This document shows, piece after piece, positions 1-64,000 of a DNA stretch of 64,000 nt; the stretch's first letter is position 1; each line of letters starts with the position of its first letter. Source of the stretch: a virus. Location of the stretch: positions 1-64,000 of the IMG/VR virus record IMGVR_UViG_3300035670_000014; one strand, 5' to 3'. The notes under the pieces are model-generated. The model did not search any database. It saw nothing but the letters and a program-made list of their open reading frames with translations, and was not told the origin of the DNA. The position numbers were made by a program, and so were the translations under genes.

Positions 1-1
1 A

Positions 2-112
2 AGGGCAGCTAATAGCAGAATAAGAAAAGAAAAAGGCATAAGAACAGAGCCTGCATATGTAACACCAGTGACGCCTAGTCACATTGACAGGATAGGGAGA
101 GATGTCTGGTAA
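2..112 (+). CDS. C-terminal end of an upstream virion gene (partial)
   Basis: An open frame runs from the window edge to a TAA stop and encodes 36 residues ending in RIGRDVW. It contains no internal stop and overlaps the next gene by 11 bases, the same close packing seen along the whole strand. The fragment is basic at its start and then Pro/Thr-rich. Too little is visible to name a family. From its place just upstream of the neck-like and sheath genes it is probably the tail end of a head or neck protein, but that is inference only. Confidence 0.5.
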   Translation, partial: RAANSRIRKEKGIRTEPAYVTPVTPSHIDRIGRDVW

Positions 113-680
113 CTCAATAGTATTTAATAGAGTAATAACTGCTAACGATAGATCAAAAGAAATAGATCTCAGAAAAGAGCTTGATGATTTTTTGTTTGGA
201 TCTTTAGTGGAGATTAGTAAACACTATGAGGTACTAATCAGGCAGTTCAGAAGGGATAAGGTGAACCAAAGAGTTAAGTGCAAATGCAATGTAAATAATG
301 AAGGTTCAATCAATCCAAATTGTCCCCTTTGCTTAGGTGAGGGATACTTGTGGGATGAAAAGATACAGCCTAGTTTTAAAGGCTATGGAACCAGTGATGG
401 TTCTAAGTTTTCAAACTTAATAAACCTGGGACCAGGTGACACAAGAAAAGGGGAAGTAGTTTTCTACTTCAGGTGGAATGCTGACATAAAAAAGACCGAC
501 ATTATCATTGAACTTCAAAAAGACAAAGAAAGAACAATAAACTTTAAATCTCTAAAGAGAGGTAAAAAGTGGAAAATACAAGAAATAGAAGAAAAGAGAA
601 GTGATTACGGGAGACTAGAATATCTTATAGTTTACTGTACCTCTGAAGATCTATTTAACAATGATAGAGTGGAGCCCTAA
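102..680 (+). CDS. putative neck/head-tail connector protein with zinc-knuckle motif
   Basis: This encodes a 192-residue protein. Four cysteines (about C60, C62, C74, C77) form a C-x-C then C-P-x-C-x-G-x-G arrangement like a DnaJ-type zinc knuckle, so a structural zinc site is likely. The rest is mixed alpha/beta and rich in Lys and Glu, with no signal peptide or membrane segment. The start is chosen because a GGGAG ribosome site lies just before the ATG. It sits two genes upstream of the tail sheath, where myophages usually carry neck, completion and tail-terminator proteins. Small phage structural proteins with similar cysteine clusters are known to me, but I cannot assign this one to a named family. 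The gene is secure; the role is inferred from position. Confidence 0.6.
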   Translation: MSGNSIVFNRVITANDRSKEIDLRKELDDFLFGSLVEISKHYEVLIRQFRRDKVNQRVKCKCNVNNEGSINPNCPLCLGEGYLWDEKIQPSFKGYGTSDGSKFSNLINLGPGDTRKGEVVFYFRWNADIKKTDIIIELQKDKERTINFKSLKRGKKWKIQEIEEKRSDYGRLEYLIVYCTSEDLFNNDRVEP

Positions 681-1433
681 GTGACAACTGGAATAAATAA
701 TAAATTACTAAATTTAGAACTATTAGAGAAAGTAAAAAGCACTTTAAGTTCTATCCCATTAGGTTTACCTGATGGAACAAGACTTAGTATAGATAATTTT
801 GGAGGAGTTTCAGTATATGGACCTCAAAAGCATCCTAATAGCCTTAGTGATACAGATGACATATTCAATTGTATTAAGAAACTCATTGAAGAAGAAGCAA
901 AAAACAGACCATTAAACTTCTTTCCTAAAGATGAGAATGGGCAGTATTATGTGCCTTTTAAGAAGGATGAAATTGAAGATGAGCTTGTATTGCCTTGTGT
1001 TACATTCTCAGTATTAGAAGAAGAACCTGGCCCCTGGGGAAGGGGCAATCCAGGTTCACCAAATACAAGTCAACTTAAGCCGGTTCTGAGAGCTGAAATA
1101 CCAGACCCGGATGATGCTAATAAAACTATAATGATACTTTCAAGGAGGCTTTCTGGTAAATTTAAACTTACATGTTGGGGAGAAAATGCAAGATCAGTAG
1201 ATGATCTTAGGAAGTGGTTAGATCATGTAATACAAATGAATATGTGGTACTTTACCTATAGTGGTTTAAATCAGTTGCATTTTGAAAAAAGAACAGCTGA
1301 TAAAGTTTCTAAGGTTGATGGAAAAACAATGCACTCCAGAGGTTTAGAATACTACTATATGTTAGAAAGGTTACAATGGTTATCTGTAGATAACCTGAGA
1401 GAAATCATAATCAAACTTAATCTGGTATCTTAA
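681..1433 (+). CDS. putative tail terminator/tail completion protein
   Basis: This encodes 250 residues from a GTG start placed directly after the previous TAA; a GTGGAG sequence upstream can act as ribosome site. No catalytic motif, signal peptide or membrane helix is visible. The middle contains a Gly/Pro-rich loop (about residues 115-130) and a segment rich in Trp, Tyr and His (about 165-205). It lies immediately before the tail sheath gene with an 11-base gap. In many contractile-tail phages the gene just upstream of the sheath codes for the tail terminator that caps tube and sheath, which makes that the best guess. The sequence itself does not prove it; a neck or head-completion role is also possible. 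Confidence 0.5.
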   Translation: MTTGINNKLLNLELLEKVKSTLSSIPLGLPDGTRLSIDNFGGVSVYGPQKHPNSLSDTDDIFNCIKKLIEEEAKNRPLNFFPKDENGQYYVPFKKDEIEDELVLPCVTFSVLEEEPGPWGRGNPGSPNTSQLKPVLRAEIPDPDDANKTIMILSRRLSGKFKLTCWGENARSVDDLRKWLDHVIQMNMWYFTYSGLNQLHFEKRTADKVSKVDGKTMHSRGLEYYYMLERLQWLSVDNLREIIIKLNLVS

Positions 1434-1444
1434 GGAGGACCATA

Positions 1445-3820
1445 ATGGCTTATCCGAACATTGCAGGAACTACAGTAAATCTTACTGATGGTAACCTAAG
1501 AGAAGTTAATAACACAAATGAGCCTGGCGTACTAGTTATCGGTCGGGCCCAAACTGGACCTACATCCAGTATCGTTTCAGTTGCATCTATTCAAGACGGT
1601 GCAAGTATATACGGAAAGCAAAGCGATCTGTTTAAAGGAATAGTTGAGGCATCTCAAGGTGGTGCTCTTAACTTGCTAGGCTATCGGTTAGCTGGAGTTG
1701 CGCCTGTTCTAACAAATGTAGGTTCAGAAGCTGCTGAAGTATCAGGTGGTATAGAAGGAACTGGCTTCACTATAGCTCCTGCATTGGAATCAGCGGAAGC
1801 TGCTTCTATATATGCAGTTGCTTATCAGTCTTCAGTAAATAGAAACCCTGATGGGAATAATGCTGATGAAGGAGCTGCTGTTAATGAACTTATGGTTCTT
1901 AACACTCAGACCGGTAAAGTAGTCTATCACGGAACTGCAACTCAGACATTTCTTGACCTTGGAGAAGTGACTGTTTCCAGTGATGTATTTAATAATACTG
2001 ATACAAGTGTAGACGTTGTTACTGTTACATTCACGGTAAACGCAGGGTTAACTAATCAAACTTTAAGCTTTGTTATAAGTGGTAAAGTTGTTAGTTTTCC
2101 AATACTTGCAACAGATACTGCCGCTGGGATAGCAACTAAATTTGTAACTGCTTTTAATGCCACCGATCTTGATGTTGTATTTACTGCTGGTGCATCTGGT
2201 GCAATTGTAACTATTACTGCTGATAAAGCAGTATCTTCTGATGGTGTACTTAGATATCCGACAGGCCACCCTCAAGCAGGTCGTCCTGCTAGACCTGTAG
2301 TGTACTCTGTTCCTGATACTACTAGTAGCCTAGAAATTGCAATTAACAAAACAGATGGGCCTGAAGCATTTGATATTGGATGGCTACCTCTGTATGTTGA
2401 AGATCCGCTATCAACTATTAACGGTGGTGGGTTTGTAGGTCTATCTCAGGTTCCTTTATTTTTCAATACAATGAATGCTATCTACACTCAGATAGGTGGC
2501 GTAGATTTTGCGCCCAAAGCTACTATCTTTACTGCTGGTCAGACAATGGCTTCAACTTCATATATGAAGTTGTATGAGAAACTAGATGAAGCTTACTCTC
2601 TACTTTCATTCAGGTCATTTGACTTTGTCGTCCCTCAGGGAATTAAACTTGATGCAGTAAATGTTGCTGATCTATCCCCAGAGCAGGTAGCTAGCCTTGG
2701 TCTAGATGACCTAGAGGACTATCCTCTAGTTGGCTCACCTTCTGATGTATTGGGTAAATTGGCAAGAGTTCTAAATTCTGATGGATTTACCTATACCTAC
2801 TATTGGGATACTGACAATGACGGTGTAGCTAATATTGCATCAGATGGTGAGCCTGGCGATGCTCCTGATGACCTAGTTTTTTATGAAGTAAACTTTGCTC
2901 ACCAGCTTGCCTTGTTCTGCTATAAGACTAGTGAAGATTTTAACTTCTGCCATGGGTTTGTGGCCACTTCACTTCCCCGAGCACTAGATCCTCGTTCTAT
3001 TAGAACCTGGGCAGGTAGAAGCCCGTCTTCAGTTTATGACGCAAGACTTGAAAGGTATGTTATACCTGCAGCTGGTGATGGAACAGGGCTGCTTGGTCAT
3101 AAGCTTGTAGGTGGTAGTGCTGATTTCCACTTTGGATTCCGTCGACCTGGAATACCGCTTACAATTGATGAAAACTTCGGCACAATGTCAGATGTTGACA
3201 AGCTTGTAGTAGATAGCAATGGTCTAGTGGTTGACATCGGCAAGTACATATCAGTTGTATCTGGGTTTGGTAATCTAAGAAATGAATACAATTCAGTAAG
3301 AGGCGGATATCTAACTAATCTTGCAGCCTGGTATGCTGGTCGAGTATCTGCTTTAGCTCCGGTTAACTCACCCACAAATAAAACAGCCAATAACGTTGGC
3401 ATGATTTATGACATTGATGCCAGAATTGTAGATGAGCTTGCTGGAAACAGAGTTGTTGCTCTCTTTAAGAAGGATGGAGTTCCTACAATTGCAGATGCAC
3501 CTACATTTGCAAATGAAGGATCAGACTACAAGAGACTTACAACAATGCGAATTGTTCACACTGTAGTTAAAGAACTTCGCGCTGCTGCTGATCCCTTCCT
3601 TGGTGAAGGCCTTAGTACTCAAAAGCGTGCTGCTCTAGATACTGCCCTTCAAAGTGTAATACTTCAAAACATGGGTATTAATCTTACAGGTGGTAACTTC
3701 ATAGTGAAACAAACAGCGGCTGAAAGAGTTGAAGGAAGAATGAGATTATATGTATCTCTAGTTCCCATCTTTGAGCTTAGAAAGATTAACGTAGAAATTT
3801 CGCTAAGCGCAGGCGAATAA
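1445..3820 (+). CDS. tail sheath protein
   Basis: This is the contractile tail sheath subunit of 791 residues, which wraps the inner tube and shortens on infection. The N-terminus has the usual sheath opening, with a GVLVIGRAQTGP strand-turn following a short beta region. The last about 130 residues carry the conserved C-terminal sheath domain: a helix rich in Arg and Ala, the NLTGGNFIV segment, and final strands ending in VSLVPIFELRKINVEIS. Roughly residues 180-265 form a beta-rich, Thr/Val-rich insertion that looks like a separate Ig-like surface domain. A near-perfect AAGGAGG ribosome site precedes the ATG, fitting very high expression. The tube gene follows after 11 bases, with a terminator behind the pair. 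Identification is by fold-level pattern and gene order. Confidence 0.9.
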   Translation: MAYPNIAGTTVNLTDGNLREVNNTNEPGVLVIGRAQTGPTSSIVSVASIQDGASIYGKQSDLFKGIVEASQGGALNLLGYRLAGVAPVLTNVGSEAAEVSGGIEGTGFTIAPALESAEAASIYAVAYQSSVNRNPDGNNADEGAAVNELMVLNTQTGKVVYHGTATQTFLDLGEVTVSSDVFNNTDTSVDVVTVTFTVNAGLTNQTLSFVISGKVVSFPILATDTAAGIATKFVTAFNATDLDVVFTAGASGAIVTITADKAVSSDGVLRYPTGHPQAGRPARPVVYSVPDTTSSLEIAINKTDGPEAFDIGWLPLYVEDPLSTINGGGFVGLSQVPLFFNTMNAIYTQIGGVDFAPKATIFTAGQTMASTSYMKLYEKLDEAYSLLSFRSFDFVVPQGIKLDAVNVADLSPEQVASLGLDDLEDYPLVGSPSDVLGKLARVLNSDGFTYTYYWDTDNDGVANIASDGEPGDAPDDLVFYEVNFAHQLALFCYKTSEDFNFCHGFVATSLPRALDPRSIRTWAGRSPSSVYDARLERYVIPAAGDGTGLLGHKLVGGSADFHFGFRRPGIPLTIDENFGTMSDVDKLVVDSNGLVVDIGKYISVVSGFGNLRNEYNSVRGGYLTNLAAWYAGRVSALAPVNSPTNKTANNVGMIYDIDARIVDELAGNRVVALFKKDGVPTIADAPTFANEGSDYKRLTTMRIVHTVVKELRAAADPFLGEGLSTQKRAALDTALQSVILQNMGINLTGGNFIVKQTAAERVEGRMRLYVSLVPIFELRKINVEISLSAGE

Positions 3821-3831
3821 GGAGATAGAAT

Positions 3832-4521
3832 ATGACACTTAGACAGAACGAGTATTTTACTAGGTCTTTTTCCTCCTTTTCTGGAGCGGATATTAAGGTG
3901 GTTTTTGCAGGGATTGAAATTGCAACCCTACAGGCCATCTCATATGCAATCCAAAGAGAAAAGGCACCCATCTATACACTAGGCGATCCTAACCCGAGGG
4001 CCTTCTCAAGAGGCAAGCGTGGCATTGCTGGATCAATGATTTTCATTATGTTTGATACTCACGCACTGCTTGATGCATTTAAGGATGCTGACCGTGAAAA
4101 TCTTGCTAAGTTCGTTACAGATATTAACGAAATTAATCCTATAATGTTTGAAAGCGGAGCTAGAGACCAAGACGTGTCACCTATAGAAGTTGACGGACCT
4201 AGTACTTATTGGAACAGCTATGGTGTAAGTACAGCATTCTATGTTGATCAAATTCCTCCATTTGATGTAACAATACTAGCTGCAAATGAAACTGCAGGTG
4301 GTGCAGTTATGAGAATTTGGTCCGCTGAAATCATGAATGAAGGCTACGGTATTAGCGTTGATGACATGGTTTCAGAAATGCAATGTACCTATGTATGTCG
4401 TATGATTACTAGATGGCGTAGAGCTGGAACTAACGGCGATACATTTGGCTTCCAGGCCAATAGAGTTGGTCCTGGTGTTGAAGTTACAGGTCCAGAGATA
4501 AGTGCAGCAAGTAGAATATAA
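3832..4521 (+). CDS. major tail tube protein
   Basis: This is the inner tail tube subunit, 229 residues, assembled in stacked rings inside the sheath. It begins with a FSGADIKVVFAG strand, then the motif GDPNPRAFSRGKRGIAGS, which I recognise from virion tube proteins of large myophages, and a hydrophobic strand ending near residue 80. The second half contains PPFDVTILAANE and a C-terminal strand with VSEMQCTYVCRMI. A strong AAGGAG ribosome site lies in front and an intrinsic terminator follows. It uses more CGT arginine codons than the two paralogues downstream, consistent with high expression. Position right after the sheath is the classic place for the tube. The two following genes share its motifs, so this is the founding or main member of a three-gene family. 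Confidence 0.85.
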   Translation: MTLRQNEYFTRSFSSFSGADIKVVFAGIEIATLQAISYAIQREKAPIYTLGDPNPRAFSRGKRGIAGSMIFIMFDTHALLDAFKDADRENLAKFVTDINEINPIMFESGARDQDVSPIEVDGPSTYWNSYGVSTAFYVDQIPPFDVTILAANETAGGAVMRIWSAEIMNEGYGISVDDMVSEMQCTYVCRMITRWRRAGTNGDTFGFQANRVGPGVEVTGPEISAASRI

Positions 4522-4570
4522 GTGATTTGATTATTCTACTTATTTGGTCACTTTAACTTAAAGTCAATTA

Positions 4571-4593
4571 AGGCCCCGAAAGGGGCCTTTTTT
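4571..4593 (+). terminator. intrinsic terminator after sheath and tube genes
   Basis: A 7-bp perfect GC-rich hairpin (AGGCCCC / GGGGCCT) with a GAAA tetraloop is followed by a run of T. It lies 50 bases after the tube stop and 43 bases before the next start. It should end or reduce transcripts that carry sheath and tube, separating these high-copy products from the rest of the tail genes. Confidence 0.9.
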
Positions 4594-4635
4594 GTTATAG
4601 GATAATACTCATAGGAAGTATTCAAGGATTTTATT

Positions 4636-6009
4636 ATGAGTAGACCATTTCAGAATGAATTACAATGGTATGATCAGCCAGAAGAAATAATAAGAAGAAA
4701 TGGTGGATTTTCTGGCTGTGATATTGATTTAGTTGTCAGACTACCAGCAACTTACGATAGAAGGGGAAGGCTTCTTTCTCAGTCTGTAGCATATCAACTT
4801 GGAAGTATACAGACTTTAAGTTATCAATCTTATAACTCCAAAGAAGCAGTAAGGTCTTTGGGTTTTAAAAATGTAAGGGGCTATGCAAGAGGATCAAGAA
4901 CAATAGCTGGCACCTTAATGTTAAATCAGCTATATACACATGTACTTGATGATGTAGGTACTTCAACTATACTAAATGACACAAAAGGTATATTGACTTA
5001 TTCATCTGGTAGTATTGTTTATGTTCGTAATGTCCCCCTTGATCCTAAAATAAGAGAGGTTGTTGGAGAGACTTATGATTCTATTGAGTCTCCTTCTGTA
5101 ATAAATAGAAGGCATAACTTTGACTTTTCCTGGGATCAAAATACAATAGGAAGACAACTTAAATCTTCTGACTTGCCACCATTTGATATTATTGCCATAT
5201 TTGTGAATGAATATGGACATGTGGGTAAGATGGTTATTTATGGAGTTGATTTAGTTACTGAAGGCGGAGTACTCAGTATAGAGGATATTTATACTGAAGT
5301 TAGCATGCAGTATGTAGCTAGAGATATTGAATACTTTCATAGTGAAACTCAGGCTGGCACAAGTCAATGGAGAGGTGTGAGTCCCTTTGGAGGTGGCGGT
5401 AATAGAAACACAGAGCTATCATTTGTTATGGATTCAATGGGTGATGCAAGTGATAGGGTCTGGAGGTCAGTTTATGGAGGTGGAGATGCAGCAGGAGCTG
5501 AGTCACTTTTACGAGTTGAAGAAGGAATAAGGGCTAACAGGCAAGGGTTTGAAGGAAATAGTGTCCTTGGGACTAGTCAACCTACACTAGTTGATATTTC
5601 TGGAGTTATTGGATCTGCACAGACACAGGTAGGAAATAGCTTGGATCGATCACTATATGTTACACAAACAGTAGATGTATTTAATAATACAAACACATTA
5701 ACCAGGGAAGATGACGGATTAAATCTTACAAATCTTGATAGAATAAGATCTTTGATTACAGGTACAAGTTACCTAGATAATATTGAAACTATTATTGGAG
5801 ATACTCTTAGATTTACTACTATTAGGATACTGTATGATGAATTAGAATTAGAAAGAAGTAGGCGAATTAGTTATGAGAATGGTGGTTTCTCGTCAGAGAA
5901 TTCACTTTCTAGATCCACTACACCATTACCTTTGGATACTATAGATTTTATAATTAGATACTTAATAGATGTTGATTATTTAAATACAATTGGTGGAAGT
6001 GGAGGGTAA
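4636..6009 (+). CDS. tail-tube-like virion protein, paralogue 2
   Basis: This encodes 457 residues. The first half repeats the landmarks of the tail tube protein in the same order: FSGCDIDLVVRL, RGSRTIAGTLML (against RGKRGIAGSMIF in the tube), PPFDIIAIFVNE (against PPFDVTILAANE), and a final strand with EVSMQYVARDIEYF. After about residue 240 it has an extra 215-residue C-terminal region rich in Asn, Ser and Asp with no match I recognise. It lies just downstream of the terminator and has an AGGA ribosome site. Likely roles are a tube-initiation or baseplate-proximal ring, a tail-tip adaptor, or an internal tube-cap protein. The paralogy is seen directly; the specific role is inferred. Confidence 0.7.
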   Translation: MSRPFQNELQWYDQPEEIIRRNGGFSGCDIDLVVRLPATYDRRGRLLSQSVAYQLGSIQTLSYQSYNSKEAVRSLGFKNVRGYARGSRTIAGTLMLNQLYTHVLDDVGTSTILNDTKGILTYSSGSIVYVRNVPLDPKIREVVGETYDSIESPSVINRRHNFDFSWDQNTIGRQLKSSDLPPFDIIAIFVNEYGHVGKMVIYGVDLVTEGGVLSIEDIYTEVSMQYVARDIEYFHSETQAGTSQWRGVSPFGGGGNRNTELSFVMDSMGDASDRVWRSVYGGGDAAGAESLLRVEEGIRANRQGFEGNSVLGTSQPTLVDISGVIGSAQTQVGNSLDRSLYVTQTVDVFNNTNTLTREDDGLNLTNLDRIRSLITGTSYLDNIETIIGDTLRFTTIRILYDELELERSRRISYENGGFSSENSLSRSTTPLPLDTIDFIIRYLIDVDYLNTIGGSGG

Positions 6010-6011
6010 AA

Positions 6012-7082
6012 ATGGCAAGTGAATATTCAGCAAATTATTTTAGTGGAGCAAATGTTTCTATTTTTATAGGCCCTTACTTATTGACAGAAGTATTTGGAAT
6101 AAGCTGGCAGGAAATGGAATCACTACAGCCTGAGTATGGTTATAATTCAAGATACTATAACTTTGTGAGTGAAGGGCAAGTTTCTGTAATAGGAAACTTG
6201 TATTTAAACTTTGTTCACGTTTCATACTTGTCAACTCTCTTACAAAAGTATCATGAGTTTATTGCTCTAGTAGAAGGTGCAGCAAGGCAAGGACAGATTG
6301 AAGGCATAATTGGAATTCTTGAAGAAAGAGAAGAAACTGCAAATTTAATAAATCTTGTAAGAAACTTCTATGACCCTAATTTAAGAAATATAAGTGGATA
6401 TGGTTCTCCTGTTAATAATAGCAGTAGTAGTTTACTAAGTCCTGGGGCCTATGCAAGTGCTCCTGTTTTAACATCTCAAATGTTGAGAGCTGCCCAGGAT
6501 GGACAGCGCGTAATAAATGCGGTAGATTTTGATAATAGATCGCCTGATTTATCAATGGCAAATCTAACAGATGCTAATGCATTTAGGACTAATACTTCAC
6601 TTTCAAGATCTTTGGATGTTGGATTGAATGCTATATTTGATTCACCTGAAACAAGGACATCTCTTATATCTTTTTTTACAGGTGGTACTGTTACATCTAA
6701 TTCACTTTATGAGAATAATGATGGATCTGTAACTCAAAATTCAGGTCTAAGATTTGATTCACTATCTGAAATGGTTGATAATTCAGTAAATAGATACGCA
6801 GCAAAAAGTCCAGGTATGATTTATGCAAACCCTAGGCAGTTTGGCTCTGCCTCACAAGGCGCAAAGGGTATTGATATAGCAGTACACTATGGTCCACCTG
6901 GTGGGCTTTCAGAAGAAAATAAAGTGTATAATTACAGTACAAATAGCTCTTTCATGTTAAAAGGTGTTCGTTTTACAGGAGAGAGCGGAATATTAAGAAA
7001 TGATGATCAGCCTGTTCTTGAGTCTTACCCATTTCTGGCAAGACGCAAGGTGACTATAGCCGATAGAAGCTATACGACTTAG
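6012..7082 (+). CDS. tail-tube-like virion protein, paralogue 3
   Basis: This encodes 356 residues and follows the previous gene after 2 bases with a GGAGGG ribosome site. Its N-terminus repeats the tube pattern in diverged form: FSGANVSIFIGPYLLTEV, then a conserved I-S-(W/Y) position, then EGQVSVIGNLYLNF where the tube has RGKRGIAGSMIF. The middle (about residues 120-270) is Ser/Asn-rich and probably flexible. The PPFD-type strand is not evident; the C-terminus instead has a VHYGPPGG segment and a strand SFMLKGVRFTGESG that could close the barrel. This makes a third member of the tube-like series, more diverged than the second. I infer a structural role in tail tip, baseplate centre or tube initiation. 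Confidence 0.6.
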   Translation: MASEYSANYFSGANVSIFIGPYLLTEVFGISWQEMESLQPEYGYNSRYYNFVSEGQVSVIGNLYLNFVHVSYLSTLLQKYHEFIALVEGAARQGQIEGIIGILEEREETANLINLVRNFYDPNLRNISGYGSPVNNSSSSLLSPGAYASAPVLTSQMLRAAQDGQRVINAVDFDNRSPDLSMANLTDANAFRTNTSLSRSLDVGLNAIFDSPETRTSLISFFTGGTVTSNSLYENNDGSVTQNSGLRFDSLSEMVDNSVNRYAAKSPGMIYANPRQFGSASQGAKGIDIAVHYGPPGGLSEENKVYNYSTNSSFMLKGVRFTGESGILRNDDQPVLESYPFLARRKVTIADRSYTT

Positions 7083-7109
7083 GCGTAACTTGTAGGTTAA
7101 GGTGCAATA

Positions 7110-7577
7110 ATGAGTACTAAATTTAGTGATCCTAGTGAGCTACTTGAGAGAGAGCTAGCTGAAAGCGTAAAGCTTGAAGAACCTGATGCTGGTCAGGTTG
7201 AAGAAGTTAATCCTGCAGAAAAAAGACGACTAGATGGATTGGCAGTATTTGCTTCACTTGGACTGAGTGAGCTTGATATTAAGGAAGCAAAAGCAAAGTT
7301 TAAAAGAGTCTATAGTTTTATCTTTGATGAAGATAATGCCTTCCTTTACAAGGCTCTTAATAAGAGAGACTTTGATAACATTGTTGCTTTAGCTAAAGGT
7401 GATGAAGAAAAGTTTAAGTCACTGATTGTAAGGACTGGAACTATCTGGCCTTCAGTTACAACTGAGTACTTGGGCGAGAAGCCTGCTGGTATTAGTAAGC
7501 TTCTATTTGAACTCATAATGGCACAGTCAGGCTTTGTAGATATTGGACTTGCTCTTCAAAGTGTAATCGAGCTCTAA
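7110..7577 (+). CDS. putative tail assembly chaperone (first)
   Basis: This encodes 155 residues. An acidic, likely disordered N-terminus (to about residue 35) is followed by a compact helical domain, without signal peptide or membrane segment. It lies between the tube-like genes and the tape-measure-sized genes, the place where phages normally carry their tail assembly chaperones. An AAGG ribosome site precedes the ATG. The stop overlaps the next start as TAATG, so the next gene is probably translationally coupled. The next gene is in the -1 frame, and that frame stays open only back to about base 7,511; I saw no convincing slippery heptamer, so I do not call a frameshift. The function is inferred from position only. 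Confidence 0.55.
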   Translation: MSTKFSDPSELLERELAESVKLEEPDAGQVEEVNPAEKRRLDGLAVFASLGLSELDIKEAKAKFKRVYSFIFDEDNAFLYKALNKRDFDNIVALAKGDEEKFKSLIVRTGTIWPSVTTEYLGEKPAGISKLLFELIMAQSGFVDIGLALQSVIEL

Positions 7578-8272
7578 TGTCTCTTTCTAATGCAGATGTC
7601 ATAAAGAGTAAAAAACTCTATCTCATAAAGTATGAGATGGAAGAGGGTGAAATTTATGTCATATTTAAACTCATACCGTGGAAAGAGTTTAAGAGAGTTT
7701 TCCACGCAAAAGAAACAGATGTAATCCCAGAGAATGAGCTTTGGAATTTAATATTTAAACTTTATACAGTTATAGGAGAAGCTTTAACCGAAGAAGATAT
7801 ACTTGAACTTCCTGCTGGTGTTGTAATAACAACTGCAAAGATTATATTTGAGATGTCAAATTCCTTCGGGATGCCTTCTAAAACTAACGGCATTGAGCTA
7901 AATAAGTTTCTAAATAAACTTAACTATGCAAGAATGATGTCTAAGGTTTCTATAGAAAAGCAACTGTTTGCTCTTATATGTTCTGTGTATAAAGGCTATA
8001 CTTTCTCTTCTCTCGAAGAGATGGATTTTAATGAAATTCTTGAGTTGTTTGTTGCAGCGGAAAACCACCTATTAAATATAGGTGTGTTGCAACAGCATCT
8101 TTCTTTTACTCCTGTTGGCGGAAATGGAGAAACCTTACAAGAAGAAGCTCCACCAAAAATGGATAAACAGGAAAGTCAAGGACAAGTAAAACTAACAAAT
8201 GCTGAAAAGCAAATGCTTATGGCAAGACAAGCACAAGAAGAAAAGAATAGGAGAATGAGAAATGGAACCTAA
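7577..8272 (+). CDS. putative tail assembly chaperone (second)
   Basis: This encodes 231 residues. The protein is largely helical, with a well-packed region to about residue 175 and then a charged, Gln/Lys/Glu-rich tail that is probably disordered. There is no membrane segment. It starts inside the stop of the previous gene and ends 11 bases into the next. The arrangement of two or three small, overlapping genes between tube and tape measure matches the chaperone region of many phages (compare lambda G/GT and T4-like equivalents). I do not recognise a family from the sequence, so the name rests on synteny. Confidence 0.5.
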   Translation: MSLSNADVIKSKKLYLIKYEMEEGEIYVIFKLIPWKEFKRVFHAKETDVIPENELWNLIFKLYTVIGEALTEEDILELPAGVVITTAKIIFEMSNSFGMPSKTNGIELNKFLNKLNYARMMSKVSIEKQLFALICSVYKGYTFSSLEEMDFNEILELFVAAENHLLNIGVLQQHLSFTPVGGNGETLQEEAPPKMDKQESQGQVKLTNAEKQMLMARQAQEEKNRRMRNGT

Positions 8273-8606
8273 TAAAATGATTCAAACTAAAGATATAGTA
8301 ATTCAAACTAAAGCAGGTGATATGGTGTGTCCTGCGATTAACTATGACACTCCTTTCCCTGTTGATGAATTTAAAGCTGCACCTCTTATGACTGAGGAAG
8401 AGGTTATAGCTCAAGCTCTACAGGCAGGATGCCCTCCTGCTGGTTGGGAAATAATTCAAAGAAGAAAGTTAAGAGAAAAACAAATACAAATGTTAAAAGA
8501 CCAACAAGAAAAAGATAAAGTGTTAAAGGATAATAAAGGTAATAAAAAGAAACTAAACCTAAAGCAACTAAAAGCATTAGAGTTAGCAGAGAGAAAGCAG
8601 GTGTAA
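8262..8606 (+). CDS. small protein before tape-measure genes, possible chaperone partner
   Basis: This encodes 114 residues. A compact first part contains CPAINYDTPFPVDEF and a CPPAGWE turn, and is followed by a highly basic, Lys/Gln-rich helix from about residue 65 to the end. The 11-base overlap with the previous gene and direct abutment to the 1,613-residue gene suggest coupled translation. It is in the +1 (or -2) frame relative to the previous gene; a TGA just upstream at 8,256-8,258 limits any frameshift window to about 12 bases. A role as chaperone or as coat for the tape measure is plausible because of the charged helix, but it is not shown. Confidence 0.5.
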   Translation: MEPNKMIQTKDIVIQTKAGDMVCPAINYDTPFPVDEFKAAPLMTEEEVIAQALQAGCPPAGWEIIQRRKLREKQIQMLKDQQEKDKVLKDNKGNKKKLNLKQLKALELAERKQV

Positions 8607-8607
8607 G

Positions 8608-11600
8608 ATGATTCAGGACCCTGTAACTGGGCAGACCGTACCTTTTAGCTTTGGCTTTGATGCTCCCGCAGAAAAAGTCTCATTCGGTCGAGTTCAGTCA
8701 CAGTTTGTGCCTGATGAAGGAGAATCGGGGGAAATAAATCCTACAGCCGAAAGGGCAATGTCCTTGGGTGTAGGGGCAGCTGTTTTATACTATGGCGCTC
8801 CTAGAGCTTTGGATGAATTTGTAAAGTTTAGTAAGATTAAGTCGCTTGAAGACTATGACTTGCCTGGAGAGCAAGCCATAGATAAAATTAGAAGAACTTC
8901 TGGAAGCTCAGCAAATAAAGCTCTAGATGCAATGCTTGGGCCTGAGCCTCAGGGATTTGATCCAGCCGACTTACAAGATCCAGCGAAAAGACTTAGTGCA
9001 ATAAATGCCTTCAAGGCTCAGAAGAAATACTCAGCTGAGGTTATGTTTAACCTTAAAAAAGCAGAGCTAGAAGAAAGACTAAGACTAGAGCCATTCAAGA
9101 GTACTGCAGAGGATTCTATTGGTAGGAAAGCCTTTGAGTTCGCAAGAAGAGTTGAAACATTTAATGCTGCTGGAGACTTTCTATCTCCTATATTTAGAAT
9201 ATTTGCAAAGGCTCTTGGTGCTGGTAATATTCTTTCTTATTACTCTAAGACGGGTGAGCAAGCTACAACTGCCTTTAACGTATCAGCAAGTCAAGTAGGC
9301 TCAGATGTAAGAGGTGCCTGGAGGACATTTCTTGAGTCTGATATATTTAATGCTTCACTCCCTGGTGAAGCGACAGATACAATTGAAGCTCGAAAAGCAA
9401 GGCTATCTAAAGCTTTTGAGCAAGCTGACTATCTTGTTGTAAAGGGAGGCAACCTCTATAGAGGTAGGGCTGTCGTAAGAGATAGAAAGAAAGTAATTGA
9501 AGCAATAAATGAAGATCCACTACTTAAAGGAGTGAACTTAATTAGTGGAACAGGAAAAGAAAGAGTAGGAATATTAACTGAAATTGATTCTTCTTTTGGT
9601 GATAGATTAGGCCCTACAAGAAGAATAAGAGGAGAGTTAATTGGAGCAAGTGAAGGATTTCTATTTCTTCCAAAGAATATACAAGGTCCATTTACTGATC
9701 CAAGATTAAATCAATCACTATTCCTTGCAAAGGGATGGATGTCCTCTTCTCTTCAGAGAACAGCAGGACTAATGGAAGAGCTTGCCACTGAAGGCAAAAA
9801 CTTTCTTAAAGATACAGTTGGATATTTAACTACAAATAAAAATACAGGCAAAGTATCGGCTATAGCAAGAGCGTTTGGGATACTTCCAGACTTCCACCTA
9901 AAGACCTCTGCTGGTATGCTGGGTACATACATGGGCTTCGCAATGAAGACCTATGCTGGCCTTGCCATAGCTAACCAGAGTCAGTTCTGGCAACAGAATG
10001 GAGGGTTCCTTGGCTGGATGGCTGGTGGTGCAATAAACACTGGCATTGGCGCCTATATTGGCTCTAAACTCGCCACAGCACTAAAAGTAGACTCAGGTAG
10101 GGGTAGGCTTATAGGCGCGGCTATAGGGGCAACCTCGTTCATTCCAGGCAGTCCTTTTAATGATGGTGTTATTGGTGGTGGAGCAAGGATATTTGGAGGA
10201 ATAAATCGCCTAAGGTCAACCATAGGCGAAGCTACCTTGATGAATAGCTGGAGAAGAACTCTAGAAAAAATAGCTCCTGGTTCTACTGATTTTACCAGTG
10301 CTATGTTTTTTGGCTTAGCTGGATCACTTGCACTTACAGCAGGTTACAGAAAGTTTTCAGGAAAAACTTTTATATCCAAGTCAGATAGAATTGCTTATCT
10401 GAAAGCTTTTGATTTCGACAAGATTGAAGACCTTGTTGATCCCAGGCTTGGAGAAACTCTAGATCAACCTGGTGGTAACCTTAAAGTTGCTCAAGATTTA
10501 AGAAGAACTCTTCCATTCCAGCAAATGGATGCTGGAAAAAAAGAAAAGATATTTCAAGAAATAAAAACATATGTAGAGGATGCAAGGCAGGATCCTGCAA
10601 GGTGGGTAAAGTTACAGAATGACTTTGCCATGGTTGAAGACACCTATTCTGCTAAATCAATCTCGCTAGCAGAAATGCTAGAAGAACAATCATATGAAAA
10701 AGCTAGAGCTAAATTACAGAATCCAAAACTGGGACTAGCAAAGCGTATAGAAACAATGGCACTTGAATTACCTCTCGCAAGAGGTGTAATTTATGGTGCT
10801 ATTGCTATGACTGCTATTTATGCAGGACTTACTGGTCAGCTAGGTACAAAAGAAACTCCTACAGAAATTGGGCAATATAATCGCGGAGAAAAGTTAGAAG
10901 TAGTAAGAAGAGCCCAAAACTGGGAAGGTGGCTCTGAAGCCTATGAAGGTGCTGAGCCGCTATATCACAGGCCTACATTTATTGCAAGATTAATTAGTGG
11001 AACAATGTCTTCTGGTTCCTCTAATAGGGGTATGGTTGAAGAGTTCTTACTTAAGAACTTCACATATGAACTAGAAAGAGAAAGTTACTATACTAAGCCT
11101 GCGCCAATTACTTCTGCTGCCTTTGATACATTGCCAATGGTTTACCTGGCAATAAAGCCGCTAGCAGATTTAATTAAAAGACCAAAGTTGATGCATGAAG
11201 AAATGTGGCATCAAGATGGTCAGTATTTGGAAATATCAGAAGGACTAGATCCATTGCCTAATATGGGAATGGGTGGCGAAGGTATGGCTGCCCCAGTCAG
11301 CCCATACTCATATAGTAGGGTAATCTCTAAGGTAGTTAATCAAGCTCAAGCTTTTGCAGGTATTAGAGGCTTCTATACAAAAGAAGCAACAAAGTTTATT
11401 GGAGGATTTACTGGCATTGCAGACCAGAGAAAAGAACTAGAGTCATACAGTGAAAACGTAGATATGACATCCAGGTTCTATGATCTTCATACAGGTGGTG
11501 GCTTTATGGGCGTGCCGTTTGTATCTGAAATCATAAGAAGATTCATGGTCAAAAATAATGCTGGTACTTATAATCCAATTCCTAATGAGCTTCCCAGTTG

Positions 11601-13449
11601 GCTTCCAGAATCTATGAGGTATGGAAATCCCTATACTTCACTAGCACATGGAGGAGCTGAATATAGAATGCCAGGTGAAGGCTATGCCTCTCTGAATCCT
11701 GAAATGAAAGGAGTAGACCCAGAAAACTACTCTACTGCTCATAGGTTCAAGATACTAGGTAATATAGCTCCTTGGTCAAATGAATACAGAGACACAAGAG
11801 ATCAAATAGAATCTGAAATATCAAGAGGTATGATCTCAAAAGAAGGTTATAGAGATTACTATAATACTCTTCAAGATATTAAAGATAGGCAAAAGAAGCT
11901 TGCTTTTAATCCTTACCTTTATGATCCTAGTAATTATGACAGCATCATAGGTAGGGTAAAAAACTTAGATGCTGACAATCTTGCATTTGAACTAGAAGGT
12001 GTAACTGGAAAGTTTACACTGGCAGGTGTAACTAATAATGCTGGTGACTTGGTTGGTCAGCTTAACCTTGAAATACATGAAGCTGCAAAAGTCAGAAAGC
12101 AGAATGCTTCCGAGTTTCAGAAGCTAATTGAAAAAGGTGAGTTTGTAAAAGTAACAATGCCTAAGTCAATTGGCCATGCGGTTAATGAAAGGGGCCATAT
12201 AATGGCGGCTGTAAGTAAACCTCTTACTCAGCTTAGTTATAATGCAGCCTTAGCGAGAAATGCCAATGTAGCAACTGAAGATTCAGTTATTGGTCAATAT
12301 GCAATGGGAGGTTTTGCAGGGAAGACTGCAGGTAGGGCGTATCAGGCATTTACTCATACTGCTACATCTTTAACTGCACCAGTAGAATTCATATCTAAGT
12401 TCGGCTTTTCTCCAGGCATGAAGCTTATGCCTGAAAGAACAGCAAGAGAAGAGTATGAACAGTTTAACCTGTACGGTACAAGAGTTAGACTTTGGCAAAA
12501 TCCTTTGACTCACTGGTTTGGTTCTTCAGCTAAGTCGTTCGCACATAATGTAGTTGGTTTAGACTTTGTAAGCCCTGGTGTACAGAAGCAAAGAGATGTA
12601 GAAGAATACTTTGATAAAGCTAAATATGTAAAGTACAAGAGTGCAGAAAGAGCAGCCAATGCAGCAGGCAATGATGAAATGGCTATTGCTTATAAGTCAA
12701 TGGCGAGAGACACAATGATAGGGGGCTCTGGGTTTGTAGGAGATACAAGATTTAGAAACTTGATGAAAGGAAATGAAGGAGCCTATGCTTTAGGCATGGC
12801 GGCAGAAATAAACCCTTATGAGCAAAATAAAATCCTGTCTGTCCTACCAGAACATAAAAGAAGAATAATGGCTGGCAAGTATGGCCAGCAAGACCAGGCA
12901 GCAATTAATAGAATGCTACAGGCTTCACCAATAAGTGAAGCTGGTATGGACTATTTAGATAAGCTAAATAATCTACAGAGATCAGATGGCTACCTAATGG
13001 AAACCTCTTCAGTCGAAGCATACAATATGCAGAAGCAGGAAAATGAAGAGTACTCTGATTTTAGAAGAAGAAAAGAACTAGAAGAATACTATAGAAAGAA
13101 TAATAGGCCCAAAGCAGACTGGGCAGGTTTTAATCCGAATGTAGACCTTGAAGATGTCAAGTTAAGGTACTTACAGAACGAAGGTTTGGATTATCATAAC
13201 TTCTCGATCTTTGAATCTAGAAACGAATATCTCCATAGGAAGCCCTACATAACAAGCCATGACATTACTCAAGTAGGTATAGGCTATACGAACCTTAACA
13301 TGGCAATTAACAGTTTAAATCAAGTAAGACAAATGATGGCAGCTCCCGTAAGCGGAACTACATTTGTTGGTAACTCTGAATCAAGAAGTAGTAACTTTAT
13401 ACAGTTAACACTAGAGCAAGACCGATTCTATAGAATGGAAGGAATGTAA
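8608..13449 (+). CDS. giant tail protein, tape-measure candidate 1
   Basis: This encodes 1,613 residues. It has a Gly/Ala-rich hydrophobic segment near the N-terminus (about residues 48-63), a larger glycine-rich hydrophobic stretch around residues 430-510 that could form membrane-active helices, and another near 710-735. Helical stretches lie between them, and the last third is rich in Asn, Tyr and Arg. No catalytic motif is seen. It follows the chaperone-like genes directly, which is the normal place for the tape measure protein that sets tail length and lies inside the tube. The hydrophobic blocks would fit a protein ejected into the host membrane. The next gene is of similar style, so which of the two is the true ruler is unclear. 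Confidence 0.55.
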   Translation: MIQDPVTGQTVPFSFGFDAPAEKVSFGRVQSQFVPDEGESGEINPTAERAMSLGVGAAVLYYGAPRALDEFVKFSKIKSLEDYDLPGEQAIDKIRRTSGSSANKALDAMLGPEPQGFDPADLQDPAKRLSAINAFKAQKKYSAEVMFNLKKAELEERLRLEPFKSTAEDSIGRKAFEFARRVETFNAAGDFLSPIFRIFAKALGAGNILSYYSKTGEQATTAFNVSASQVGSDVRGAWRTFLESDIFNASLPGEATDTIEARKARLSKAFEQADYLVVKGGNLYRGRAVVRDRKKVIEAINEDPLLKGVNLISGTGKERVGILTEIDSSFGDRLGPTRRIRGELIGASEGFLFLPKNIQGPFTDPRLNQSLFLAKGWMSSSLQRTAGLMEELATEGKNFLKDTVGYLTTNKNTGKVSAIARAFGILPDFHLKTSAGMLGTYMGFAMKTYAGLAIANQSQFWQQNGGFLGWMAGGAINTGIGAYIGSKLATALKVDSGRGRLIGAAIGATSFIPGSPFNDGVIGGGARIFGGINRLRSTIGEATLMNSWRRTLEKIAPGSTDFTSAMFFGLAGSLALTAGYRKFSGKTFISKSDRIAYLKAFDFDKIEDLVDPRLGETLDQPGGNLKVAQDLRRTLPFQQMDAGKKEKIFQEIKTYVEDARQDPARWVKLQNDFAMVEDTYSAKSISLAEMLEEQSYEKARAKLQNPKLGLAKRIETMALELPLARGVIYGAIAMTAIYAGLTGQLGTKETPTEIGQYNRGEKLEVVRRAQNWEGGSEAYEGAEPLYHRPTFIARLISGTMSSGSSNRGMVEEFLLKNFTYELERESYYTKPAPITSAAFDTLPMVYLAIKPLADLIKRPKLMHEEMWHQDGQYLEISEGLDPLPNMGMGGEGMAAPVSPYSYSRVISKVVNQAQAFAGIRGFYTKEATKFIGGFTGIADQRKELESYSENVDMTSRFYDLHTGGGFMGVPFVSEIIRRFMVKNNAGTYNPIPNELPSWLPESMRYGNPYTSLAHGGAEYRMPGEGYASLNPEMKGVDPENYSTAHRFKILGNIAPWSNEYRDTRDQIESEISRGMISKEGYRDYYNTLQDIKDRQKKLAFNPYLYDPSNYDSIIGRVKNLDADNLAFELEGVTGKFTLAGVTNNAGDLVGQLNLEIHEAAKVRKQNASEFQKLIEKGEFVKVTMPKSIGHAVNERGHIMAAVSKPLTQLSYNAALARNANVATEDSVIGQYAMGGFAGKTAGRAYQAFTHTATSLTAPVEFISKFGFSPGMKLMPERTAREEYEQFNLYGTRVRLWQNPLTHWFGSSAKSFAHNVVGLDFVSPGVQKQRDVEEYFDKAKYVKYKSAERAANAAGNDEMAIAYKSMARDTMIGGSGFVGDTRFRNLMKGNEGAYALGMAAEINPYEQNKILSVLPEHKRRIMAGKYGQQDQAAINRMLQASPISEAGMDYLDKLNNLQRSDGYLMETSSVEAYNMQKQENEEYSDFRRRKELEEYYRKNNRPKADWAGFNPNVDLEDVKLRYLQNEGLDYHNFSIFESRNEYLHRKPYITSHDITQVGIGYTNLNMAINSLNQVRQMMAAPVSGTTFVGNSESRSSNFIQLTLEQDRFYRMEGM

Positions 13450-16400
13450 TGGAACGTAGATTTGAATTCCAGGATTTGGCTGCACTTGGTGCCATTGGTG
13501 TAGGTCTTGCCGTAGGTATAAGAAGTGCCAAGAGCGCAGGCGTTACCACAGATGATATAGTTAGAGCTTACTCTAATGTAACACCAATTAGAGATGCGAC
13601 TCCAATTCCAGTTCTGCAAAAAACTCAAATGAGCCAGCAGAATGTTCTAAGTAGAATTGCAAATGCTGTCGAAATAAGAGAAAAGTTTAATGCTCAAAAA
13701 GTAGACAGAATTATAAGTGGAATGGCAACTGCACCTCTTAGTGCAAATGAGTTAAATGCAGCAAAATTTGGATTACTAGAGTACGCTACGAGTCCTCAAG
13801 TTGATCCTCAACTTAGAAGTCAGCTACTAGGAGGTCAAGATATTGGGACCTTTGCAACTGATATATTCAACATGAATGAGCCTCAAGTTAGAGCAGAGGT
13901 AACTAGGGCATCAAGTATTAGTGCATTAAAAGAGCAGAAAAGAAATCTTAAAAATATCATTGGAAACAAGTCAAGGTCTGCTTCAAGATTTAAAAATAAT
14001 CTTGCCACTGTAGCTAGGGTATTTGATGTTAAAGAAGCTAGAGCAAAAGTAAAAAATCCAACAAATCCATCAAAAAGAGTATTTAATTCAATGACATCAA
14101 ACATGTCATATAGTGCAGTATTGAATAAAAATGTAAGAAGGTATCCATTAAAAGATAAAATAAATGTTTTAGGAACTGACTTTAGTAGAACCTTTGATTT
14201 TAAAGGTGGAGCTGAAGGCCCATGGAAGCAAGTAGAAAATGCACTAGAAGGGTTAAATTTAAAAAATAGCATAAACAACAAAGTAAGAGATGAAGTAGTA
14301 GAAAAGTTTAGAAAAACTCAAGACTATCTAACTCAATTAGAAGGTAAAGGAATCATCCCTAATAGAAGTAATCTAAGTATTACGGTTATGGGAATGAAGG
14401 GGATGGATAGTCCTGCTATTTATTTGAATGTTCCATTTGGCGATTCAATGGACCAAGCAAGAGGTAGAGTTGGTTTTCAGATTCCTTTAAATAGACCTAA
14501 TTATATAAGCCAAAGAGGAACCTCAACCCCTGTTTATTTTTCTACAGCAGAACCTAGAAATCCCGTTGCATTAAATGCAATGACAATGAGAGCGGGCTCT
14601 ATTAATGAGATAGGAGAAATACAAGGTGGTAATAGATTATTAAATACTATTGATGCTGTATTCTTTGGAGGGGCAGATAATGTTGATGTAAAAAATATAC
14701 CTTTCTATGAATCAATAATAACCTCTAAAAAATCACTACTTCCGATAGATAATAGTGATCCAATTTTAAATGAAGCAGCAGCGAGACAGAAAGGAGTCGG
14801 AGTAGAAGATGTTACAGGTAGACTGAAAGAAGGTAATATATTTACCGTCAATCCCTTAGACTCACTATTTGGAACAGGAGATGATAAAGCTAAATATGGC
14901 CAGTCAGTTATTGGATCAATTGATGATGCAGCTAAATCTCAGTTAATGGTTCAAAGAGGAAGAATGATTGGAATAAGTGGATTATCTGAACTTCTAGATA
15001 CTTCACAATTTACATCTAAAGATATATTTGATGATATACACCGTCAACTGAATAATACTATTTCTAGCTATGGGGGTAGATACTCAATCTTGAGAGTTAA
15101 TGCTTCAAGTGTTTCCCCTGGTCAGGTAGGTATAGAAAGAGGAGGGATAAGTGCTGTTTCATTTAACTTAACCAATCCTGAGGCGGTAGGTCTTACTCAG
15201 GATCAGTTAAAAGAAGTTGTTGAAGGTAGAGGCGGAAGATTAGGTAAGCTGGCTGATTTAAATCAAGCTGAAAGAGAAGACCTTGCTAAAAGTCTTGGAG
15301 TTGGAACAGAGGAGCTAGAAGATATCGCCAGAGCAGAAGGAGGAGGAGTAGGCAGAGCAAGCAAACTTGTTAGGTTAAAAATAGCTAAAATGGGAGAGGG
15401 TGCAGCAACTATACTTGATGAGTATACACACTTTGGTCTTTTAGAGGGAACAGCTGATCCTACTGGATTTAATCAAGGAAGAAGACCATCCCAGCCTCTA
15501 GTTGATGTATTTGAACCAACTCAATCATCACTAAATGAGATGAGTGAAAGTCGCTACAGTTTAACTGATGAAACAGGGAATAAGTATACTTTATTTTCTC
15601 CCTTGGAAGAGATAGGAGTATCAAGGTCAGAAATGCCCTCAGATGTAAGAAAGACAAGAATAAATAGGAGATATTTATTCATGCATCCAGAAGCAGAGAG
15701 AGACATCACTGGTGGAGTGGTTTCAAGAGCTAAATCAAGCTTTCAAGAAGGTATAAGTGTTGCTGTCACCGATAAAGTTAATCCTGAGTTTTATGGGCAA
15801 TCTGTAAAATCAAGAGTTTTTCTAGGAGAAAGTAAAACTATATTAAGCGAAAGAATGGAGAAATTAACATCAGCACTACTCTCACTGTCAGAAGATGACA
15901 GGAAAGATAGTACGATTAGAAAAGAAACAATCAGAAAAGCTCTATTTGAAGGAGATCTTGGAAATCTAAAAGCTCCTAGACCTATCTTTGAAAGGGGAGA
16001 GTTTCTAGGTCTTAAGATGGATGCTAGAAGTGGTTTAGATTTATCTGGAGTAGATTTTGGTGGAATGCCTGAGTATGCACTAGAAGATGCATATATAGAT
16101 GGTAATACATTAGACTTAGAATTTAAGCCAATTATAAGATCACAACAAGCATCTAAAGTTATGCTCTCAAGTAAGACAACTCAGGTAGCTATGGGGTCTG
16201 ATGAGTTAGCAGATGTATTAAGACTAGGACAAGAAGATGAAGATATATCAAGATTACTTAGCCGCAGGCGTATAGATGCAGTTGCTGATGCTACTGAAAT
16301 TGCAAGAAAAGGAAACTTAAATGCAATTAGATCACAGCAGCTTAGCGGGCTTATGGAAGTAATGACAGATTTATTTGAAGCAAGTCAGTCCGCAACATTA

Positions 16401-19400
16401 ACACCAAAAGGGATTGAAGCATCAGGTAGATTTGGTAATTTTATTAGAGGCGTAAAGGGGTCCATAGATGCACTAAATAATGCAATGACAGGAACCTCAA
16501 AAGGTCAAAATGTTTATAACTATAAGTTTTCAAGATTTAATGAAAATGTTAATAAAGCAAAAGAAATATTAGAAACAAGAAAGGCTAATTTTGGTCAAGA
16601 TAAAACCCTGCGTCCAGTTGCTGAAGCTTTAGATGAGATGCTTAATAGTCCAAGATCAACATCGGCCTTGTTAGATATAATAGGAATCTTTGGAGCAGCA
16701 ACAGGCAGAGGTAAGAACGTACTTGATGAAGATGTATTTGGAATATTTGGACTAGAAAAAGTTAAGGCAAAAGGTGGTTCTCTAATAGCAGGTCTAGAAT
16801 CAGTCCAATCAAAAGGAAAGTACCATGCAGGAATACTTGGTGTAATGGCAGATAAGGAAGCTAGAGATTTAACATTAGATGTTTTAGGTGAGCTGACAAA
16901 AGATGAAAAAGGAAATAGCCTTTTTCAAGCAGGGTTTTTAGATGAAACATTAGAAAGAATTGGTATCGGATTACAAAATACAGATGTAAATGAGTTCTTT
17001 ATTAGAGGACAAGCTGCTACTACTTTCAGAACGACAGCAGGTATATTTGAAGCTAATCAGGTTTCAATAGAAAGAAGGGCAATTCATTCATTACTGAATG
17101 TAAATCAATTTGTATCAGAAGATGGCAGGATCAACTTTAGAGATCTCTTTGTTGAAGACTTAGTTACTCAGATACAAGGACCTTCAAGAGAAGAAGCAAT
17201 TCTTGCAGGATCTTTACTTGGAAACAATGGGCTGCTTGATTTAGCAAGAGGCAATGAGCCAATCGAAGTTCTCACTAGCACTACTGAACTAGGAGATCAG
17301 GGAAGAAATGTGACATTACCATTCCTGCAGGGACATGTTAAGAGTCCAATTTTATACATGCCTTCTACAGAAGAAAGAGAAATACTACAAAGGAATATCT
17401 TAATTGGAGATAAGACACTTGATAAATCTTACTCTGGAAAAATAGATGAAATAAAAGCAATACTAGGAGGTATGTCACCTGAAGACATGAGTTCATTTGA
17501 TCCTAAGAGTATACATGGGCAGCAGTTAATAAATGCATTTAATGAAGCAAAAGTCATTGGGTTCTCTACTGCAACTGATATTAATGAGAGATTCTTTTCC
17601 GGTGCCATAATTGGAAGTATCTATACACTAGAACAATCAGGACATAAACACTTTGACGACAATCTCAAAGTAGCAGATAACATAATGCTTAAATCCTCAA
17701 CCAAAGGTGGGGGATTAGTGACTGCAGTAAACAAAAGAGAAGCTCAAAGATTACTAGAAGGAGTCAAGAGAGTTGCCAGTAAAGAAGTAGCAGCTCAAAT
17801 ACAAAAAGAACTATTTGAAGACATGACTCCTGTTTTGCAAATAAGCACAAGATTTCCAACTATTACTGGTACACCTAGAATAGCAGGATTAGTTCAATAT
17901 GATCCTGACTTAGATTTTGAAGTTAATGAAAGAGGTAACTTTTATAGAAGTGAAGTAGACGGAAAAGTAAACTATATAGAAGTTGATAATTTTGATAACT
18001 CAATAGAAGTCAATAAAGATAAAGAAGGGAAATTAATAAAGTACAGAGAAGTAGATACAGAAGTAAGAAGGGGCGGCGTAGCAATAGCCGAAGTAACAGA
18101 AGGTGGCAGTAAAAAAGAAGTAATTATAGACTCCTATCTTCTGTCTGGTACTACATCAGACCGTGACGGTGATCAAGCTCTAAGGAATCTATATATAGGT
18201 GGGAATAGACAAGAAATACAAGATTTCCTTATGTCAGAAGATGGGAGAAGGCAAATGTTTGCTTACATTTACAAGCAAACAGAAATGCAAAAACAGTATG
18301 AAGATATGGTAAAGTCTAGTCCTAGGATGCAAAGCTTTGAAGCTGCAGCCAAAGGAACGGGTGAAGTGTTAGATGATTCAGTAAGGGCACTATCTCAACA
18401 TGCAGGACAGGCAGAAATTGGCAAAGTTTCATCTGCTATTACTCAGTTAAAGTTACTATCTGCTTATAGTAAAGAAGCGGCAGTTCAAAGCCTGGGAAGC
18501 GATACAGTAAAAATAAATGCAATAGAAGAATCCTTTGAAAGGTTTATGGGTTTCCTTCAGGGACTGGAGCAGGTTCCTATTTCATTCAAGCACTCTGCTG
18601 CTGGTGAAACTCCCGCTGCAGCATTAACAAATCAGATAATGAACATATTTAGCAATACCGATCAGGTAGAAGCAGAAAAGGCAATGCAAGAATTCCTAAC
18701 TGGATGGATGGGTGGAGATAAAGATCAAGTTGGAAAGATAACATCAGAGTGGATGGATAACTTTATGCGAACGGCTGTAAGTTACTCAGTTGCAAGTGAT
18801 GAAATAAGAAATGCAATAAGTCTATCTACAAAGCATAGTGAAGATATTGCAAAGATGAGTCCTGAGGATTTCCAGCAAAGATACAAAATGGCAATGAATG
18901 TAAGAGGAATGAGTGTAGTAACAGCGACCCATGCTCATGCTGAGCTTGCAGCTGCTGTTCAAGCTGCCTCATTAAAGGGAAATGAGCAGATAGCTGCCTT
19001 AAATAATAGCCTTATAGAAAGAGCAGCTGAAGCTAAAATGAACAGTAAAATAAGCGGAAGCGTAGCGGAGCAAGCAAGAAGTGCAGTGTTAAATGAAAAA
19101 GGTAAAGCTTTTTCAAAGATTGCTAAGCCAGTTGGAGCTGGCCTTGCAGCTGCAGGCTTAATATATGCAATGTTTGACCAAGGCCATTCAGCAGATAACC
19201 TTGAAGAGCCAGAAGGTGGAAAAGGCCTTAAGCCTCCAGCTGGGATTAGAATGAACAATCCACAAAGAGATACTAATCTTAATGTTCCCTATGAAGATAG
19301 AGAGATGAGCTATGCACCGAATACAATAGATAGGAGAACAGTTGGTAGTTCAAATACAGGAAGAGTCAATTCCCGAGCCCAAATATCTCAGAATGTTAAT

Positions 19401-19508
19401 GCACTAGAAGTAGCAAGAGCAATGCAGACAACAATACCTCATGCTCAAATTGGTGTTAACCTTCAATATTCTAATAAAATGAATCCAAGACTAGAGCAGG
19501 ATTTGTAA
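13449..19508 (+). CDS. giant tail protein, tape-measure candidate 2
   Basis: This encodes 2,019 residues and starts in a TAATG overlap. A hydrophobic glycine/alanine-rich segment sits near the N-terminus (about residues 8-25), as in the preceding giant protein, and a second hydrophobic stretch (about 1,897-1,912, GAGLAAAGLIYAMF) lies near the C-terminus. Between them the protein is long, charged and mostly helical, with many Lys/Glu/Arg-rich stretches and no enzymatic motif, as expected for a tape measure. By the usual rule of about 0.15 nm of tail per residue, a 2,019-residue ruler would match a tail near 300 nm. Alternatives are an ejected internal protein or a co-ruler working with the 1,613-residue protein. 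Confidence 0.55.
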   Translation: MERRFEFQDLAALGAIGVGLAVGIRSAKSAGVTTDDIVRAYSNVTPIRDATPIPVLQKTQMSQQNVLSRIANAVEIREKFNAQKVDRIISGMATAPLSANELNAAKFGLLEYATSPQVDPQLRSQLLGGQDIGTFATDIFNMNEPQVRAEVTRASSISALKEQKRNLKNIIGNKSRSASRFKNNLATVARVFDVKEARAKVKNPTNPSKRVFNSMTSNMSYSAVLNKNVRRYPLKDKINVLGTDFSRTFDFKGGAEGPWKQVENALEGLNLKNSINNKVRDEVVEKFRKTQDYLTQLEGKGIIPNRSNLSITVMGMKGMDSPAIYLNVPFGDSMDQARGRVGFQIPLNRPNYISQRGTSTPVYFSTAEPRNPVALNAMTMRAGSINEIGEIQGGNRLLNTIDAVFFGGADNVDVKNIPFYESIITSKKSLLPIDNSDPILNEAAARQKGVGVEDVTGRLKEGNIFTVNPLDSLFGTGDDKAKYGQSVIGSIDDAAKSQLMVQRGRMIGISGLSELLDTSQFTSKDIFDDIHRQLNNTISSYGGRYSILRVNASSVSPGQVGIERGGISAVSFNLTNPEAVGLTQDQLKEVVEGRGGRLGKLADLNQAEREDLAKSLGVGTEELEDIARAEGGGVGRASKLVRLKIAKMGEGAATILDEYTHFGLLEGTADPTGFNQGRRPSQPLVDVFEPTQSSLNEMSESRYSLTDETGNKYTLFSPLEEIGVSRSEMPSDVRKTRINRRYLFMHPEAERDITGGVVSRAKSSFQEGISVAVTDKVNPEFYGQSVKSRVFLGESKTILSERMEKLTSALLSLSEDDRKDSTIRKETIRKALFEGDLGNLKAPRPIFERGEFLGLKMDARSGLDLSGVDFGGMPEYALEDAYIDGNTLDLEFKPIIRSQQASKVMLSSKTTQVAMGSDELADVLRLGQEDEDISRLLSRRRIDAVADATEIARKGNLNAIRSQQLSGLMEVMTDLFEASQSATLTPKGIEASGRFGNFIRGVKGSIDALNNAMTGTSKGQNVYNYKFSRFNENVNKAKEILETRKANFGQDKTLRPVAEALDEMLNSPRSTSALLDIIGIFGAATGRGKNVLDEDVFGIFGLEKVKAKGGSLIAGLESVQSKGKYHAGILGVMADKEARDLTLDVLGELTKDEKGNSLFQAGFLDETLERIGIGLQNTDVNEFFIRGQAATTFRTTAGIFEANQVSIERRAIHSLLNVNQFVSEDGRINFRDLFVEDLVTQIQGPSREEAILAGSLLGNNGLLDLARGNEPIEVLTSTTELGDQGRNVTLPFLQGHVKSPILYMPSTEEREILQRNILIGDKTLDKSYSGKIDEIKAILGGMSPEDMSSFDPKSIHGQQLINAFNEAKVIGFSTATDINERFFSGAIIGSIYTLEQSGHKHFDDNLKVADNIMLKSSTKGGGLVTAVNKREAQRLLEGVKRVASKEVAAQIQKELFEDMTPVLQISTRFPTITGTPRIAGLVQYDPDLDFEVNERGNFYRSEVDGKVNYIEVDNFDNSIEVNKDKEGKLIKYREVDTEVRRGGVAIAEVTEGGSKKEVIIDSYLLSGTTSDRDGDQALRNLYIGGNRQEIQDFLMSEDGRRQMFAYIYKQTEMQKQYEDMVKSSPRMQSFEAAAKGTGEVLDDSVRALSQHAGQAEIGKVSSAITQLKLLSAYSKEAAVQSLGSDTVKINAIEESFERFMGFLQGLEQVPISFKHSAAGETPAAALTNQIMNIFSNTDQVEAEKAMQEFLTGWMGGDKDQVGKITSEWMDNFMRTAVSYSVASDEIRNAISLSTKHSEDIAKMSPEDFQQRYKMAMNVRGMSVVTATHAHAELAAAVQAASLKGNEQIAALNNSLIERAAEAKMNSKISGSVAEQARSAVLNEKGKAFSKIAKPVGAGLAAAGLIYAMFDQGHSADNLEEPEGGKGLKPPAGIRMNNPQRDTNLNVPYEDREMSYAPNTIDRRTVGSSNTGRVNSRAQISQNVNALEVARAMQTTIPHAQIGVNLQYSNKMNPRLEQDL

Positions 19509-22500
19509 TGGCAAATTATATGTTTGATGTGATTGAGCACATCAGGGAAAACCTACCCAGACTAGAAGATATATATTCTTCTCAAGCAACGGAAGATCAA
19601 GAAGCATACTCTGATGAAGAGATAATGAATCATGCCTTTTGGCTAAATGATCTCTTGTTTATATGTCCTCCTCAATCAATTAATACACAAACAGATCAGC
19701 TTATTGCGAAATATCAATCTTTAAGATCATCAGCAAGTTCAAAAGTTCCCTTTGGAAAGGGAACTAAATATTTCATGGTAGATTTAGTAATACCTGCTAA
19801 GTCTGCAATTATGAATGTAGACTACAGGCTACCTGATAATAATGCAGTTGCTACTGTATCTCATGATAGTGATTATGTCAATACAGGTAAACGGGGAGGA
19901 ATACTTGATTTAATCATTCAGTTTAAAGTTACTCCATTTGCAAGAGTAGAGAATGCCTTTATAAGATCTACCCTTGGCATACCGAAAGATAAGAATATAG
20001 CAATGTGCCTGCATCAGCTAACCCTCTACACAATAAAAGGTAGAAAGGGTGCAGTTGGATGTAAGTTACTAATGTCTGTATTTAACTACAGTCCTTATAG
20101 TCCAAATTTTGTTTATAAAGAAGATTGGGTTACTAAGAGTCAATATGGAAGATTTAATATTGAAAGTGTAAATCGAATAGATTTCGGAGATCGTAGTGTA
20201 GCAAGAAGAAGAGTTCCTTACAAGGTTTATATACAGGGGCTATCGGATGCAGTGGCAACTCTAAGATCTGAAGAAGTGGAAGCACAGCAGGCAACTTCTC
20301 CTCTAGTGCAGAGAGTTAATCCGGTAACACTTGGTAGTTTTTATGAAAGTGGAAATCCTTCTAGTTTAAGTAATGCCGAAAGATCCAGGGCATTTGAAGA
20401 GCAGTATAACATGCTCTTTACTGAGAATGAAGATGAAATGAGTAATGTTGATTCTTATTTCATGGAAAGCCCAAGAGGAGTTGCGAACCCTGCATCAAGT
20501 GCTGTATTTAAAGCTTATATTGACTGGATTCACTCACAGTGGACATCTATAAATGATATAGATGGTGAGTTTAATGGCTCTGCAATTAGTCAATATGGAA
20601 GCGAAGAGCAGGATTTAGGAGATCAAGTTATTCTTGAGTGGAAAGAATTCAAGACAGAGCCAATGCCACCTGAAGTAGAGCAGGAGGTTAGAATTTGGTA
20701 CCGCCAAAGAATGGCTGACTATCAAGCTGCTAGATCAAGCAGAGAAGAGTACACTCCGGCTACACCACAGAATAGTAATCAAAGTACAAATACAAATCAG
20801 ACTTCAACTACCAGTAATCAAAATAATAATACAAATACAAGTGAAGGGCTGTCAGTTATAACAAGTCCCAGTTATCAAGACTGGGCAAATCAAAGTGGTA
20901 ATCCACTAGAGCCATATAGAGTAATATATGATCCAGTTACACCAAGACCAGGTGGAAGATTTGCTGTGTATCGTAGGCCTAGAAATTACAATCACAAAGG
21001 CATAGATACGTATTCTCAGTCTGTTGGGGAAATAGGCTATGAGATTAGAGCAATTTATAATGGAAACTTACACTATCAGCTAAGTAGAAAAGAAGGAATA
21101 CTAACAAATGAAATAGCTAGAAAAATAATACAGTATAAAACTACCCCAGGAAATGAAACAAAGAGTAGCGGCGAACTAGACGGACTTAGCTTCTCATTAA
21201 AGGGCTTTGAAGAATACAGAGACGATGGACCTGCTGGAGTCTTTTTAAAAAGAGGGGGAGTTTTTTATCCAGTTGAAGGAATTATAGAAACAACTTCAGG
21301 GCGTCAAAATGTATACTATTTCACATACTTGAAAGAAGGAAGAGAAACTAGAGGTGGTGTAATCGCAAGCATTAGGCTAGATGATGGAACTTATGCAGGT
21401 ACAGATCTAGATGGTATAGCATGTAACTACATGCATATTGGAGTAACAGAAGAAGTAAAAAATCTAATTGATGAAACAACTGACTCTCGTGGGGGCAGCA
21501 AAAGATCAGTAGTAACTAGAATTCAGGCAGGAGATTTTGTTGCCTATGGTGGCTGTACTGGCATTTATGAAAGCTATCCTCACTTGCACTTTGAAATGGC
21601 AAAGGACGATTGGTATCCTGATCTTGACATTATTGAATATTTAGATTCAACCCCATTTGTTTTTCCTGGACAAAGATCAGATGTAACTGGAGTAGAAGCA
21701 GAACAAGATGAAGATATAAGGAATAATCCAATTTATTATTTAAATAATTTAGATTTAAATACGTGGACTAATGCTGGTTCTCCTGGGCTTATAGAATCAA
21801 GTAATTCAGGGACACTACCAGAAGAAGTAGAAACCTTAAATCAGCCTACAGGCATTGACAGGCAAGAAAGAGAAAGACAGCAAGCAAGAGATTACAATGC
21901 AGAAGCTTTAGGTTCTCTTGAACAGTATAGGGCTTTTGTAGAAAGGCAAGAAAGTCAAGGATGGAAATTATATACTGAGAATACACTAGCTTATAACATT
22001 TTTTACAGAGTAAAAAGAATTAGTATTCCTGCATCAGATCAAGAAAACTACCCTCTTGGTGTACCGATAGTCTGTGACTTCATCTCAGGTGGGGCAAGTA
22101 ATATTATTGCAAGCATCCCTATGATGGGACAGACTTATCCGACTGCACAGTTTCTTGGTAGAAGGGATGATGAGTTCATGCTTTCATTTAGAGCAATTGG
22201 CCTCAATAATGTTAAGCTTCTTTCTAGAATGAGAGATGAGCTTAAGAGTCAAGCTCATTCGTATAAGTGGATTCCTGATGCATGGATGCTGAAAGTAGAA
22301 AACAAATTTATCAATGCTTTCGGGCATCGGTACTTTGTTGTAAATAACATGAGTGAAGTAACTTCACCAGGTCAACCTAATACCTATAACATTGAAATAG
22401 GAATAACATCTCACCCAGCCAATACCGACCAGGGTCAGATAACCTCAATGCAGGCAGTTAATAAAGAAGAAATAAAACTAACATTCTGGGAAGAGCTACT

Positions 22501-25500
22501 GCATGGTTATAAAGATGGAGAAGATGAAGGTAGAATTTTAATAGAGAAGCAAACAACTTGGGCTCTTGTTTCTATGCCTGGCATAGTTGCAGGTACAACA
22601 GTTAAACCTTTTATAAGTGAAAACCAAGATAGCTTTGTAAGCGAAGATCGGACTGCTCCATATACAGGAATAGTTCCCTGTTTTGTTGCAAATCCTAGGC
22701 TGCTAAGTATTAGTCAAAATAACATACAAGCTACGTCTACAGCTACTAGTGTGGCTGACTCCACTCAGGATCCAAATCAAGAATTTTTCAACTGGCTTAA
22801 TGTCAGGGTTGCATCTACTCTAAATTTAGTAAGGCTCCTAGAAGAAAGCGTTACTCTTTATGATCCAAGTACTGGAGAAAGAGTAGATGTATCACTTAGT
22901 CGTAGGTATAAGAATCTATATGATAGAATTTTTTACTTGTGGAGAGCTAAGGCAAAAAAGATTCCATTAGGAAGTGGAAATATAGTAGCAGAAACAACCT
23001 TAATGGCAGAAATGTCAAATAGGAAAATTGTCAATTCTTTTGCACAGGAAAATGTAATCAGGGAAGCATACTCTGGATATGGGCTACAGAATTGGTTTAT
23101 AGAGGAGAATGGTTTAACCAGATGGAATAGCAATGAGAAGATTTGGACTTTTGGTGACAATGTTGCAAGGCTAGAAGACTTTGTTGGTTTAGACGCAAGT
23201 CTTAATGTAACCTCATATGAAGGAGGGGTTAATTTAGCATTAACAGAAGCATATAATTATTCACTTAGAGAGCATACAGATTGGAATCTTAATGGCGAGT
23301 ATAGGCCTAATACTGCAGTTCCAATGATGGAGGCATACCTTGATGTCAACCCAGTTGTCAAAGCATTATTGTTAAGTAACTATCTATCTAAACCTGAGAT
23401 TTATTTATTTGATGAGCTTGATAGAAGTAACTCAAACTATAGAGGAAGCATTATTGATTATTTTTGCTCCCTCTTTAAAAGAGAATTAAGAGCTGGTTTT
23501 GACTATCCGGCTTTTTCTTTTAGCCGTCCCTTAATATATGGAAATGTAATTACATTCAGAACCATAAAGCCAAGTCTTCTTTACGACTATGAATATGTAG
23601 CAAAACCTTTCCCAATGGGAAGAGATAAATCTCCAGTAGAAATAACAGAGCCTATTTTTGTTCCAAGTTCAGCAACTACAGCTCCAGTTAGAACAGTACC
23701 ATTTGAACCATCATTCTCATCAGAAGTATTACTAAAAGTAGGGAGAAGAGATCTAGCAGAAAGAATTCTAAATTCGCCTCTTGTTGCTGGAAGTAATATA
23801 AACTTTAATAATTTGAGTATATATATCTGGGATCAGCTATCTATTCCCTACCTCAATAATGCTTTCAGTATGGAAGACATTATAAAGTATAGTCAATATA
23901 CCTGGCCGGATGGCAAAGCTATATTCCCTAGAACTCAAGAATTATTAAAGAGAGAAAGAATAGGAGTTGAGGGAGTAGCTTATCCAGACATGATGCTTCC
24001 CTTGCATCCATTCTGGACAAGTCAAAATAGCTTACTTCCAGTAAGTAGTATTTATACTGAGCCAGATTTTTATCTAATTAATTATGGTGTTGATACAAAT
24101 ACAGAATCAACACACTTAGAGCCAATATCAGATCCATCTAATCCAAAGACATCTGAGAATGCTACAAATTTATTTATTCAGACACAAGCTGAACTTGCAT
24201 CTCAATCTCTTGATATGATGGAGGGAAAAGCAAGAGATGAAAGGGGAGCTTTAATAGGCGGGTTGACACACACAACAGTAGAAGGTATAGAAGTTCAGAA
24301 ATCTAAACCTTTTATTGAAATGGTAAATCCTATTAATTCTAATGCGCTTGGATTGTTTAAGGGAGATCCAGTATATCTAAGATCTGATCACTCAATTGGC
24401 TCTTATTATTCTTCTGGGAATGTAGACCCAAATACAGGAAGGCGCACAAAAGATTATAGTGAGGCAATGAGGCAAGAGGCTCTTGGGAGTGGAGCAGTAA
24501 ATATTAGAAAAACAAGATCAGCCGATGCATCTAGTGATACATTGATAGGTCAGAAAATTACACAATCAACAATAGACTCAAGATTTGAAGCAGAAGGTTT
24601 GAGTTACTTTCAGGGAGTTTCAAGAAGCCAAGCCTTTGAATACACAGCTAGTCCTCAAGGAAGTGATGTTCAACTTAATGCAGGTATGAATACCCTGTTG
24701 AATGAAGGTGGCGGTAATTCTAATCTTGTATTATGGAGAAGTGTAGTTCCAATGTTTGCTCCAAATACTGCTTTCCCGGAGACTCCGCTATCTTTTGGAG
24801 GAAGAAGTTTTGTTGGAATGGGCTTTGATGGCTACTCAAGGTACTCTCCTGCAAGTATGATTGACAGAATTAATAATGAGGCTGATGCTGTTTATGAGTT
24901 CAATACAGAAAGTTCCACTTCTGATCCTAGTGCTTTTGTGAATGGAAACTGGGGATACAGTGATATTCATCAGTTTACAACAAGTAGACTTTCTACTTAT
25001 GAAAAGATAAGAGATGGCCTCAAGGGATTAAATATAAAGAAGTGGGCGTTTAGAAGAGCATTTCCTACTTTTAAAGTTTACATTATTGAAGAAGATGAGA
25101 TTGAAAGAGAGTGGATTCAGTATGACGACTTCTATCAGTACAACCAGATTCAAGAAATACAAATCTCTGAATCAAGAAAAAGACCTGCTCCTGTATGCAT
25201 AATTAATTTCATTAATGTAGGCGGTGCGCTGGATGGAAATAACCAATGGCACTATTGGGCTAGAAATAATCCTAATCAAGAATATGATGCTCAAAATCCA
25301 AATGTAGCGAGATCGTATTCTAGAAGAGAACAACGCATGACCTCAGACACAAGTAATCAGTTACTTGCAGGTACAGCAGAAGAGCAGAATATAACTAGAT
25401 TTGTTTTAAATCCAGGAGTAAAGATAAAAGTAAAGCTAGGTTATTCAAATAACCCAACAAAAATGGAAGATGTATTCCTTGGCTCAATAGCAGAAATAGT

Positions 25501-27904
25501 ACCTGATGCAGATGCTGGGTCTGTAGTCATAATAGCTCAAGGATATGGAGCAGAGTTAGTAGAAAAGCCAAAAGGAGCAAGTAAAGAAGAGATAGCAAAT
25601 ACCTACTTTACAACTTTTGATGTATTGGCATCACTGATGTTTTCTAGTGAAGTTAAACACTTTGGCAAGAGAAAAATTGACTCAGTGTCAATGATAGGTA
25701 CTGATCAATCACTAGCTCAAAATGAACTTATATATAGAAATACAGTATCTCAAACTACTTCATCATTTGCAGGTAGGTTATTTGGAGGATTCTGGAGAGC
25801 AGGTATAGCTGCAGCTACACTTGGTACAAGTGAAGCAATCATAGCTGCCGTTGGTCTTGCTAATGACTTAGCCTATGAAATAGACAGGCAACTAAGACAG
25901 GTTAGAGTTGGACCAGAAGAAGGACCTCAAGATGATAACATTTATGCTCCTAATTACTCAAGAGCAGAATTAAATTATCACTGGTGGAATCCTGAAAATC
26001 TAGTAAATGGTAGATGGAGGCAAAGTGAGCAACCAACGAGTGTTGGACTAGAAACAGTATCTTCAGTTCTAGATCCAGAAGATGGAGGAGCCGAAGCTCA
26101 GTCTAGTCGCCCTAGTCCCCCTGGTAATATACAAGAAAGAGAATTTGATATTCCTGCTGGAGCCGGGACTAGAATAGCAGATCCAAATTTTCAATACTAT
26201 GAACAGATTAGCCCTGCAGAAATAGAATATAATATTTTCTATTCTTCTATCTGGGATGTATTCCAAGAGATGACATTAAGGCATCCAGGATTTGTAAAAC
26301 ATCCTAGGATTTACAAGAATAGTAATAGAATGACAATGTTTTTTGGATTACCTGATCAAAAATATTGGGCATCTGAACCTAGTATTGGAGAAATAACACA
26401 AGCTAATGCTACATTCTCAAGAATGAGAGATGGGATAGTAATGGTTCAAGTATCAGGTCCTACTGTAAATAGAAGCTCACAAGGTATTACTGAGGAAAAT
26501 CCAGGACAACTTACGACGGTAACTAATCTATTTCAGAATAGAACAACCAGATCTACTGGAGGCGGAGATGCTCCAGGAGAGTTAGCTGTTGACCTAGACT
26601 TGCTAACTAGCTGGATGTCTATGGTTCAGAGAAGGCTGAAGCCGTTTAGAAACTGGTATTCTGTTGATTCAGTAACTGATATAGTTGAGAACCGTATAGA
26701 AGCAAATAAACTTGGATTCTATACTTCTGTTTCGCTTCAATACTTGTCAGGTGCAAGTGCAAGTAAATTAAAAGGAGCACTAAGGAGATTAGAAAGAGGA
26801 GGTGGAGCTGACTCAGAACTTATAACTCCCTCTAACTTTATTGCCTGGTCTGACAGAGAAGTTGAACATACACAAGCTCATAGAGATATGAGCCCAGATG
26901 AAATAAGGCAGAAGTTTCATCAGTTTGCAAACTGCAGGTCAAGATCAATGGCAAGAAGATACTCTAGAGCTCTCCTTGCTTCTTATGCAAAAGAAATGTA
27001 TAAGGGAACTATTTCCATGATTGGAAATAGCAAAGTAAAACCTTATGATGTTTTGCTAATTAATGACACTCACCATAACGTTCAAGGGCCCATAGAAGTT
27101 GAAGAAGTAATACATAACTTTAATCCTATGACAGGATTTATTACAGAGGTAATACCTGATACGTTCATTATCCAAGAGGATAGGACTGCATTTGTAGTAT
27201 GGAATAGTCTTAGAGCACATGCAGGCCTTAAGACATCCAGACATATGGAAGGAATACTTTTCCAGCGAGACAATACACTTCCTGATAATAATGCTTTCAA
27301 TTTAGTTGCTGATAGGTATAGAAGAATAATAGAATCAGAAAGAGAAATTAATAGGAGATTTGACGAGCTAGTATCAGATTTAAGAAATGGTCTTTATTTA
27401 AGTGAAAGAACAGGAGGGTTGGTATTGGGTAGTATAGGTGCTGGTGTAGTTGGGGCGTCTATAACTGCGCCGGGAGTTGGAGCTGGAGCTTTAACTGCCG
27501 TTGCAGCCATTGGAACAATAGCACTAGGAGTAGGCATTTACTTCGGCTTAATATCTAATTTTGTAACTTCTATATATGTAAATTATGTACATAATAATAG
27601 AGCTTATTTTATGATTCCTTTAATGAGAAATAATACAGCTTGGACAGTAGGTTATAACATCACAGGCACTAATAGCTTTGCTATGGGTATACTTGATCTA
27701 ATAAGAAGATGGTGGCAAGATGGAGGTGAGGGTGTTACTCTTTCAAATGTTGATGCAGCAATGACTGAGCAGAGAATAGCACTTACCCTTTCATCTGAAT
27801 TAAATACTTTCTCTAGACTTAGTATCAGGTGGGATCAGTTTACTAGGTCTTTCAGGACCGGGCTGACACTTGGTGGTTCTGTAAATGTTCGCTCAGGGTT
27901 ATAA
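19508..27904 (+). CDS. giant baseplate hub protein with embedded M23 peptidase
   Basis: This encodes 2,798 residues, the largest gene in the window. In order it has: a beta-rich N-terminal domain (about 1-270); an Asn/Gln/Ser/Thr-rich linker (about 420-446); an M23 (LytM-type) endopeptidase with H496-x-x-x-D500, Y-M-H643 and H692-L-H694, so all expected zinc and catalytic residues are present; a beta domain with PIVCDFISGG (about 820-980); long unassigned parts; a hub-like domain near 1,850-2,060 with GVKIKVKLGYS, resembling phage gpD/gp27 hubs; and a Gly/Ala-rich hydrophobic hairpin near 2,637-2,690. It most likely forms the central tail tip and cuts peptidoglycan cross-links during entry. 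The M23 call is strong; the hub call is from pattern and position. Confidence 0.8.
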   Translation: MANYMFDVIEHIRENLPRLEDIYSSQATEDQEAYSDEEIMNHAFWLNDLLFICPPQSINTQTDQLIAKYQSLRSSASSKVPFGKGTKYFMVDLVIPAKSAIMNVDYRLPDNNAVATVSHDSDYVNTGKRGGILDLIIQFKVTPFARVENAFIRSTLGIPKDKNIAMCLHQLTLYTIKGRKGAVGCKLLMSVFNYSPYSPNFVYKEDWVTKSQYGRFNIESVNRIDFGDRSVARRRVPYKVYIQGLSDAVATLRSEEVEAQQATSPLVQRVNPVTLGSFYESGNPSSLSNAERSRAFEEQYNMLFTENEDEMSNVDSYFMESPRGVANPASSAVFKAYIDWIHSQWTSINDIDGEFNGSAISQYGSEEQDLGDQVILEWKEFKTEPMPPEVEQEVRIWYRQRMADYQAARSSREEYTPATPQNSNQSTNTNQTSTTSNQNNNTNTSEGLSVITSPSYQDWANQSGNPLEPYRVIYDPVTPRPGGRFAVYRRPRNYNHKGIDTYSQSVGEIGYEIRAIYNGNLHYQLSRKEGILTNEIARKIIQYKTTPGNETKSSGELDGLSFSLKGFEEYRDDGPAGVFLKRGGVFYPVEGIIETTSGRQNVYYFTYLKEGRETRGGVIASIRLDDGTYAGTDLDGIACNYMHIGVTEEVKNLIDETTDSRGGSKRSVVTRIQAGDFVAYGGCTGIYESYPHLHFEMAKDDWYPDLDIIEYLDSTPFVFPGQRSDVTGVEAEQDEDIRNNPIYYLNNLDLNTWTNAGSPGLIESSNSGTLPEEVETLNQPTGIDRQERERQQARDYNAEALGSLEQYRAFVERQESQGWKLYTENTLAYNIFYRVKRISIPASDQENYPLGVPIVCDFISGGASNIIASIPMMGQTYPTAQFLGRRDDEFMLSFRAIGLNNVKLLSRMRDELKSQAHSYKWIPDAWMLKVENKFINAFGHRYFVVNNMSEVTSPGQPNTYNIEIGITSHPANTDQGQITSMQAVNKEEIKLTFWEELLHGYKDGEDEGRILIEKQTTWALVSMPGIVAGTTVKPFISENQDSFVSEDRTAPYTGIVPCFVANPRLLSISQNNIQATSTATSVADSTQDPNQEFFNWLNVRVASTLNLVRLLEESVTLYDPSTGERVDVSLSRRYKNLYDRIFYLWRAKAKKIPLGSGNIVAETTLMAEMSNRKIVNSFAQENVIREAYSGYGLQNWFIEENGLTRWNSNEKIWTFGDNVARLEDFVGLDASLNVTSYEGGVNLALTEAYNYSLREHTDWNLNGEYRPNTAVPMMEAYLDVNPVVKALLLSNYLSKPEIYLFDELDRSNSNYRGSIIDYFCSLFKRELRAGFDYPAFSFSRPLIYGNVITFRTIKPSLLYDYEYVAKPFPMGRDKSPVEITEPIFVPSSATTAPVRTVPFEPSFSSEVLLKVGRRDLAERILNSPLVAGSNINFNNLSIYIWDQLSIPYLNNAFSMEDIIKYSQYTWPDGKAIFPRTQELLKRERIGVEGVAYPDMMLPLHPFWTSQNSLLPVSSIYTEPDFYLINYGVDTNTESTHLEPISDPSNPKTSENATNLFIQTQAELASQSLDMMEGKARDERGALIGGLTHTTVEGIEVQKSKPFIEMVNPINSNALGLFKGDPVYLRSDHSIGSYYSSGNVDPNTGRRTKDYSEAMRQEALGSGAVNIRKTRSADASSDTLIGQKITQSTIDSRFEAEGLSYFQGVSRSQAFEYTASPQGSDVQLNAGMNTLLNEGGGNSNLVLWRSVVPMFAPNTAFPETPLSFGGRSFVGMGFDGYSRYSPASMIDRINNEADAVYEFNTESSTSDPSAFVNGNWGYSDIHQFTTSRLSTYEKIRDGLKGLNIKKWAFRRAFPTFKVYIIEEDEIEREWIQYDDFYQYNQIQEIQISESRKRPAPVCIINFINVGGALDGNNQWHYWARNNPNQEYDAQNPNVARSYSRREQRMTSDTSNQLLAGTAEEQNITRFVLNPGVKIKVKLGYSNNPTKMEDVFLGSIAEIVPDADAGSVVIIAQGYGAELVEKPKGASKEEIANTYFTTFDVLASLMFSSEVKHFGKRKIDSVSMIGTDQSLAQNELIYRNTVSQTTSSFAGRLFGGFWRAGIAAATLGTSEAIIAAVGLANDLAYEIDRQLRQVRVGPEEGPQDDNIYAPNYSRAELNYHWWNPENLVNGRWRQSEQPTSVGLETVSSVLDPEDGGAEAQSSRPSPPGNIQEREFDIPAGAGTRIADPNFQYYEQISPAEIEYNIFYSSIWDVFQEMTLRHPGFVKHPRIYKNSNRMTMFFGLPDQKYWASEPSIGEITQANATFSRMRDGIVMVQVSGPTVNRSSQGITEENPGQLTTVTNLFQNRTTRSTGGGDAPGELAVDLDLLTSWMSMVQRRLKPFRNWYSVDSVTDIVENRIEANKLGFYTSVSLQYLSGASASKLKGALRRLERGGGADSELITPSNFIAWSDREVEHTQAHRDMSPDEIRQKFHQFANCRSRSMARRYSRALLASYAKEMYKGTISMIGNSKVKPYDVLLINDTHHNVQGPIEVEEVIHNFNPMTGFITEVIPDTFIIQEDRTAFVVWNSLRAHAGLKTSRHMEGILFQRDNTLPDNNAFNLVADRYRRIIESEREINRRFDELVSDLRNGLYLSERTGGLVLGSIGAGVVGASITAPGVGAGALTAVAAIGTIALGVGIYFGLISNFVTSIYVNYVHNNRAYFMIPLMRNNTAWTVGYNITGTNSFAMGILDLIRRWWQDGGEGVTLSNVDAAMTEQRIALTLSSELNTFSRLSIRWDQFTRSFRTGLTLGGSVNVRSGL

Positions 27905-27907
27905 GGT

Positions 27908-28366
27908 ATGGCAACAGCAGGAAGATCTTTTAAAACAAATTTTGGTCAAGAAGTAGCATCGAATTCACTTATCAGTGAAATAAGCTCACCTGGAAATTTG
28001 CAACAAAAGCAAACTAGAGGTAGGATTACTGATATAAGAATGCCAGGTGAAGCTCAGCCTAAAGAGGGAGCTGGTGTATTGGTTCAAATAGCCTTTGATG
28101 ACTCTACATATCAAAGTGATAATTGGTTTCCACTTATGGGAGACTATAGCCAAATATCATCATCTCTAGGAAACAGGCAAGCAGTAATCAAAGCAAGGCC
28201 TAGGGTTATGATTACATTCCCTATTACAAGAATTACAGATGGCTACGCTACTTTAATTTGTGATAATACTGAAGAAGATAAATATCAAAACCACTTAAAA
28301 AATAGAAGCAATAATTTTATTAGCGTAATAAGCGGTTTAGCATTCAATACAAAATGTCCAGGATAG
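27908..28366 (+). CDS. small baseplate protein, OB-fold/spike-like candidate
   Basis: This encodes 152 residues. The middle (about residues 37-120) has alternating strands starting with RGRITDIRMPGE and containing DNWFPLMGDYS, then VMITFPITRITDGYATLICD, a layout reminiscent of the OB-like domains in baseplate spike proteins of the gpV/gp5 type. The C-terminus is basic and helical. There is no signal peptide, membrane segment or enzymatic motif. It sits between the giant hub gene and the gp25-like gene, the usual place of hub and spike components. The identification is tentative; the gene is secure from coding pattern and tight spacing. Confidence 0.5.
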   Translation: MATAGRSFKTNFGQEVASNSLISEISSPGNLQQKQTRGRITDIRMPGEAQPKEGAGVLVQIAFDDSTYQSDNWFPLMGDYSQISSSLGNRQAVIKARPRVMITFPITRITDGYATLICDNTEEDKYQNHLKNRSNNFISVISGLAFNTKCPG

Positions 28367-28370
28367 TAAG

Positions 28371-28688
28371 ATGACAGCACCAGCAAAAGTAATAAAGACA
28401 ATACAAGGAGAGGCTTTTATAGAAGTAGGAGATTCCTATGTTAGGATTGGAGTAGGAAATCAAACTTTTCTTGTAATGGACCAGGATACTTTAACTGTTG
28501 GTGGTAAGAATTTTAACTATCAAATGGAACCTGGCAAAGTAACTTATCAAGGTTTCCTTGCTCAGCAAGGATCTATTCCAGGTCTTTTTCCAGCAATGCC
28601 TAACTATAAACTCAATACTCAAGTATTGAAATCACTTATTACTGCAATGTCAAATATGCAATCAATATCTTCAGCAGTAGGAATATAA
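28371..28688 (+). CDS. small baseplate-associated protein of unknown family
   Basis: This encodes 105 residues. It is beta-rich in the first 65 residues (GEAFIEVGDSYVRIGVGNQ) and then shows a Pro-turn and a C-terminal amphipathic helix. There are no cysteines or histidine clusters, so it does not look like a metal-tipped PAAR spike. It lies between the OB-like candidate and the gp25-like gene, and its stop overlaps the next start as TAATG. It is probably a small hub or spike-base component. I do not recognise the family. Confidence 0.45.
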   Translation: MTAPAKVIKTIQGEAFIEVGDSYVRIGVGNQTFLVMDQDTLTVGGKNFNYQMEPGKVTYQGFLAQQGSIPGLFPAMPNYKLNTQVLKSLITAMSNMQSISSAVGI

Positions 28689-29131
28689 TGATTGACCTAA
28701 AGGTCACAAGGGAATATGATCTAGTAATAGATCCTATAAACTCTACAGAGTATGCTATTAGCAGGACGATGCCTAATACTGCAGAATATGTAAGTCAAGC
28801 TTTAGATCTCTGTATTAGGTCCATGCCAGGAGAGTGGAAGTTAAATAGGTTCTTTGGTGCAAGTCCTGTTGCAATGTTAGGATCTCCCATGAGAGATTCA
28901 CTATTTGGCTATTTAGAATCTTATGTTTCAGAAGCGCTTAAAAACTCAAGAGTAATACCAGTTAGTGCAACTGTAAGTGTAAAGTCTGCTCCAATAGACT
29001 TCGATAAGATTGTAATGAGAATTACCTTTTATGAAGGTAGTTCAAATAGGCCCGCTATGATTTTTGATTATATGTACTCTACTGAGCAAAATGCAATCTA
29101 TCCACTTGAAATTGGATATGGAGAAAGATAA
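28688..29131 (+). CDS. baseplate wedge protein, gp25/W-like
   Basis: This encodes 147 residues. It has the layout of the gp25/gpW lysozyme-like baseplate wedge family: N-terminal strands with a DLVID core, a central helix starting after NTAEYVSQAL, a W-K-L-N segment, then helix and strand pairs with ISATVSV-like and IVMRITFYE segments. No active-site residues are expected in this family. It is directly followed, with a TAATG overlap, by the baseplate J-like gene, and gp25-J is one of the most conserved gene pairs in contractile tails and related injection systems. The product would form the inner wedge ring around the hub. Confidence 0.7.
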   Translation: MIDLKVTREYDLVIDPINSTEYAISRTMPNTAEYVSQALDLCIRSMPGEWKLNRFFGASPVAMLGSPMRDSLFGYLESYVSEALKNSRVIPVSATVSVKSAPIDFDKIVMRITFYEGSSNRPAMIFDYMYSTEQNAIYPLEIGYGER

Positions 29132-30312
29132 TGGCAAGTACGTATCAGCAAGTAAAAAATACATTAATTGAAAATGTAGCTAAAAGAGGAGTGGGAAATT
29201 ACATGGGAGAAGGCTCTGTCTTGGCAGAGTACTTATCATCGTTTTCACTAGAAGTTTCCTCTATTACTCAAAGCATCCTTAACGCCAATTCAAATCTTAA
29301 TATATCAACAGCCAGAGGGTTAGCACTTGACAGAATAGGCCAAGACTTACAGGAGCCTAGGCTTGGGGCAACCCAAGCTCAGTTTAGAGCTAGTGATAGA
29401 GTAGTTAGAATAGAAACATTTAATGGTAATTCATTTGCTCAAAATGGTATAGAATCATTTTCTCCAGGATTGAGATTATTCTCAACTGGAGGAATAGAGT
29501 TTGTGGTTACTGATATATCTCCTTTTGATAGTGCAGCAAACTCAGTATTTGTAGGAGCCAGGGCAGTTAAGTTTGGTTCTTCTGGAAATCTTGTTAAGAA
29601 TTCTTTAGAGAGACATTCCTCTATTGCTTATAGAGATGTTTTAAGAGTTAATCAAATTCATTCTATCTATAATGGAATAAATCAAGAAACAGATGACTCC
29701 TATATTTCAAGGCTTGAAAATTCTTTTCTTGCAAGAAGAATAGGATCTTCAATGGCGGTAGAAGCAGCAATAAAAAGAATACCTGGAATACAAAAGCTTT
29801 CAATAATAAACCAGTCTAGTGGACTGGGTACTATCTTAGCAGTAGTTCAGCCTGCAGTTGGATACTATGTATACCCAAGCTCTATAAATGAAATATATAG
29901 AAACTTAAGTAATTTAATGGAATTAGGCTCAAGGGTTCAAATACAAAATCCAAAACTATATCAAGCAACAATAAAAACAATAATAAAAACAGATGTAGCC
30001 TTGAATGCAACTCAAAAAATACAGCTGAAGATAAAGATTGAGAAAGCTTTACTTGCCTTAATGAACCAAATGCAAATCGGCCAATCATTGAGTCTATATG
30101 CTATTGCTAGTGCTATTAAATCAGAAGACTCCAGAATAACAAGCTTCGGAAATGGCGGGGAATATATTGACTCGGTAGTTATAACATATAGAGATGGGGA
30201 CTATGAATTTAGCGAAACATACTCTGGAGCTATTAATCCAGTAGTAACTATTCCCTCTGATTCGCTGCTGATTCCAAGTGAAACAACTCCTTTTGAGATA
30301 CAGATTGTATGA
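29131..30312 (+). CDS. baseplate J-like wedge protein
   Basis: This is a 393-residue baseplate wedge protein of the J/gp6-like family. The diagnostic segment near residue 60 reads TARGLALDRIGQDLQEPRLGATQAQ, a clear match in spirit to the G-x-A-L-D-x-I-G pattern followed by R-x-x-G-x-x-A in that family; further strands with a TDDSYISRLENSF segment near 190 match the second family landmark. The C-terminal part is helix and strand, ending in a Pro/Ser-rich tail. It follows the gp25-like gene and precedes large unknown baseplate genes. The protein joins the wedges into a ring that senses fibre binding and triggers sheath contraction. Confidence 0.85.
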   Translation: MASTYQQVKNTLIENVAKRGVGNYMGEGSVLAEYLSSFSLEVSSITQSILNANSNLNISTARGLALDRIGQDLQEPRLGATQAQFRASDRVVRIETFNGNSFAQNGIESFSPGLRLFSTGGIEFVVTDISPFDSAANSVFVGARAVKFGSSGNLVKNSLERHSSIAYRDVLRVNQIHSIYNGINQETDDSYISRLENSFLARRIGSSMAVEAAIKRIPGIQKLSIINQSSGLGTILAVVQPAVGYYVYPSSINEIYRNLSNLMELGSRVQIQNPKLYQATIKTIIKTDVALNATQKIQLKIKIEKALLALMNQMQIGQSLSLYAIASAIKSEDSRITSFGNGGEYIDSVVITYRDGDYEFSETYSGAINPVVTIPSDSLLIPSETTPFEIQIV

Positions 30313-31913
30313 TAAAGTTTAAAGAAACAATCTTATCAGAAACTACAGGAGTAAAAGAGTTAGGAAGGAATCGTGTAGTTAGAATGTGGCCTGACTGGAC
30401 AAAGCCTAAAAGAGATGAGCATGCAAATGCGTTCCTTATCCTAGGACAAGGAAGTCTTCCACTTAGAGAACTAAATAGAGAATACGAGATGATGCTTCTT
30501 AACATGACTGCATCTAACGTAGACTTCTGGGAGCCTGGCAATATATACAAGTATGCTATCCCTTCAGATTTTATATTTAATTATAAAAATACAATAAATG
30601 GCATTGAGTATATAACTCCTGATTTTATTACAGGAGATGGAATTGAATTAGTTGAGTGTAAATATAGAGACATTAATGAATTTCTATTTACTCTGCCAAC
30701 TGGACTTAAGTCATTTGAAGATAAAGGTTCCTATGCAGAAGTGGTAATTACACCTGAGAACTTACTTAATCCTGATTACGAATTCTATATAGAAAATACA
30801 AATGGTAAGTTTGTTGTTGAGGTTGAAGCTGAGCCTGGTTGGGAATGGGACAGCATTAATTCATTGACTAATAATGGAGACTCAGAACCTAGATATATTG
30901 AGATTTATAATAAGCAGTTTCCAAATATTAAAGCAATAGTAAATATCTATCGAGAAGATAGCTATGAGATAAATAAAGACTTCCCGCCTGGAAAATATAA
31001 AGTTAGAAGTAATCTTATAGGATTCAGAGTTACCTTGAATAACTGGGGATTTTGCAGTAATATCACTAATTACTTTGATGCTATATACACAAACACTGGT
31101 AACTCTAATGCTTACTTCAAGTTAAGCGAAGAGAAAGATCACTTAGAAATTAAAGATTACCTAACTGGAAGAGAAGACTACAATGCTTATCCTATAAACT
31201 ACAAGAATTATAAGTTAATGGATACTGATGGTAGTGGTGTAGTTATTGAATCAATTGCAATGCATCGAAACTATCCGTGGATACTGGGGCTTAGTAGTCA
31301 AGAGGATAGCTCTTCTATTTATTTCTGGTCTTTGTATGAAAGAGAAAGCCCGTTTATTTATACTTCAAATAATTTTGAAATACTTAGTATCTATTCAGAC
31401 ATGATTGATTATAAAGTAGGAGATCAAATAACTTTTAAAACAAGATTAAATTCCTGGAATCCAAAAATACAAATAACAAAAATAAGAATGAAAGTTGTAA
31501 ATGAAGATGGGACTTCATTCTATATAGATAGAACTGGAGCCACAGTCGAAGATACAGCTGCTTGGATTGATACAGCAAAAGGAACTGAAAGCAACTGGTT
31601 CGATATTAGGTGGGACTTTGAGATAGAGTCTGCTGGTTTCTATAAACTTGAAATAGAGACGAAGCCTATTGATTCAAATGAAATAATTAAAATAGCACAA
31701 CAAATTATAAATGTCCCATATAAGCAAGCACTTAGAAGAATTGACTTACCATTTAGTGCTAGTAAAATTTCAGTAGGTAGAGATGGGAAAGTTTACATAT
31801 TAGATTCTGAAAATGTTGTAAAAGAAATCAATCTCCTATACAATACTTACTATATAGACTATGATTCATATGAGCTCTATACAAGAACAGAGTTTGATGA
31901 AATAGTTCTGTAG
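30309..31913 (+). CDS. baseplate-region structural protein, unknown family
   Basis: This encodes 534 residues and starts in an ATGA overlap with the J-like gene. The sequence is beta-rich with many Tyr, Asn and Asp, typical for baseplate or fibre shells; a Trp-rich region appears around residues 175-190 and strand repeats with FDIRWDFEIESAGFYKLEIE (near 430-450) look like an Ig-type domain. No enzymatic motif or membrane segment is seen. In many contractile phages the gene after J codes for the wedge protein I/gp53-like tail protein, but I do not see that family's pattern clearly. It is best listed as a baseplate component of unknown type. Confidence 0.5.
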   Translation: MIKFKETILSETTGVKELGRNRVVRMWPDWTKPKRDEHANAFLILGQGSLPLRELNREYEMMLLNMTASNVDFWEPGNIYKYAIPSDFIFNYKNTINGIEYITPDFITGDGIELVECKYRDINEFLFTLPTGLKSFEDKGSYAEVVITPENLLNPDYEFYIENTNGKFVVEVEAEPGWEWDSINSLTNNGDSEPRYIEIYNKQFPNIKAIVNIYREDSYEINKDFPPGKYKVRSNLIGFRVTLNNWGFCSNITNYFDAIYTNTGNSNAYFKLSEEKDHLEIKDYLTGREDYNAYPINYKNYKLMDTDGSGVVIESIAMHRNYPWILGLSSQEDSSSIYFWSLYERESPFIYTSNNFEILSIYSDMIDYKVGDQITFKTRLNSWNPKIQITKIRMKVVNEDGTSFYIDRTGATVEDTAAWIDTAKGTESNWFDIRWDFEIESAGFYKLEIETKPIDSNEIIKIAQQIINVPYKQALRRIDLPFSASKISVGRDGKVYILDSENVVKEINLLYNTYYIDYDSYELYTRTEFDEIVL

Positions 31914-31927
31914 TTAATAGGAGAATT

Positions 31928-32980
31928 ATGGCATCTATAACTGAGTTTGAAAATGAGCAAATAGCTCATTCAATAGATCACATCGGCCAAAAGTATGGAC
32001 TCAAAAGATACCATAATGAAAGTACATATGAATTTAAGAAGAGAGTTCTGGATACCTTTATCCATCGAGGGAATCCAAGTGGCTATGGAGTTGTATCTAC
32101 AACTTCAAGAGCATTAGGAACACCAATAAGGACCTGGTTTTCCTTAAAGAGGAAAACAGACGAAGACGGGGTAGTCCTTAATCCCTATGCCGGAATAATC
32201 ATAACCAATATCTCCATACAGTTCTATGAAGATGTAACTGGTGAAATACCAACTGATGAATTCTTCTTTGTAAAGAAAGATGACAAGTATCTAAACACTT
32301 GGTGGTATGCTTCTGAGTTGATTGAGTATATATCTGATTCAGATACCTGGGAGTTTGATATTGAAATCAAACCGGGAGAAGAATCAAAGCTTTTACAGTT
32401 TCTTGTTCCTTCTAATTCTTTTGTAAGAGGTCAGTCATTTGTCGGGAATACAGGAATGACCTACTTACCAAGAGAGTTCTCTTACCTTTCAGAAACACTA
32501 CAAACCAATAGTGAATATCTAGTTAATCGTGTAGAGTCATTTGAAGAAGTTCTAGAAATTGGAGATTACTTTTTTGATGAAGTACAAAAAATAATCTATA
32601 CAAAGGAAGCCGACAGGCGAGCTACATTTAACTTTTCAGTTGATACATTTGTAAATGAGTATTTTGTAGAGATTGCGCCGATATCATATAAGCCATTATG
32701 CGATGCTAAGTTTAGAGAGCTCTTTACTGAGAGAGTTATTGGAGTTGATAACATCAACATAGAAGGCTTGTATTTGATGAATAATTGGCTGTTCTACGTC
32801 CTTGAATCCATGAAGGTAGACAAGACCATGTGGATAGCAAAGGACGCAAATAAAAGCTCAATAGACGTCTATGGGGAGTCAAGAATTTCTGCAACTCTAC
32901 TTGATGAAGTAGAAGAATTTTACTTCAGTAAACCGAATGAAAACTTTAGAAACCTCCTGAGCAGATATGGAAGTCGTTAA
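31928..32980 (+). CDS. baseplate-region structural protein, unknown family
   Basis: This encodes 350 residues with an AGGAG ribosome site before the ATG. The N-terminal 60 residues are helical and charged (EFENEQIAHSIDHIGQKYGL), followed by beta-rich segments and a final helical section. There is no signal peptide, membrane helix or catalytic motif. The helical start that could pack against the J-like ring suggests an I-like wedge position, but this is a guess from location. It overlaps the next gene by 14 bases. Confidence 0.45.
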   Translation: MASITEFENEQIAHSIDHIGQKYGLKRYHNESTYEFKKRVLDTFIHRGNPSGYGVVSTTSRALGTPIRTWFSLKRKTDEDGVVLNPYAGIIITNISIQFYEDVTGEIPTDEFFFVKKDDKYLNTWWYASELIEYISDSDTWEFDIEIKPGEESKLLQFLVPSNSFVRGQSFVGNTGMTYLPREFSYLSETLQTNSEYLVNRVESFEEVLEIGDYFFDEVQKIIYTKEADRRATFNFSVDTFVNEYFVEIAPISYKPLCDAKFRELFTERVIGVDNINIEGLYLMNNWLFYVLESMKVDKTMWIAKDANKSSIDVYGESRISATLLDEVEEFYFSKPNENFRNLLSRYGSR

Positions 32981-35816
32981 CCTGGAAGTAAAGATACATT
33001 CAAATGTATATGTAGAACAAATACCTGTATCTATTCCATACATTGAATTGAATCCTGATTTAGTGTCAGTGGATATAAGAGATGTTTTTCCTTCTCGGAG
33101 GCTAGAAGATACATTAGTTGGTGGAAATTATGTAAACATACCTAGGGAAAAGTATCCATATCTAATAGAAGAACAGTACCTGGAAAAGGGTGTAAGTAGC
33201 ATTATTGACTGCAAACTTCTAGAGCTAAAAGAAGTTTCTATTGAAAAGAAAGAGATAGAGCCAATTGTTAACGCTGGCTTTTATGTTTATGGTGAAGAGA
33301 AAAGATACCTATATCCAGATTGCTCTACAATCACTACTTCAGAAGAAGTAGATGTAGTAGATGGATTAGAAGAACATCCAATATCAGTTGCAATATTTAA
33401 AAGAAATTCAAGGCTTGAGCCTGTTATTCACAGGGAGTCACTTCAGGTCTATGATGAGGAATGGTTGGGCGATCTGGAAATAGAAGGGAGAAGTGATATA
33501 TCTTTTAACTCCCTTGATCAGTTTTCACTGGATATAGAAACAGGAGAAATTACCTTTAATAAGGTAATTGAAGAAGCAGTTCCACCTAGTGTAGATTTAT
33601 TAGACCCAGCTGTAACATATCCTGTTTTTTCTGAGTACCTAGAATTGGTAGGTACAAGTGATGGGCTTGGGTGTCAAGGTTTCTATACAAAGTACCTTCC
33701 CATTTCAAAAAGAAAACAAACTGAAACTCAGTTGATTATGTATGTTTTCCCACCAGGAATAACAGAAGAAACAACACTAAGTGATGCTGAGATCTGGTAT
33801 CCGGTAGATGATCTTCGAGAATATGATGGGACTGCTAAAGTTTTCTATGCAGACTATGACTTAGGATTCCTTCACATAGGAGGATTACTGGGTGAGAACG
33901 ACACGCTTCTATCTACTTGGTATCCAGATAGCCCTGAGGGGTTGACTTCAATTAGTATAGTAAATCCAGAAAGACACCCTGATAAGGGTGTTATTTTAAT
34001 TGAAGGCATTAAGGTTTTCTTTAAAGGAAAAATAGGACACAGACTTCTGATCGAAAAAATAGAAGGGGAAATAACAGTAGATGCTTTTGAAGCCGGGACA
34101 GAAGTTAAATACATACACACAGGAATGGTTCCTGAAGAAGGCAGCCTATGTTATGTTAGCTATGTTGCAATTCCTAGAATTGAATATGTAGATAAGAAGT
34201 ATATAAATGCAAAGTGCTCAAGGCCCGGGTCTTACAGTAGCAAAGTTTATCTGAAGAATAATGAGTCTATACTGGTAATAGGAAAAGATGTAGATCAAGC
34301 TATGTCCATTACACTTGAGGCTATGAATTTAAATTCATTAACGTTAAGTGGAGTGATGTATTATGGGCCTTTATCTTATGATGAAAATACAGTCTTACTA
34401 AGAGGCAGGGTATTAGATGGAAATGGGAATCCTGTTATAGAAGCTGAAGTAGAAGTATTTAGCCTAAATGGACTAGGTACATTCTATGGAGAAGACAGCA
34501 TAACTGTCTTTACTGATGACGAGGGTTATTTCTATACATCAATGTACATAGAAAGTACTGAGCTCTTTCAAGCTTCTTATGCAAGAGCTATAACCTTTGA
34601 AGAAGATGAAGAAGGAAACTGGAATAGTTATCTAGACTTTAATTACCCAGCAACTGCTTATGGAATCCCATCAAGGCTAGAAGAAATTCAGCTTTATACA
34701 GTAACAAAAGATGATGGCTTTACGGGGACTGTAGGTAGATACTATTTCACTCCCATAGAAGACTACTCGGATTATCCTTTTGTAGGATCTGTACTTGGTC
34801 GAGATTACTATCCCTATGATGTTGCAACTGTAGATCAGGCAGTTGGTTCAGGCTATCTTTCTGAACTTGGAACAGGGCCTGGCGCCATTGTTATAATCAA
34901 TCAATTTGAAAATGTAGATCCCAAGTTTTATGAAGATGGAACTCTGTATGTAGCTATAAGCAACAGTCCATATGTAGATGGAACTGAATCAACGCAGATT
35001 AAGAAAAGAAAAATACTAAAAGTATTAAGATACCCAAAACTGTGGGATAGTGAGATTACACCTGTTAGCAACTCTACTAGAATGTCTACATATCTAGTTA
35101 TTCTTGATGCAAGAGCTGTACCTCCTGGTAGATATATAAGAGACTGCTGGTTTGTTTCAAAAGATGAAGTAGAGTGGAACAAAGAAACTCTAGGTGGTAG
35201 GAAGTCAGTAATTAAAGTATTGCAAAATAAAGAGCAATCTAATGGTGAAGATTTTGTTGTAGATGAAAGTATTAGTACGTGGCTAAATCCTCAAGCAGAC
35301 TTGCCACCTCAGTATACTTTCGTACCGGTTACTCCAGCCGAATGGTTGGGTGGTAATAAGTTTAAGTTTACAGGTAAACTGCCTACATGTGAGGTTGCCA
35401 ATAGAAGGGTAAATTTAGGAGCTTATGCTGTCTATCTTGATAAAGTAGCAGAAGTGCAAGCAAGAGTAAAAGATAAATACTGTGTAGGAAAATACTACAA
35501 CAGTAATATAGTAAGGATAATATTTAGCGCCTCAGGCAAAGGAAAGGGAACCCATAGAGTAAATGAAAACTTTGTAGTTCCTTATGGATTTAGGTTGCCA
35601 GATACATATGAGTATTCATCTCTATTAGACGGACCAGTTTACTTAACACTTAACTGGCTGGGTACAAGATCTAACTTTGGCTTGAGTGTAGAAGATGACT
35701 TTAGTGTTCCTAAGATCTCATTTATAAATGAGATGGAAGAAATCGAATATTCGGATAATGAAATTAATCCTTATAATAACTATATAGGCTATCACTTAAC
35801 CATAACGAACTCATAA
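32967..35816 (+). CDS. large baseplate/fibre protein with CarboxypepD_reg-like (Ig) domain
   Basis: This encodes 949 residues. The clearest feature is around residues 475-535: VLLRGRVLDGNGNPVIEAEV followed by a F-T-D-D-E-G-Y-F turn, the pattern of a carboxypeptidase regulatory-like or CnaB-like beta-sandwich common in surface and fibre proteins. The rest is beta-rich, with many Tyr, Glu and Gly, few Cys, and no enzymatic motif. It overlaps the previous gene. It likely sits at the periphery of the baseplate and may serve as a fibre-attachment arm or receptor-contact part. The domain call is reasonably strong; the role is inferred. Confidence 0.55.
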   Translation: MEVVNLEVKIHSNVYVEQIPVSIPYIELNPDLVSVDIRDVFPSRRLEDTLVGGNYVNIPREKYPYLIEEQYLEKGVSSIIDCKLLELKEVSIEKKEIEPIVNAGFYVYGEEKRYLYPDCSTITTSEEVDVVDGLEEHPISVAIFKRNSRLEPVIHRESLQVYDEEWLGDLEIEGRSDISFNSLDQFSLDIETGEITFNKVIEEAVPPSVDLLDPAVTYPVFSEYLELVGTSDGLGCQGFYTKYLPISKRKQTETQLIMYVFPPGITEETTLSDAEIWYPVDDLREYDGTAKVFYADYDLGFLHIGGLLGENDTLLSTWYPDSPEGLTSISIVNPERHPDKGVILIEGIKVFFKGKIGHRLLIEKIEGEITVDAFEAGTEVKYIHTGMVPEEGSLCYVSYVAIPRIEYVDKKYINAKCSRPGSYSSKVYLKNNESILVIGKDVDQAMSITLEAMNLNSLTLSGVMYYGPLSYDENTVLLRGRVLDGNGNPVIEAEVEVFSLNGLGTFYGEDSITVFTDDEGYFYTSMYIESTELFQASYARAITFEEDEEGNWNSYLDFNYPATAYGIPSRLEEIQLYTVTKDDGFTGTVGRYYFTPIEDYSDYPFVGSVLGRDYYPYDVATVDQAVGSGYLSELGTGPGAIVIINQFENVDPKFYEDGTLYVAISNSPYVDGTESTQIKKRKILKVLRYPKLWDSEITPVSNSTRMSTYLVILDARAVPPGRYIRDCWFVSKDEVEWNKETLGGRKSVIKVLQNKEQSNGEDFVVDESISTWLNPQADLPPQYTFVPVTPAEWLGGNKFKFTGKLPTCEVANRRVNLGAYAVYLDKVAEVQARVKDKYCVGKYYNSNIVRIIFSASGKGKGTHRVNENFVVPYGFRLPDTYEYSSLLDGPVYLTLNWLGTRSNFGLSVEDDFSVPKISFINEMEEIEYSDNEINPYNNYIGYHLTITNS

Positions 35817-35825
35817 GGCTTTAAG

Positions 35826-38800
35826 ATGTCGGATAAATATACAACTTTGTTTGGGGTAGATGCTTCATTCGTTCAAGGCGAACAGCCAACTCATACAAAA
35901 CTAACTAACATAGTAGCGCTTACTAGAAATGGACTTAGTGAGTTAGAGAAAGTTATTGGTATGACAAGAAACTCTCTACTGGTAGAGAGCACTGGAAATA
36001 CAAGCTGGGTTCCTGTACCTGCTAAAATTAGCTACAGTCCTTCTTATGTAGAGAGCCTTAAGTTAGATTTTCCTTCTAGTATTACTTCAATAGCTAGAGC
36101 TATTGGTCCAATGGGTGCTTTGAATCCTCGTTATCTATCGGGTCAAACTTGGAATAAAGATGACTTAGGCGGAGTGGCACTTGGGGTTCTTCTTAAGAGT
36201 GGTGTAACTGAGCAGCAGCTTCCATTTAAACCTCTTAATGTGAATACAATTCTGCCTGCAGATTTCAGTGGACCTCAGGTAAGCTTAATATTCGCAACAA
36301 GAGTTAGTAATTATGAAGAATCTTTAGAGGTTGGTAAATACTATGTAAGTTCAGAAGGTAGGCTTTTTACTGGAGCACCTGTAAGACCAGGTACAAGGCT
36401 AAGGTATAGTTTTGTTATTGGTGAAGGTGATGGCTATATTGGCTCTGGGTACAACGTAATACCAGACCCATCAATACTTACACTGAGTCTTGAAGAGAGG
36501 GATAACAAGACATTAGACACTTCAAATTATGGAGCTTGCCGTGTTTTAATTTCCTCAATAAATGAAGAAGCATTAGTTGTTGATATACTCCTACCGGAAG
36601 TAATATCTACACCGTTTTCTAAATTAAGCGCAAGTCATGAAGTTGAAGACTCAGATCCAGTAGGTAAGATTGATGAGGGCCTACCTGATCTTAGAAGGTA
36701 CAGCCTTCCTGACTTGTATCCTTCTTCCGGTTACATAGAAGATAACACTATGTACCTGTACTATACTGAGATAGGAAAGGTAATACCAGAAGCTAGATTT
36801 GAAAGAATCAGTGAATTTGTAATTAGGGCGTATTTACCAGCTCGATATAAAACAATAGTCAGAGCAGATGATGGAGAGCTATTTAATGTAGAAGGGCTAT
36901 CAAATACAAAGCATTTCTTCCTAATTACTAATGGAACTCAACTTGCTCCCCTAGTAGGTAAGCTAAGGCTTGAAATGGAAGAGCACTCCCATAACGGTCT
37001 AGATTCAGTCAGAGTGTCACATAGTGATTTAACTAATGTAAATCATATTACTCCATCTTTGCCAGCTCAATTAAGTATCTATTCAAATATAACAGGAGCA
37101 GCGCCTAATAAATCTATAACTCTAGATGGACTTCCTAGTAATTCAACTTTCTGGTTTAATAGGAAACTTAGCAAGGGTGATTTTCTTGAAGAGAATCCTC
37201 ATCCTTACTATTTGCATAGGCTAGGTTATCTTGGTGGTGGTACAGATGGAATCTACGCTGCAATGAATGCTCCAGGACTAGGAGCTTCACTTGGTAATGG
37301 TTTCACAGGTGACCTTGTTCTAATGCCTGTTAGTAAGAATCTAGATTATGAAGATACAGATCAGGCCTATTATAGTTGGGAATCTACAGAAGGCATAGAT
37401 TATTTAAAAAATAATTCAGCATCACACTCTCTTTGGTTTGGTCTTCCTTGGGAAGTTAATGCATTAGGTTCAACTGAAGCAATAAATCAAAGGCAAAGAA
37501 ATGGTTCTGTAAGAATGTACTTTGATCCCTGGATTAAAGTAATGGGTTTTACTTCTAGCTCTGCTCCTGCAAATGAACCTTTTGCAACTGAAGGATTGGG
37601 AATACTAAATACTGGAACTATAGGAGACGATGTATTTAGTAATAGCGTATTTGAAAATGCAATCAAAGGATTAAATATTCAAAGAGGAAACTTCTTCTTT
37701 GGTTATAACGAAGATAAATTCCTCAGTACAACAGAAAGGGCTAAAGGTAAATCAAGCTTTAATATTCTTGCTTCTGAGTTTAATGCAGTAGTAACTGCAA
37801 ATAAAAAAGCAACACAGTCTGGCGAAGTAAGATGGAAAGGTCAATCTGGTAACCGATCTGGGTTTGCAGTTAAGGCGATTGAAGGATCAAGTATTAACTT
37901 CTCAGTAGGTGGATTAACTGGAACAGCTGGTAATGATAACGTCAATACAGCATCACTTAGTAACTATTTTACTCCTGGAATTGAACTTGCAGGTTCATTT
38001 ACAGTAGAAGCTGCATTTGGAAATCAGTTAATATCCTTAGTAAAAGGACATGGTTCTGGAATTCTAATGTCTCCCGGTACAGGAACAACAAGGCTATTCC
38101 CCTGGCAATTAAAGTCTTTATTAATACCAATGGATGACTATTTACTGCCAACAAAATATGCAGGATGGAAGCACCTTGAAGAGATTAATAATAATTTTAT
38201 ATTTAATAACTCTCAGAATTTAGGTGGAGTTGGACATATATTTGCTATACTAGATTCTGCAGCAATAGAAAGTTATTTAACTTTTGCTAAGAATGTCGAC
38301 TTAACCGAGTCAGTTAAAAATAAAAACTCCTTCCCTTTTGGGAAGTTAATCCTTGAAGGTAGCTCTGGTATTGACTTACTTGTAAGCAGAGGTACCTATT
38401 CATCTAGTGTAGCTGGAATACTAAATGTATTAGATCTTAGCGAAGTAAGATTCTGGGCAAGAGAAGATCTAAAGGGAGACATAGATAATCAAATTCGAGA
38501 CAACCATGCAGTAGGGGCAAACCTTAATTTAATGTATGGATATGGAAAAGCTTATTCTAAGTTTGCGGTTAGCCTTCCCTGGACTGGAAGTGAAGAAGAT
38601 ATTAAAGGTTTAAAAGTACAAAACTTAGAATCAAACAGTGGAGGAATTAATCCCTGGACTTCATTAAGGACTGAAGGTTTAAATTCCTGGACCAATAAGG
38701 ATACAAGGGGATCTCAAATAAGACAGGCTTCATTTATAGAAGCAATGGAAGGATTTAGAAACGATCCGAACCAGCCTTTTACTGTATCTTATAAATTACC

Positions 38801-39953
38801 ATTTAGAGTAATTCAAAGACTTGATTGGATTAGTAATGGTTATACTACTGAACATGGAGTAGCAGTGGCAGCGTGGAGCGACCTTGGGGGAGTAACTACA
38901 GCTACCGGAGGAGGAGCACTTACACTAAAACAAGTGTTTATTCCTTCGGCTATTATAGGGAGTTTTCCAATAGCTAAACAAAGAGTCATTACTGATGATA
39001 TAGAAAATTATGATCCTAACTTAGGATACACAGTGAATCCTGCAATAAATGTTTCTTGTTATAAGAATCAGCCGGCTATTCAAAATGGAAGGTTTGTATT
39101 TAGTAGATCAGATACTCCAATTGATGACTTAGGTTATGGGGTATTTGTAGATCAAATAATAAGATATTATGATTTTCAAGATTGGGCCGCTTCTGGATAT
39201 GAAGGGAACTTTATACCAGGACAAAGTTTAATAGATTTTAAAGTAGATCTAAACTACTCAAAGCTTGTATATGGAGACAGTACAAGTGGAAACTATGGAA
39301 AATCAATACCTTATTCTCAAAATGTAGATCTTGATGATTTTACTTCTGAAGATGAAGAGAGTCTTAATTCTTACATATCTGGAAAACATTACTCTGTGAT
39401 AAGGGGAGTTGATTTAACAAATCCATCAAGAGATGGAGGTGTAGTTATTAGATCAATCGGATCAAGTTCTGGATTAGCTTCAAGTGCAGCATTAGATGGA
39501 AGTAGTTCCTGGGCAGCAAGTGCAACACAAGAACCATTTAAAGCATCCCTAATGCTAGGGAATATTAAGTTAAATGGAGATGATGACTACAAAGGAAGTG
39601 ATTCAATAGGACACGATCAATGGTTACTTTATCTTGATAAGATTAAGTCAAGTATTGATCCTGATGTTGCTTTGATTAAGCCGCAGTATAATGGGGAAAA
39701 AGATGAAGGTGGAACTCTTAATGTTCCTCAGCTAGCCTGGTTCTTGCAGCTAGAAGGTGAGCCTAAAATGGAAGACTATTCACTTCATAGGTTTGCTCCT
39801 TATGAGTTATTTATGAGTTCAAATGGAAAAGAGCATGGACTCGGACCTGGAGCACAACTAATGTTAGCATTTGATGGATATGTGACTTTAACCTTCAGAA
39901 CACTAGGTGGAACTCCTCCGGCTAGTTCTGGAGTAGTAACTCAACCTTCTTAA
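35826..39953 (+). CDS. very large baseplate/tail-fibre structural protein
   Basis: This encodes 1,375 residues. The N-terminus (about 1-60) has an LTNIVALTRNGLSELEKVIG segment suggesting an attachment helix for the baseplate, and contains a QPTHTKL motif. The remainder is a long series of beta-rich segments with many Gly, Asn, Ser and aromatic residues, and no visible membrane segment or signal peptide. No catalytic motif is recognisable. Size and position between wedge genes and later fibre genes suggest a large spike, arm or side-fibre protein. I do not recognise its family. Confidence 0.5.
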   Translation: MSDKYTTLFGVDASFVQGEQPTHTKLTNIVALTRNGLSELEKVIGMTRNSLLVESTGNTSWVPVPAKISYSPSYVESLKLDFPSSITSIARAIGPMGALNPRYLSGQTWNKDDLGGVALGVLLKSGVTEQQLPFKPLNVNTILPADFSGPQVSLIFATRVSNYEESLEVGKYYVSSEGRLFTGAPVRPGTRLRYSFVIGEGDGYIGSGYNVIPDPSILTLSLEERDNKTLDTSNYGACRVLISSINEEALVVDILLPEVISTPFSKLSASHEVEDSDPVGKIDEGLPDLRRYSLPDLYPSSGYIEDNTMYLYYTEIGKVIPEARFERISEFVIRAYLPARYKTIVRADDGELFNVEGLSNTKHFFLITNGTQLAPLVGKLRLEMEEHSHNGLDSVRVSHSDLTNVNHITPSLPAQLSIYSNITGAAPNKSITLDGLPSNSTFWFNRKLSKGDFLEENPHPYYLHRLGYLGGGTDGIYAAMNAPGLGASLGNGFTGDLVLMPVSKNLDYEDTDQAYYSWESTEGIDYLKNNSASHSLWFGLPWEVNALGSTEAINQRQRNGSVRMYFDPWIKVMGFTSSSAPANEPFATEGLGILNTGTIGDDVFSNSVFENAIKGLNIQRGNFFFGYNEDKFLSTTERAKGKSSFNILASEFNAVVTANKKATQSGEVRWKGQSGNRSGFAVKAIEGSSINFSVGGLTGTAGNDNVNTASLSNYFTPGIELAGSFTVEAAFGNQLISLVKGHGSGILMSPGTGTTRLFPWQLKSLLIPMDDYLLPTKYAGWKHLEEINNNFIFNNSQNLGGVGHIFAILDSAAIESYLTFAKNVDLTESVKNKNSFPFGKLILEGSSGIDLLVSRGTYSSSVAGILNVLDLSEVRFWAREDLKGDIDNQIRDNHAVGANLNLMYGYGKAYSKFAVSLPWTGSEEDIKGLKVQNLESNSGGINPWTSLRTEGLNSWTNKDTRGSQIRQASFIEAMEGFRNDPNQPFTVSYKLPFRVIQRLDWISNGYTTEHGVAVAAWSDLGGVTTATGGGALTLKQVFIPSAIIGSFPIAKQRVITDDIENYDPNLGYTVNPAINVSCYKNQPAIQNGRFVFSRSDTPIDDLGYGVFVDQIIRYYDFQDWAASGYEGNFIPGQSLIDFKVDLNYSKLVYGDSTSGNYGKSIPYSQNVDLDDFTSEDEESLNSYISGKHYSVIRGVDLTNPSRDGGVVIRSIGSSSGLASSAALDGSSSWAASATQEPFKASLMLGNIKLNGDDDYKGSDSIGHDQWLLYLDKIKSSIDPDVALIKPQYNGEKDEGGTLNVPQLAWFLQLEGEPKMEDYSLHRFAPYELFMSSNGKEHGLGPGAQLMLAFDGYVTLTFRTLGGTPPASSGVVTQPS

Positions 39954-39968
39954 TTCAATACTTATCCC

Positions 39969-41969
39969 ATGACAGATGTTATATATAGTCTATCTATCTC
40001 TAGGGATATAGAGGCCAGTACTCCTACCTATAATCAAGTAGGTAAGTATCTGGAAAACTTTACCTATAGGAAGAGAGTAACCAGAGAAACTCAGCTAAGC
40101 TTTCTTAGCTTTGAGAAAGTCAATAAGACTAATCTTGTAGGTCATCTTAACCTTAATAGGTTTAAGTATAAAAATAGCCTGCAAAAAAGAACTGAGTCCT
40201 CAACAATAAGAAGTAAATCTAGATACATCCTTATTACAAATCAGTCCATTATTAAAAATGGATATAGTGTAGGTCTATTCCATGGAATGAAAATAAATGG
40301 AAGCTATCTAGGGTACGAATCAGACCTAAAAGAAGTAGATATAAAGTATGACCGAACTACTAATACTGTATGGACCAATACTCCTTCTGAATGGGATCCA
40401 GTAAATGAAAGATTTACAGGAATAAATATTCTCGTTAAAGAAGGAGAAGAAGTAAAAACTTATCTGTTCAATAGTCACCCTATTTTTAGAGAAGCAACAA
40501 TAGAAGACATAGATCCTGAAACTTCATTATTCTATGAAGATAGAATGATATATACAGTTGAGTATGATGCATTTGATGATTCCTATATCTATACGATTGT
40601 AAACGGAAGTGGTCCCTGGTTTTATAAAGAGCAAGCTGGATCAACTATCGAGCTAAAGAATGATGGCATGCAGGATGCGCAAGAGCCATGGTTCCCCTCT
40701 TATACACTTGGCGAAGTAAGAAGAGTAATAGATGGATCTACTTATTTCTACTCAACCGGAGAAATGGATTCACTAGTTTATAATCCAAGATTTCCATTTC
40801 AAGCTCAGAAGGAAAGCGCTAAGATTATAGGACCAAATCTAATAAAGCTAGATAGAAGCAACATAGTAATAAGACCAGAACAGAGACTTAACATTGACTT
40901 GATTGTTTTTAACAATCTAGGTAGCTTAAAGTTTGCCCTTACATCAGATCCTAGAAAAAATGGTCAAATTTATAATGCAAGTCAAAGAATAAAGTGGCAA
41001 TCTGTTGATTACAGGTATGACAGTTTTAATAGCGTAGTAGAAATATCCTGGGGAAATAGGTTGCTAAGTTCAGACTATATAGAAGCTACCTACCCTCATA
41101 CATCCTACTGCCAAGATGTAGTTAGTTTAAATCTTAACCCTAGGTATAATCCTAGGATTATGAATCATATCTATATTACATACCTTAAACCAGGAACAGG
41201 AAAGAAAGTTGAATGGGTGGAATTAATATTAGATACTGAAAATACCTATAGAATAACAAGGTATTCTGGAGAGCTTCCCCTTGCTATTGGGTCGCTTATT
41301 TCTATAGACTATGAAAACTCAACTTTTGTATCTGAGTCTGAAGGTGTAGATGGAAGCGAAATAGGAACATACTTAATATTAGATATGTTCCAGTTTACCA
41401 ATCCTCTTAGTTCAAGCAAAGCATATCTAAAGGATATTAGATTAAGGAATGGCCTTTCCCTGGACAAGGAGCTAGAGATTCTAAAGAAGAATCCTGTGCT
41501 CTGGCAGTTTAAGGAATTCTCGGAAAAGAATATTGAGTATAGTGATAAGTTTTTCTCTATTGTTGCAATAGACGCCGATGAAGTGCTAGCTCCAAAAGAG
41601 CAGCACCGAGAGATACTTGAGAAGCTGGTACCAATTGGACACGGCTTATATATTGAGTATCCAGAAGAACAAGTAGAAATAGTAAAAGCTGTAAGTGCAT
41701 ATGAAGATCAAATAGATGTAACAATCTATTCAAGATTAGATTCTTCTGTTTATTCCCTTGGGCTTACAGAACTTGGCATGCCAATAAACTTAGAAGAGGA
41801 TCTAATTATTACTTCTCCTTCAATCCTTCTAGAAGAAGGAAGAGAGCTAACGCTCAGATTTAATGTTGCAGATATTGTTAATTTAGCTGCTTGCTACTTG
41901 ATAGTTTCTGAAAATGAGAAAATACTTACAAGTAATATCTTTTATATAAAGGTTAGAAATGAAATCTAA
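39969..41969 (+). CDS. baseplate/fibre structural protein, unknown family
   Basis: This encodes 666 residues. The first 60 residues are charged (YLENFTYRKRVTRETQLSFL) and the remainder is beta-rich with many Tyr, Ser and Ile. No ribosome site stands out before the ATG, so reinitiation after the previous gene is likely. The final 90 residues (from about 575) form an Ig-like strand series ending in YLIVSENEKILTSNIFYIKV. It overlaps the next gene by 11 bases. The function is unknown; virion structural by context. Confidence 0.45.
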   Translation: MTDVIYSLSISRDIEASTPTYNQVGKYLENFTYRKRVTRETQLSFLSFEKVNKTNLVGHLNLNRFKYKNSLQKRTESSTIRSKSRYILITNQSIIKNGYSVGLFHGMKINGSYLGYESDLKEVDIKYDRTTNTVWTNTPSEWDPVNERFTGINILVKEGEEVKTYLFNSHPIFREATIEDIDPETSLFYEDRMIYTVEYDAFDDSYIYTIVNGSGPWFYKEQAGSTIELKNDGMQDAQEPWFPSYTLGEVRRVIDGSTYFYSTGEMDSLVYNPRFPFQAQKESAKIIGPNLIKLDRSNIVIRPEQRLNIDLIVFNNLGSLKFALTSDPRKNGQIYNASQRIKWQSVDYRYDSFNSVVEISWGNRLLSSDYIEATYPHTSYCQDVVSLNLNPRYNPRIMNHIYITYLKPGTGKKVEWVELILDTENTYRITRYSGELPLAIGSLISIDYENSTFVSESEGVDGSEIGTYLILDMFQFTNPLSSSKAYLKDIRLRNGLSLDKELEILKKNPVLWQFKEFSEKNIEYSDKFFSIVAIDADEVLAPKEQHREILEKLVPIGHGLYIEYPEEQVEIVKAVSAYEDQIDVTIYSRLDSSVYSLGLTELGMPINLEEDLIITSPSILLEEGRELTLRFNVADIVNLAACYLIVSENEKILTSNIFYIKVRNEI

Positions 41970-42603
41970 TATTCAACTATCCTGGCAATCAGCTGCTGAA
42001 ATCGGTGGTGTAGTAGATCTTGTTGTTGATAATAAATCTAATTCAATAAACTCATCAGGAACCATAGCTGAAAGAACCTGGACAGAGTTATACTGGTTAA
42101 AGAACCTAGGAAGGACTATAGTCGACATAGCAGACCCTGTAGCCTATAACTGTGGGTTTTATCTTGATAAGCTTCCATCATTTGATTCTCTTGATATAAG
42201 CTTGCCAGAGATATTAAGCTGGTCAAATATTATTGACCCAGGCGATGATTTACCTTGTGGTGTTTTTACTATCTTTGGATTTGATGAGTCAAATGAAAGC
42301 TACATAGAGAAGTATTTAGATGGAGCCATTACATCTGAAGAAATGTATTTTTTCTCTCATAACTGGATTCAAGGCCAGTCAAGAATAGATCAAATACCCT
42401 TAAGTACATCAAAGCGATATTTAAATACCGCTAGCTACATTCAAAGTGATGAGCTTGAAGGAGTAGGAGAAACTTTCTCAAGTAATGAGTATGATGAAAA
42501 AGCAGGAATACTAAGAGTAATGGTTTTGATTAGAGTTCCCAGTGGAATAGAAGCTAAGAAGCTGTCATTCGTACATAAGATTGGATATGATGAAAAAGCA
42601 TGA
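41959..42603 (+). CDS. baseplate/fibre structural protein, unknown family
   Basis: This encodes 214 residues. It is mainly beta-strand with a Ser/Asn-rich N-terminal third and a run of strands around residues 85-125 containing PGDDLPCGVFTIFGF. No enzymatic motif or membrane helix is seen. It overlaps both neighbours (11 bases upstream, 17 downstream), consistent with a coupled operon. The function is unknown; a small shell or clamp protein of the baseplate is the most neutral reading. Confidence 0.4.
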   Translation: MKSNIQLSWQSAAEIGGVVDLVVDNKSNSINSSGTIAERTWTELYWLKNLGRTIVDIADPVAYNCGFYLDKLPSFDSLDISLPEILSWSNIIDPGDDLPCGVFTIFGFDESNESYIEKYLDGAITSEEMYFFSHNWIQGQSRIDQIPLSTSKRYLNTASYIQSDELEGVGETFSSNEYDEKAGILRVMVLIRVPSGIEAKKLSFVHKIGYDEKA

Positions 42604-43000
42604 AGTCAATTGGACAAAATATACGGAAGACGGTAGAAGGGTTTCTAATGCTGATCTTTCTGTATTGGATAATGATACTGATCTGGTTAATCTTACAGTC
42701 TACTACAACATCACGGAATTCTCGATAGGTCTTAGTGGGAAATACAATCTGTTCCATATGTACACAATGGACACATTAAACAACTCAAAAAGTCTATGTG
42801 GTGTAAAGGTTGAGGTTTTACTAAAAGAAGAAGTAGATAATATTTACTTTAGAAGAATAGGAAGCAAAGTTCTCATTTCTTCAGATAAGGTTGAAGAGAG
42901 TCCTCTTTTTGAAGCGGCTCAAAAGCAACCAATGAAAGGAAATAAAAAAATAACAATATTCCTATATCCATCTGGCAGGATTAAATGGAGAACTAAATGA
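42587..43000 (+). CDS. small baseplate-region protein, unknown family
   Basis: This encodes 137 residues from an ATGATG start; a TTG two codons upstream is possible but no ribosome site favours it. The protein is mixed alpha/beta with many Lys and Val and has a strand-rich core (residues about 30-110) and a short basic C-terminus. It overlaps the previous gene by 17 bases and the next by ATGA. The family and function are not recognised. Confidence 0.4.
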   Translation: MMKKHEVNWTKYTEDGRRVSNADLSVLDNDTDLVNLTVYYNITEFSIGLSGKYNLFHMYTMDTLNNSKSLCGVKVEVLLKEEVDNIYFRRIGSKVLISSDKVEESPLFEAAQKQPMKGNKKITIFLYPSGRIKWRTK

Positions 43001-44568
43001 GAGCTTCCCTTAAAGAGCCTAGGACTTTAGCTGAAGTTGAAAGTCGAATACTTGAAAAGTATGAATCTCTTTTCAAGAGGGATGAGTTTTCAAGTGGTAA
43101 TAACCAGGTACAGCAAGCTAGCACAAGAGTGCTAGTAAACAGCAAAGGACTTGAGTTTCAGTTAGTCGAGCTTTTTGAAGAGTGCAAGTCTATCTCAAGA
43201 AAGATAGAAGAGCTTGCAAGTGATATATCAAATTGTAAAGACTCTAGCAGCTTTGAAATTGAAAAGCTAGAACAGAGAATTAAACTATCAAGTATAAAGA
43301 AAGAAAATAACCAGAGTAAAGCTTACTTCATAAGTCTATCTAATAACGACGAAGATTACTTTGACCTGGAAACTCAAGAGTTTAGTTCCTTTCTGATTAA
43401 AGGTGTAAATGGCTTTCTTACTTTAGAAGTAAACTCAGAAGTAGAAAGGCCTAAAGTTGCATCAATAGAAACAAGCCTGGGTGGGATCGGTTTACTGAGT
43501 GAAGCTGAGCTTAGCAACTATCTTCCCAGTGAAGTCCTGGTTAAAAGCAGCGATACTAAGAAAGTAGTTTATACTTTAAATCCTGATTTAATAAAACAGT
43601 TCTCAACAAGAATAATCCTAGATAAGCCATCACAAGTTAACTTTCTTAAGTTAAATAGTTTCCTTATACAAGACTTCAGTGATACCACTAGCTATTCACT
43701 TAATGTAAAGTTTAAGTTAAATGGAAAGCTTACGGCTGAGCAGACAGTTGCGCTCTCTTCAAGATCTACACTATATGCAGTAGACTCAGTAATATGCAAT
43801 GAAGTCCTGATTACAGGAGGCAGAGGTTTTATAACCTCTCAGCCATATACTGTTACTCTTAAAGAAAGACTACCGTCAATGCCCGATAGCGAGGCCCGGA
43901 GTCTTTTTCTTATAGAAGAAAATGAATCAAAGTTAAACTGCTATATGGTAGCAGGGGGACTTGATTTAATAAGCCTTGGCTGTGGTGAGAAGAATAATGG
44001 AGCCATAGGCATAATAGAAAGTAATATTCTCACTGGAACAAATAGCTTCATGATAGAAGGAGATGTTCCTTCCGAGAATGGAACCTATATTGATTGCATC
44101 TATGAGGAAATTGAAGTAGATGGAACTATTTCATATAGAGAAAGATTCCCGATAGCTTCAATTCTAGATGATGGACTTATTAGAGAGTATCTTACCTTGG
44201 TAGATACAACTCCATCTTTCTATTTCTATAGACCCTCTCTTAAAATTAAAAACTTCATAACTGCAACTACAGACTTTGAAGTCACTAAAAATGGAGGTTC
44301 AACATGGACTCCAATTGGAAGTGGTATTGTTGATGACTTTACATTATTAAGAATCAATCGACCACTCACGAGAGAGGAGACATTAATTACCTACGATGTA
44401 GACTACAGGGTGCCAGTAGATATTAAGAATAAGATTTCCATTGATGGCTATCGTTCATTTTCTGTTACCTCTGATGTTCCATATAGAATAAAAGTAGCAA
44501 TAAAAACTAAACCTGGAAGCATAGGCTCTCAGGTAAGAATGAATGAAATATACCTACTGGTTAAATAA
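42997..44568 (+). CDS. coiled-coil plus beta-sandwich baseplate protein, member A
   Basis: This encodes 523 residues. The first about 110 residues are predicted coiled-coil, with charged heptads around FQLVELFEECKSISRKIEEL; after them come beta-strand regions including a sandwich-like part near 215-300. Two downstream genes share this architecture: helical N-terminus of about 130 residues, then discoidin-like beta-sandwich. It has no cleavage or membrane motif. Coiled-coil stems with beta-sandwich heads suit baseplate arms that trimerise and bind partners or surface sugars. The architecture is read from the sequence; sugar binding is inference only. Confidence 0.5.
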   Translation: MRASLKEPRTLAEVESRILEKYESLFKRDEFSSGNNQVQQASTRVLVNSKGLEFQLVELFEECKSISRKIEELASDISNCKDSSSFEIEKLEQRIKLSSIKKENNQSKAYFISLSNNDEDYFDLETQEFSSFLIKGVNGFLTLEVNSEVERPKVASIETSLGGIGLLSEAELSNYLPSEVLVKSSDTKKVVYTLNPDLIKQFSTRIILDKPSQVNFLKLNSFLIQDFSDTTSYSLNVKFKLNGKLTAEQTVALSSRSTLYAVDSVICNEVLITGGRGFITSQPYTVTLKERLPSMPDSEARSLFLIEENESKLNCYMVAGGLDLISLGCGEKNNGAIGIIESNILTGTNSFMIEGDVPSENGTYIDCIYEEIEVDGTISYRERFPIASILDDGLIREYLTLVDTTPSFYFYRPSLKIKNFITATTDFEVTKNGGSTWTPIGSGIVDDFTLLRINRPLTREETLITYDVDYRVPVDIKNKISIDGYRSFSVTSDVPYRIKVAIKTKPGSIGSQVRMNEIYLLVK

Positions 44569-47336
44569 TGGAACTGTTTCTAATAAAAGAGCTATCATTC
44601 CTGATTGAGTCTCTTCTTAATTCTAGTTCGACTTTGGAAAATAAGAGTCGTATACTAAGTCTTGTAAACATGAAGATTGACGAGATAGAGTCGCAGGAAA
44701 TCTTCTATAGGTTAAACTTATATAAGCCAGAGAATGCAAGTAAGTTTTCAAGCGGAGAAATCTTAACACTTGAAATATTGAGTGCCTATGCCAGGCAACT
44801 AATCATGCTCTCTAGTGCTCTTAACAAAGATTTAACTGAATCGTATAATCAATATCTCTATGAAAAAGAATCAATATTAAAACTAACTAGAGATTCTGAA
44901 ACTAAAATTAAAGCACTTGAAGCATATAGAGATCAAGTTAATACTTTCATAAATTTAGTTAATAGTAAGACTGACTGGCTAGTCGGGCAGTTAAATGTTG
45001 ATGATGCATTTAATGGAATCACCTTGCCAATTGTTAGAACTGAGGTTGTTACTCCAAAAGTAATTACTCCATTTCAAATAAATGGATCATCATTTGGTTT
45101 TCCTTATGATGTCAATTCTTACATTGATTCAGATGAAATAAAGTCAATAGTAGATAGTAATCCAAATACATTTTTTTCGTTTTCTAAAGTAAGAACAAGA
45201 ACATGCGAAGGTGGCTTTGAGTTTTCTTTTACAAGGCCAGAGATTATCAATGCAATAGAGATTGACCTTGTCAGTGATGGCTTTGGAAATGAAGTAAGCT
45301 TAGTAAACATAGAAGCAAAAAAGCCATCTGGCTTAAAAGAAACCATAGTAGTAAACAGAATTATAAACGGGAAAAGAATAACTGTAATTAATCCCATAGA
45401 AGTTATAAGTGTTAGACTTAACTTAAAGTCTTCTGGATCAAAAGAAATAGTAACCTCAGCAGGTCTAACTACAACTCAAGCTTCCTTTTCTGTAAAGGAA
45501 GCAAGATTAATTAGATTTACTTTTGAAACAGAAGGATCTCTTAAATCGAGAAACCTTGATGCAGCTAATTCTACTTTATTTATTAGTAAACTTGATACTG
45601 AAGAAACAAATCAGGAAGCATTCACTTCTGAAGTTATTATTAATTCAGAGCCACCTAGTAAGTTAAATCCTCTAGCTGATGATACCAATGATTTTGTAAA
45701 GACAAATTCTGTTTCTCCTGATCTAATATTAACCATAACGCGAAAAAATAGTTTTCAATTTTTAACCAATCTTACAGGAAAAGAAACTCCAACTGATACT
45801 TTATACTTAACTCGTACACCAACAGGATCAAATGCCGAAATTGTATTTGTTAATGAAGGTCTAGGACTACATAGAGTAGGGGCTTGTCAGTTAACAGGTT
45901 TAGATTTCAATAACGAATTAATGTTTCCTTTTGCTTCATCATTTGTTGACTCAACAAATAGCTACAAATACTTTGAAGTGCTAGATTACTCATTAGAACA
46001 GTTAGTAGGAAATATTAAAGTATACTCTTTAGGAAGGGAACTTTATCCAGGAATAAATGAACTGCCACTTAGCAGAGAGTACTGTATATTAAGTGGAGCA
46101 ACACCACAGATAGTGGTCAATGTATCAGATCTTCCTGATGATGGAAACTTATATGTTTCCTTTGAAAGGAAACAACCATACTGTTCCTATTCTGAAGATG
46201 GACTGGTAATAAACTTAAATGAACCAATATTTCCAGATGTTGAAACTGTAAAAGTATTCAATAAACTAAGCCCTGTTGTTTATACTGAAAGAAGTGTTTC
46301 ATCTGAAGATAGGAATTTTATTAGATTAACTAAAAAGAATATAGTGCCAGGAACAGTCAATCTCATTAACCTTGCAACCTCAACACCATTGGTTTATCAG
46401 GAAGTAGAATTCTTACCGGGTGATTTGCTAGAGAATGACAAGATATATATGAACTACAAAGATGGAGTTATATACTTTAACTACCGTGTACCTGAAGACC
46501 TACTTTGTAGATATCAATATCAAGAACTAAAAGAAGTGGAAGGAGTAAAGCTTTTAACCTCAACCAGAGACCTCGTAGAAGGGGTTCATTTGACCAATGA
46601 AAGCGTTCAAATTACAAGCACGAGGGAAGTTATAGCACTCAATGCCCAAGGCATACAGAAGCTTAAAAAAGGGCAGGTTATAAAAGGTTCCATAACAATA
46701 GAACAACCTGATTCATCTCTTAGGTTTAATGAGTTTCCATATAGAGATGGATGGGGTGAGTTTACAGATAGTAACAAAGTAAAAGTAACAGTAACAAGTA
46801 TAGTAAGAGTTGGTACTAATATATGGAAATGTAGTTTCAATGTTAATGGTGTGATTGATGCATCAGTTCCACTGGAACCTGAGTCTGAACTTCTTATGAG
46901 AGAAGTTCCTTATGCTCTTGCAGGAATATCTCTCCTAGGAATGGGAGAGTACATGGTCGACTTTGGTTCTAAGCAGATATACTTTTACTCAGAGTCAACG
47001 CCAGATTACTTTGATGTTAATGTTTCTTTTGAAATTTCTGGATCAAATGTTAGCTGGTCGTGTGATTATAAAAATGGAGTTTTATATTTTAGTAGTCCAG
47101 TAGCACTAAGTGGGTTTCTTAACTATCAAGCTTGTGAACTGGAAATTGGATATAAGCAAGCAAAGCCTTTAAAGATAAATAAAAAAACAAATGATTTTAT
47201 AGAAATAAATTATGCAGGCATAGATCAAGAGAAAGATATTATTATTGTAAAAATAATACAAGAGAAAGAAAAGCTAGAAAAGCTTATTTCATACTATAGT
47301 CCTGTAATTAAATCTCTTGTTATAGGTAGGATATGA
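44568..47336 (+). CDS. coiled-coil plus beta-sandwich baseplate protein, member B
   Basis: This encodes 922 residues from a TAATG overlap. Residues about 1-140 are helical. They are followed by a segment around 200-285 with FSFTRPEIINAIEIDL and later strand runs, typical of discoidin (F5/8 type C-like) beta-sandwich domains, and by further beta domains to the end. There is no signal peptide, no catalytic residues and few Cys. It overlaps member C by ATGA. It shares its layout with the genes before and after, suggesting a gene family that arose by duplication and divergence. Confidence 0.5.
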   Translation: MELFLIKELSFLIESLLNSSSTLENKSRILSLVNMKIDEIESQEIFYRLNLYKPENASKFSSGEILTLEILSAYARQLIMLSSALNKDLTESYNQYLYEKESILKLTRDSETKIKALEAYRDQVNTFINLVNSKTDWLVGQLNVDDAFNGITLPIVRTEVVTPKVITPFQINGSSFGFPYDVNSYIDSDEIKSIVDSNPNTFFSFSKVRTRTCEGGFEFSFTRPEIINAIEIDLVSDGFGNEVSLVNIEAKKPSGLKETIVVNRIINGKRITVINPIEVISVRLNLKSSGSKEIVTSAGLTTTQASFSVKEARLIRFTFETEGSLKSRNLDAANSTLFISKLDTEETNQEAFTSEVIINSEPPSKLNPLADDTNDFVKTNSVSPDLILTITRKNSFQFLTNLTGKETPTDTLYLTRTPTGSNAEIVFVNEGLGLHRVGACQLTGLDFNNELMFPFASSFVDSTNSYKYFEVLDYSLEQLVGNIKVYSLGRELYPGINELPLSREYCILSGATPQIVVNVSDLPDDGNLYVSFERKQPYCSYSEDGLVINLNEPIFPDVETVKVFNKLSPVVYTERSVSSEDRNFIRLTKKNIVPGTVNLINLATSTPLVYQEVEFLPGDLLENDKIYMNYKDGVIYFNYRVPEDLLCRYQYQELKEVEGVKLLTSTRDLVEGVHLTNESVQITSTREVIALNAQGIQKLKKGQVIKGSITIEQPDSSLRFNEFPYRDGWGEFTDSNKVKVTVTSIVRVGTNIWKCSFNVNGVIDASVPLEPESELLMREVPYALAGISLLGMGEYMVDFGSKQIYFYSESTPDYFDVNVSFEISGSNVSWSCDYKNGVLYFSSPVALSGFLNYQACELEIGYKQAKPLKINKKTNDFIEINYAGIDQEKDIIIVKIIQEKEKLEKLISYYSPVIKSLVIGRI

Positions 47337-49243
47337 ATAGACTTGAGTCACTATATATAAAAGAAATCTCAAGTCTTGCACTTGAAAGGTACCTTTATAA
47401 TAAGGTTTGTCCTACAGTTGAACAGGTAGAGATTCAAATAAGAGAACTACAGTCTATCTATAAAAAGATAGGTAGATCTCCATTAACTGGGCAAGTAAGA
47501 GATAGGTTTTCTCCGTTTAAAAAATCTTCACTAGAAGATATACAGAGCACAATAAATGAGCCAATCATAGACTTAACTGTTCTCAGAAAAGTAATAATTG
47601 ATGGCTATAGAGATTTAATAAATCTGCAATATGAATGGGATAGAGATTCTAAATATATAGAATCAATATTAAAAACTATAAATGAAAAGATTACCTTCCT
47701 TCTTTTTGAGGAAGGTAATAGTGAAGGATTCTTTGAATCTTTTATAGATAGATTCGAGACACTATCTTTAGTAAATCAAGTTGATACAAGTTGCTTTGTA
47801 AACACTGGTTCTGGTTTTGTATCCTTGGGCTACAAAGCAGGATTAACTCCAAAGATAGATATAAGTGGAAGTATAACTTCTATTGCTTTTGTAGGTAATA
47901 GAGGAACAGGAAGCCTAAGTTTACCACTGATAGCACAGTCGGGTAGTAGGCTTTCTTATATATTAAATGGCTCAAGGCAAGGCTATATTGCTACAGGTCA
48001 AACAAGTAGCCCAATAGACTCTGCAAGTGCAACTATAAATATACAGTTGCCAGGAGTATTTAATGTTTCAAGGGTAGAAATAGAAAGAATAAGAAGAGAG
48101 TATGGATCTACATCAATTCGATGCTTTGTAAGTTCTGATGGAATTGACTTTATTGATATGGGAAGTCAAAGCTACAGTGATAATGCAATATTTAGCTTTG
48201 GATCTCAAGAAGTTAAAGAAATAAACTTACTTATATTTAAGCCAACATACGATGCTTACTCAACAGAGAGTGGGCTATATGAATTCTTTCTAGATATGAA
48301 AGAAGTAAAGCTATTTAATGAGACAGATGCATTTGATCAAAATAAAAATACATTTAAATCTGTAAGCTATACCTCACTTAATAACTTTAATAAGGCAGCC
48401 TTAGAGGTATGTGAGGTAATAAGTGAATCTACCTCAATAGATTACTTTCTTAATGGAATACAGGTAACACCAGTAAACAAAGAAGGAAGCTACCCGAAGG
48501 TAATTCAATTCAACCCTTCCAGGGTTGAGACAAACCTTACAACAGGAACATTGATAGAAGAAGGAATTCTGAGGACAGGGGTTATAAATACTTTTGGAAT
48601 GGCAAGATTTCCATTTACTGATTCCAAAGTTTGGTGTATAAACTTAAACCTACCTAAGAGTAATCTGAAAAAAGTAAGCGTTTATAGAAACTGGAGAGAG
48701 CTATCTATAAATGAAGATGTAGAACCCTGGGCTGTATCTGGTACCTTTCTTAAAGCATATGTAAAGATAGATGAAGTCTGGACACTGAAGACAATAGAAA
48801 GAAGAAGATCAACTACAGTGTTAGGCGGGGCAACTTCTGAGTTTGATCTTAGATCTAAAGACCCACTCTTTCCTAGCAATATGAAACTTATGGCTGAGGG
48901 TTACAGGTATGGAGCAGGCTATATAGGGATAAAGCCCTATCCAGAAAGCCGGGAAATATGCGAGAAAGTTTTAACTCAAGCAATGACCTTAAATGAGTTA
49001 ACACTTGATCTTGATAATAAGTTCTATATTACAGATTATCTGGAAAGCCCGACTGAGCCTTATGTTAATATTTTAGTAGGAGAACCTGAATCGCGAGCTA
49101 CAATAGAATCAAAAGTGTTTTATGTTGTAGCTGAGTATACAACAGATGGAATTAACTCTATTGAGTTAACTGCCAAGTTTAATAGTAGAGAAGAAGGACT
49201 GTCTCCTTTATTGATTTCATATTCTATAAAAGTAGGTAACTAA
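47333..49243 (+). CDS. coiled-coil plus beta-sandwich baseplate protein, member C
   Basis: This encodes 636 residues. The helical N-terminus (about 1-150, rich in Leu, Ile, Glu and Arg) is followed by beta regions. Around residues 255-325 the sequence shows IRCFVSSDGIDFIDMGSQ, a turn pattern close to discoidin-like domains (S-x-D-G-x-x-F), then a strand leading to EVKLFNE. It ends with strands and a TAATG overlap into the next gene. It completes the trio with shared architecture. The domain is supported by pattern only; its ligand is unknown. Confidence 0.5.
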   Translation: MNRLESLYIKEISSLALERYLYNKVCPTVEQVEIQIRELQSIYKKIGRSPLTGQVRDRFSPFKKSSLEDIQSTINEPIIDLTVLRKVIIDGYRDLINLQYEWDRDSKYIESILKTINEKITFLLFEEGNSEGFFESFIDRFETLSLVNQVDTSCFVNTGSGFVSLGYKAGLTPKIDISGSITSIAFVGNRGTGSLSLPLIAQSGSRLSYILNGSRQGYIATGQTSSPIDSASATINIQLPGVFNVSRVEIERIRREYGSTSIRCFVSSDGIDFIDMGSQSYSDNAIFSFGSQEVKEINLLIFKPTYDAYSTESGLYEFFLDMKEVKLFNETDAFDQNKNTFKSVSYTSLNNFNKAALEVCEVISESTSIDYFLNGIQVTPVNKEGSYPKVIQFNPSRVETNLTTGTLIEEGILRTGVINTFGMARFPFTDSKVWCINLNLPKSNLKKVSVYRNWRELSINEDVEPWAVSGTFLKAYVKIDEVWTLKTIERRRSTTVLGGATSEFDLRSKDPLFPSNMKLMAEGYRYGAGYIGIKPYPESREICEKVLTQAMTLNELTLDLDNKFYITDYLESPTEPYVNILVGEPESRATIESKVFYVVAEYTTDGINSIELTAKFNSREEGLSPLLISYSIKVGN

Positions 49244-50616
49244 TGGCTACAGGAGATAAAATTGGAGGCATGAGCCTTGGCTCATCTGTAAAAACAAATG
49301 CCTCCATAGCAGAAAGGTTCTTTAATAGTTACATATCAAATGTAACTTCAAAGATCAATGAAATAGTTCATTTTGTCTATGCTTATGATTCTTCAGGGAA
49401 AGGCGGCGTACTAAATACACCAACAGATCCAAGATATACCTTAGGCATTAACTTCTCAACAGAGAAAGGTATAAGTCCTATTTCATCTGGTATAGACGGA
49501 ACTAGTATCTATACTTTCTCAAGTACAGAGATGATAGCAGGAAAGAAAGCGTATGAAACGCTAAATCCTGTATTCTGGAAACAGGATTCACTATCTCCTT
49601 CCAGTACAAGGCCCAGGACTATTTACGAGACATTCCTTTCAGTGATGTCAAGATTTGATTCTCAGCTAGAAGCTATAAGGAGTCAAATAGTAGTTAGCTC
49701 TTCTCCAGGTGGAGTAAGCGAATATACAAAAGCTTTCATAGGCCAGGAAGCATTTAGTCCGACTGGAATAAATGCCACAGCATCAATGGCCTATAGGATT
49801 AATTATTTATCAGCCAAAATAAATGAAATAAAAGAAGATGTATACGGAGACCAGCATAACCTTAGAAGTGGGCTGGATAATACTGGGCAGTCAGTATGGT
49901 CCTTGTTACAAATAGTTGATACCCTACTTGAGCTACATGGTGGAGCGGATTACATGTCAGAGTATACATGGGAAAACCCCATAGTACTAAATCATGATTC
50001 CGTAGAAGATTTAATTACTGAAGCTATTACTGAAGTTGACGATAGAATTTCGGATTTAGAATCTAGTATTGCTGTAGTAAAAAGCGGGATAGAGGGAAAT
50101 CTATCCGTGATGGGTATTCAAGATTTATTCCTTCAAGCCTCAAGTAATCATTTAGAAAATACTTATGGAGTAGATCCACCTAGTAATGTCGGTCCGATAG
50201 ATGACTGGAATCCCTCAGTTGGAGTATTACTTGGTTTATTTACAAGATTAACTACTCTGGTAAGCACAACACTAAACTTTAGTACCTCAGCATTAACATC
50301 AATAGATAGTAATTATAGTGTACAAGTTGTCCCTGCTGCATCATCTCCATCTGTAAGATCTCTAATAGTAGATGAAGGAAATGATGAAGTAAAGAATTTT
50401 ATAACACTCTTTCTTGTAGCGCCTAAAGGAAGTGGGGATAATTTTGAGTTTAGCTTAAAAAATGGAGCAACTACGACCTTGATGCATACTTGTAATAACA
50501 CAACCACTTTTAGTTTGATTGTGTTAATTAGGGTTTGGGATTCAGCTCTTGGAAAGTCTAAATATTCCTCTATTAAGTTTGATGATTTAAAAATGATTGC
50601 TAACGCCTGGACTTAA
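49243..50616 (+). CDS. virion structural protein, probable fibre-proximal or connector
   Basis: This encodes 457 residues. The first 150 residues contain polar helices with a NASIAERFFNSYISNV segment and a long stretch rich in Ser and Gly; the region from about 180-300 is helical with EDVYGDQHNL and ITEAITEVDDRISDLESS, likely a trimeric coiled coil; the last 90 residues are beta-rich. No enzymatic motif is seen. This layout suits a fibre shaft or the connector that links the baseplate to the tail fibre encoded downstream. The family is not recognised. Confidence 0.5.
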   Translation: MATGDKIGGMSLGSSVKTNASIAERFFNSYISNVTSKINEIVHFVYAYDSSGKGGVLNTPTDPRYTLGINFSTEKGISPISSGIDGTSIYTFSSTEMIAGKKAYETLNPVFWKQDSLSPSSTRPRTIYETFLSVMSRFDSQLEAIRSQIVVSSSPGGVSEYTKAFIGQEAFSPTGINATASMAYRINYLSAKINEIKEDVYGDQHNLRSGLDNTGQSVWSLLQIVDTLLELHGGADYMSEYTWENPIVLNHDSVEDLITEAITEVDDRISDLESSIAVVKSGIEGNLSVMGIQDLFLQASSNHLENTYGVDPPSNVGPIDDWNPSVGVLLGLFTRLTTLVSTTLNFSTSALTSIDSNYSVQVVPAASSPSVRSLIVDEGNDEVKNFITLFLVAPKGSGDNFEFSLKNGATTTLMHTCNNTTTFSLIVLIRVWDSALGKSKYSSIKFDDLKMIANAWT

Positions 50617-50617
50617 T

Positions 50618-50953
50618 ATGCCATATCATTATCTAAATAATACAGATATATCTGGAGGAGGTGGTGGTGGAGGTACACTTGGTGTAGCCACTGTTTGGGC
50701 CACTGCTCCAACTATTACATTCCCGACTACCTCTCTAAGAGATGGAGATATATTCTCAGCAGACTCCTTAGGATTTACAGGATCAAGTGGAACTTTTAGA
50801 TATGACCTGGATGCTGGTATCTGGTTTCTTATATATGGAGTATTTGCAACAGAAGCAGATATGACTTCCTTTACTACTGATGTAGACAATGACATAGCAG
50901 AAGATGCAGTTCTAATTGTAAGTTCTGACCTATCAGGAGACTTAATCTCATGA
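50618..50953 (+). CDS. small polyglycine-linker protein preceding the tail fibre
   Basis: This encodes 111 residues. The ATG directly behind the previous stop is preferred; a TTG 21 bases upstream is possible but overlaps the preceding gene. Near the N-terminus a run of seven glycines follows a YHYLNNTDIS head, then come strands with FRYDLDAGIWFLIYG. It overlaps the fibre gene as ATGA. A glycine hinge and small beta-domain suggest a fibre collar or adaptor between baseplate and the next protein. The fibre gene also starts with a Gly-rich segment, supporting a joint role. Confidence 0.5.
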   Translation: MPYHYLNNTDISGGGGGGGTLGVATVWATAPTITFPTTSLRDGDIFSADSLGFTGSSGTFRYDLDAGIWFLIYGVFATEADMTSFTTDVDNDIAEDAVLIVSSDLSGDLIS

Positions 50954-53055
50954 GCTCTATTCCCTATATAAGAGAAGGTTCTTCTAATGTGAGAATGCCT
51001 AAAGACTATGGGTATGTATATGCTCAGGTTAATGACTGGGCTAGTCTAGAAGATTTAGTAGATCCCAAAGAAGGAGATATAGCTTACATCCAAGACCTTC
51101 CTACTGGAGGTGGAGGGGGGCTTGGTATGGTTTTGGGAGGCGAAGCAATCTATACTGGTGGTAGCTGGAAGTTAAGAAGAGCACAAGGACTTACAAAAGC
51201 TGCACTAGATGCATATCTTGATAGTGGAGAATATGGTTATGAGGCAATAGTTGGTTGCATAGGAGTTGTCCGTGTAACTCCATATGCTGATGCAAGTTCC
51301 AAATATTACTACTGGACTGGAAGCGAATGGCTACGTACTCCAGATGGAACTGGGTATATCCACCCTAGTGTTCCAAACTGGGATACTCTTCCTTCAGATA
51401 ATGTACAAGATGAGGATCAAGTTTTTGTTAACTCTCTTGATGATGTAGAAACTAGTAATGGAATTGCTAAGTGGTCCGAGTCAGATGAAGAATGGAAACT
51501 CCAAGAAGTAACTTATTCAGGTTGGAATCCATATACATTTAGTACTGCTTTTGCGGGCACTATTACAAATGGAGCCATTATTCGGACAGACGATGGGTCA
51601 TGGGAGGCGCCTCTTTATTTTTGGAATACTGTTGGATCTGACTGGATAAGGTCGCCTGAAAATGTTAACTATCTCTGGCCTCAAACTATTCCGGGTACTT
51701 GGGCTTCTCTTAATACAGATGGCAAGCTTAATGCGGATCGCATCTCAGTACCTAACTGGACTACAGGTGGCAGTGATGGCGTTGCACAATACGATGGCTC
51801 CGAGTGGAAGTTAGTAGAAGGTGTGGTTGATACCATTGCAAATCTTCTCGCCTTTACCGGGGAAAAAGAACCGGGAGCTAAAGTTACTGTAGGAACTGGT
51901 ATAGCAGCTGACCCTGTATATTTCTGGAGCGGCACTGGGTGGTTGCGAACTGCAGATCAGTCGCACTACATCTGGCCGCAGGTTAACAACTGGAGCGAGC
52001 TGACTACGCTACGACCTCATGCTATAAACAATGACGAAGTGCCTGTGCATACGCTTAACGTTTCTCAATCTAGCGGCACGGCGCAGTTGCATGGTGGTAC
52101 TTGGAAGCTAATTGAAGGAAAGTGGCCATCTGTAACTGACATGAACGACTGGGATGAAGGAGACATTCATTCGGGTGCAATAGCTTATGTGGACCCGACC
52201 CATCAGTATGATCAGGACTCAACTGTTTATTATTACACAGGTGGAGCTTGGGTTGCCACTCAGCCTGCTGGAGTTACAAAGGTTCACACCATTTCCTCCA
52301 TTTATGATTTTAGCGCGAGCGGTTTGGCCGATGGGGACTATGGCGTTCTGACTCCATCTGGCGGCTCTCCTATCGTGCTAAGGTACAAAGCGGCGTGTAC
52401 GATTGCGGCTGGCGGTACCCGTGCTGTCTGGATGACTCCTACTGCGTATGCTGGAAGTCCAGTTTTGCAAGCGTGGACCGACGGAACAGAAAACAATTCA
52501 ACCTTGGCCTCACAAGGGTGGACATTAGCTATTGGAACAGGCTGTACTCTTGGGCCAACTGGAGGCTATCAAAGAATGGCAACGCCCGGTTCTCAAGTTA
52601 GCGTATCGTTGGCTGCAATGTCCGGTGCGATAACATCGACCACAAAAGTAGAGTCGATTTATGAATGTAGAGGGTCAATTCCGGGAGGTTCAACTGTGCG
52701 ATCTAAACAGTTTTATCTTGCGGATGGAGTAAATGGCTATTCCATTGGTGACTCAGGCGCAGGCGGTTCCAATGGATATGGGTATCGACAAGCAGCTACT
52801 GGTGCGATTGTAAACACCCCTATTCGAGACGTTACAAGCGCAAGAATACCAGCGTTGGCGGCTACCCCATTTGTTTGTGTTGCCAGAGACGAAGGTAGAA
52901 CGGTTTTTGCATCTCTTTCAGTTAATGGAAATGCGTTTGCCGACTACCGAAGAAATCTTGGTAGTATCGCAGCCAGTATTTTTTATGTTTACATAACAGG
53001 CGATATTACTGCACCAATTACAATGGACTACCGAGGTCAGGTTCTCACCTATTAG
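50950..53055 (+). CDS. repeat-containing tail fibre with GC-rich distal half
   Basis: This encodes 701 residues. After a Gly-rich segment (about 54-64), four diverged repeats of about 101-103 residues follow, each with an aromatic Y-Y/F-W or Y-Y-Y turn, a T-G-x-x-W-(L/I/V)-R motif in the first three, and a W-(D/A/S)-x-L segment; the aromatic landmarks start near residues 119, 223, 324 and 427. The last 230 residues are a different Gly/Ser/Thr/Ala-rich beta domain, probably receptor-binding and lectin-like. Base composition rises sharply from about base 51,540, reaching 33-35 G+C per 60 bases against about 19-20 in neighbouring genes, so the distal part was probably acquired separately. It starts in an ATGA overlap. 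The fibre call is strong; the ligand is unknown. Confidence 0.75.
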   Translation: MSSIPYIREGSSNVRMPKDYGYVYAQVNDWASLEDLVDPKEGDIAYIQDLPTGGGGGLGMVLGGEAIYTGGSWKLRRAQGLTKAALDAYLDSGEYGYEAIVGCIGVVRVTPYADASSKYYYWTGSEWLRTPDGTGYIHPSVPNWDTLPSDNVQDEDQVFVNSLDDVETSNGIAKWSESDEEWKLQEVTYSGWNPYTFSTAFAGTITNGAIIRTDDGSWEAPLYFWNTVGSDWIRSPENVNYLWPQTIPGTWASLNTDGKLNADRISVPNWTTGGSDGVAQYDGSEWKLVEGVVDTIANLLAFTGEKEPGAKVTVGTGIAADPVYFWSGTGWLRTADQSHYIWPQVNNWSELTTLRPHAINNDEVPVHTLNVSQSSGTAQLHGGTWKLIEGKWPSVTDMNDWDEGDIHSGAIAYVDPTHQYDQDSTVYYYTGGAWVATQPAGVTKVHTISSIYDFSASGLADGDYGVLTPSGGSPIVLRYKAACTIAAGGTRAVWMTPTAYAGSPVLQAWTDGTENNSTLASQGWTLAIGTGCTLGPTGGYQRMATPGSQVSVSLAAMSGAITSTTKVESIYECRGSIPGGSTVRSKQFYLADGVNGYSIGDSGAGGSNGYGYRQAATGAIVNTPIRDVTSARIPALAATPFVCVARDEGRTVFASLSVNGNAFADYRRNLGSIAASIFYVYITGDITAPITMDYRGQVLTY
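51304..52251 (+). repeat. four tandem fibre repeats of about 101-103 codons
   Basis: Aromatic landmarks of equivalent position begin at 51,304, 51,616, 51,919 and 52,228. Using the fixed Trp (Tyr-equivalent in the last copy), the spacing is 309, 303 and 309 bases. The copies are diverged at DNA level, so this is protein-level repetition rather than a recent DNA duplication. They form the shaft between the N-terminal attachment region and the distal domain. Confidence 0.75.
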
Positions 53056-53062
53056 GACAAGT

Positions 53063-53299
53063 ATGCAGATTATAGCAAAGTATAGGCATCAGTTTTTAAA
53101 TGAATTAAAATCATACACAATTCATTTAGTAGATAACATTTGTACTTGTACCGAAGATGGCACTGAAGATGCGGTAGTTCTAAACTGGAATGGTGAATCA
53201 GTTTCTGGTAATTTGTCGGATGAAGTATTGAACGGGGTGTCAGCTTTAATTACAAAAACGATACAAGACGTAAGCGCAGCTGGATTATTATTAGTTTAA
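53063..53299 (+). CDS. small protein after the tail fibre, possible fibre chaperone
   Basis: This encodes 78 residues. A GGA ribosome-site core precedes the ATG. The protein has two strand-like segments, a CTCTEDGTED turn, and a helical C-terminus ending in LLLV. Base composition returns to AT-rich after the GC-rich fibre tail. Small genes directly downstream of fibre genes often code for fibre assembly chaperones (compare T4 gp38, Mu U); that is a positional inference. No family is recognised. Confidence 0.45.
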   Translation: MQIIAKYRHQFLNELKSYTIHLVDNICTCTEDGTEDAVVLNWNGESVSGNLSDEVLNGVSALITKTIQDVSAAGLLLV

Positions 53300-53328
53300 A
53301 AAACTCATATACATAATTAAGGAATATC

Positions 53329-53358
53329 ATGATCTATCTTGCTTTTAAAGCCGCCTAA
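53329..53358 (+). CDS. nine-residue mini-ORF (possible leader peptide)
   Basis: ATG to TAA encodes MIYLAFKAA, with an AAGGAAT ribosome site a few bases upstream. Its stop overlaps the start of the 54-residue gene as TAATG. It is too short to test by coding statistics. It may be a leader that sets translation of the next gene by coupling, or chance. Confidence 0.3.
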   Translation: MIYLAFKAA

Positions 53359-53522
53359 TGTCTGATAGACAGGAATACCGCTATCCCTATCCGATACTTC
53401 TATCAGACTTACAAAGGCACATAGAAGCAGCATCTAAAAAGTTAAAGATGCCAATTGATCTTCTTGAAATAGTTCCAAATGAAACCCACCTCGTCATAAG
53501 AGTAAGGGAATTAGTAAAATAA
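53358..53522 (+). CDS. 54-residue small protein between fibre genes
   Basis: Starting at the ATG in TAATG, this encodes 54 residues: a Tyr/Pro-rich head (YRYPYPILLSDL), an amphipathic basic helix, and a closing strand LVIRVRELV. It fills an otherwise open space of about 250 bases between the two larger genes. No ribosome site of its own is visible apart from that of the mini-ORF. I do not recognise it; the composition and ordered look make it a plausible real gene. Confidence 0.5.
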   Translation: MSDRQEYRYPYPILLSDLQRHIEAASKKLKMPIDLLEIVPNETHLVIRVRELVK

Positions 53523-53540
53523 ATTTAAATCAAACTTAAT

Positions 53541-53546
53541 GGAGAT
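53541..53546 (+). promoter_or_regulatory. ribosome binding site deciding the start of the beta-helix gene
   Basis: GGAGAT lies 4 bases before the ATG at 53,551. It overlaps the codons following the upstream ATG at 53,539, so translation more likely starts at the second ATG. Confidence 0.6.
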
Positions 53547-53550
53547 ATTA

Positions 53551-55341
53551 ATGAGTACAGATACTAGAGTTTCATTTGGTTCAATGGCAATATTAGTTGA
53601 AGCCGTCGAGAGTAATGCAGAGCTTAATGGGGTCCTTCCATTTAGCTTTACTGGAAATGAGATTGTAAATGTTGTATTGTTTAGCCGAAACTCTACAAGA
53701 GTTGTAACTCCGCTAAACGTAAGTACATTTAGAATGCTAAGTCAAACCTCAAAACTGTGTACTTCACTTGAGACAGTTAGAAATTCTAGATCGTCAAGCG
53801 AAGTTGGGAGATTCACTATAGCTGGAACTGGTAATCCAGTTACGGTATTTGGATTTCCTTATGAACTAATGCCAAAAGCAGGCGAGGTTACTTTTGGAAA
53901 TATATCTTCAGTAGGAATTAGCTCTAGAAGTTATCTACAAGAAAGATTTGATGAATCATCTGGAGAGTCTTTTGTTCCTATTATTATTAAGGCAGCAGAT
54001 TTCTCAGGAGTTGGTACTTTCAAAGTAGGCGACGTAGAATATCAAGTTGTAGGAGTCTGGGATTCCTTTCAAAACTTTACCTCGGGTAGCGAACTACCTC
54101 CTGATGAAGGAGGTGGAGGAGTTACCATCATTCCTAATGGTGGCACTCTAGAAGGCACCTACCAGGGAAGCGTAATATGTGAAGGTGAAGTAACAATAAC
54201 AGGTGGTTTACTTGTACAAGGATCACTTAATACTAAAGCTGGAAACTGCATAATAAATACTTTAAGTGAAGGTAATGACATTATAGTGCAAGGAGATTGG
54301 ATTTCCTCGCAAGTATTTAGTTATATGGGCGGAATTATAAGCAGTAACATTAGGATATATGGAGATTGGATATTTTCAAGTGTTAACCTAGTAAGAAATG
54401 AAGGATTTGTTTATGTACTTGGAGATCTAATTCAAGATATAGAAACCTATGGAGAATCAGAAGGTCAGTTCTATTTCTCTGTTTATACAGTAGACGGTGT
54501 AAATGGGGGTTTCATTGTGGTAGGTGGAGATTTAATAGTTCAACGATTTGAAGCAGTCGGAGGAGGACAAGATAAAGACTCAGGATCTGTGGGAAATGGA
54601 AGCTCCTTATTTGTAATGGGCAATATAAACTCTGAAACCATTCATTTATATGGTGGAAATATTACAAATGACGTAGAGGAAGTTTCTCTTCCTCAAGCAG
54701 GATCTGGCGGAGTTTTAGAGTGTGAAGGAAGTATAAACTGTGAAAATCTAGATCTATATGGTGGTAGTTGCTCTGTAATGGGACAGGGAGGAAATGGTGG
54801 GACTATACTATGCGGGGGACATTTAATTTCAAATTATATTAATTTAAATGGTGGTAATTCCTATGTAGAACAAGCAGGAACAGGCGGAATGGTAGAGGTA
54901 AATGGTTCAGCATCAGTGAAAAATACCATAAACCTAGCAGGAGGGGAGTCTTATGGAACAAATGAATATCCAGCAGGACCTGGAGGGTCATCTGGATCTT
55001 GCTATTTCTCTGGAGGTGGAAGCGTAGGGTATCTACAATTAACAGATGGAGGTGGAGTAGCTCCTACTGCGAATGCAGGGTTAGACTTCTCAGGAACCTT
55101 AAACGCTGGAACAATTGATCTCTCAATGAGATCAAATGTATATATAGTAGCAGAATCGGGATCAATTCTTAGAGTAAACTCTATGTCAGTAAAAGCAGCA
55201 CTCCATCATATTGTTGGTGATAACTATGTAGAATCTGGAGATATAAATGACTATACAATGGGCTCTATATTTTTATCAACAGGAAAGAATACAGAATGGA
55301 TGATCATACAAGGAGTTCCTGTTTCTAGCTTGTTCCCCTAA
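53551..55341 (+). CDS. glycine-rich beta-helix virion protein, probable adhesin/fibre
   Basis: This encodes 596 residues. The start is taken at the ATG after a GGAGAT ribosome site; an in-frame ATG four codons upstream has none. The first about 180 residues form a globular domain. From about 190 on there are regularly spaced short strands and G-G turns, about 40 residues per unit, such as GGTILCGGHLISNYINLNGG and GGMVEVNGSASVKNTINLAGG, the hallmark of a right-handed beta-helix; a polyglycine-like EGGGG hinge opens it. It has a resemblance to Gly-rich adhesin and bactofilin-like folds. No catalytic residues are seen. It sits after the fibre genes and before a glycosyltransferase-like gene, so a surface adhesin or decoration is likely. 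Confidence 0.6.
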   Translation: MSTDTRVSFGSMAILVEAVESNAELNGVLPFSFTGNEIVNVVLFSRNSTRVVTPLNVSTFRMLSQTSKLCTSLETVRNSRSSSEVGRFTIAGTGNPVTVFGFPYELMPKAGEVTFGNISSVGISSRSYLQERFDESSGESFVPIIIKAADFSGVGTFKVGDVEYQVVGVWDSFQNFTSGSELPPDEGGGGVTIIPNGGTLEGTYQGSVICEGEVTITGGLLVQGSLNTKAGNCIINTLSEGNDIIVQGDWISSQVFSYMGGIISSNIRIYGDWIFSSVNLVRNEGFVYVLGDLIQDIETYGESEGQFYFSVYTVDGVNGGFIVVGGDLIVQRFEAVGGGQDKDSGSVGNGSSLFVMGNINSETIHLYGGNITNDVEEVSLPQAGSGGVLECEGSINCENLDLYGGSCSVMGQGGNGGTILCGGHLISNYINLNGGNSYVEQAGTGGMVEVNGSASVKNTINLAGGESYGTNEYPAGPGGSSGSCYFSGGGSVGYLQLTDGGGVAPTANAGLDFSGTLNAGTIDLSMRSNVYIVAESGSILRVNSMSVKAALHHIVGDNYVESGDINDYTMGSIFLSTGKNTEWMIIQGVPVSSLFP

Positions 55342-55344
55342 TCT

Positions 55345-56178
55345 ATGATAGATAGAGCAGTACTTACATGGATAAGTAAATCTGAAGAGTGGTCAGCAAG
55401 TAGCTGGCCACATCCAGATATACACAAGTGGAGCTGGAAAGCTTCTCTTGAATTGCTTAAAAAGCAATTCAGTGAGGTTGTTCTTTATACGGATAGCTAT
55501 GGATCTAAGCTTTTTGAAGATTTTAATTTCAGCGATATTCTTGTTTCTTTTGATAGTAATTACCCCAAAGAACTATGGGGAATAGCTAAACTAGAAACTC
55601 AGGCACTTCAAGTAAAACCTTTTGTTCACGTAGATGGAGACTTCTACCTCTTTAACTTTCCAGATGAAGCAAGAAAGTCTAAAGTAGTAGTGCAATCTAA
55701 AGAATATAGAATTGGAAAAGATTATGACAATTCCTACAAGTTCCTAAGAAAGCATAATCTATGTGAACCTTTTATGTCTAATCTTCTTTATAATGCTGGA
55801 TTCATAGGTGGTAACGATGTAAGTAAGCTGCATCAGTACTCTACATATGGATGCAAAAATGCAAAAGAGGCATTAAAGCTATTAGATAAAAAACAAAAAG
55901 CTGAGATAAAGCATTTAAACTTTTACTTCGAGCAATGTGAAATTGTTAGATTTTCATCAGCTCCAGATACTCACTTCCTTGGAAATCCTCACCAGTTTCT
56001 TGGATCTAGCAACTATAGTCATTTTATTAATCATATAAGAAATGCAGAAGCACTAGTTTTTCATTTAAACTATCTAAAAGAAGTAGAAAGAAAGTCAGGT
56101 ATATACATAGAAGATGTGTGCTCGGATGAAGCAATAGAAAAAATGAGAAAAGAAATAAAAAAACATTCAATAAAATAA
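55345..56178 (+). CDS. glycosyltransferase-like protein (GT-A fold, DxD motif)
   Basis: This encodes 277 residues. The N-terminal half has WPHPDIHKWSWKASLELL, a strand-helix VVLYTD, and VHVDGDFYLF with D97-G98-D99, the metal and nucleotide-sugar binding DxD motif of GT-A glycosyltransferases, preceded by an LWGIAKLETQ helix. From memory this arrangement resembles the DUF6734 group of uncharacterised proteins. The second half has a Y-N-A-G-F-I-G-G strand and a basic C-terminus. No signal peptide is seen. It follows the beta-helix protein after 3 bases, so it could add sugars to a virion adhesin or to host surface polymer. The acceptor is unknown. Confidence 0.6.
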   Translation: MIDRAVLTWISKSEEWSASSWPHPDIHKWSWKASLELLKKQFSEVVLYTDSYGSKLFEDFNFSDILVSFDSNYPKELWGIAKLETQALQVKPFVHVDGDFYLFNFPDEARKSKVVVQSKEYRIGKDYDNSYKFLRKHNLCEPFMSNLLYNAGFIGGNDVSKLHQYSTYGCKNAKEALKLLDKKQKAEIKHLNFYFEQCEIVRFSSAPDTHFLGNPHQFLGSSNYSHFINHIRNAEALVFHLNYLKEVERKSGIYIEDVCSDEAIEKMRKEIKKHSIK

Positions 56179-56180
56179 TA

Positions 56181-56211
56181 TATATAGGAGCATGGGATTG
56201 CCCTATATAAT
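56181..56211 (+). promoter_or_regulatory. inverted repeat with -10-like TATAAT before the endolysin gene
   Basis: A perfect 8-bp inverted repeat TATATAGG / CCTATATA with 13 bases between lies 31 bases upstream of the endolysin ATG. A TATAAT hexamer (56,206-56,211) overlaps its right arm, but no clear -35 box is found at the right distance. It may be an operator or phage-specific promoter, or a weak hairpin between transcripts. There is no T-run, so it is not a normal terminator. Confidence 0.4.
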
Positions 56212-56241
56212 GAAGAAAAACTTTATTAAATAGGGTAAACT

Positions 56242-56910
56242 ATGACATGGCTAAAATCAGCAAGAAGTCTAATTGCAAGAGCAGGGCTATCTCTAATAGC
56301 TCCATCCAACGCCCCTCAAGTTGTAAAACTTGTAGAGACTAAAACAGAACAAGAGCTATATGGGGAAGCTATAGTTGCTTTAGCTAGGGAAGAAGTTGGA
56401 GTCAGAGAGATTCCTATGAATTCCAATAGAGGCCCCAGGGTTGAAGAGTACCAGAGAGTTGTAGGCGAGTGGGCTGTAGGAGGACACTGGTGTGCATCTT
56501 TCGTTTCTGCCATGTGTAAGTGGGCAGCAGAAAGATTACAAGAAGTTACTAATGTTCCAATCACTGGAGGGGTAACTAGGATGTGGAGGAAGTCCCATGA
56601 AAGAGGACTTCTTTGCTATACTCCTGAAGATGTTATAACTGGTCGAGTTGAAATAAAACCTGGTGACATATTCATACAATGTCATGACATAGAGAAAGTA
56701 AGAAGAATAAGAAATTTTGAAGAAATAAGCGCGCCTAGCCATACCGGTCTTTGTACTGGTGAATATGATAAAAGAACAAAGGAATACTTCACTATAGAAG
56801 GCAACAGCAATGTTGCTGGATCAAGGAATGGTGGTGGAGTATATGCCAGATCTAGAAACTTAGTAGATAATAAGCTAGTAGGCTTTATAAGACCAGAGTT
56901 AAAGAAATGA
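56242..56910 (+). CDS. CHAP-domain endolysin
   Basis: This is a 222-residue cell-wall hydrolase for release of progeny. The CHAP (cysteine-histidine amidohydrolase/peptidase) domain covers about residues 45-215: catalytic C84 in the W-C-x-S-F-V context, H167 in a P-S-H-T-G strand, and E186 followed by N188 in TIEGNSN. All key residues are present. The first 30 residues are basic and hydrophobic (SARSLIARAGLSLIAP), possibly a membrane-associating segment, but not a clear signal peptide. There is no separate cell-wall-binding domain. A GGG-containing ribosome site precedes the start. It overlaps the next gene as ATGA. It stands opposite the small membrane genes on the other strand. Confidence 0.8.
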   Translation: MTWLKSARSLIARAGLSLIAPSNAPQVVKLVETKTEQELYGEAIVALAREEVGVREIPMNSNRGPRVEEYQRVVGEWAVGGHWCASFVSAMCKWAAERLQEVTNVPITGGVTRMWRKSHERGLLCYTPEDVITGRVEIKPGDIFIQCHDIEKVRRIRNFEEISAPSHTGLCTGEYDKRTKEYFTIEGNSNVAGSRNGGGVYARSRNLVDNKLVGFIRPELKK

Positions 56911-57392
56911 GTAATAAGACTATTTATGTTGATTGTCAGGCTGTAAGTTCGAGTGAACTTTATGAGTTTTGTCTAAATGCACCCAATGACAAGAGTAGGT
57001 CAGTAAGGTATGTAGTCGTGATTAACAAGAATGTATCTGACTATGTACTACCAAAGGTAGGTAATGTAGAGTTTTTGAGGGCACCTGTAAGTGTAAATAC
57101 TATGAAACCATCAAGCGCAATTTCTGAAGCTAAAAGATTCCTTCTACAAAAGGAAGCTGAAGCCTTAATGGGAAAAGTAAAAGAAAAAATTGAAGAAGTG
57201 AAACCAGTCACTGAAGAAGTGAAAGTAAAAGCCCCCAAGAAAAAGAAAGAAGTAGAAGTAGTAGAGGCTCAGGAAGTTGAGCCTGTTGTTTCAGATAGCG
57301 AGGTTAGTCCTGACCAGGTGGAAGACCAGGCCGATGAATCCGGTAGTCAAAGCACCTACGATGAAAGTGGTGACTTTGGTAGTGAACTCTAA
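56907..57392 (+). CDS. protein with highly charged acidic tail, unknown
   Basis: This encodes 161 residues. The first 80 residues form a small folded domain with strand-rich VRYVVVINKNVSDYVLP; the rest is low complexity, with Lys/Glu/Val-rich repeats (KPVTEEVKVKAPKKKKEVEVV) and then an acidic Ser/Asp/Glu tail. No cysteine pattern or membrane segment is seen. Its last 102 bases overlap the convergent coiled-coil membrane gene on the other strand. It is the last gene of the + strand block, coupled to the endolysin by ATGA. It could be a lysis-related, scaffold-like or DNA-mimicking protein; none of these is shown. Confidence 0.55.
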   Translation: MSNKTIYVDCQAVSSSELYEFCLNAPNDKSRSVRYVVVINKNVSDYVLPKVGNVEFLRAPVSVNTMKPSSAISEAKRFLLQKEAEALMGKVKEKIEEVKPVTEEVKVKAPKKKKEVEVVEAQEVEPVVSDSEVSPDQVEDQADESGSQSTYDESGDFGSEL

Positions 57393-57740
57393 CTTAGTCT
57401 TCTGTTCGCCTTCTTCCTTCGCCCTTTGAGCATTCTTTAAAGAGGATTCTTTGAATTCTGTGAGTGCTCTCTGGGCGTTGTCTATTTTAAGCTCTGTAAT
57501 AGAGTTTATGATAGACTTTTCCATGGCATGCATGTCAGTTCTGGTCTGGTTATGAGTTGTCTTCATTGTATCTTCTAAAGCAGATATACGATGATTGATT
57601 CTATGATCAAGATCTTTTATCTTATCATCAAATTCCCGCCTCATCTCTCTTGTATTTTCATCAATCTTTTTATCCAATTGATCACCTATATAGGCAAGAG
57701 TTTCACTGAGATCCTTCTGAAGAGTAATCACGTTGGCCAT
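57291..57740 (-). CDS. coiled-coil protein with C-terminal membrane anchor (holin-associated candidate)
   Basis: This encodes 149 residues. Residues about 1-115 form a long charged coiled coil (DKKIDENTREMRREFDDKIK, then heptads with Leu and Ile). A single hydrophobic stretch near residues 124-143 (FIVGALTTGFIGLVFHLV) forms a C-terminal membrane helix with short basic flanks. This is the plan of XhlA-type holin-associated proteins, though longer. A GAGGA ribosome site and 7-base gap to the upstream gene show operon membership. It is the last gene of a three-gene unit and overlaps the tail of the convergent acidic-tail gene. The lysis link is inferred from topology and from the CHAP enzyme close by. 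Confidence 0.55.
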   Translation of the reverse strand: MANVITLQKDLSETLAYIGDQLDKKIDENTREMRREFDDKIKDLDHRINHRISALEDTMKTTHNQTRTDMHAMEKSIINSITELKIDNAQRALTEFKESSLKNAQRAKEEGEQKTKLEFTTKVTTFIVGALTTGFIGLVFHLVRTNLAI

Positions 57741-57747
57741 TAAGTCC

Positions 57748-57966
57748 TCACTTTATCTTTAGGCGGGTTTTAATTAAAGACACCTCTGAAGATATTGTAG
57801 AAGTTATGATTTCAAGTTCACGGATTTTATCTTCAAGCAATAATCTGATTGCAGTTAGCTTAGAGAAGGTCACAGCATTCTTAAGTTGAGATTCCAAGAG
57901 TTCAATCTTAGATTCTAGAGCATTGATTTTTGTTATTAAATGGCTTATATCAGTTCCCGATGTCAT
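57748..57966 (-). CDS. small coiled-coil protein
   Basis: This encodes 72 residues. Almost the whole length is heptad-patterned (LITKINALESKIELLESQLK, then LLLEDKIRELEIITS), with a short basic end. There is no membrane helix or signal. It overlaps the upstream gene by 17 bases and lies 8 bases before the downstream one, so it belongs to the same transcript. A coiled-coil partner for the anchored coiled-coil protein next to it is an attractive guess. The family is not recognised. Confidence 0.5.
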   Translation of the reverse strand: MTSGTDISHLITKINALESKIELLESQLKNAVTFSKLTAIRLLLEDKIRELEIITSTISSEVSLIKTRLKIK

Positions 57967-58219
57967 TTATATTCTCACTGGAATCAACTGACAGGTTATT
58001 CTGTCTAGTTTTATTGTAAGAAACAGAACCAAGGGTATCTACACCAAAATAAGCAGCCCATATGGTTGTCATTAAAATGGTATAGTTGTTAGGATCCAGC
58101 AAACCTGCTGATAATAAACAAGTATTTAGAATAGAAAGAAAGTAGGAAGCAGAAAGCTTTCTACTAATATACCCCTCTCTATCTTTAAAAATACCCTGCA
58201 TTAAGTAATCTACAATCAT
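57950..58219 (-). CDS. small membrane protein, holin candidate
   Basis: This encodes 89 residues. Two hydrophobic segments can span a membrane, about residues 24-42 (SASYFLSILNTCLLSAGLL) and 46-64 (YTILMTTIWAAYFGVDTLG), joined by a short DPNN turn; the C-terminus is polar. This matches the plan of a class II holin with N- and C-terminus inside, although no sequence family is recognised. It is first in a unit with its own promoter and AGGAG ribosome site. It is close to the CHAP endolysin gene, which lies on the other strand. The holin call is inference from size, topology and position. Confidence 0.5.
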   Translation of the reverse strand: MIVDYLMQGIFKDREGYISRKLSASYFLSILNTCLLSAGLLDPNNYTILMTTIWAAYFGVDTLGSVSYNKTRQNNLSVDSSENINDIGN

Positions 58220-58224
58220 AAGGT

Positions 58225-58229
58225 CTCCT
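58225..58229 (-). promoter_or_regulatory. ribosome binding site of the holin-candidate gene
   Basis: AGGAG on the - strand, 5 bases before the ATG. Strong consensus and ideal spacing support the chosen start. Confidence 0.8.
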
Positions 58230-58243
58230 GGAAAGTCAAGAGA

Positions 58244-58271
58244 ATTATAACTTAGTAAACTTAAGTTTCAA
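58244..58271 (-). promoter_or_regulatory. sigma70-like promoter for the small membrane-protein unit
   Basis: On the - strand a TTGAAA -35 box (58,266-58,271) and a perfect TATAAT -10 box (58,244-58,249) are separated by 16 bases. Transcription would start near 58,237 and read the three small genes toward the + strand block. It is close to the bacterial consensus, so the host RNA polymerase could use it without phage factors. Confidence 0.75.
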
Positions 58272-58299
58272 AGAAAAAAGCCCCTCTTTCAAGGGGCTT
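58271..58299 (-). terminator. intrinsic terminator of the DNA-metabolism operon
   Basis: On the - strand an 8-bp hairpin AAGCCCCT / AGGGGCTT with a 6-base loop is followed by a T-rich run (CTTTTTTCTTT). It lies 29 bases after the stop of the last gene of that operon. The T-run touches the -35 box of the next promoter, so end and new start of transcription are nearly fused. Confidence 0.85.
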
Positions 58300-58327
58300 C
58301 TTAGTAGGTAATAGAATGGCAGGCTAA

Positions 58328-58951
58328 TTAATTAGTTCGCCTTATGGCCATGTAGTATGGTGACCACTCTATAGCCTGGAATCTTTTATCCATCTCAAAC
58401 CTTGCCATGGCAGGAGCCAAGTCCATGGTGCTGACTTCAAGTCTTGCAAGATTCCTTGCAGCTACACCTTCAGCTCGAAGGGTTTCCCTATCAAGCTTAG
58501 GGTCGGTATGATAGTAAAGATAAAAGACATATGAGTTCTGAGATCTATCGACTTCAAGGCTAAAGCCTATTGCCTTAGGATCTGACAGGAAAGCTTCACC
58601 TACTGCATCTGCTACCTTAAGCCTGGTTAGGCGATCAGCTGTACCGGGAATCATAGACTTGACCATCCTGGTAGGATACTGCCCGCATAAGAATCCAATT
58701 GACTCTACAAGCCTGTTAGATTGCATGGCAAGGAAAACAGAGTGAGAGAAAGCTTGCTTATCAGCAAAGGGATTCTCTAGCTCAAGAACTGGTAAGGTAA
58801 TCAAATCGGGCTTCATAGTAGAGCCATGGAGTCGATTTACCTGATCAGCAATTTCTCTTTGAGATGTAGAGCTATTGATAATGTCACGAAATGCCTTAGG
58901 GCGGTTATCAAATACTGCATCTCTGGAGAGTACGCCTGGCGCTATTGTCAT
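58328..58951 (-). CDS. unknown protein, last gene of the DNA-metabolism operon
   Basis: This encodes 207 residues. It begins in an ATGA overlap with the gene upstream. The sequence is mixed helix and strand, with a Pro/Leu-rich middle (LITLPVLELENPF), a Gly/Tyr segment (SIGFLCGQYPTRMV), and a Tyr-rich strand (SYVFYLYYHTD). No cysteine motif, NTP-binding loop or membrane helix is seen. It is directly before the operon terminator. The family is not recognised; the stable composition and coupling make it a real gene. Confidence 0.55.
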   Translation of the reverse strand: MTIAPGVLSRDAVFDNRPKAFRDIINSSTSQREIADQVNRLHGSTMKPDLITLPVLELENPFADKQAFSHSVFLAMQSNRLVESIGFLCGQYPTRMVKSMIPGTADRLTRLKVADAVGEAFLSDPKAIGFSLEVDRSQNSYVFYLYYHTDPKLDRETLRAEGVAARNLARLEVSTMDLAPAMARFEMDKRFQAIEWSPYYMAIRRTN

Positions 58952-59220
58952 AAATACCTATTGGTTGTTGATCTTGTAGTAATTTTTATGGGCGGGATAT
59001 CTAATATATTACATATCCTTTTAAGAATATATTCATATTCCTGCTTAAGTAAACCTTTCTTCTGAAAAAACATATCAGCCAAAGTGGCAGGGTTAATATC
59101 AGACTCAAGCCAGCTTAGAGCGGCTCTTTCTTCTAGGTTTAATTTCTTTAGGAGCAGAGACTCTTCTTGGAGTCTTAGGCTTTGGTTCTCTAAGTGTTGT
59201 TGGTAGGCTGACTGATTCAT
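58948..59220 (-). CDS. small helical protein overlapping the RusA gene end
   Basis: This encodes 90 residues from the first ATG; a TTG three codons upstream also exists and neither has a good ribosome site. The protein is strongly helical and charged (LQEESLLLKKLNLEERAAL), with a final ILKRICNILDIPPIKI region. The first 116 bases overlap the end of the RusA-like gene, so the true start may lie further in. It ends in an ATGA overlap with the next gene. The function is unknown. Confidence 0.45.
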   Translation of the reverse strand: MNQSAYQQHLENQSLRLQEESLLLKKLNLEERAALSWLESDINPATLADMFFQKKGLLKQEYEYILKRICNILDIPPIKITTRSTTNRYL

Positions 59221-59605
59221 CGTAAGCAAGTGGTATGACTTCTATTTCGACCCTGGGAGAAAGCTTGTCGTATTTCTTCTTCAGGTTCATCTCAACAATC
59301 TGAGAGTCATCTTTATAGAAAGCACCATTAAGGGCATCGCAAGTAGTCTTAGGAAGATTAGGTAAATCCTTAACCCTATGACTACTTAGGTAGTAAGTAA
59401 TATTACATATTACAGGTCCCTTATCTATTATCTTCTTTCCAGTAGTAGTCAAGAAGTGTAAGCAAGCTGTCTTCACCATTGTCTCGTAGTTTTTAAACTT
59501 TGAATCATAGGTAAACTTGCCTCTGAACATCTTACCTGCATTAGACTTTGTTATTGGTTCTCCTAAAACCACCACTTTTAATGCCCTGTCCTGAAATGAA
59601 TCCAT
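59105..59605 (-). CDS. rusA: RusA-family Holliday junction resolvase-like protein with altered site
   Basis: This encodes 166 residues from an ATG preceded by AAAGG at 5 bases; an in-frame start 26 codons upstream has no such site. The sequence VVVLGEPITKSN opens like RusA and the core reads V-K-D80-L-P82-N-L-P-K86 then D90-A-L-N-G and Y-K-D99-D100-S-Q. RusA endonucleases resolve four-way junctions as dimers and need Asp at positions equal to E. coli D70, D72 and D91 and Lys76. Aligning on N-L-P-K, D70, K76 and the D-D-x-Q pair are kept, but D72 becomes Pro82. The last 35 residues are very basic, perhaps DNA-binding. Family membership is clear; activity is in doubt. Confidence 0.75.
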   Translation of the reverse strand: MDSFQDRALKVVVLGEPITKSNAGKMFRGKFTYDSKFKNYETMVKTACLHFLTTTGKKIIDKGPVICNITYYLSSHRVKDLPNLPKTTCDALNGAFYKDDSQIVEMNLKKKYDKLSPRVEIEVIPLAYDESVSLPTTLREPKPKTPRRVSAPKEIKPRRKSRSKLA

Positions 59606-60086
59606 TATTACCTTTATTAAATGAAGAAGAATTATTCCAGATAGTTTCAGTTTTAGAGAATGAAGACTTCTTTGTTTCTTCACTCTTTATTTTATTTGAA
59701 TCTATATTTAGAATAGCTTCTCTATAAGCTGTAAAGAATGAATCAGGAGTTAAAGACTTTAGGTCTTTATAAGAGTAAGCAAGATAGGCAAAGCCAGCAA
59801 GGTCTGCGTAGTAAGCTTTATCATTGTCAGATAAAACTTGACGAACGTAATTTGTTTCAGCCTTAGACTTAGCTATACCACCAAAGGTAGCAGGACTATA
59901 GTGTTGTTCGCCGTGTATTTCTACAACCAGCCTCCATGTAGGAATATAGAAGTCAAACCTATGACGTCCTGAGTTCCATTCAGGATTGATAAGGTTTACT
60001 GGGTACTCCTCTTCTATACAGGAGGCTGGTATAGAAAGTTCGTTCAACAAGAATTGCTTAAACTTATTATGATAAGAAGAAGACAT
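59541..60086 (-). CDS. Vsr/DUF559-like PD-(D/E)XK endonuclease
   Basis: This encodes 181 residues, starting in a TAATG overlap. The segment RHRFDFYIPTWRLVVEIHGE, about residues 41-60, gives D45 and E56-x-H58, followed by EQHY; this matches very-short-patch repair and DUF559-type nucleases, where Asp and Glu/His bind metal. A later K-x-x-Y-A-D-L-A-G-F segment also fits the family. The last 50 residues are Ser/Lys/Asn-rich and probably disordered. It sits beside a RusA-like gene. Possible roles are repair, recombination or packaging-related cleavage; homing is less likely because nothing near is interrupted. Confidence 0.7.
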   Translation of the reverse strand: MSSSYHNKFKQFLLNELSIPASCIEEEYPVNLINPEWNSGRHRFDFYIPTWRLVVEIHGEQHYSPATFGGIAKSKAETNYVRQVLSDNDKAYYADLAGFAYLAYSYKDLKSLTPDSFFTAYREAILNIDSNKIKSEETKKSSFSKTETIWNNSSSFNKGNNGFISGQGIKSGGFRRTNNKV

Positions 60087-60400
60087 TAGCCTACTGTGCT
60101 ACCTTCTGGTTTAATTCTGTTGTGATAATCATCAACATAAGATGCAAGCTCATTAAAGAGTTCCTCATCCTCTATCAGTTTTAGCTGATTAGTCAAAGGG
60201 TCTTGCTCCTCAATGTAGTATCTAATCTCTCCTATTGGATTGTCCATCCTAAAGTACACATAAGTATGCATACCTCTGCCTAGAAGTAGTAGCTGCTTAC
60301 ACTTCCATCCCTTTTGAATGACTGGGATGTCATATTGATTACCATCAATAATCCTTATATTACCGCCAGTATAGGGCATAACAATATTTGGTCTATCCAT
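60086..60400 (-). CDS. small conserved-looking protein of unknown function
   Basis: This encodes 104 residues. An AGGAG ribosome site lies just before the ATG. The protein is mixed strand and helix with a GGNIRIIDGNQYDIPVIQ strand region, a GMHTYVYFRMDNPIG segment, and an acidic C-terminal helix. There is no cysteine cluster or membrane segment. It lies between dUTPase and the Vsr-like nuclease in the same operon. It is not recognised; a nucleic-acid-related role is suggested only by neighbours. Confidence 0.5.
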   Translation of the reverse strand: MDRPNIVMPYTGGNIRIIDGNQYDIPVIQKGWKCKQLLLLGRGMHTYVYFRMDNPIGEIRYYIEEQDPLTNQLKLIEDEELFNELASYVDDYHNRIKPEGSTVG

Positions 60401-60423
60401 AAATCTCCTGAAGTTAATTTGTA

Positions 60424-61002
60424 TTAAGAGTTATTACTTGAGCCAAAGCCACCGGCTCCCCTTGATGTAGTCCTTATCTCTTCTGGTACTTCTTCTATAG
60501 AAGGTACTATTAGAAACTTTACCTCAGGATTAGGACTCCAAGCCTGGAACCACGGCTTACTCAAGTCAAGTAGAACAGGTGTAGTTACATCCGTCATGTC
60601 AACTTCGAGACGAGCCCTTGCCATTACTATACCTCTATAATCCCTGTCAATAAGACCAACAGTATTAAGAAGGTAAATAGAGGCTATATCTTTAACTTTA
60701 TTTAAAGATAGAGGTACTCCATCCTGCGAGTAAGCAGGGTGCTGTGAAAAGGTACCACCAAGAACAGAAGAGGCACTACTCCTCGGCAAGATAAGGTAAT
60801 CACCCGCTTCGGGAGTAGGATAAGTCTTTACTCCCAAAGAACAAGTAAAAGATGAAGACCTGTAGAAGGGAACCTTCCCTGTATAGGGCTGACCCTTGTC
60901 ATCGTTTACATGAAAGAATAAATCAATTGTTCCACTGTCATGTCCCTTTAGTGGAGTACTAGATCCAGGCTCTGGCACTACATAGATAATCTTATTGCTC
61001 AC
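60424..61002 (-). CDS. dut: dUTPase (dUTP pyrophosphatase)
   Basis: This hydrolyses dUTP to dUMP and pyrophosphate, keeping uracil out of phage DNA. The GTG start is chosen because AGAGAGG lies 7 bases before it; a TTG two codons upstream is too close to that site. Of 192 residues, the motifs are: I, GHDSGTIDLF (about 20-29); II, LPRSSAS (about 72-78); III, NTVGLIDRDYRG (about 113-124), including the catalytic Asp; V, RGAGGFGSS (about 181-189). Motif IV is not clear: the expected Arg-Ile-Ala-Gln is replaced by PEVKFLIVP. The enzyme is longer than most (about 150). It probably acts as a trimer; the odd motif IV is worth noting. The gene overlaps the upstream stop. Confidence 0.85.
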   Translation of the reverse strand: MSNKIIYVVPEPGSSTPLKGHDSGTIDLFFHVNDDKGQPYTGKVPFYRSSSFTCSLGVKTYPTPEAGDYLILPRSSASSVLGGTFSQHPAYSQDGVPLSLNKVKDIASIYLLNTVGLIDRDYRGIVMARARLEVDMTDVTTPVLLDLSKPWFQAWSPNPEVKFLIVPSIEEVPEEIRTTSRGAGGFGSSNNS

Positions 61003-61333
61003 TATCAAACCTCTCTATGGTTTTGTTGTAAATTTCTAAGTATTGAGGACTCTCAAGTCTGCTTATTGCAATTCCATTGAAGATGGAATATGTCATCTCA
61101 GTCCTGTACTTGTCATGCAAGTACCAGTTAACCTTTGCCCAGTGAGGAATCCTGTTGCTTAATACAGCAGCCTCAATGTACATGTCAAAGTGTTGAGAGT
61201 TACCCTTGAGTTCAAGAAGAACATCGTCAATAGGTATTGACCTTGACGTTATATAAGAATGTAATTCGTTAAAAGCAACCTCAAAAATAATAGAAAAAGT
61301 CCGAGATAATTCTTTAGTTATTCTTTTATTCAT
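60992..61333 (-). CDS. small helical protein of unknown function
   Basis: This encodes 113 residues from the ATG one base after the previous stop; a TTG four codons upstream is possible. The protein is mostly helical, with RITKELSRTFSIIFEVAFNEL at the start and an aromatic WAKVNWYLHDKYR segment in the middle. There is no membrane segment or zinc motif. It lies between the Cas4-like nuclease and dUTPase and is coupled to both. It is not recognised; possibly an accessory protein for DNA replication or recombination by context. Confidence 0.5.
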   Translation of the reverse strand: MNKRITKELSRTFSIIFEVAFNELHSYITSRSIPIDDVLLELKGNSQHFDMYIEAAVLSNRIPHWAKVNWYLHDKYRTEMTYSIFNGIAISRLESPQYLEIYNKTIERFDSEQ

Positions 61334-61334
61334 T

Positions 61335-62054
61335 CTATTTAACAATCTTTCTATTAGAAGTGCAATCCATATAGTAGGAGCAGTTATAGTTCTTACAGTT
61401 ATAGATTGGTATATAAATCTTTTTAGCTATGCCAAGAGTTAGAGAGCTTATATAGCCATAAGAAGTTTCAGGGTCAAAGTTTCTTTTAGTCTGATAGTCT
61501 TTGATAGACATACCGTCATCGTCTACGCTTATTAGCTTTATCCACTGAGGTAGATTAGCAGCATTATCTGTCAACATCAAAGCGAGATCTACAGATTCAA
61601 AAAACTCAGCAACACTAGAATATAGATTAAACATATAAATCGTGTCACTGGTTCTTAAGAATTCATAGTAAGAAACTTCAACCTTATTAATAGTAAAAGC
61701 CTTATTCAAGCACAAAGATTCAATCTTCTTTCCAGATTGAATAACATTAACAAGAATATTCCTAAGGAACAAACAGGCTGATACTATCTGATTCATGTCA
61801 GAAAACAAAACAATTCTACCTTTAGATACAAGGTGTCTTTGTATTTCTTTGGCTTTACTGAGCATAGCCACTTCAGTTGGCATAGCTCTAGAAACTAATA
61901 ACTCATAACATAGCCATCTCCACAGCCCGTAATAGAGCGATACATCTGGTGACATTGGATTGTATAACTGTACTTCAGTACTGGGGTCCTTATAAGCCTG
62001 GTAGTACTTACCACACCTTGCATAGGATCTTAGTTCATCTAATGTAACATTCAT
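61335..62054 (-). CDS. Cas4/RecB-like PD-(D/E)XK nuclease with four-Cys Fe-S pattern
   Basis: This encodes 239 residues from the ATG right after the previous stop; a longer start 26 codons upstream would overlap the previous gene by 76 bases. LDELRSYARCGKYYQAY gives C14 in the typical Y-x-x-C-x-x-x-Y-Y context. The C-terminus has C220, C225 and C231 (C-x4-C-x5-C), so with C14 it forms the four-cysteine Fe-S cluster site of Cas4, AddB and related exonucleases. The nuclease core has E-S-V-D156-L-A-L and I-K-D186-Y-Q188-T-K190; the usual D-Y-K-T has Lys replaced by Gln. It is probably a 5' end-processing exonuclease for recombination. No cas genes lie nearby, so it is a phage-type protein. Confidence 0.65.
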   Translation of the reverse strand: MNVTLDELRSYARCGKYYQAYKDPSTEVQLYNPMSPDVSLYYGLWRWLCYELLVSRAMPTEVAMLSKAKEIQRHLVSKGRIVLFSDMNQIVSACLFLRNILVNVIQSGKKIESLCLNKAFTINKVEVSYYEFLRTSDTIYMFNLYSSVAEFFESVDLALMLTDNAANLPQWIKLISVDDDGMSIKDYQTKRNFDPETSYGYISSLTLGIAKKIYIPIYNCKNYNCSYYMDCTSNRKIVK

Positions 62055-62056
62055 AT

Positions 62057-62998
62057 TTACAGTCTTGTATGGAATCCTAAACCTGCTCCATAGGACCCAG
62101 GGCCAGTCCATTGGACGAATGGAGAAATCCACAAGTCTGAAATAAAAGGAATTGGATTACCCAGGTTATAAGAGAAAGGCATAAGGTTAAAATTAAATTT
62201 ACCTATAGAGTTAAAGCCTAAACTCATATCAAGGAAAGACCACTCATCTTCTCCAGATTGATCTCTAAGATACATATAACCCACTCCCAAAGAGGCCTGA
62301 GGCACCATTCTAGGGTCTCTAAATGGAACCCCTAGCCCTACCCCTAAAGTAAGATTAGGACGCATATGAAAGCGTTCTAGAGGCTTAGAATCTTGTGTGT
62401 TATAGCTTGTATCTATCCTGAAAGAAGGATCAACAACTGTTGTCGAGTGGACTGGCAAGACATAAGGATTGCCGTTTGAAAGCAAAGTTAATCTTGTCAC
62501 AGTAGTAAGAGATCTCTCATCAGTTTGAACTATAGAAGTATCAACATTTATATCTAGATCATAAGAAGTAGTAGTCAGGTTACCTAGCTCTGTCAAAGCG
62601 ACAGAGCCAACTGGAACCTGGACTTCATCAAAGTCTACAATTAATTCCTGTTGCACAGGAGTAACTGTTTGACCTGGCTCAGTCACTACAATTACCTCAG
62701 TCCTTCTACCTGAAGAAGAGGCAACTGTAGTTGACTGGCCTATGAGTTCATAGTTAAGCCTTGATAGTTCTTCCTGGAGAACTCTAAGCTCTTCCTCTAG
62801 AAGGATGTAATCTTCCATATCTATATAGGCTGTATCTGCCATATGGAATCCGGGAGAGATCTCTCGTCCTTCTATGGGCGCAGGATCTTTAAGTGGCTCC
62901 TTCTTATTGCAGTTCTTAACCAGAAGAATCAAGCAAGTAATGATAAGCGCAAGATTAAAAATCTTGTAAGTCCAGTAAAGAATTTTATCCAGAATCAT
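62057..62998 (-). CDS. membrane-anchored coiled-coil protein with beta-barrel-like C-terminus
   Basis: This encodes 313 residues. The ATG in the ATGA overlap, with AGAAGAGGA just upstream, is preferred to one 7 codons earlier. An N-terminal membrane helix (about 7-27, FNLALIITCLILLV) is followed by a Pro-rich part, a coiled coil (about 58-85, EEELRVLQEELSRL) and a long Thr/Val/Asp-rich beta region. The last about 100 residues show Gly-rich aromatic strands (ASLGVGYMYLR, WSFLDMSLGFNS, LWISPFVQWTGP, AGLGFHTRL), resembling outer-membrane beta-hairpins. No lipobox or SPaseI site is evident. It lies between the helicase-like and Cas4-like genes. It may link replication to the membrane or act in the envelope; this is inference. 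Confidence 0.5.
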   Translation of the reverse strand: MILDKILYWTYKIFNLALIITCLILLVKNCNKKEPLKDPAPIEGREISPGFHMADTAYIDMEDYILLEEELRVLQEELSRLNYELIGQSTTVASSSGRRTEVIVVTEPGQTVTPVQQELIVDFDEVQVPVGSVALTELGNLTTTSYDLDINVDTSIVQTDERSLTTVTRLTLLSNGNPYVLPVHSTTVVDPSFRIDTSYNTQDSKPLERFHMRPNLTLGVGLGVPFRDPRMVPQASLGVGYMYLRDQSGEDEWSFLDMSLGFNSIGKFNFNLMPFSYNLGNPIPFISDLWISPFVQWTGPGSYGAGLGFHTRL

Positions 62999-63996
62999 AA
63001 TTCCTCTTCTAAACCCCATTCATCAGAATCAGTTGATTCTACTTTGGAGCCAGATTCATTTGCTTGAGCAAGCTTAACTGCCTCAGCAATTGGTATGTGT
63101 ATAAAATTAGAAGCATAAGGATGGAACTTAAAGAACTCAGTTCCCTTGTTACCGTCAATCTTATTCTTGCCAACTATGGCTTCTACAATGGGAAGTTTAG
63201 TTGGGTGAAAGTCCCAGGGATGTTTTACTTCATGAAACCATGGAGACTCCCTGGGGTCCTTATGCAAGTCATTATAAAGGTGGATGATAGCATCGGCATC
63301 ATACTTGAATGCTCTAGCTTCTGCCAGTGACTCGTTAGTCGGCCTACCAGACTTTGTTTTCTTATCAGTTGACGTGTTGTATTCTAATGTACAACCAACT
63401 GATATATCAAACTCGTTAGTCATCTGCTTCAGCTTGTTAGAAACTGAAGTATAGAAAAGCCGGGGCTCGCCCTTAACGGGGAGCTTGTGAGCATTATCTA
63501 TGTGCATGTATATGTTATCATTGGGATATTGGCGTCTCATTCTGATTGCTGCCCGCCTGAAATCCTCAAGATCATAAACATAAGGTATGCCTAGAATCAT
63601 AAATCTTTCTTCGCGTGCGTACCAGTAGGCAAGCTCATAGCCCATCTTAAGAGCATTAAACATATCATCTTTCATGCCATCGGGTAAAACGTTGGCCCAG
63701 TAATTAGGCCTTGTAACCCAATTAAGATGCATAGGAAAACCACCTAGATGTTTATACTTAGGCCAATCCCTGGTAGCCCACTTTGAAAAGATGGCAACTT
63801 GCTTGGTAAACAATGTTTGGACGGAGTCATCTATAGTCATATAGATAACTCTACAGTTATTAGTTTCACTTAGGCAAAGATTGCTGCCCATCCATATACC
63901 GAAGCTAGACTTACCTGCATTCTCTGAACCGCCTATTGCAAGCATCTTGCCCTTGGACCAATCATTAGAGAATACTTTCTGAAAGTCAGGAGCCAT
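62995..63996 (-). CDS. DnaB-like RecA-fold ATPase, putative replicative helicase (possibly partial)
   Basis: At least 333 residues, reaching the right edge of the window. The RecA-type ATPase core has Walker A G23-S-E-N-A-G28-K29-S30, a following IYMTIDD strand in the place of the DnaB H1a region, and Walker B IYMHID167. Further helices and a KHPWDFHPTKLPIVE segment match a DnaB-type C-terminal domain in length (about 300). No N-terminal DnaB domain is seen. The frame stays open to the edge and no ribosome site is visible in the 4 bases beyond, so the first ATG seen may not be the real start. Family and role are inferred from motifs; a RecA-like or Sak4-like ATPase is possible. Confidence 0.65.
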   Translation of the reverse strand: MAPDFQKVFSNDWSKGKMLAIGGSENAGKSSFGIWMGSNLCLSETNNCRVIYMTIDDSVQTLFTKQVAIFSKWATRDWPKYKHLGGFPMHLNWVTRPNYWANVLPDGMKDDMFNALKMGYELAYWYAREERFMILGIPYVYDLEDFRRAAIRMRRQYPNDNIYMHIDNAHKLPVKGEPRLFYTSVSNKLKQMTNEFDISVGCTLEYNTSTDKKTKSGRPTNESLAEARAFKYDADAIIHLYNDLHKDPRESPWFHEVKHPWDFHPTKLPIVEAIVGKNKIDGNKGTEFFKFHPYASNFIHIPIAEAVKLAQANESGSKVESTDSDEWGLEEEL

Positions 63997-64000
63997 AGGA

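Follow-up and report, generated by a model that had tools for sequence, protein, structure and literature searches.

Tetart et al. reportedly described in J Mol Biol in 1998 how recombination between conserved motifs at the distal tail-fibre locus of T-even phages replaces the distal adhesin. The side-tail fibres of P2, lambda and T4 are likewise said, after Haggard-Ljungquist et al. in 1992, to be mosaics, with patchwork genes occurring among unrelated phages. Classical cases of fibre exchange in T-even phages and P2 are also cited in PMC6466182. In phage spikes, distal receptor-binding domains at the C-terminus are exchanged while the conserved N-terminal anchors are kept (PMC10408124), and distantly related Alteromonas phages have host-recognition modules in common in which the fibre moves together with a partner gene (PMC10579305).

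We analysed a stretch of 64,000 nt (the window), part of a virus record of 170,948 bp, which contains a fibre-like gene with an abrupt internal change in composition. As reported for the T-even case, recombination would have taken place within the fibre locus and the distal adhesin would have been replaced. The T-even parents and motifs are known, whereas we found no donor, no homology tract and no sequence relationship to T-even phages. The gene may also be a patchwork like the fibre genes of P2, lambda and T4, with the difference that the present fibre has no homologue among the known phages searched. As in modular receptor-binding proteins (PMC10408124), the anchor carries the signature of the lineage and the distal part another; that work rests on the comparison of homologues, the present case on composition only, which is indirect evidence. 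In the Alteromonas modules, fibre and partner gene are exchanged together (PMC10579305). Here a 78-aa ORF next to the fibre shares its CpG anomaly, but this ORF has no recognisable chaperone similarity.

The phage and its repeat-bearing gene

The two ends of the record share exactly 127 bases, as is usual in assemblies that close into a circle. Because the terminase is distant (29% to Moorella phage MTATph1) and a portal protein, a major head protein, a contractile tail sheath and a bacterial-type DNA polymerase III are encoded, the phage can be placed among the myoviruses, far from known phages. Judged by its sequence, the record appears to be a complete 171-kb myovirus, large, previously unseen and remote from known phages, with an overall GC content of 37%. 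A second, independent assembly contains 44,949 bases of the record (123,246-168,194) at 100% identity, and a 16-kb fragment of a cousin is 80-84% identical to it. In the cousin lineage, TerL is about 93% identical. Only two fragments of relatives were recovered by the TerL search, neither of which extends to the fibre locus, and a search via the neighbouring tail genes found none.

The features of the locus are as follows.

50,618-50,953, + strand: small ORF (ATG start, 111 aa) containing a poly-glycine run and an incomplete, degenerate repeat copy (U0); native composition (U1-U4 profile; CpG o/e 0.08)
50,935-50,939, + strand: AGGAG, 10 nt ahead of the ATG of the fibre ORF, for which it is the likely ribosome-binding site (read from the sequence)
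50,950-53,055, + strand: fibre-like gene, 701 aa, with a short N-terminus, four repeats and a distal domain (ORF)
51,004-51,348, + strand: repeat unit U1, native composition (HMM domain, 122 bits; alignment)
51,352-51,663, + strand: repeat unit U2, in or beside the second half of which the composition shifts (HMM domain, 114 bits; CpG change point 51,551)
51,551-53,300, + strand: compositionally foreign segment, with near-normal CpG throughout and excess fourfold G within the fibre gene (CpG segmentation; fourfold-site G)
51,667-51,963, + strand: repeat unit U3, of foreign composition and modelled as beta-rich (HMM domain, 121 bits; predicted structure; G at fourfold sites and GC excess)
51,967-52,269, + strand: repeat unit U4, foreign composition (HMM domain, 151 bits)
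52,276-53,052, + strand: distal domain (residues 443-701), CpG odds 0.98, presumably the tip that binds the receptor (composition)
53,063-53,299, + strand: small ORF, 78 aa, directly 3' of the fibre gene; CpG o/e 1.08, GC 0.34 (composition)

The 701-aa protein contains four divergent repeats of about 102 residues each (U1-U4), followed by a distal domain of 259 residues. Fourteen columns are invariant across the repeats, and their pairwise identity is 25-39%. At the DNA level the units are only 40-47% identical, so that no homology tract can be seen at the join. Unit U3 is predicted to be beta-rich with a short helix (pLDDT 83). An AlphaFold model of the distal domain, made without an alignment, had a pLDDT of 34 and was too poor to interpret. 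Neither an Rfam match nor a terminator was detected in the fibre region.

The sequence-only reading had treated the locus as one fibre gene. The repeat-bearing ORF is in fact one of an overlapping pair of ORFs, and the greater part of a fifth unit lies in the other (50,618-50,953). This unit, U0, is the sole other significant match (E = 0.0036) when the U1-U4 profile is run against the genome translated in all six frames. It lacks the last third of a repeat unit, and an alignment suggests that the fibre ORF supplies the missing third with its N-terminus, across the ATGA stop-start overlap of the two ORFs at 50,950-50,953. ATGA appears to split this repeat unit; possibly, an ancient frameshift has since been turned into translational coupling. 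The possibility that a -1 frameshift links the upstream ORF with the fibre was weighed and rejected. Inspection of the 25-nt overlap (50,929-50,953) revealed no slippery heptamer, and AGGAG precedes the ATG, which makes stop-start coupling more likely.

The 701-aa protein had no match in Pfam or PHROG at E ≤ 1 and no meaningful match in NCBIfam. Since no tail-fibre family was matched by sequence, we term the gene fibre-like and place it in no fibre family. The label 'fibre' is suggested by position and architecture. A sheath gene and a virion protein gene lie upstream and an endolysin-like gene downstream, so that the gene follows the baseplate and virion genes, precedes lysis and encodes modular beta-rich repeats. 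From the same architecture, the distal part is presumably receptor-binding. Foldseek with the repeat model returned nothing at E ≤ 0.001; among the weak matches (E 0.02-1) were tailspikes, several tail fibres and one tropism determinant, and the PDB matches, also weak, were to a fucose lectin. Between the fibre and the endolysin-like gene lie a 600-aa Gly-rich protein of unassigned family with beta-helix-like sequence (53,539-55,341) and then a DUF6734 protein (55,345-56,178; E 2e-28).

Change in composition within the gene

In 500-bp windows, GC was 0.35-0.38 upstream of the gene, 0.42 at 51,250, 0.47-0.51 at 51,500-52,750, and 0.36 from 53,000. GC is 0.41 over the initial 590 bases of the gene and 0.48 in 51,540-53,055; after the rise it lies at 0.48-0.52, and it drops again past the stop codon. 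For residues 198-701, the GC expected from the amino acids is raised by 0.059 and synonymous choice adds 0.048; hence, about 55% of the rise is due to amino-acid composition and about 45% to synonymous codon choice. The synonymous shift is best described by a segment covering residues 201-640, with a log-likelihood ratio (LLR) of 26.9, whereas 100 simulations based on native codon use gave no value above 9.0.

Among codon features, an excess of G at fourfold sites marks the foreign segment most specifically. The share of G there is about 0.17-0.18 in the distal fibre; in 330 windows from other genes, the GC-rich block of the genome being left out, it is 0.064 ± 0.022, with a maximum of 0.128. 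Back-translation of the distal part yielded a GC of 0.56 with the codons of the GC-rich block and of 0.435 with native codons, whereas 0.487 was observed; its codon use is thus intermediate between the two. The general dinucleotide distance first looked decisive as a marker and was then rejected, because back-translation controls indicated that the distance of the distal part is no more extreme than its protein sequence explains. CpG and fourfold-site tests were used in its place.

CpG odds in the tail, head and early regions are 0.31-0.43 (tail 0.31), which represents strong avoidance. With a value of 0.34 in the 80-84% identical cousin fragment, this avoidance is common to both phages and a trait of the lineage. 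Candidate causes of the avoidance, which shows as odds of about 0.3-0.4 in the record outside 117-147 kb, are restriction, methylation-linked mutation and others.

Along the fibre gene, CpG odds rise from 0.32 in U1-U2 to 0.69 in U3-U4 and 0.98 in the distal domain. Only six CpG occur in 50,618-51,550 where 37 were expected (o/e 0.16), while 51,551-53,055 has 75 against 87 expected (o/e 0.86). The other genes of 0-57 kb range from 0.09 to 0.65, the 78-aa ORF just downstream excepted. None of 1,332 native background windows reached the fibre value, and the nearest, at 81.5 kb, covers the gene of a D12 adenine methylase. Segmentation by CpG, conditioned on C content, placed the start of the anomalous segment at 51,551 (support 51,401-51,771), with an LLR of 28.1 against a permutation maximum of 8.5, and its end at 53,280-53,300 (support 53,260-54,600), past the fibre stop codon. 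CpG is a cleaner marker of the break than GC.

Several observations of the sequence-only reading were borne out. Its hand counts of G+C per 60 bases (35, 33, 28, 28 and 19) were exact at all five places. It had the rise begin inside the repeat region, and the CpG change point at 51,551 and the codon change at residue ~201 agree on this. The absence of any change in codon use, which would have spoken against it, was not seen. It also held that the rise ends at the stop codon; GC does drop there, but the CpG anomaly continues to about 53,280-53,300.

This continuation covers the 78-aa ORF, the CpG ratio of which is matched by 0.06% of native windows of equal length. The ORF had no family match. 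Possibly, it was carried along with the fibre tip, but its inclusion in the segment is tentative because seven CpG is a small number. Moreover, its normal CpG is combined with low GC, so that a single GC-rich donor cannot account for everything.

The fibre tip is not the sole compositional island of the genome. The region from 117,000 to 147,000 of the record mostly has high GC, reaching 0.5-0.67 (local maximum 0.67), and CpG mostly of 0.6-1.2; from 123,246 on it is confirmed by the identical second assembly. This block encodes low-complexity Gly-Tyr-Gly ORFs, an MYG1-like protein, an SSB and a 2,365-aa protein with DUF4326 and NADAR domains at its end. In the native part, near-normal CpG (0.87-0.96) was found at 81,798-82,823, 87,977-88,426 and 108,917-109,465, one of which is the D12 adenine methylase gene; these genes are likely further imports. 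The major head protein and its neighbour (165,742-168,443) have a GC of 0.47-0.48 and a CpG half-raised relative to other head genes, which perhaps reflects expression-linked codon choice.

Origin of the distal part

An abrupt change within one reading frame, repeats that stay in register and a strong lineage signature make distal acquisition the best explanation. We consider it probable that this is a tail-fibre-like adhesin gene whose distal part came from another virus or a prophage by recombination. U3, U4, the C-terminal domain and possibly the 78-aa ORF would have been acquired from a virus or prophage that was less AT-rich and did not avoid CpG. Since the units before and after the break are members of one repeat family, the join to the phage's own N-terminal part would be in register, within a series of related beta-rich repeats. 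The repeats may form a stalk, the shared fold of which would permit tips to be swapped while attachment to the virion is left intact. Since then, the acquired DNA may have drifted partway to the composition of the recipient (partial amelioration). Other CpG-normal spots that are plausible imports, namely the D12 adenine methylase gene and the 117-147 kb block, favour acquisition as well.

The donor itself could not be recognised, as the distal domain had no homologue in any set searched. Queries made from the complete fibre, from its repeat array and from the distal domain yielded no homologue in 50,697 phage records (protein mode, E up to 10). Scans of IMG/VR and GTDB genomes with exact short peptides, which detect close relatives only and miss distant ones, found none either. 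The repeat alignment was too little conserved for a pattern scan. The idea that the distal fibre came from another genome is well supported by codon use and lost CpG avoidance, with the break lying within the repeats, but the best matches in unrelated phages with which it had been linked did not appear at the sensitivity used.

The alternative with the best standing is that the distal fibre is native, its composition reflecting protein composition and the selection of codons for fast or accurate translation. The model would be the genes of capsid, sheath and tube, whose expression is presumably high. About half of the GC rise is indeed explained by the protein, which can also account for the general dinucleotide distance. 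Capsid-type genes reach a GC of 0.47-0.48, a synonymous excess of up to +0.076 and a CpG o/e of 0.65-0.67 without evident transfer. CpG o/e is 0.48 in the sheath gene and 0.65 in a tube-like gene, and capsid codon usage predicts the GC of the distal fibre almost exactly. However, the codons differ. Fourfold G is 0.17 in the fibre and 0.06 in the capsid-type genes (z about 7), despite their equal GC, which makes codon selection of the capsid kind a poor explanation. Furthermore, the onset is abrupt and mid-gene (residue ~201), with U1 and most of U2 fully native; the adjoining 78-aa ORF likewise has normal CpG; and fibres are low-copy proteins. We regard a native origin as unlikely.

Much less probable still is an assembly chimera, in which two phages or strains were joined within the fibre gene. 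The record is an IMG/VR contig, fibre genes are variable and may cause assemblers to switch strains, and the independent second assembly does not span the locus. Yet the reading frame and the repeat register are unbroken through the composition break, native composition resumes in the same gene run, and the 171-kb contig is self-closing (127-bp overlap), with 45 kb of it present and 100% identical in a further assembly.

Diversity-generating retroelements and invertible segments typically act on the distal ends of fibres, but the idea that one of them maintains variation in the distal part and thereby shapes its composition is largely refuted, as the record contains no reverse transcriptase, a template-repeat copy of the gene's 3' end is absent genome-wide, and no long inverted repeats surround the distal part.

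If the distal part was acquired, the exchanged unit might have been a cassette comprising the end of the repeat stalk, the adhesin tip and a small partner gene downstream, the divergent repeats serving as structural adaptor at the join, and in a CpG-avoiding lineage normal CpG might betray freshly exchanged genes; we offer this wider proposal tentatively, as one that may well prove wrong.

The fibre protein itself falls outside every known family searched (Pfam, PHROG, NCBIfam). Exchange of fibre tips is a well-known route by which phages change hosts, and the mosaicism proposed here is of a known kind. The locus would be a very clear instance of the known phage habit of borrowing fibre tips. 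What it adds is that lost CpG avoidance can serve as a sharp internal marker, which delimits the exchange without any homologue and carries the putative import past the stop codon, as far as a small gene that is a candidate partner.
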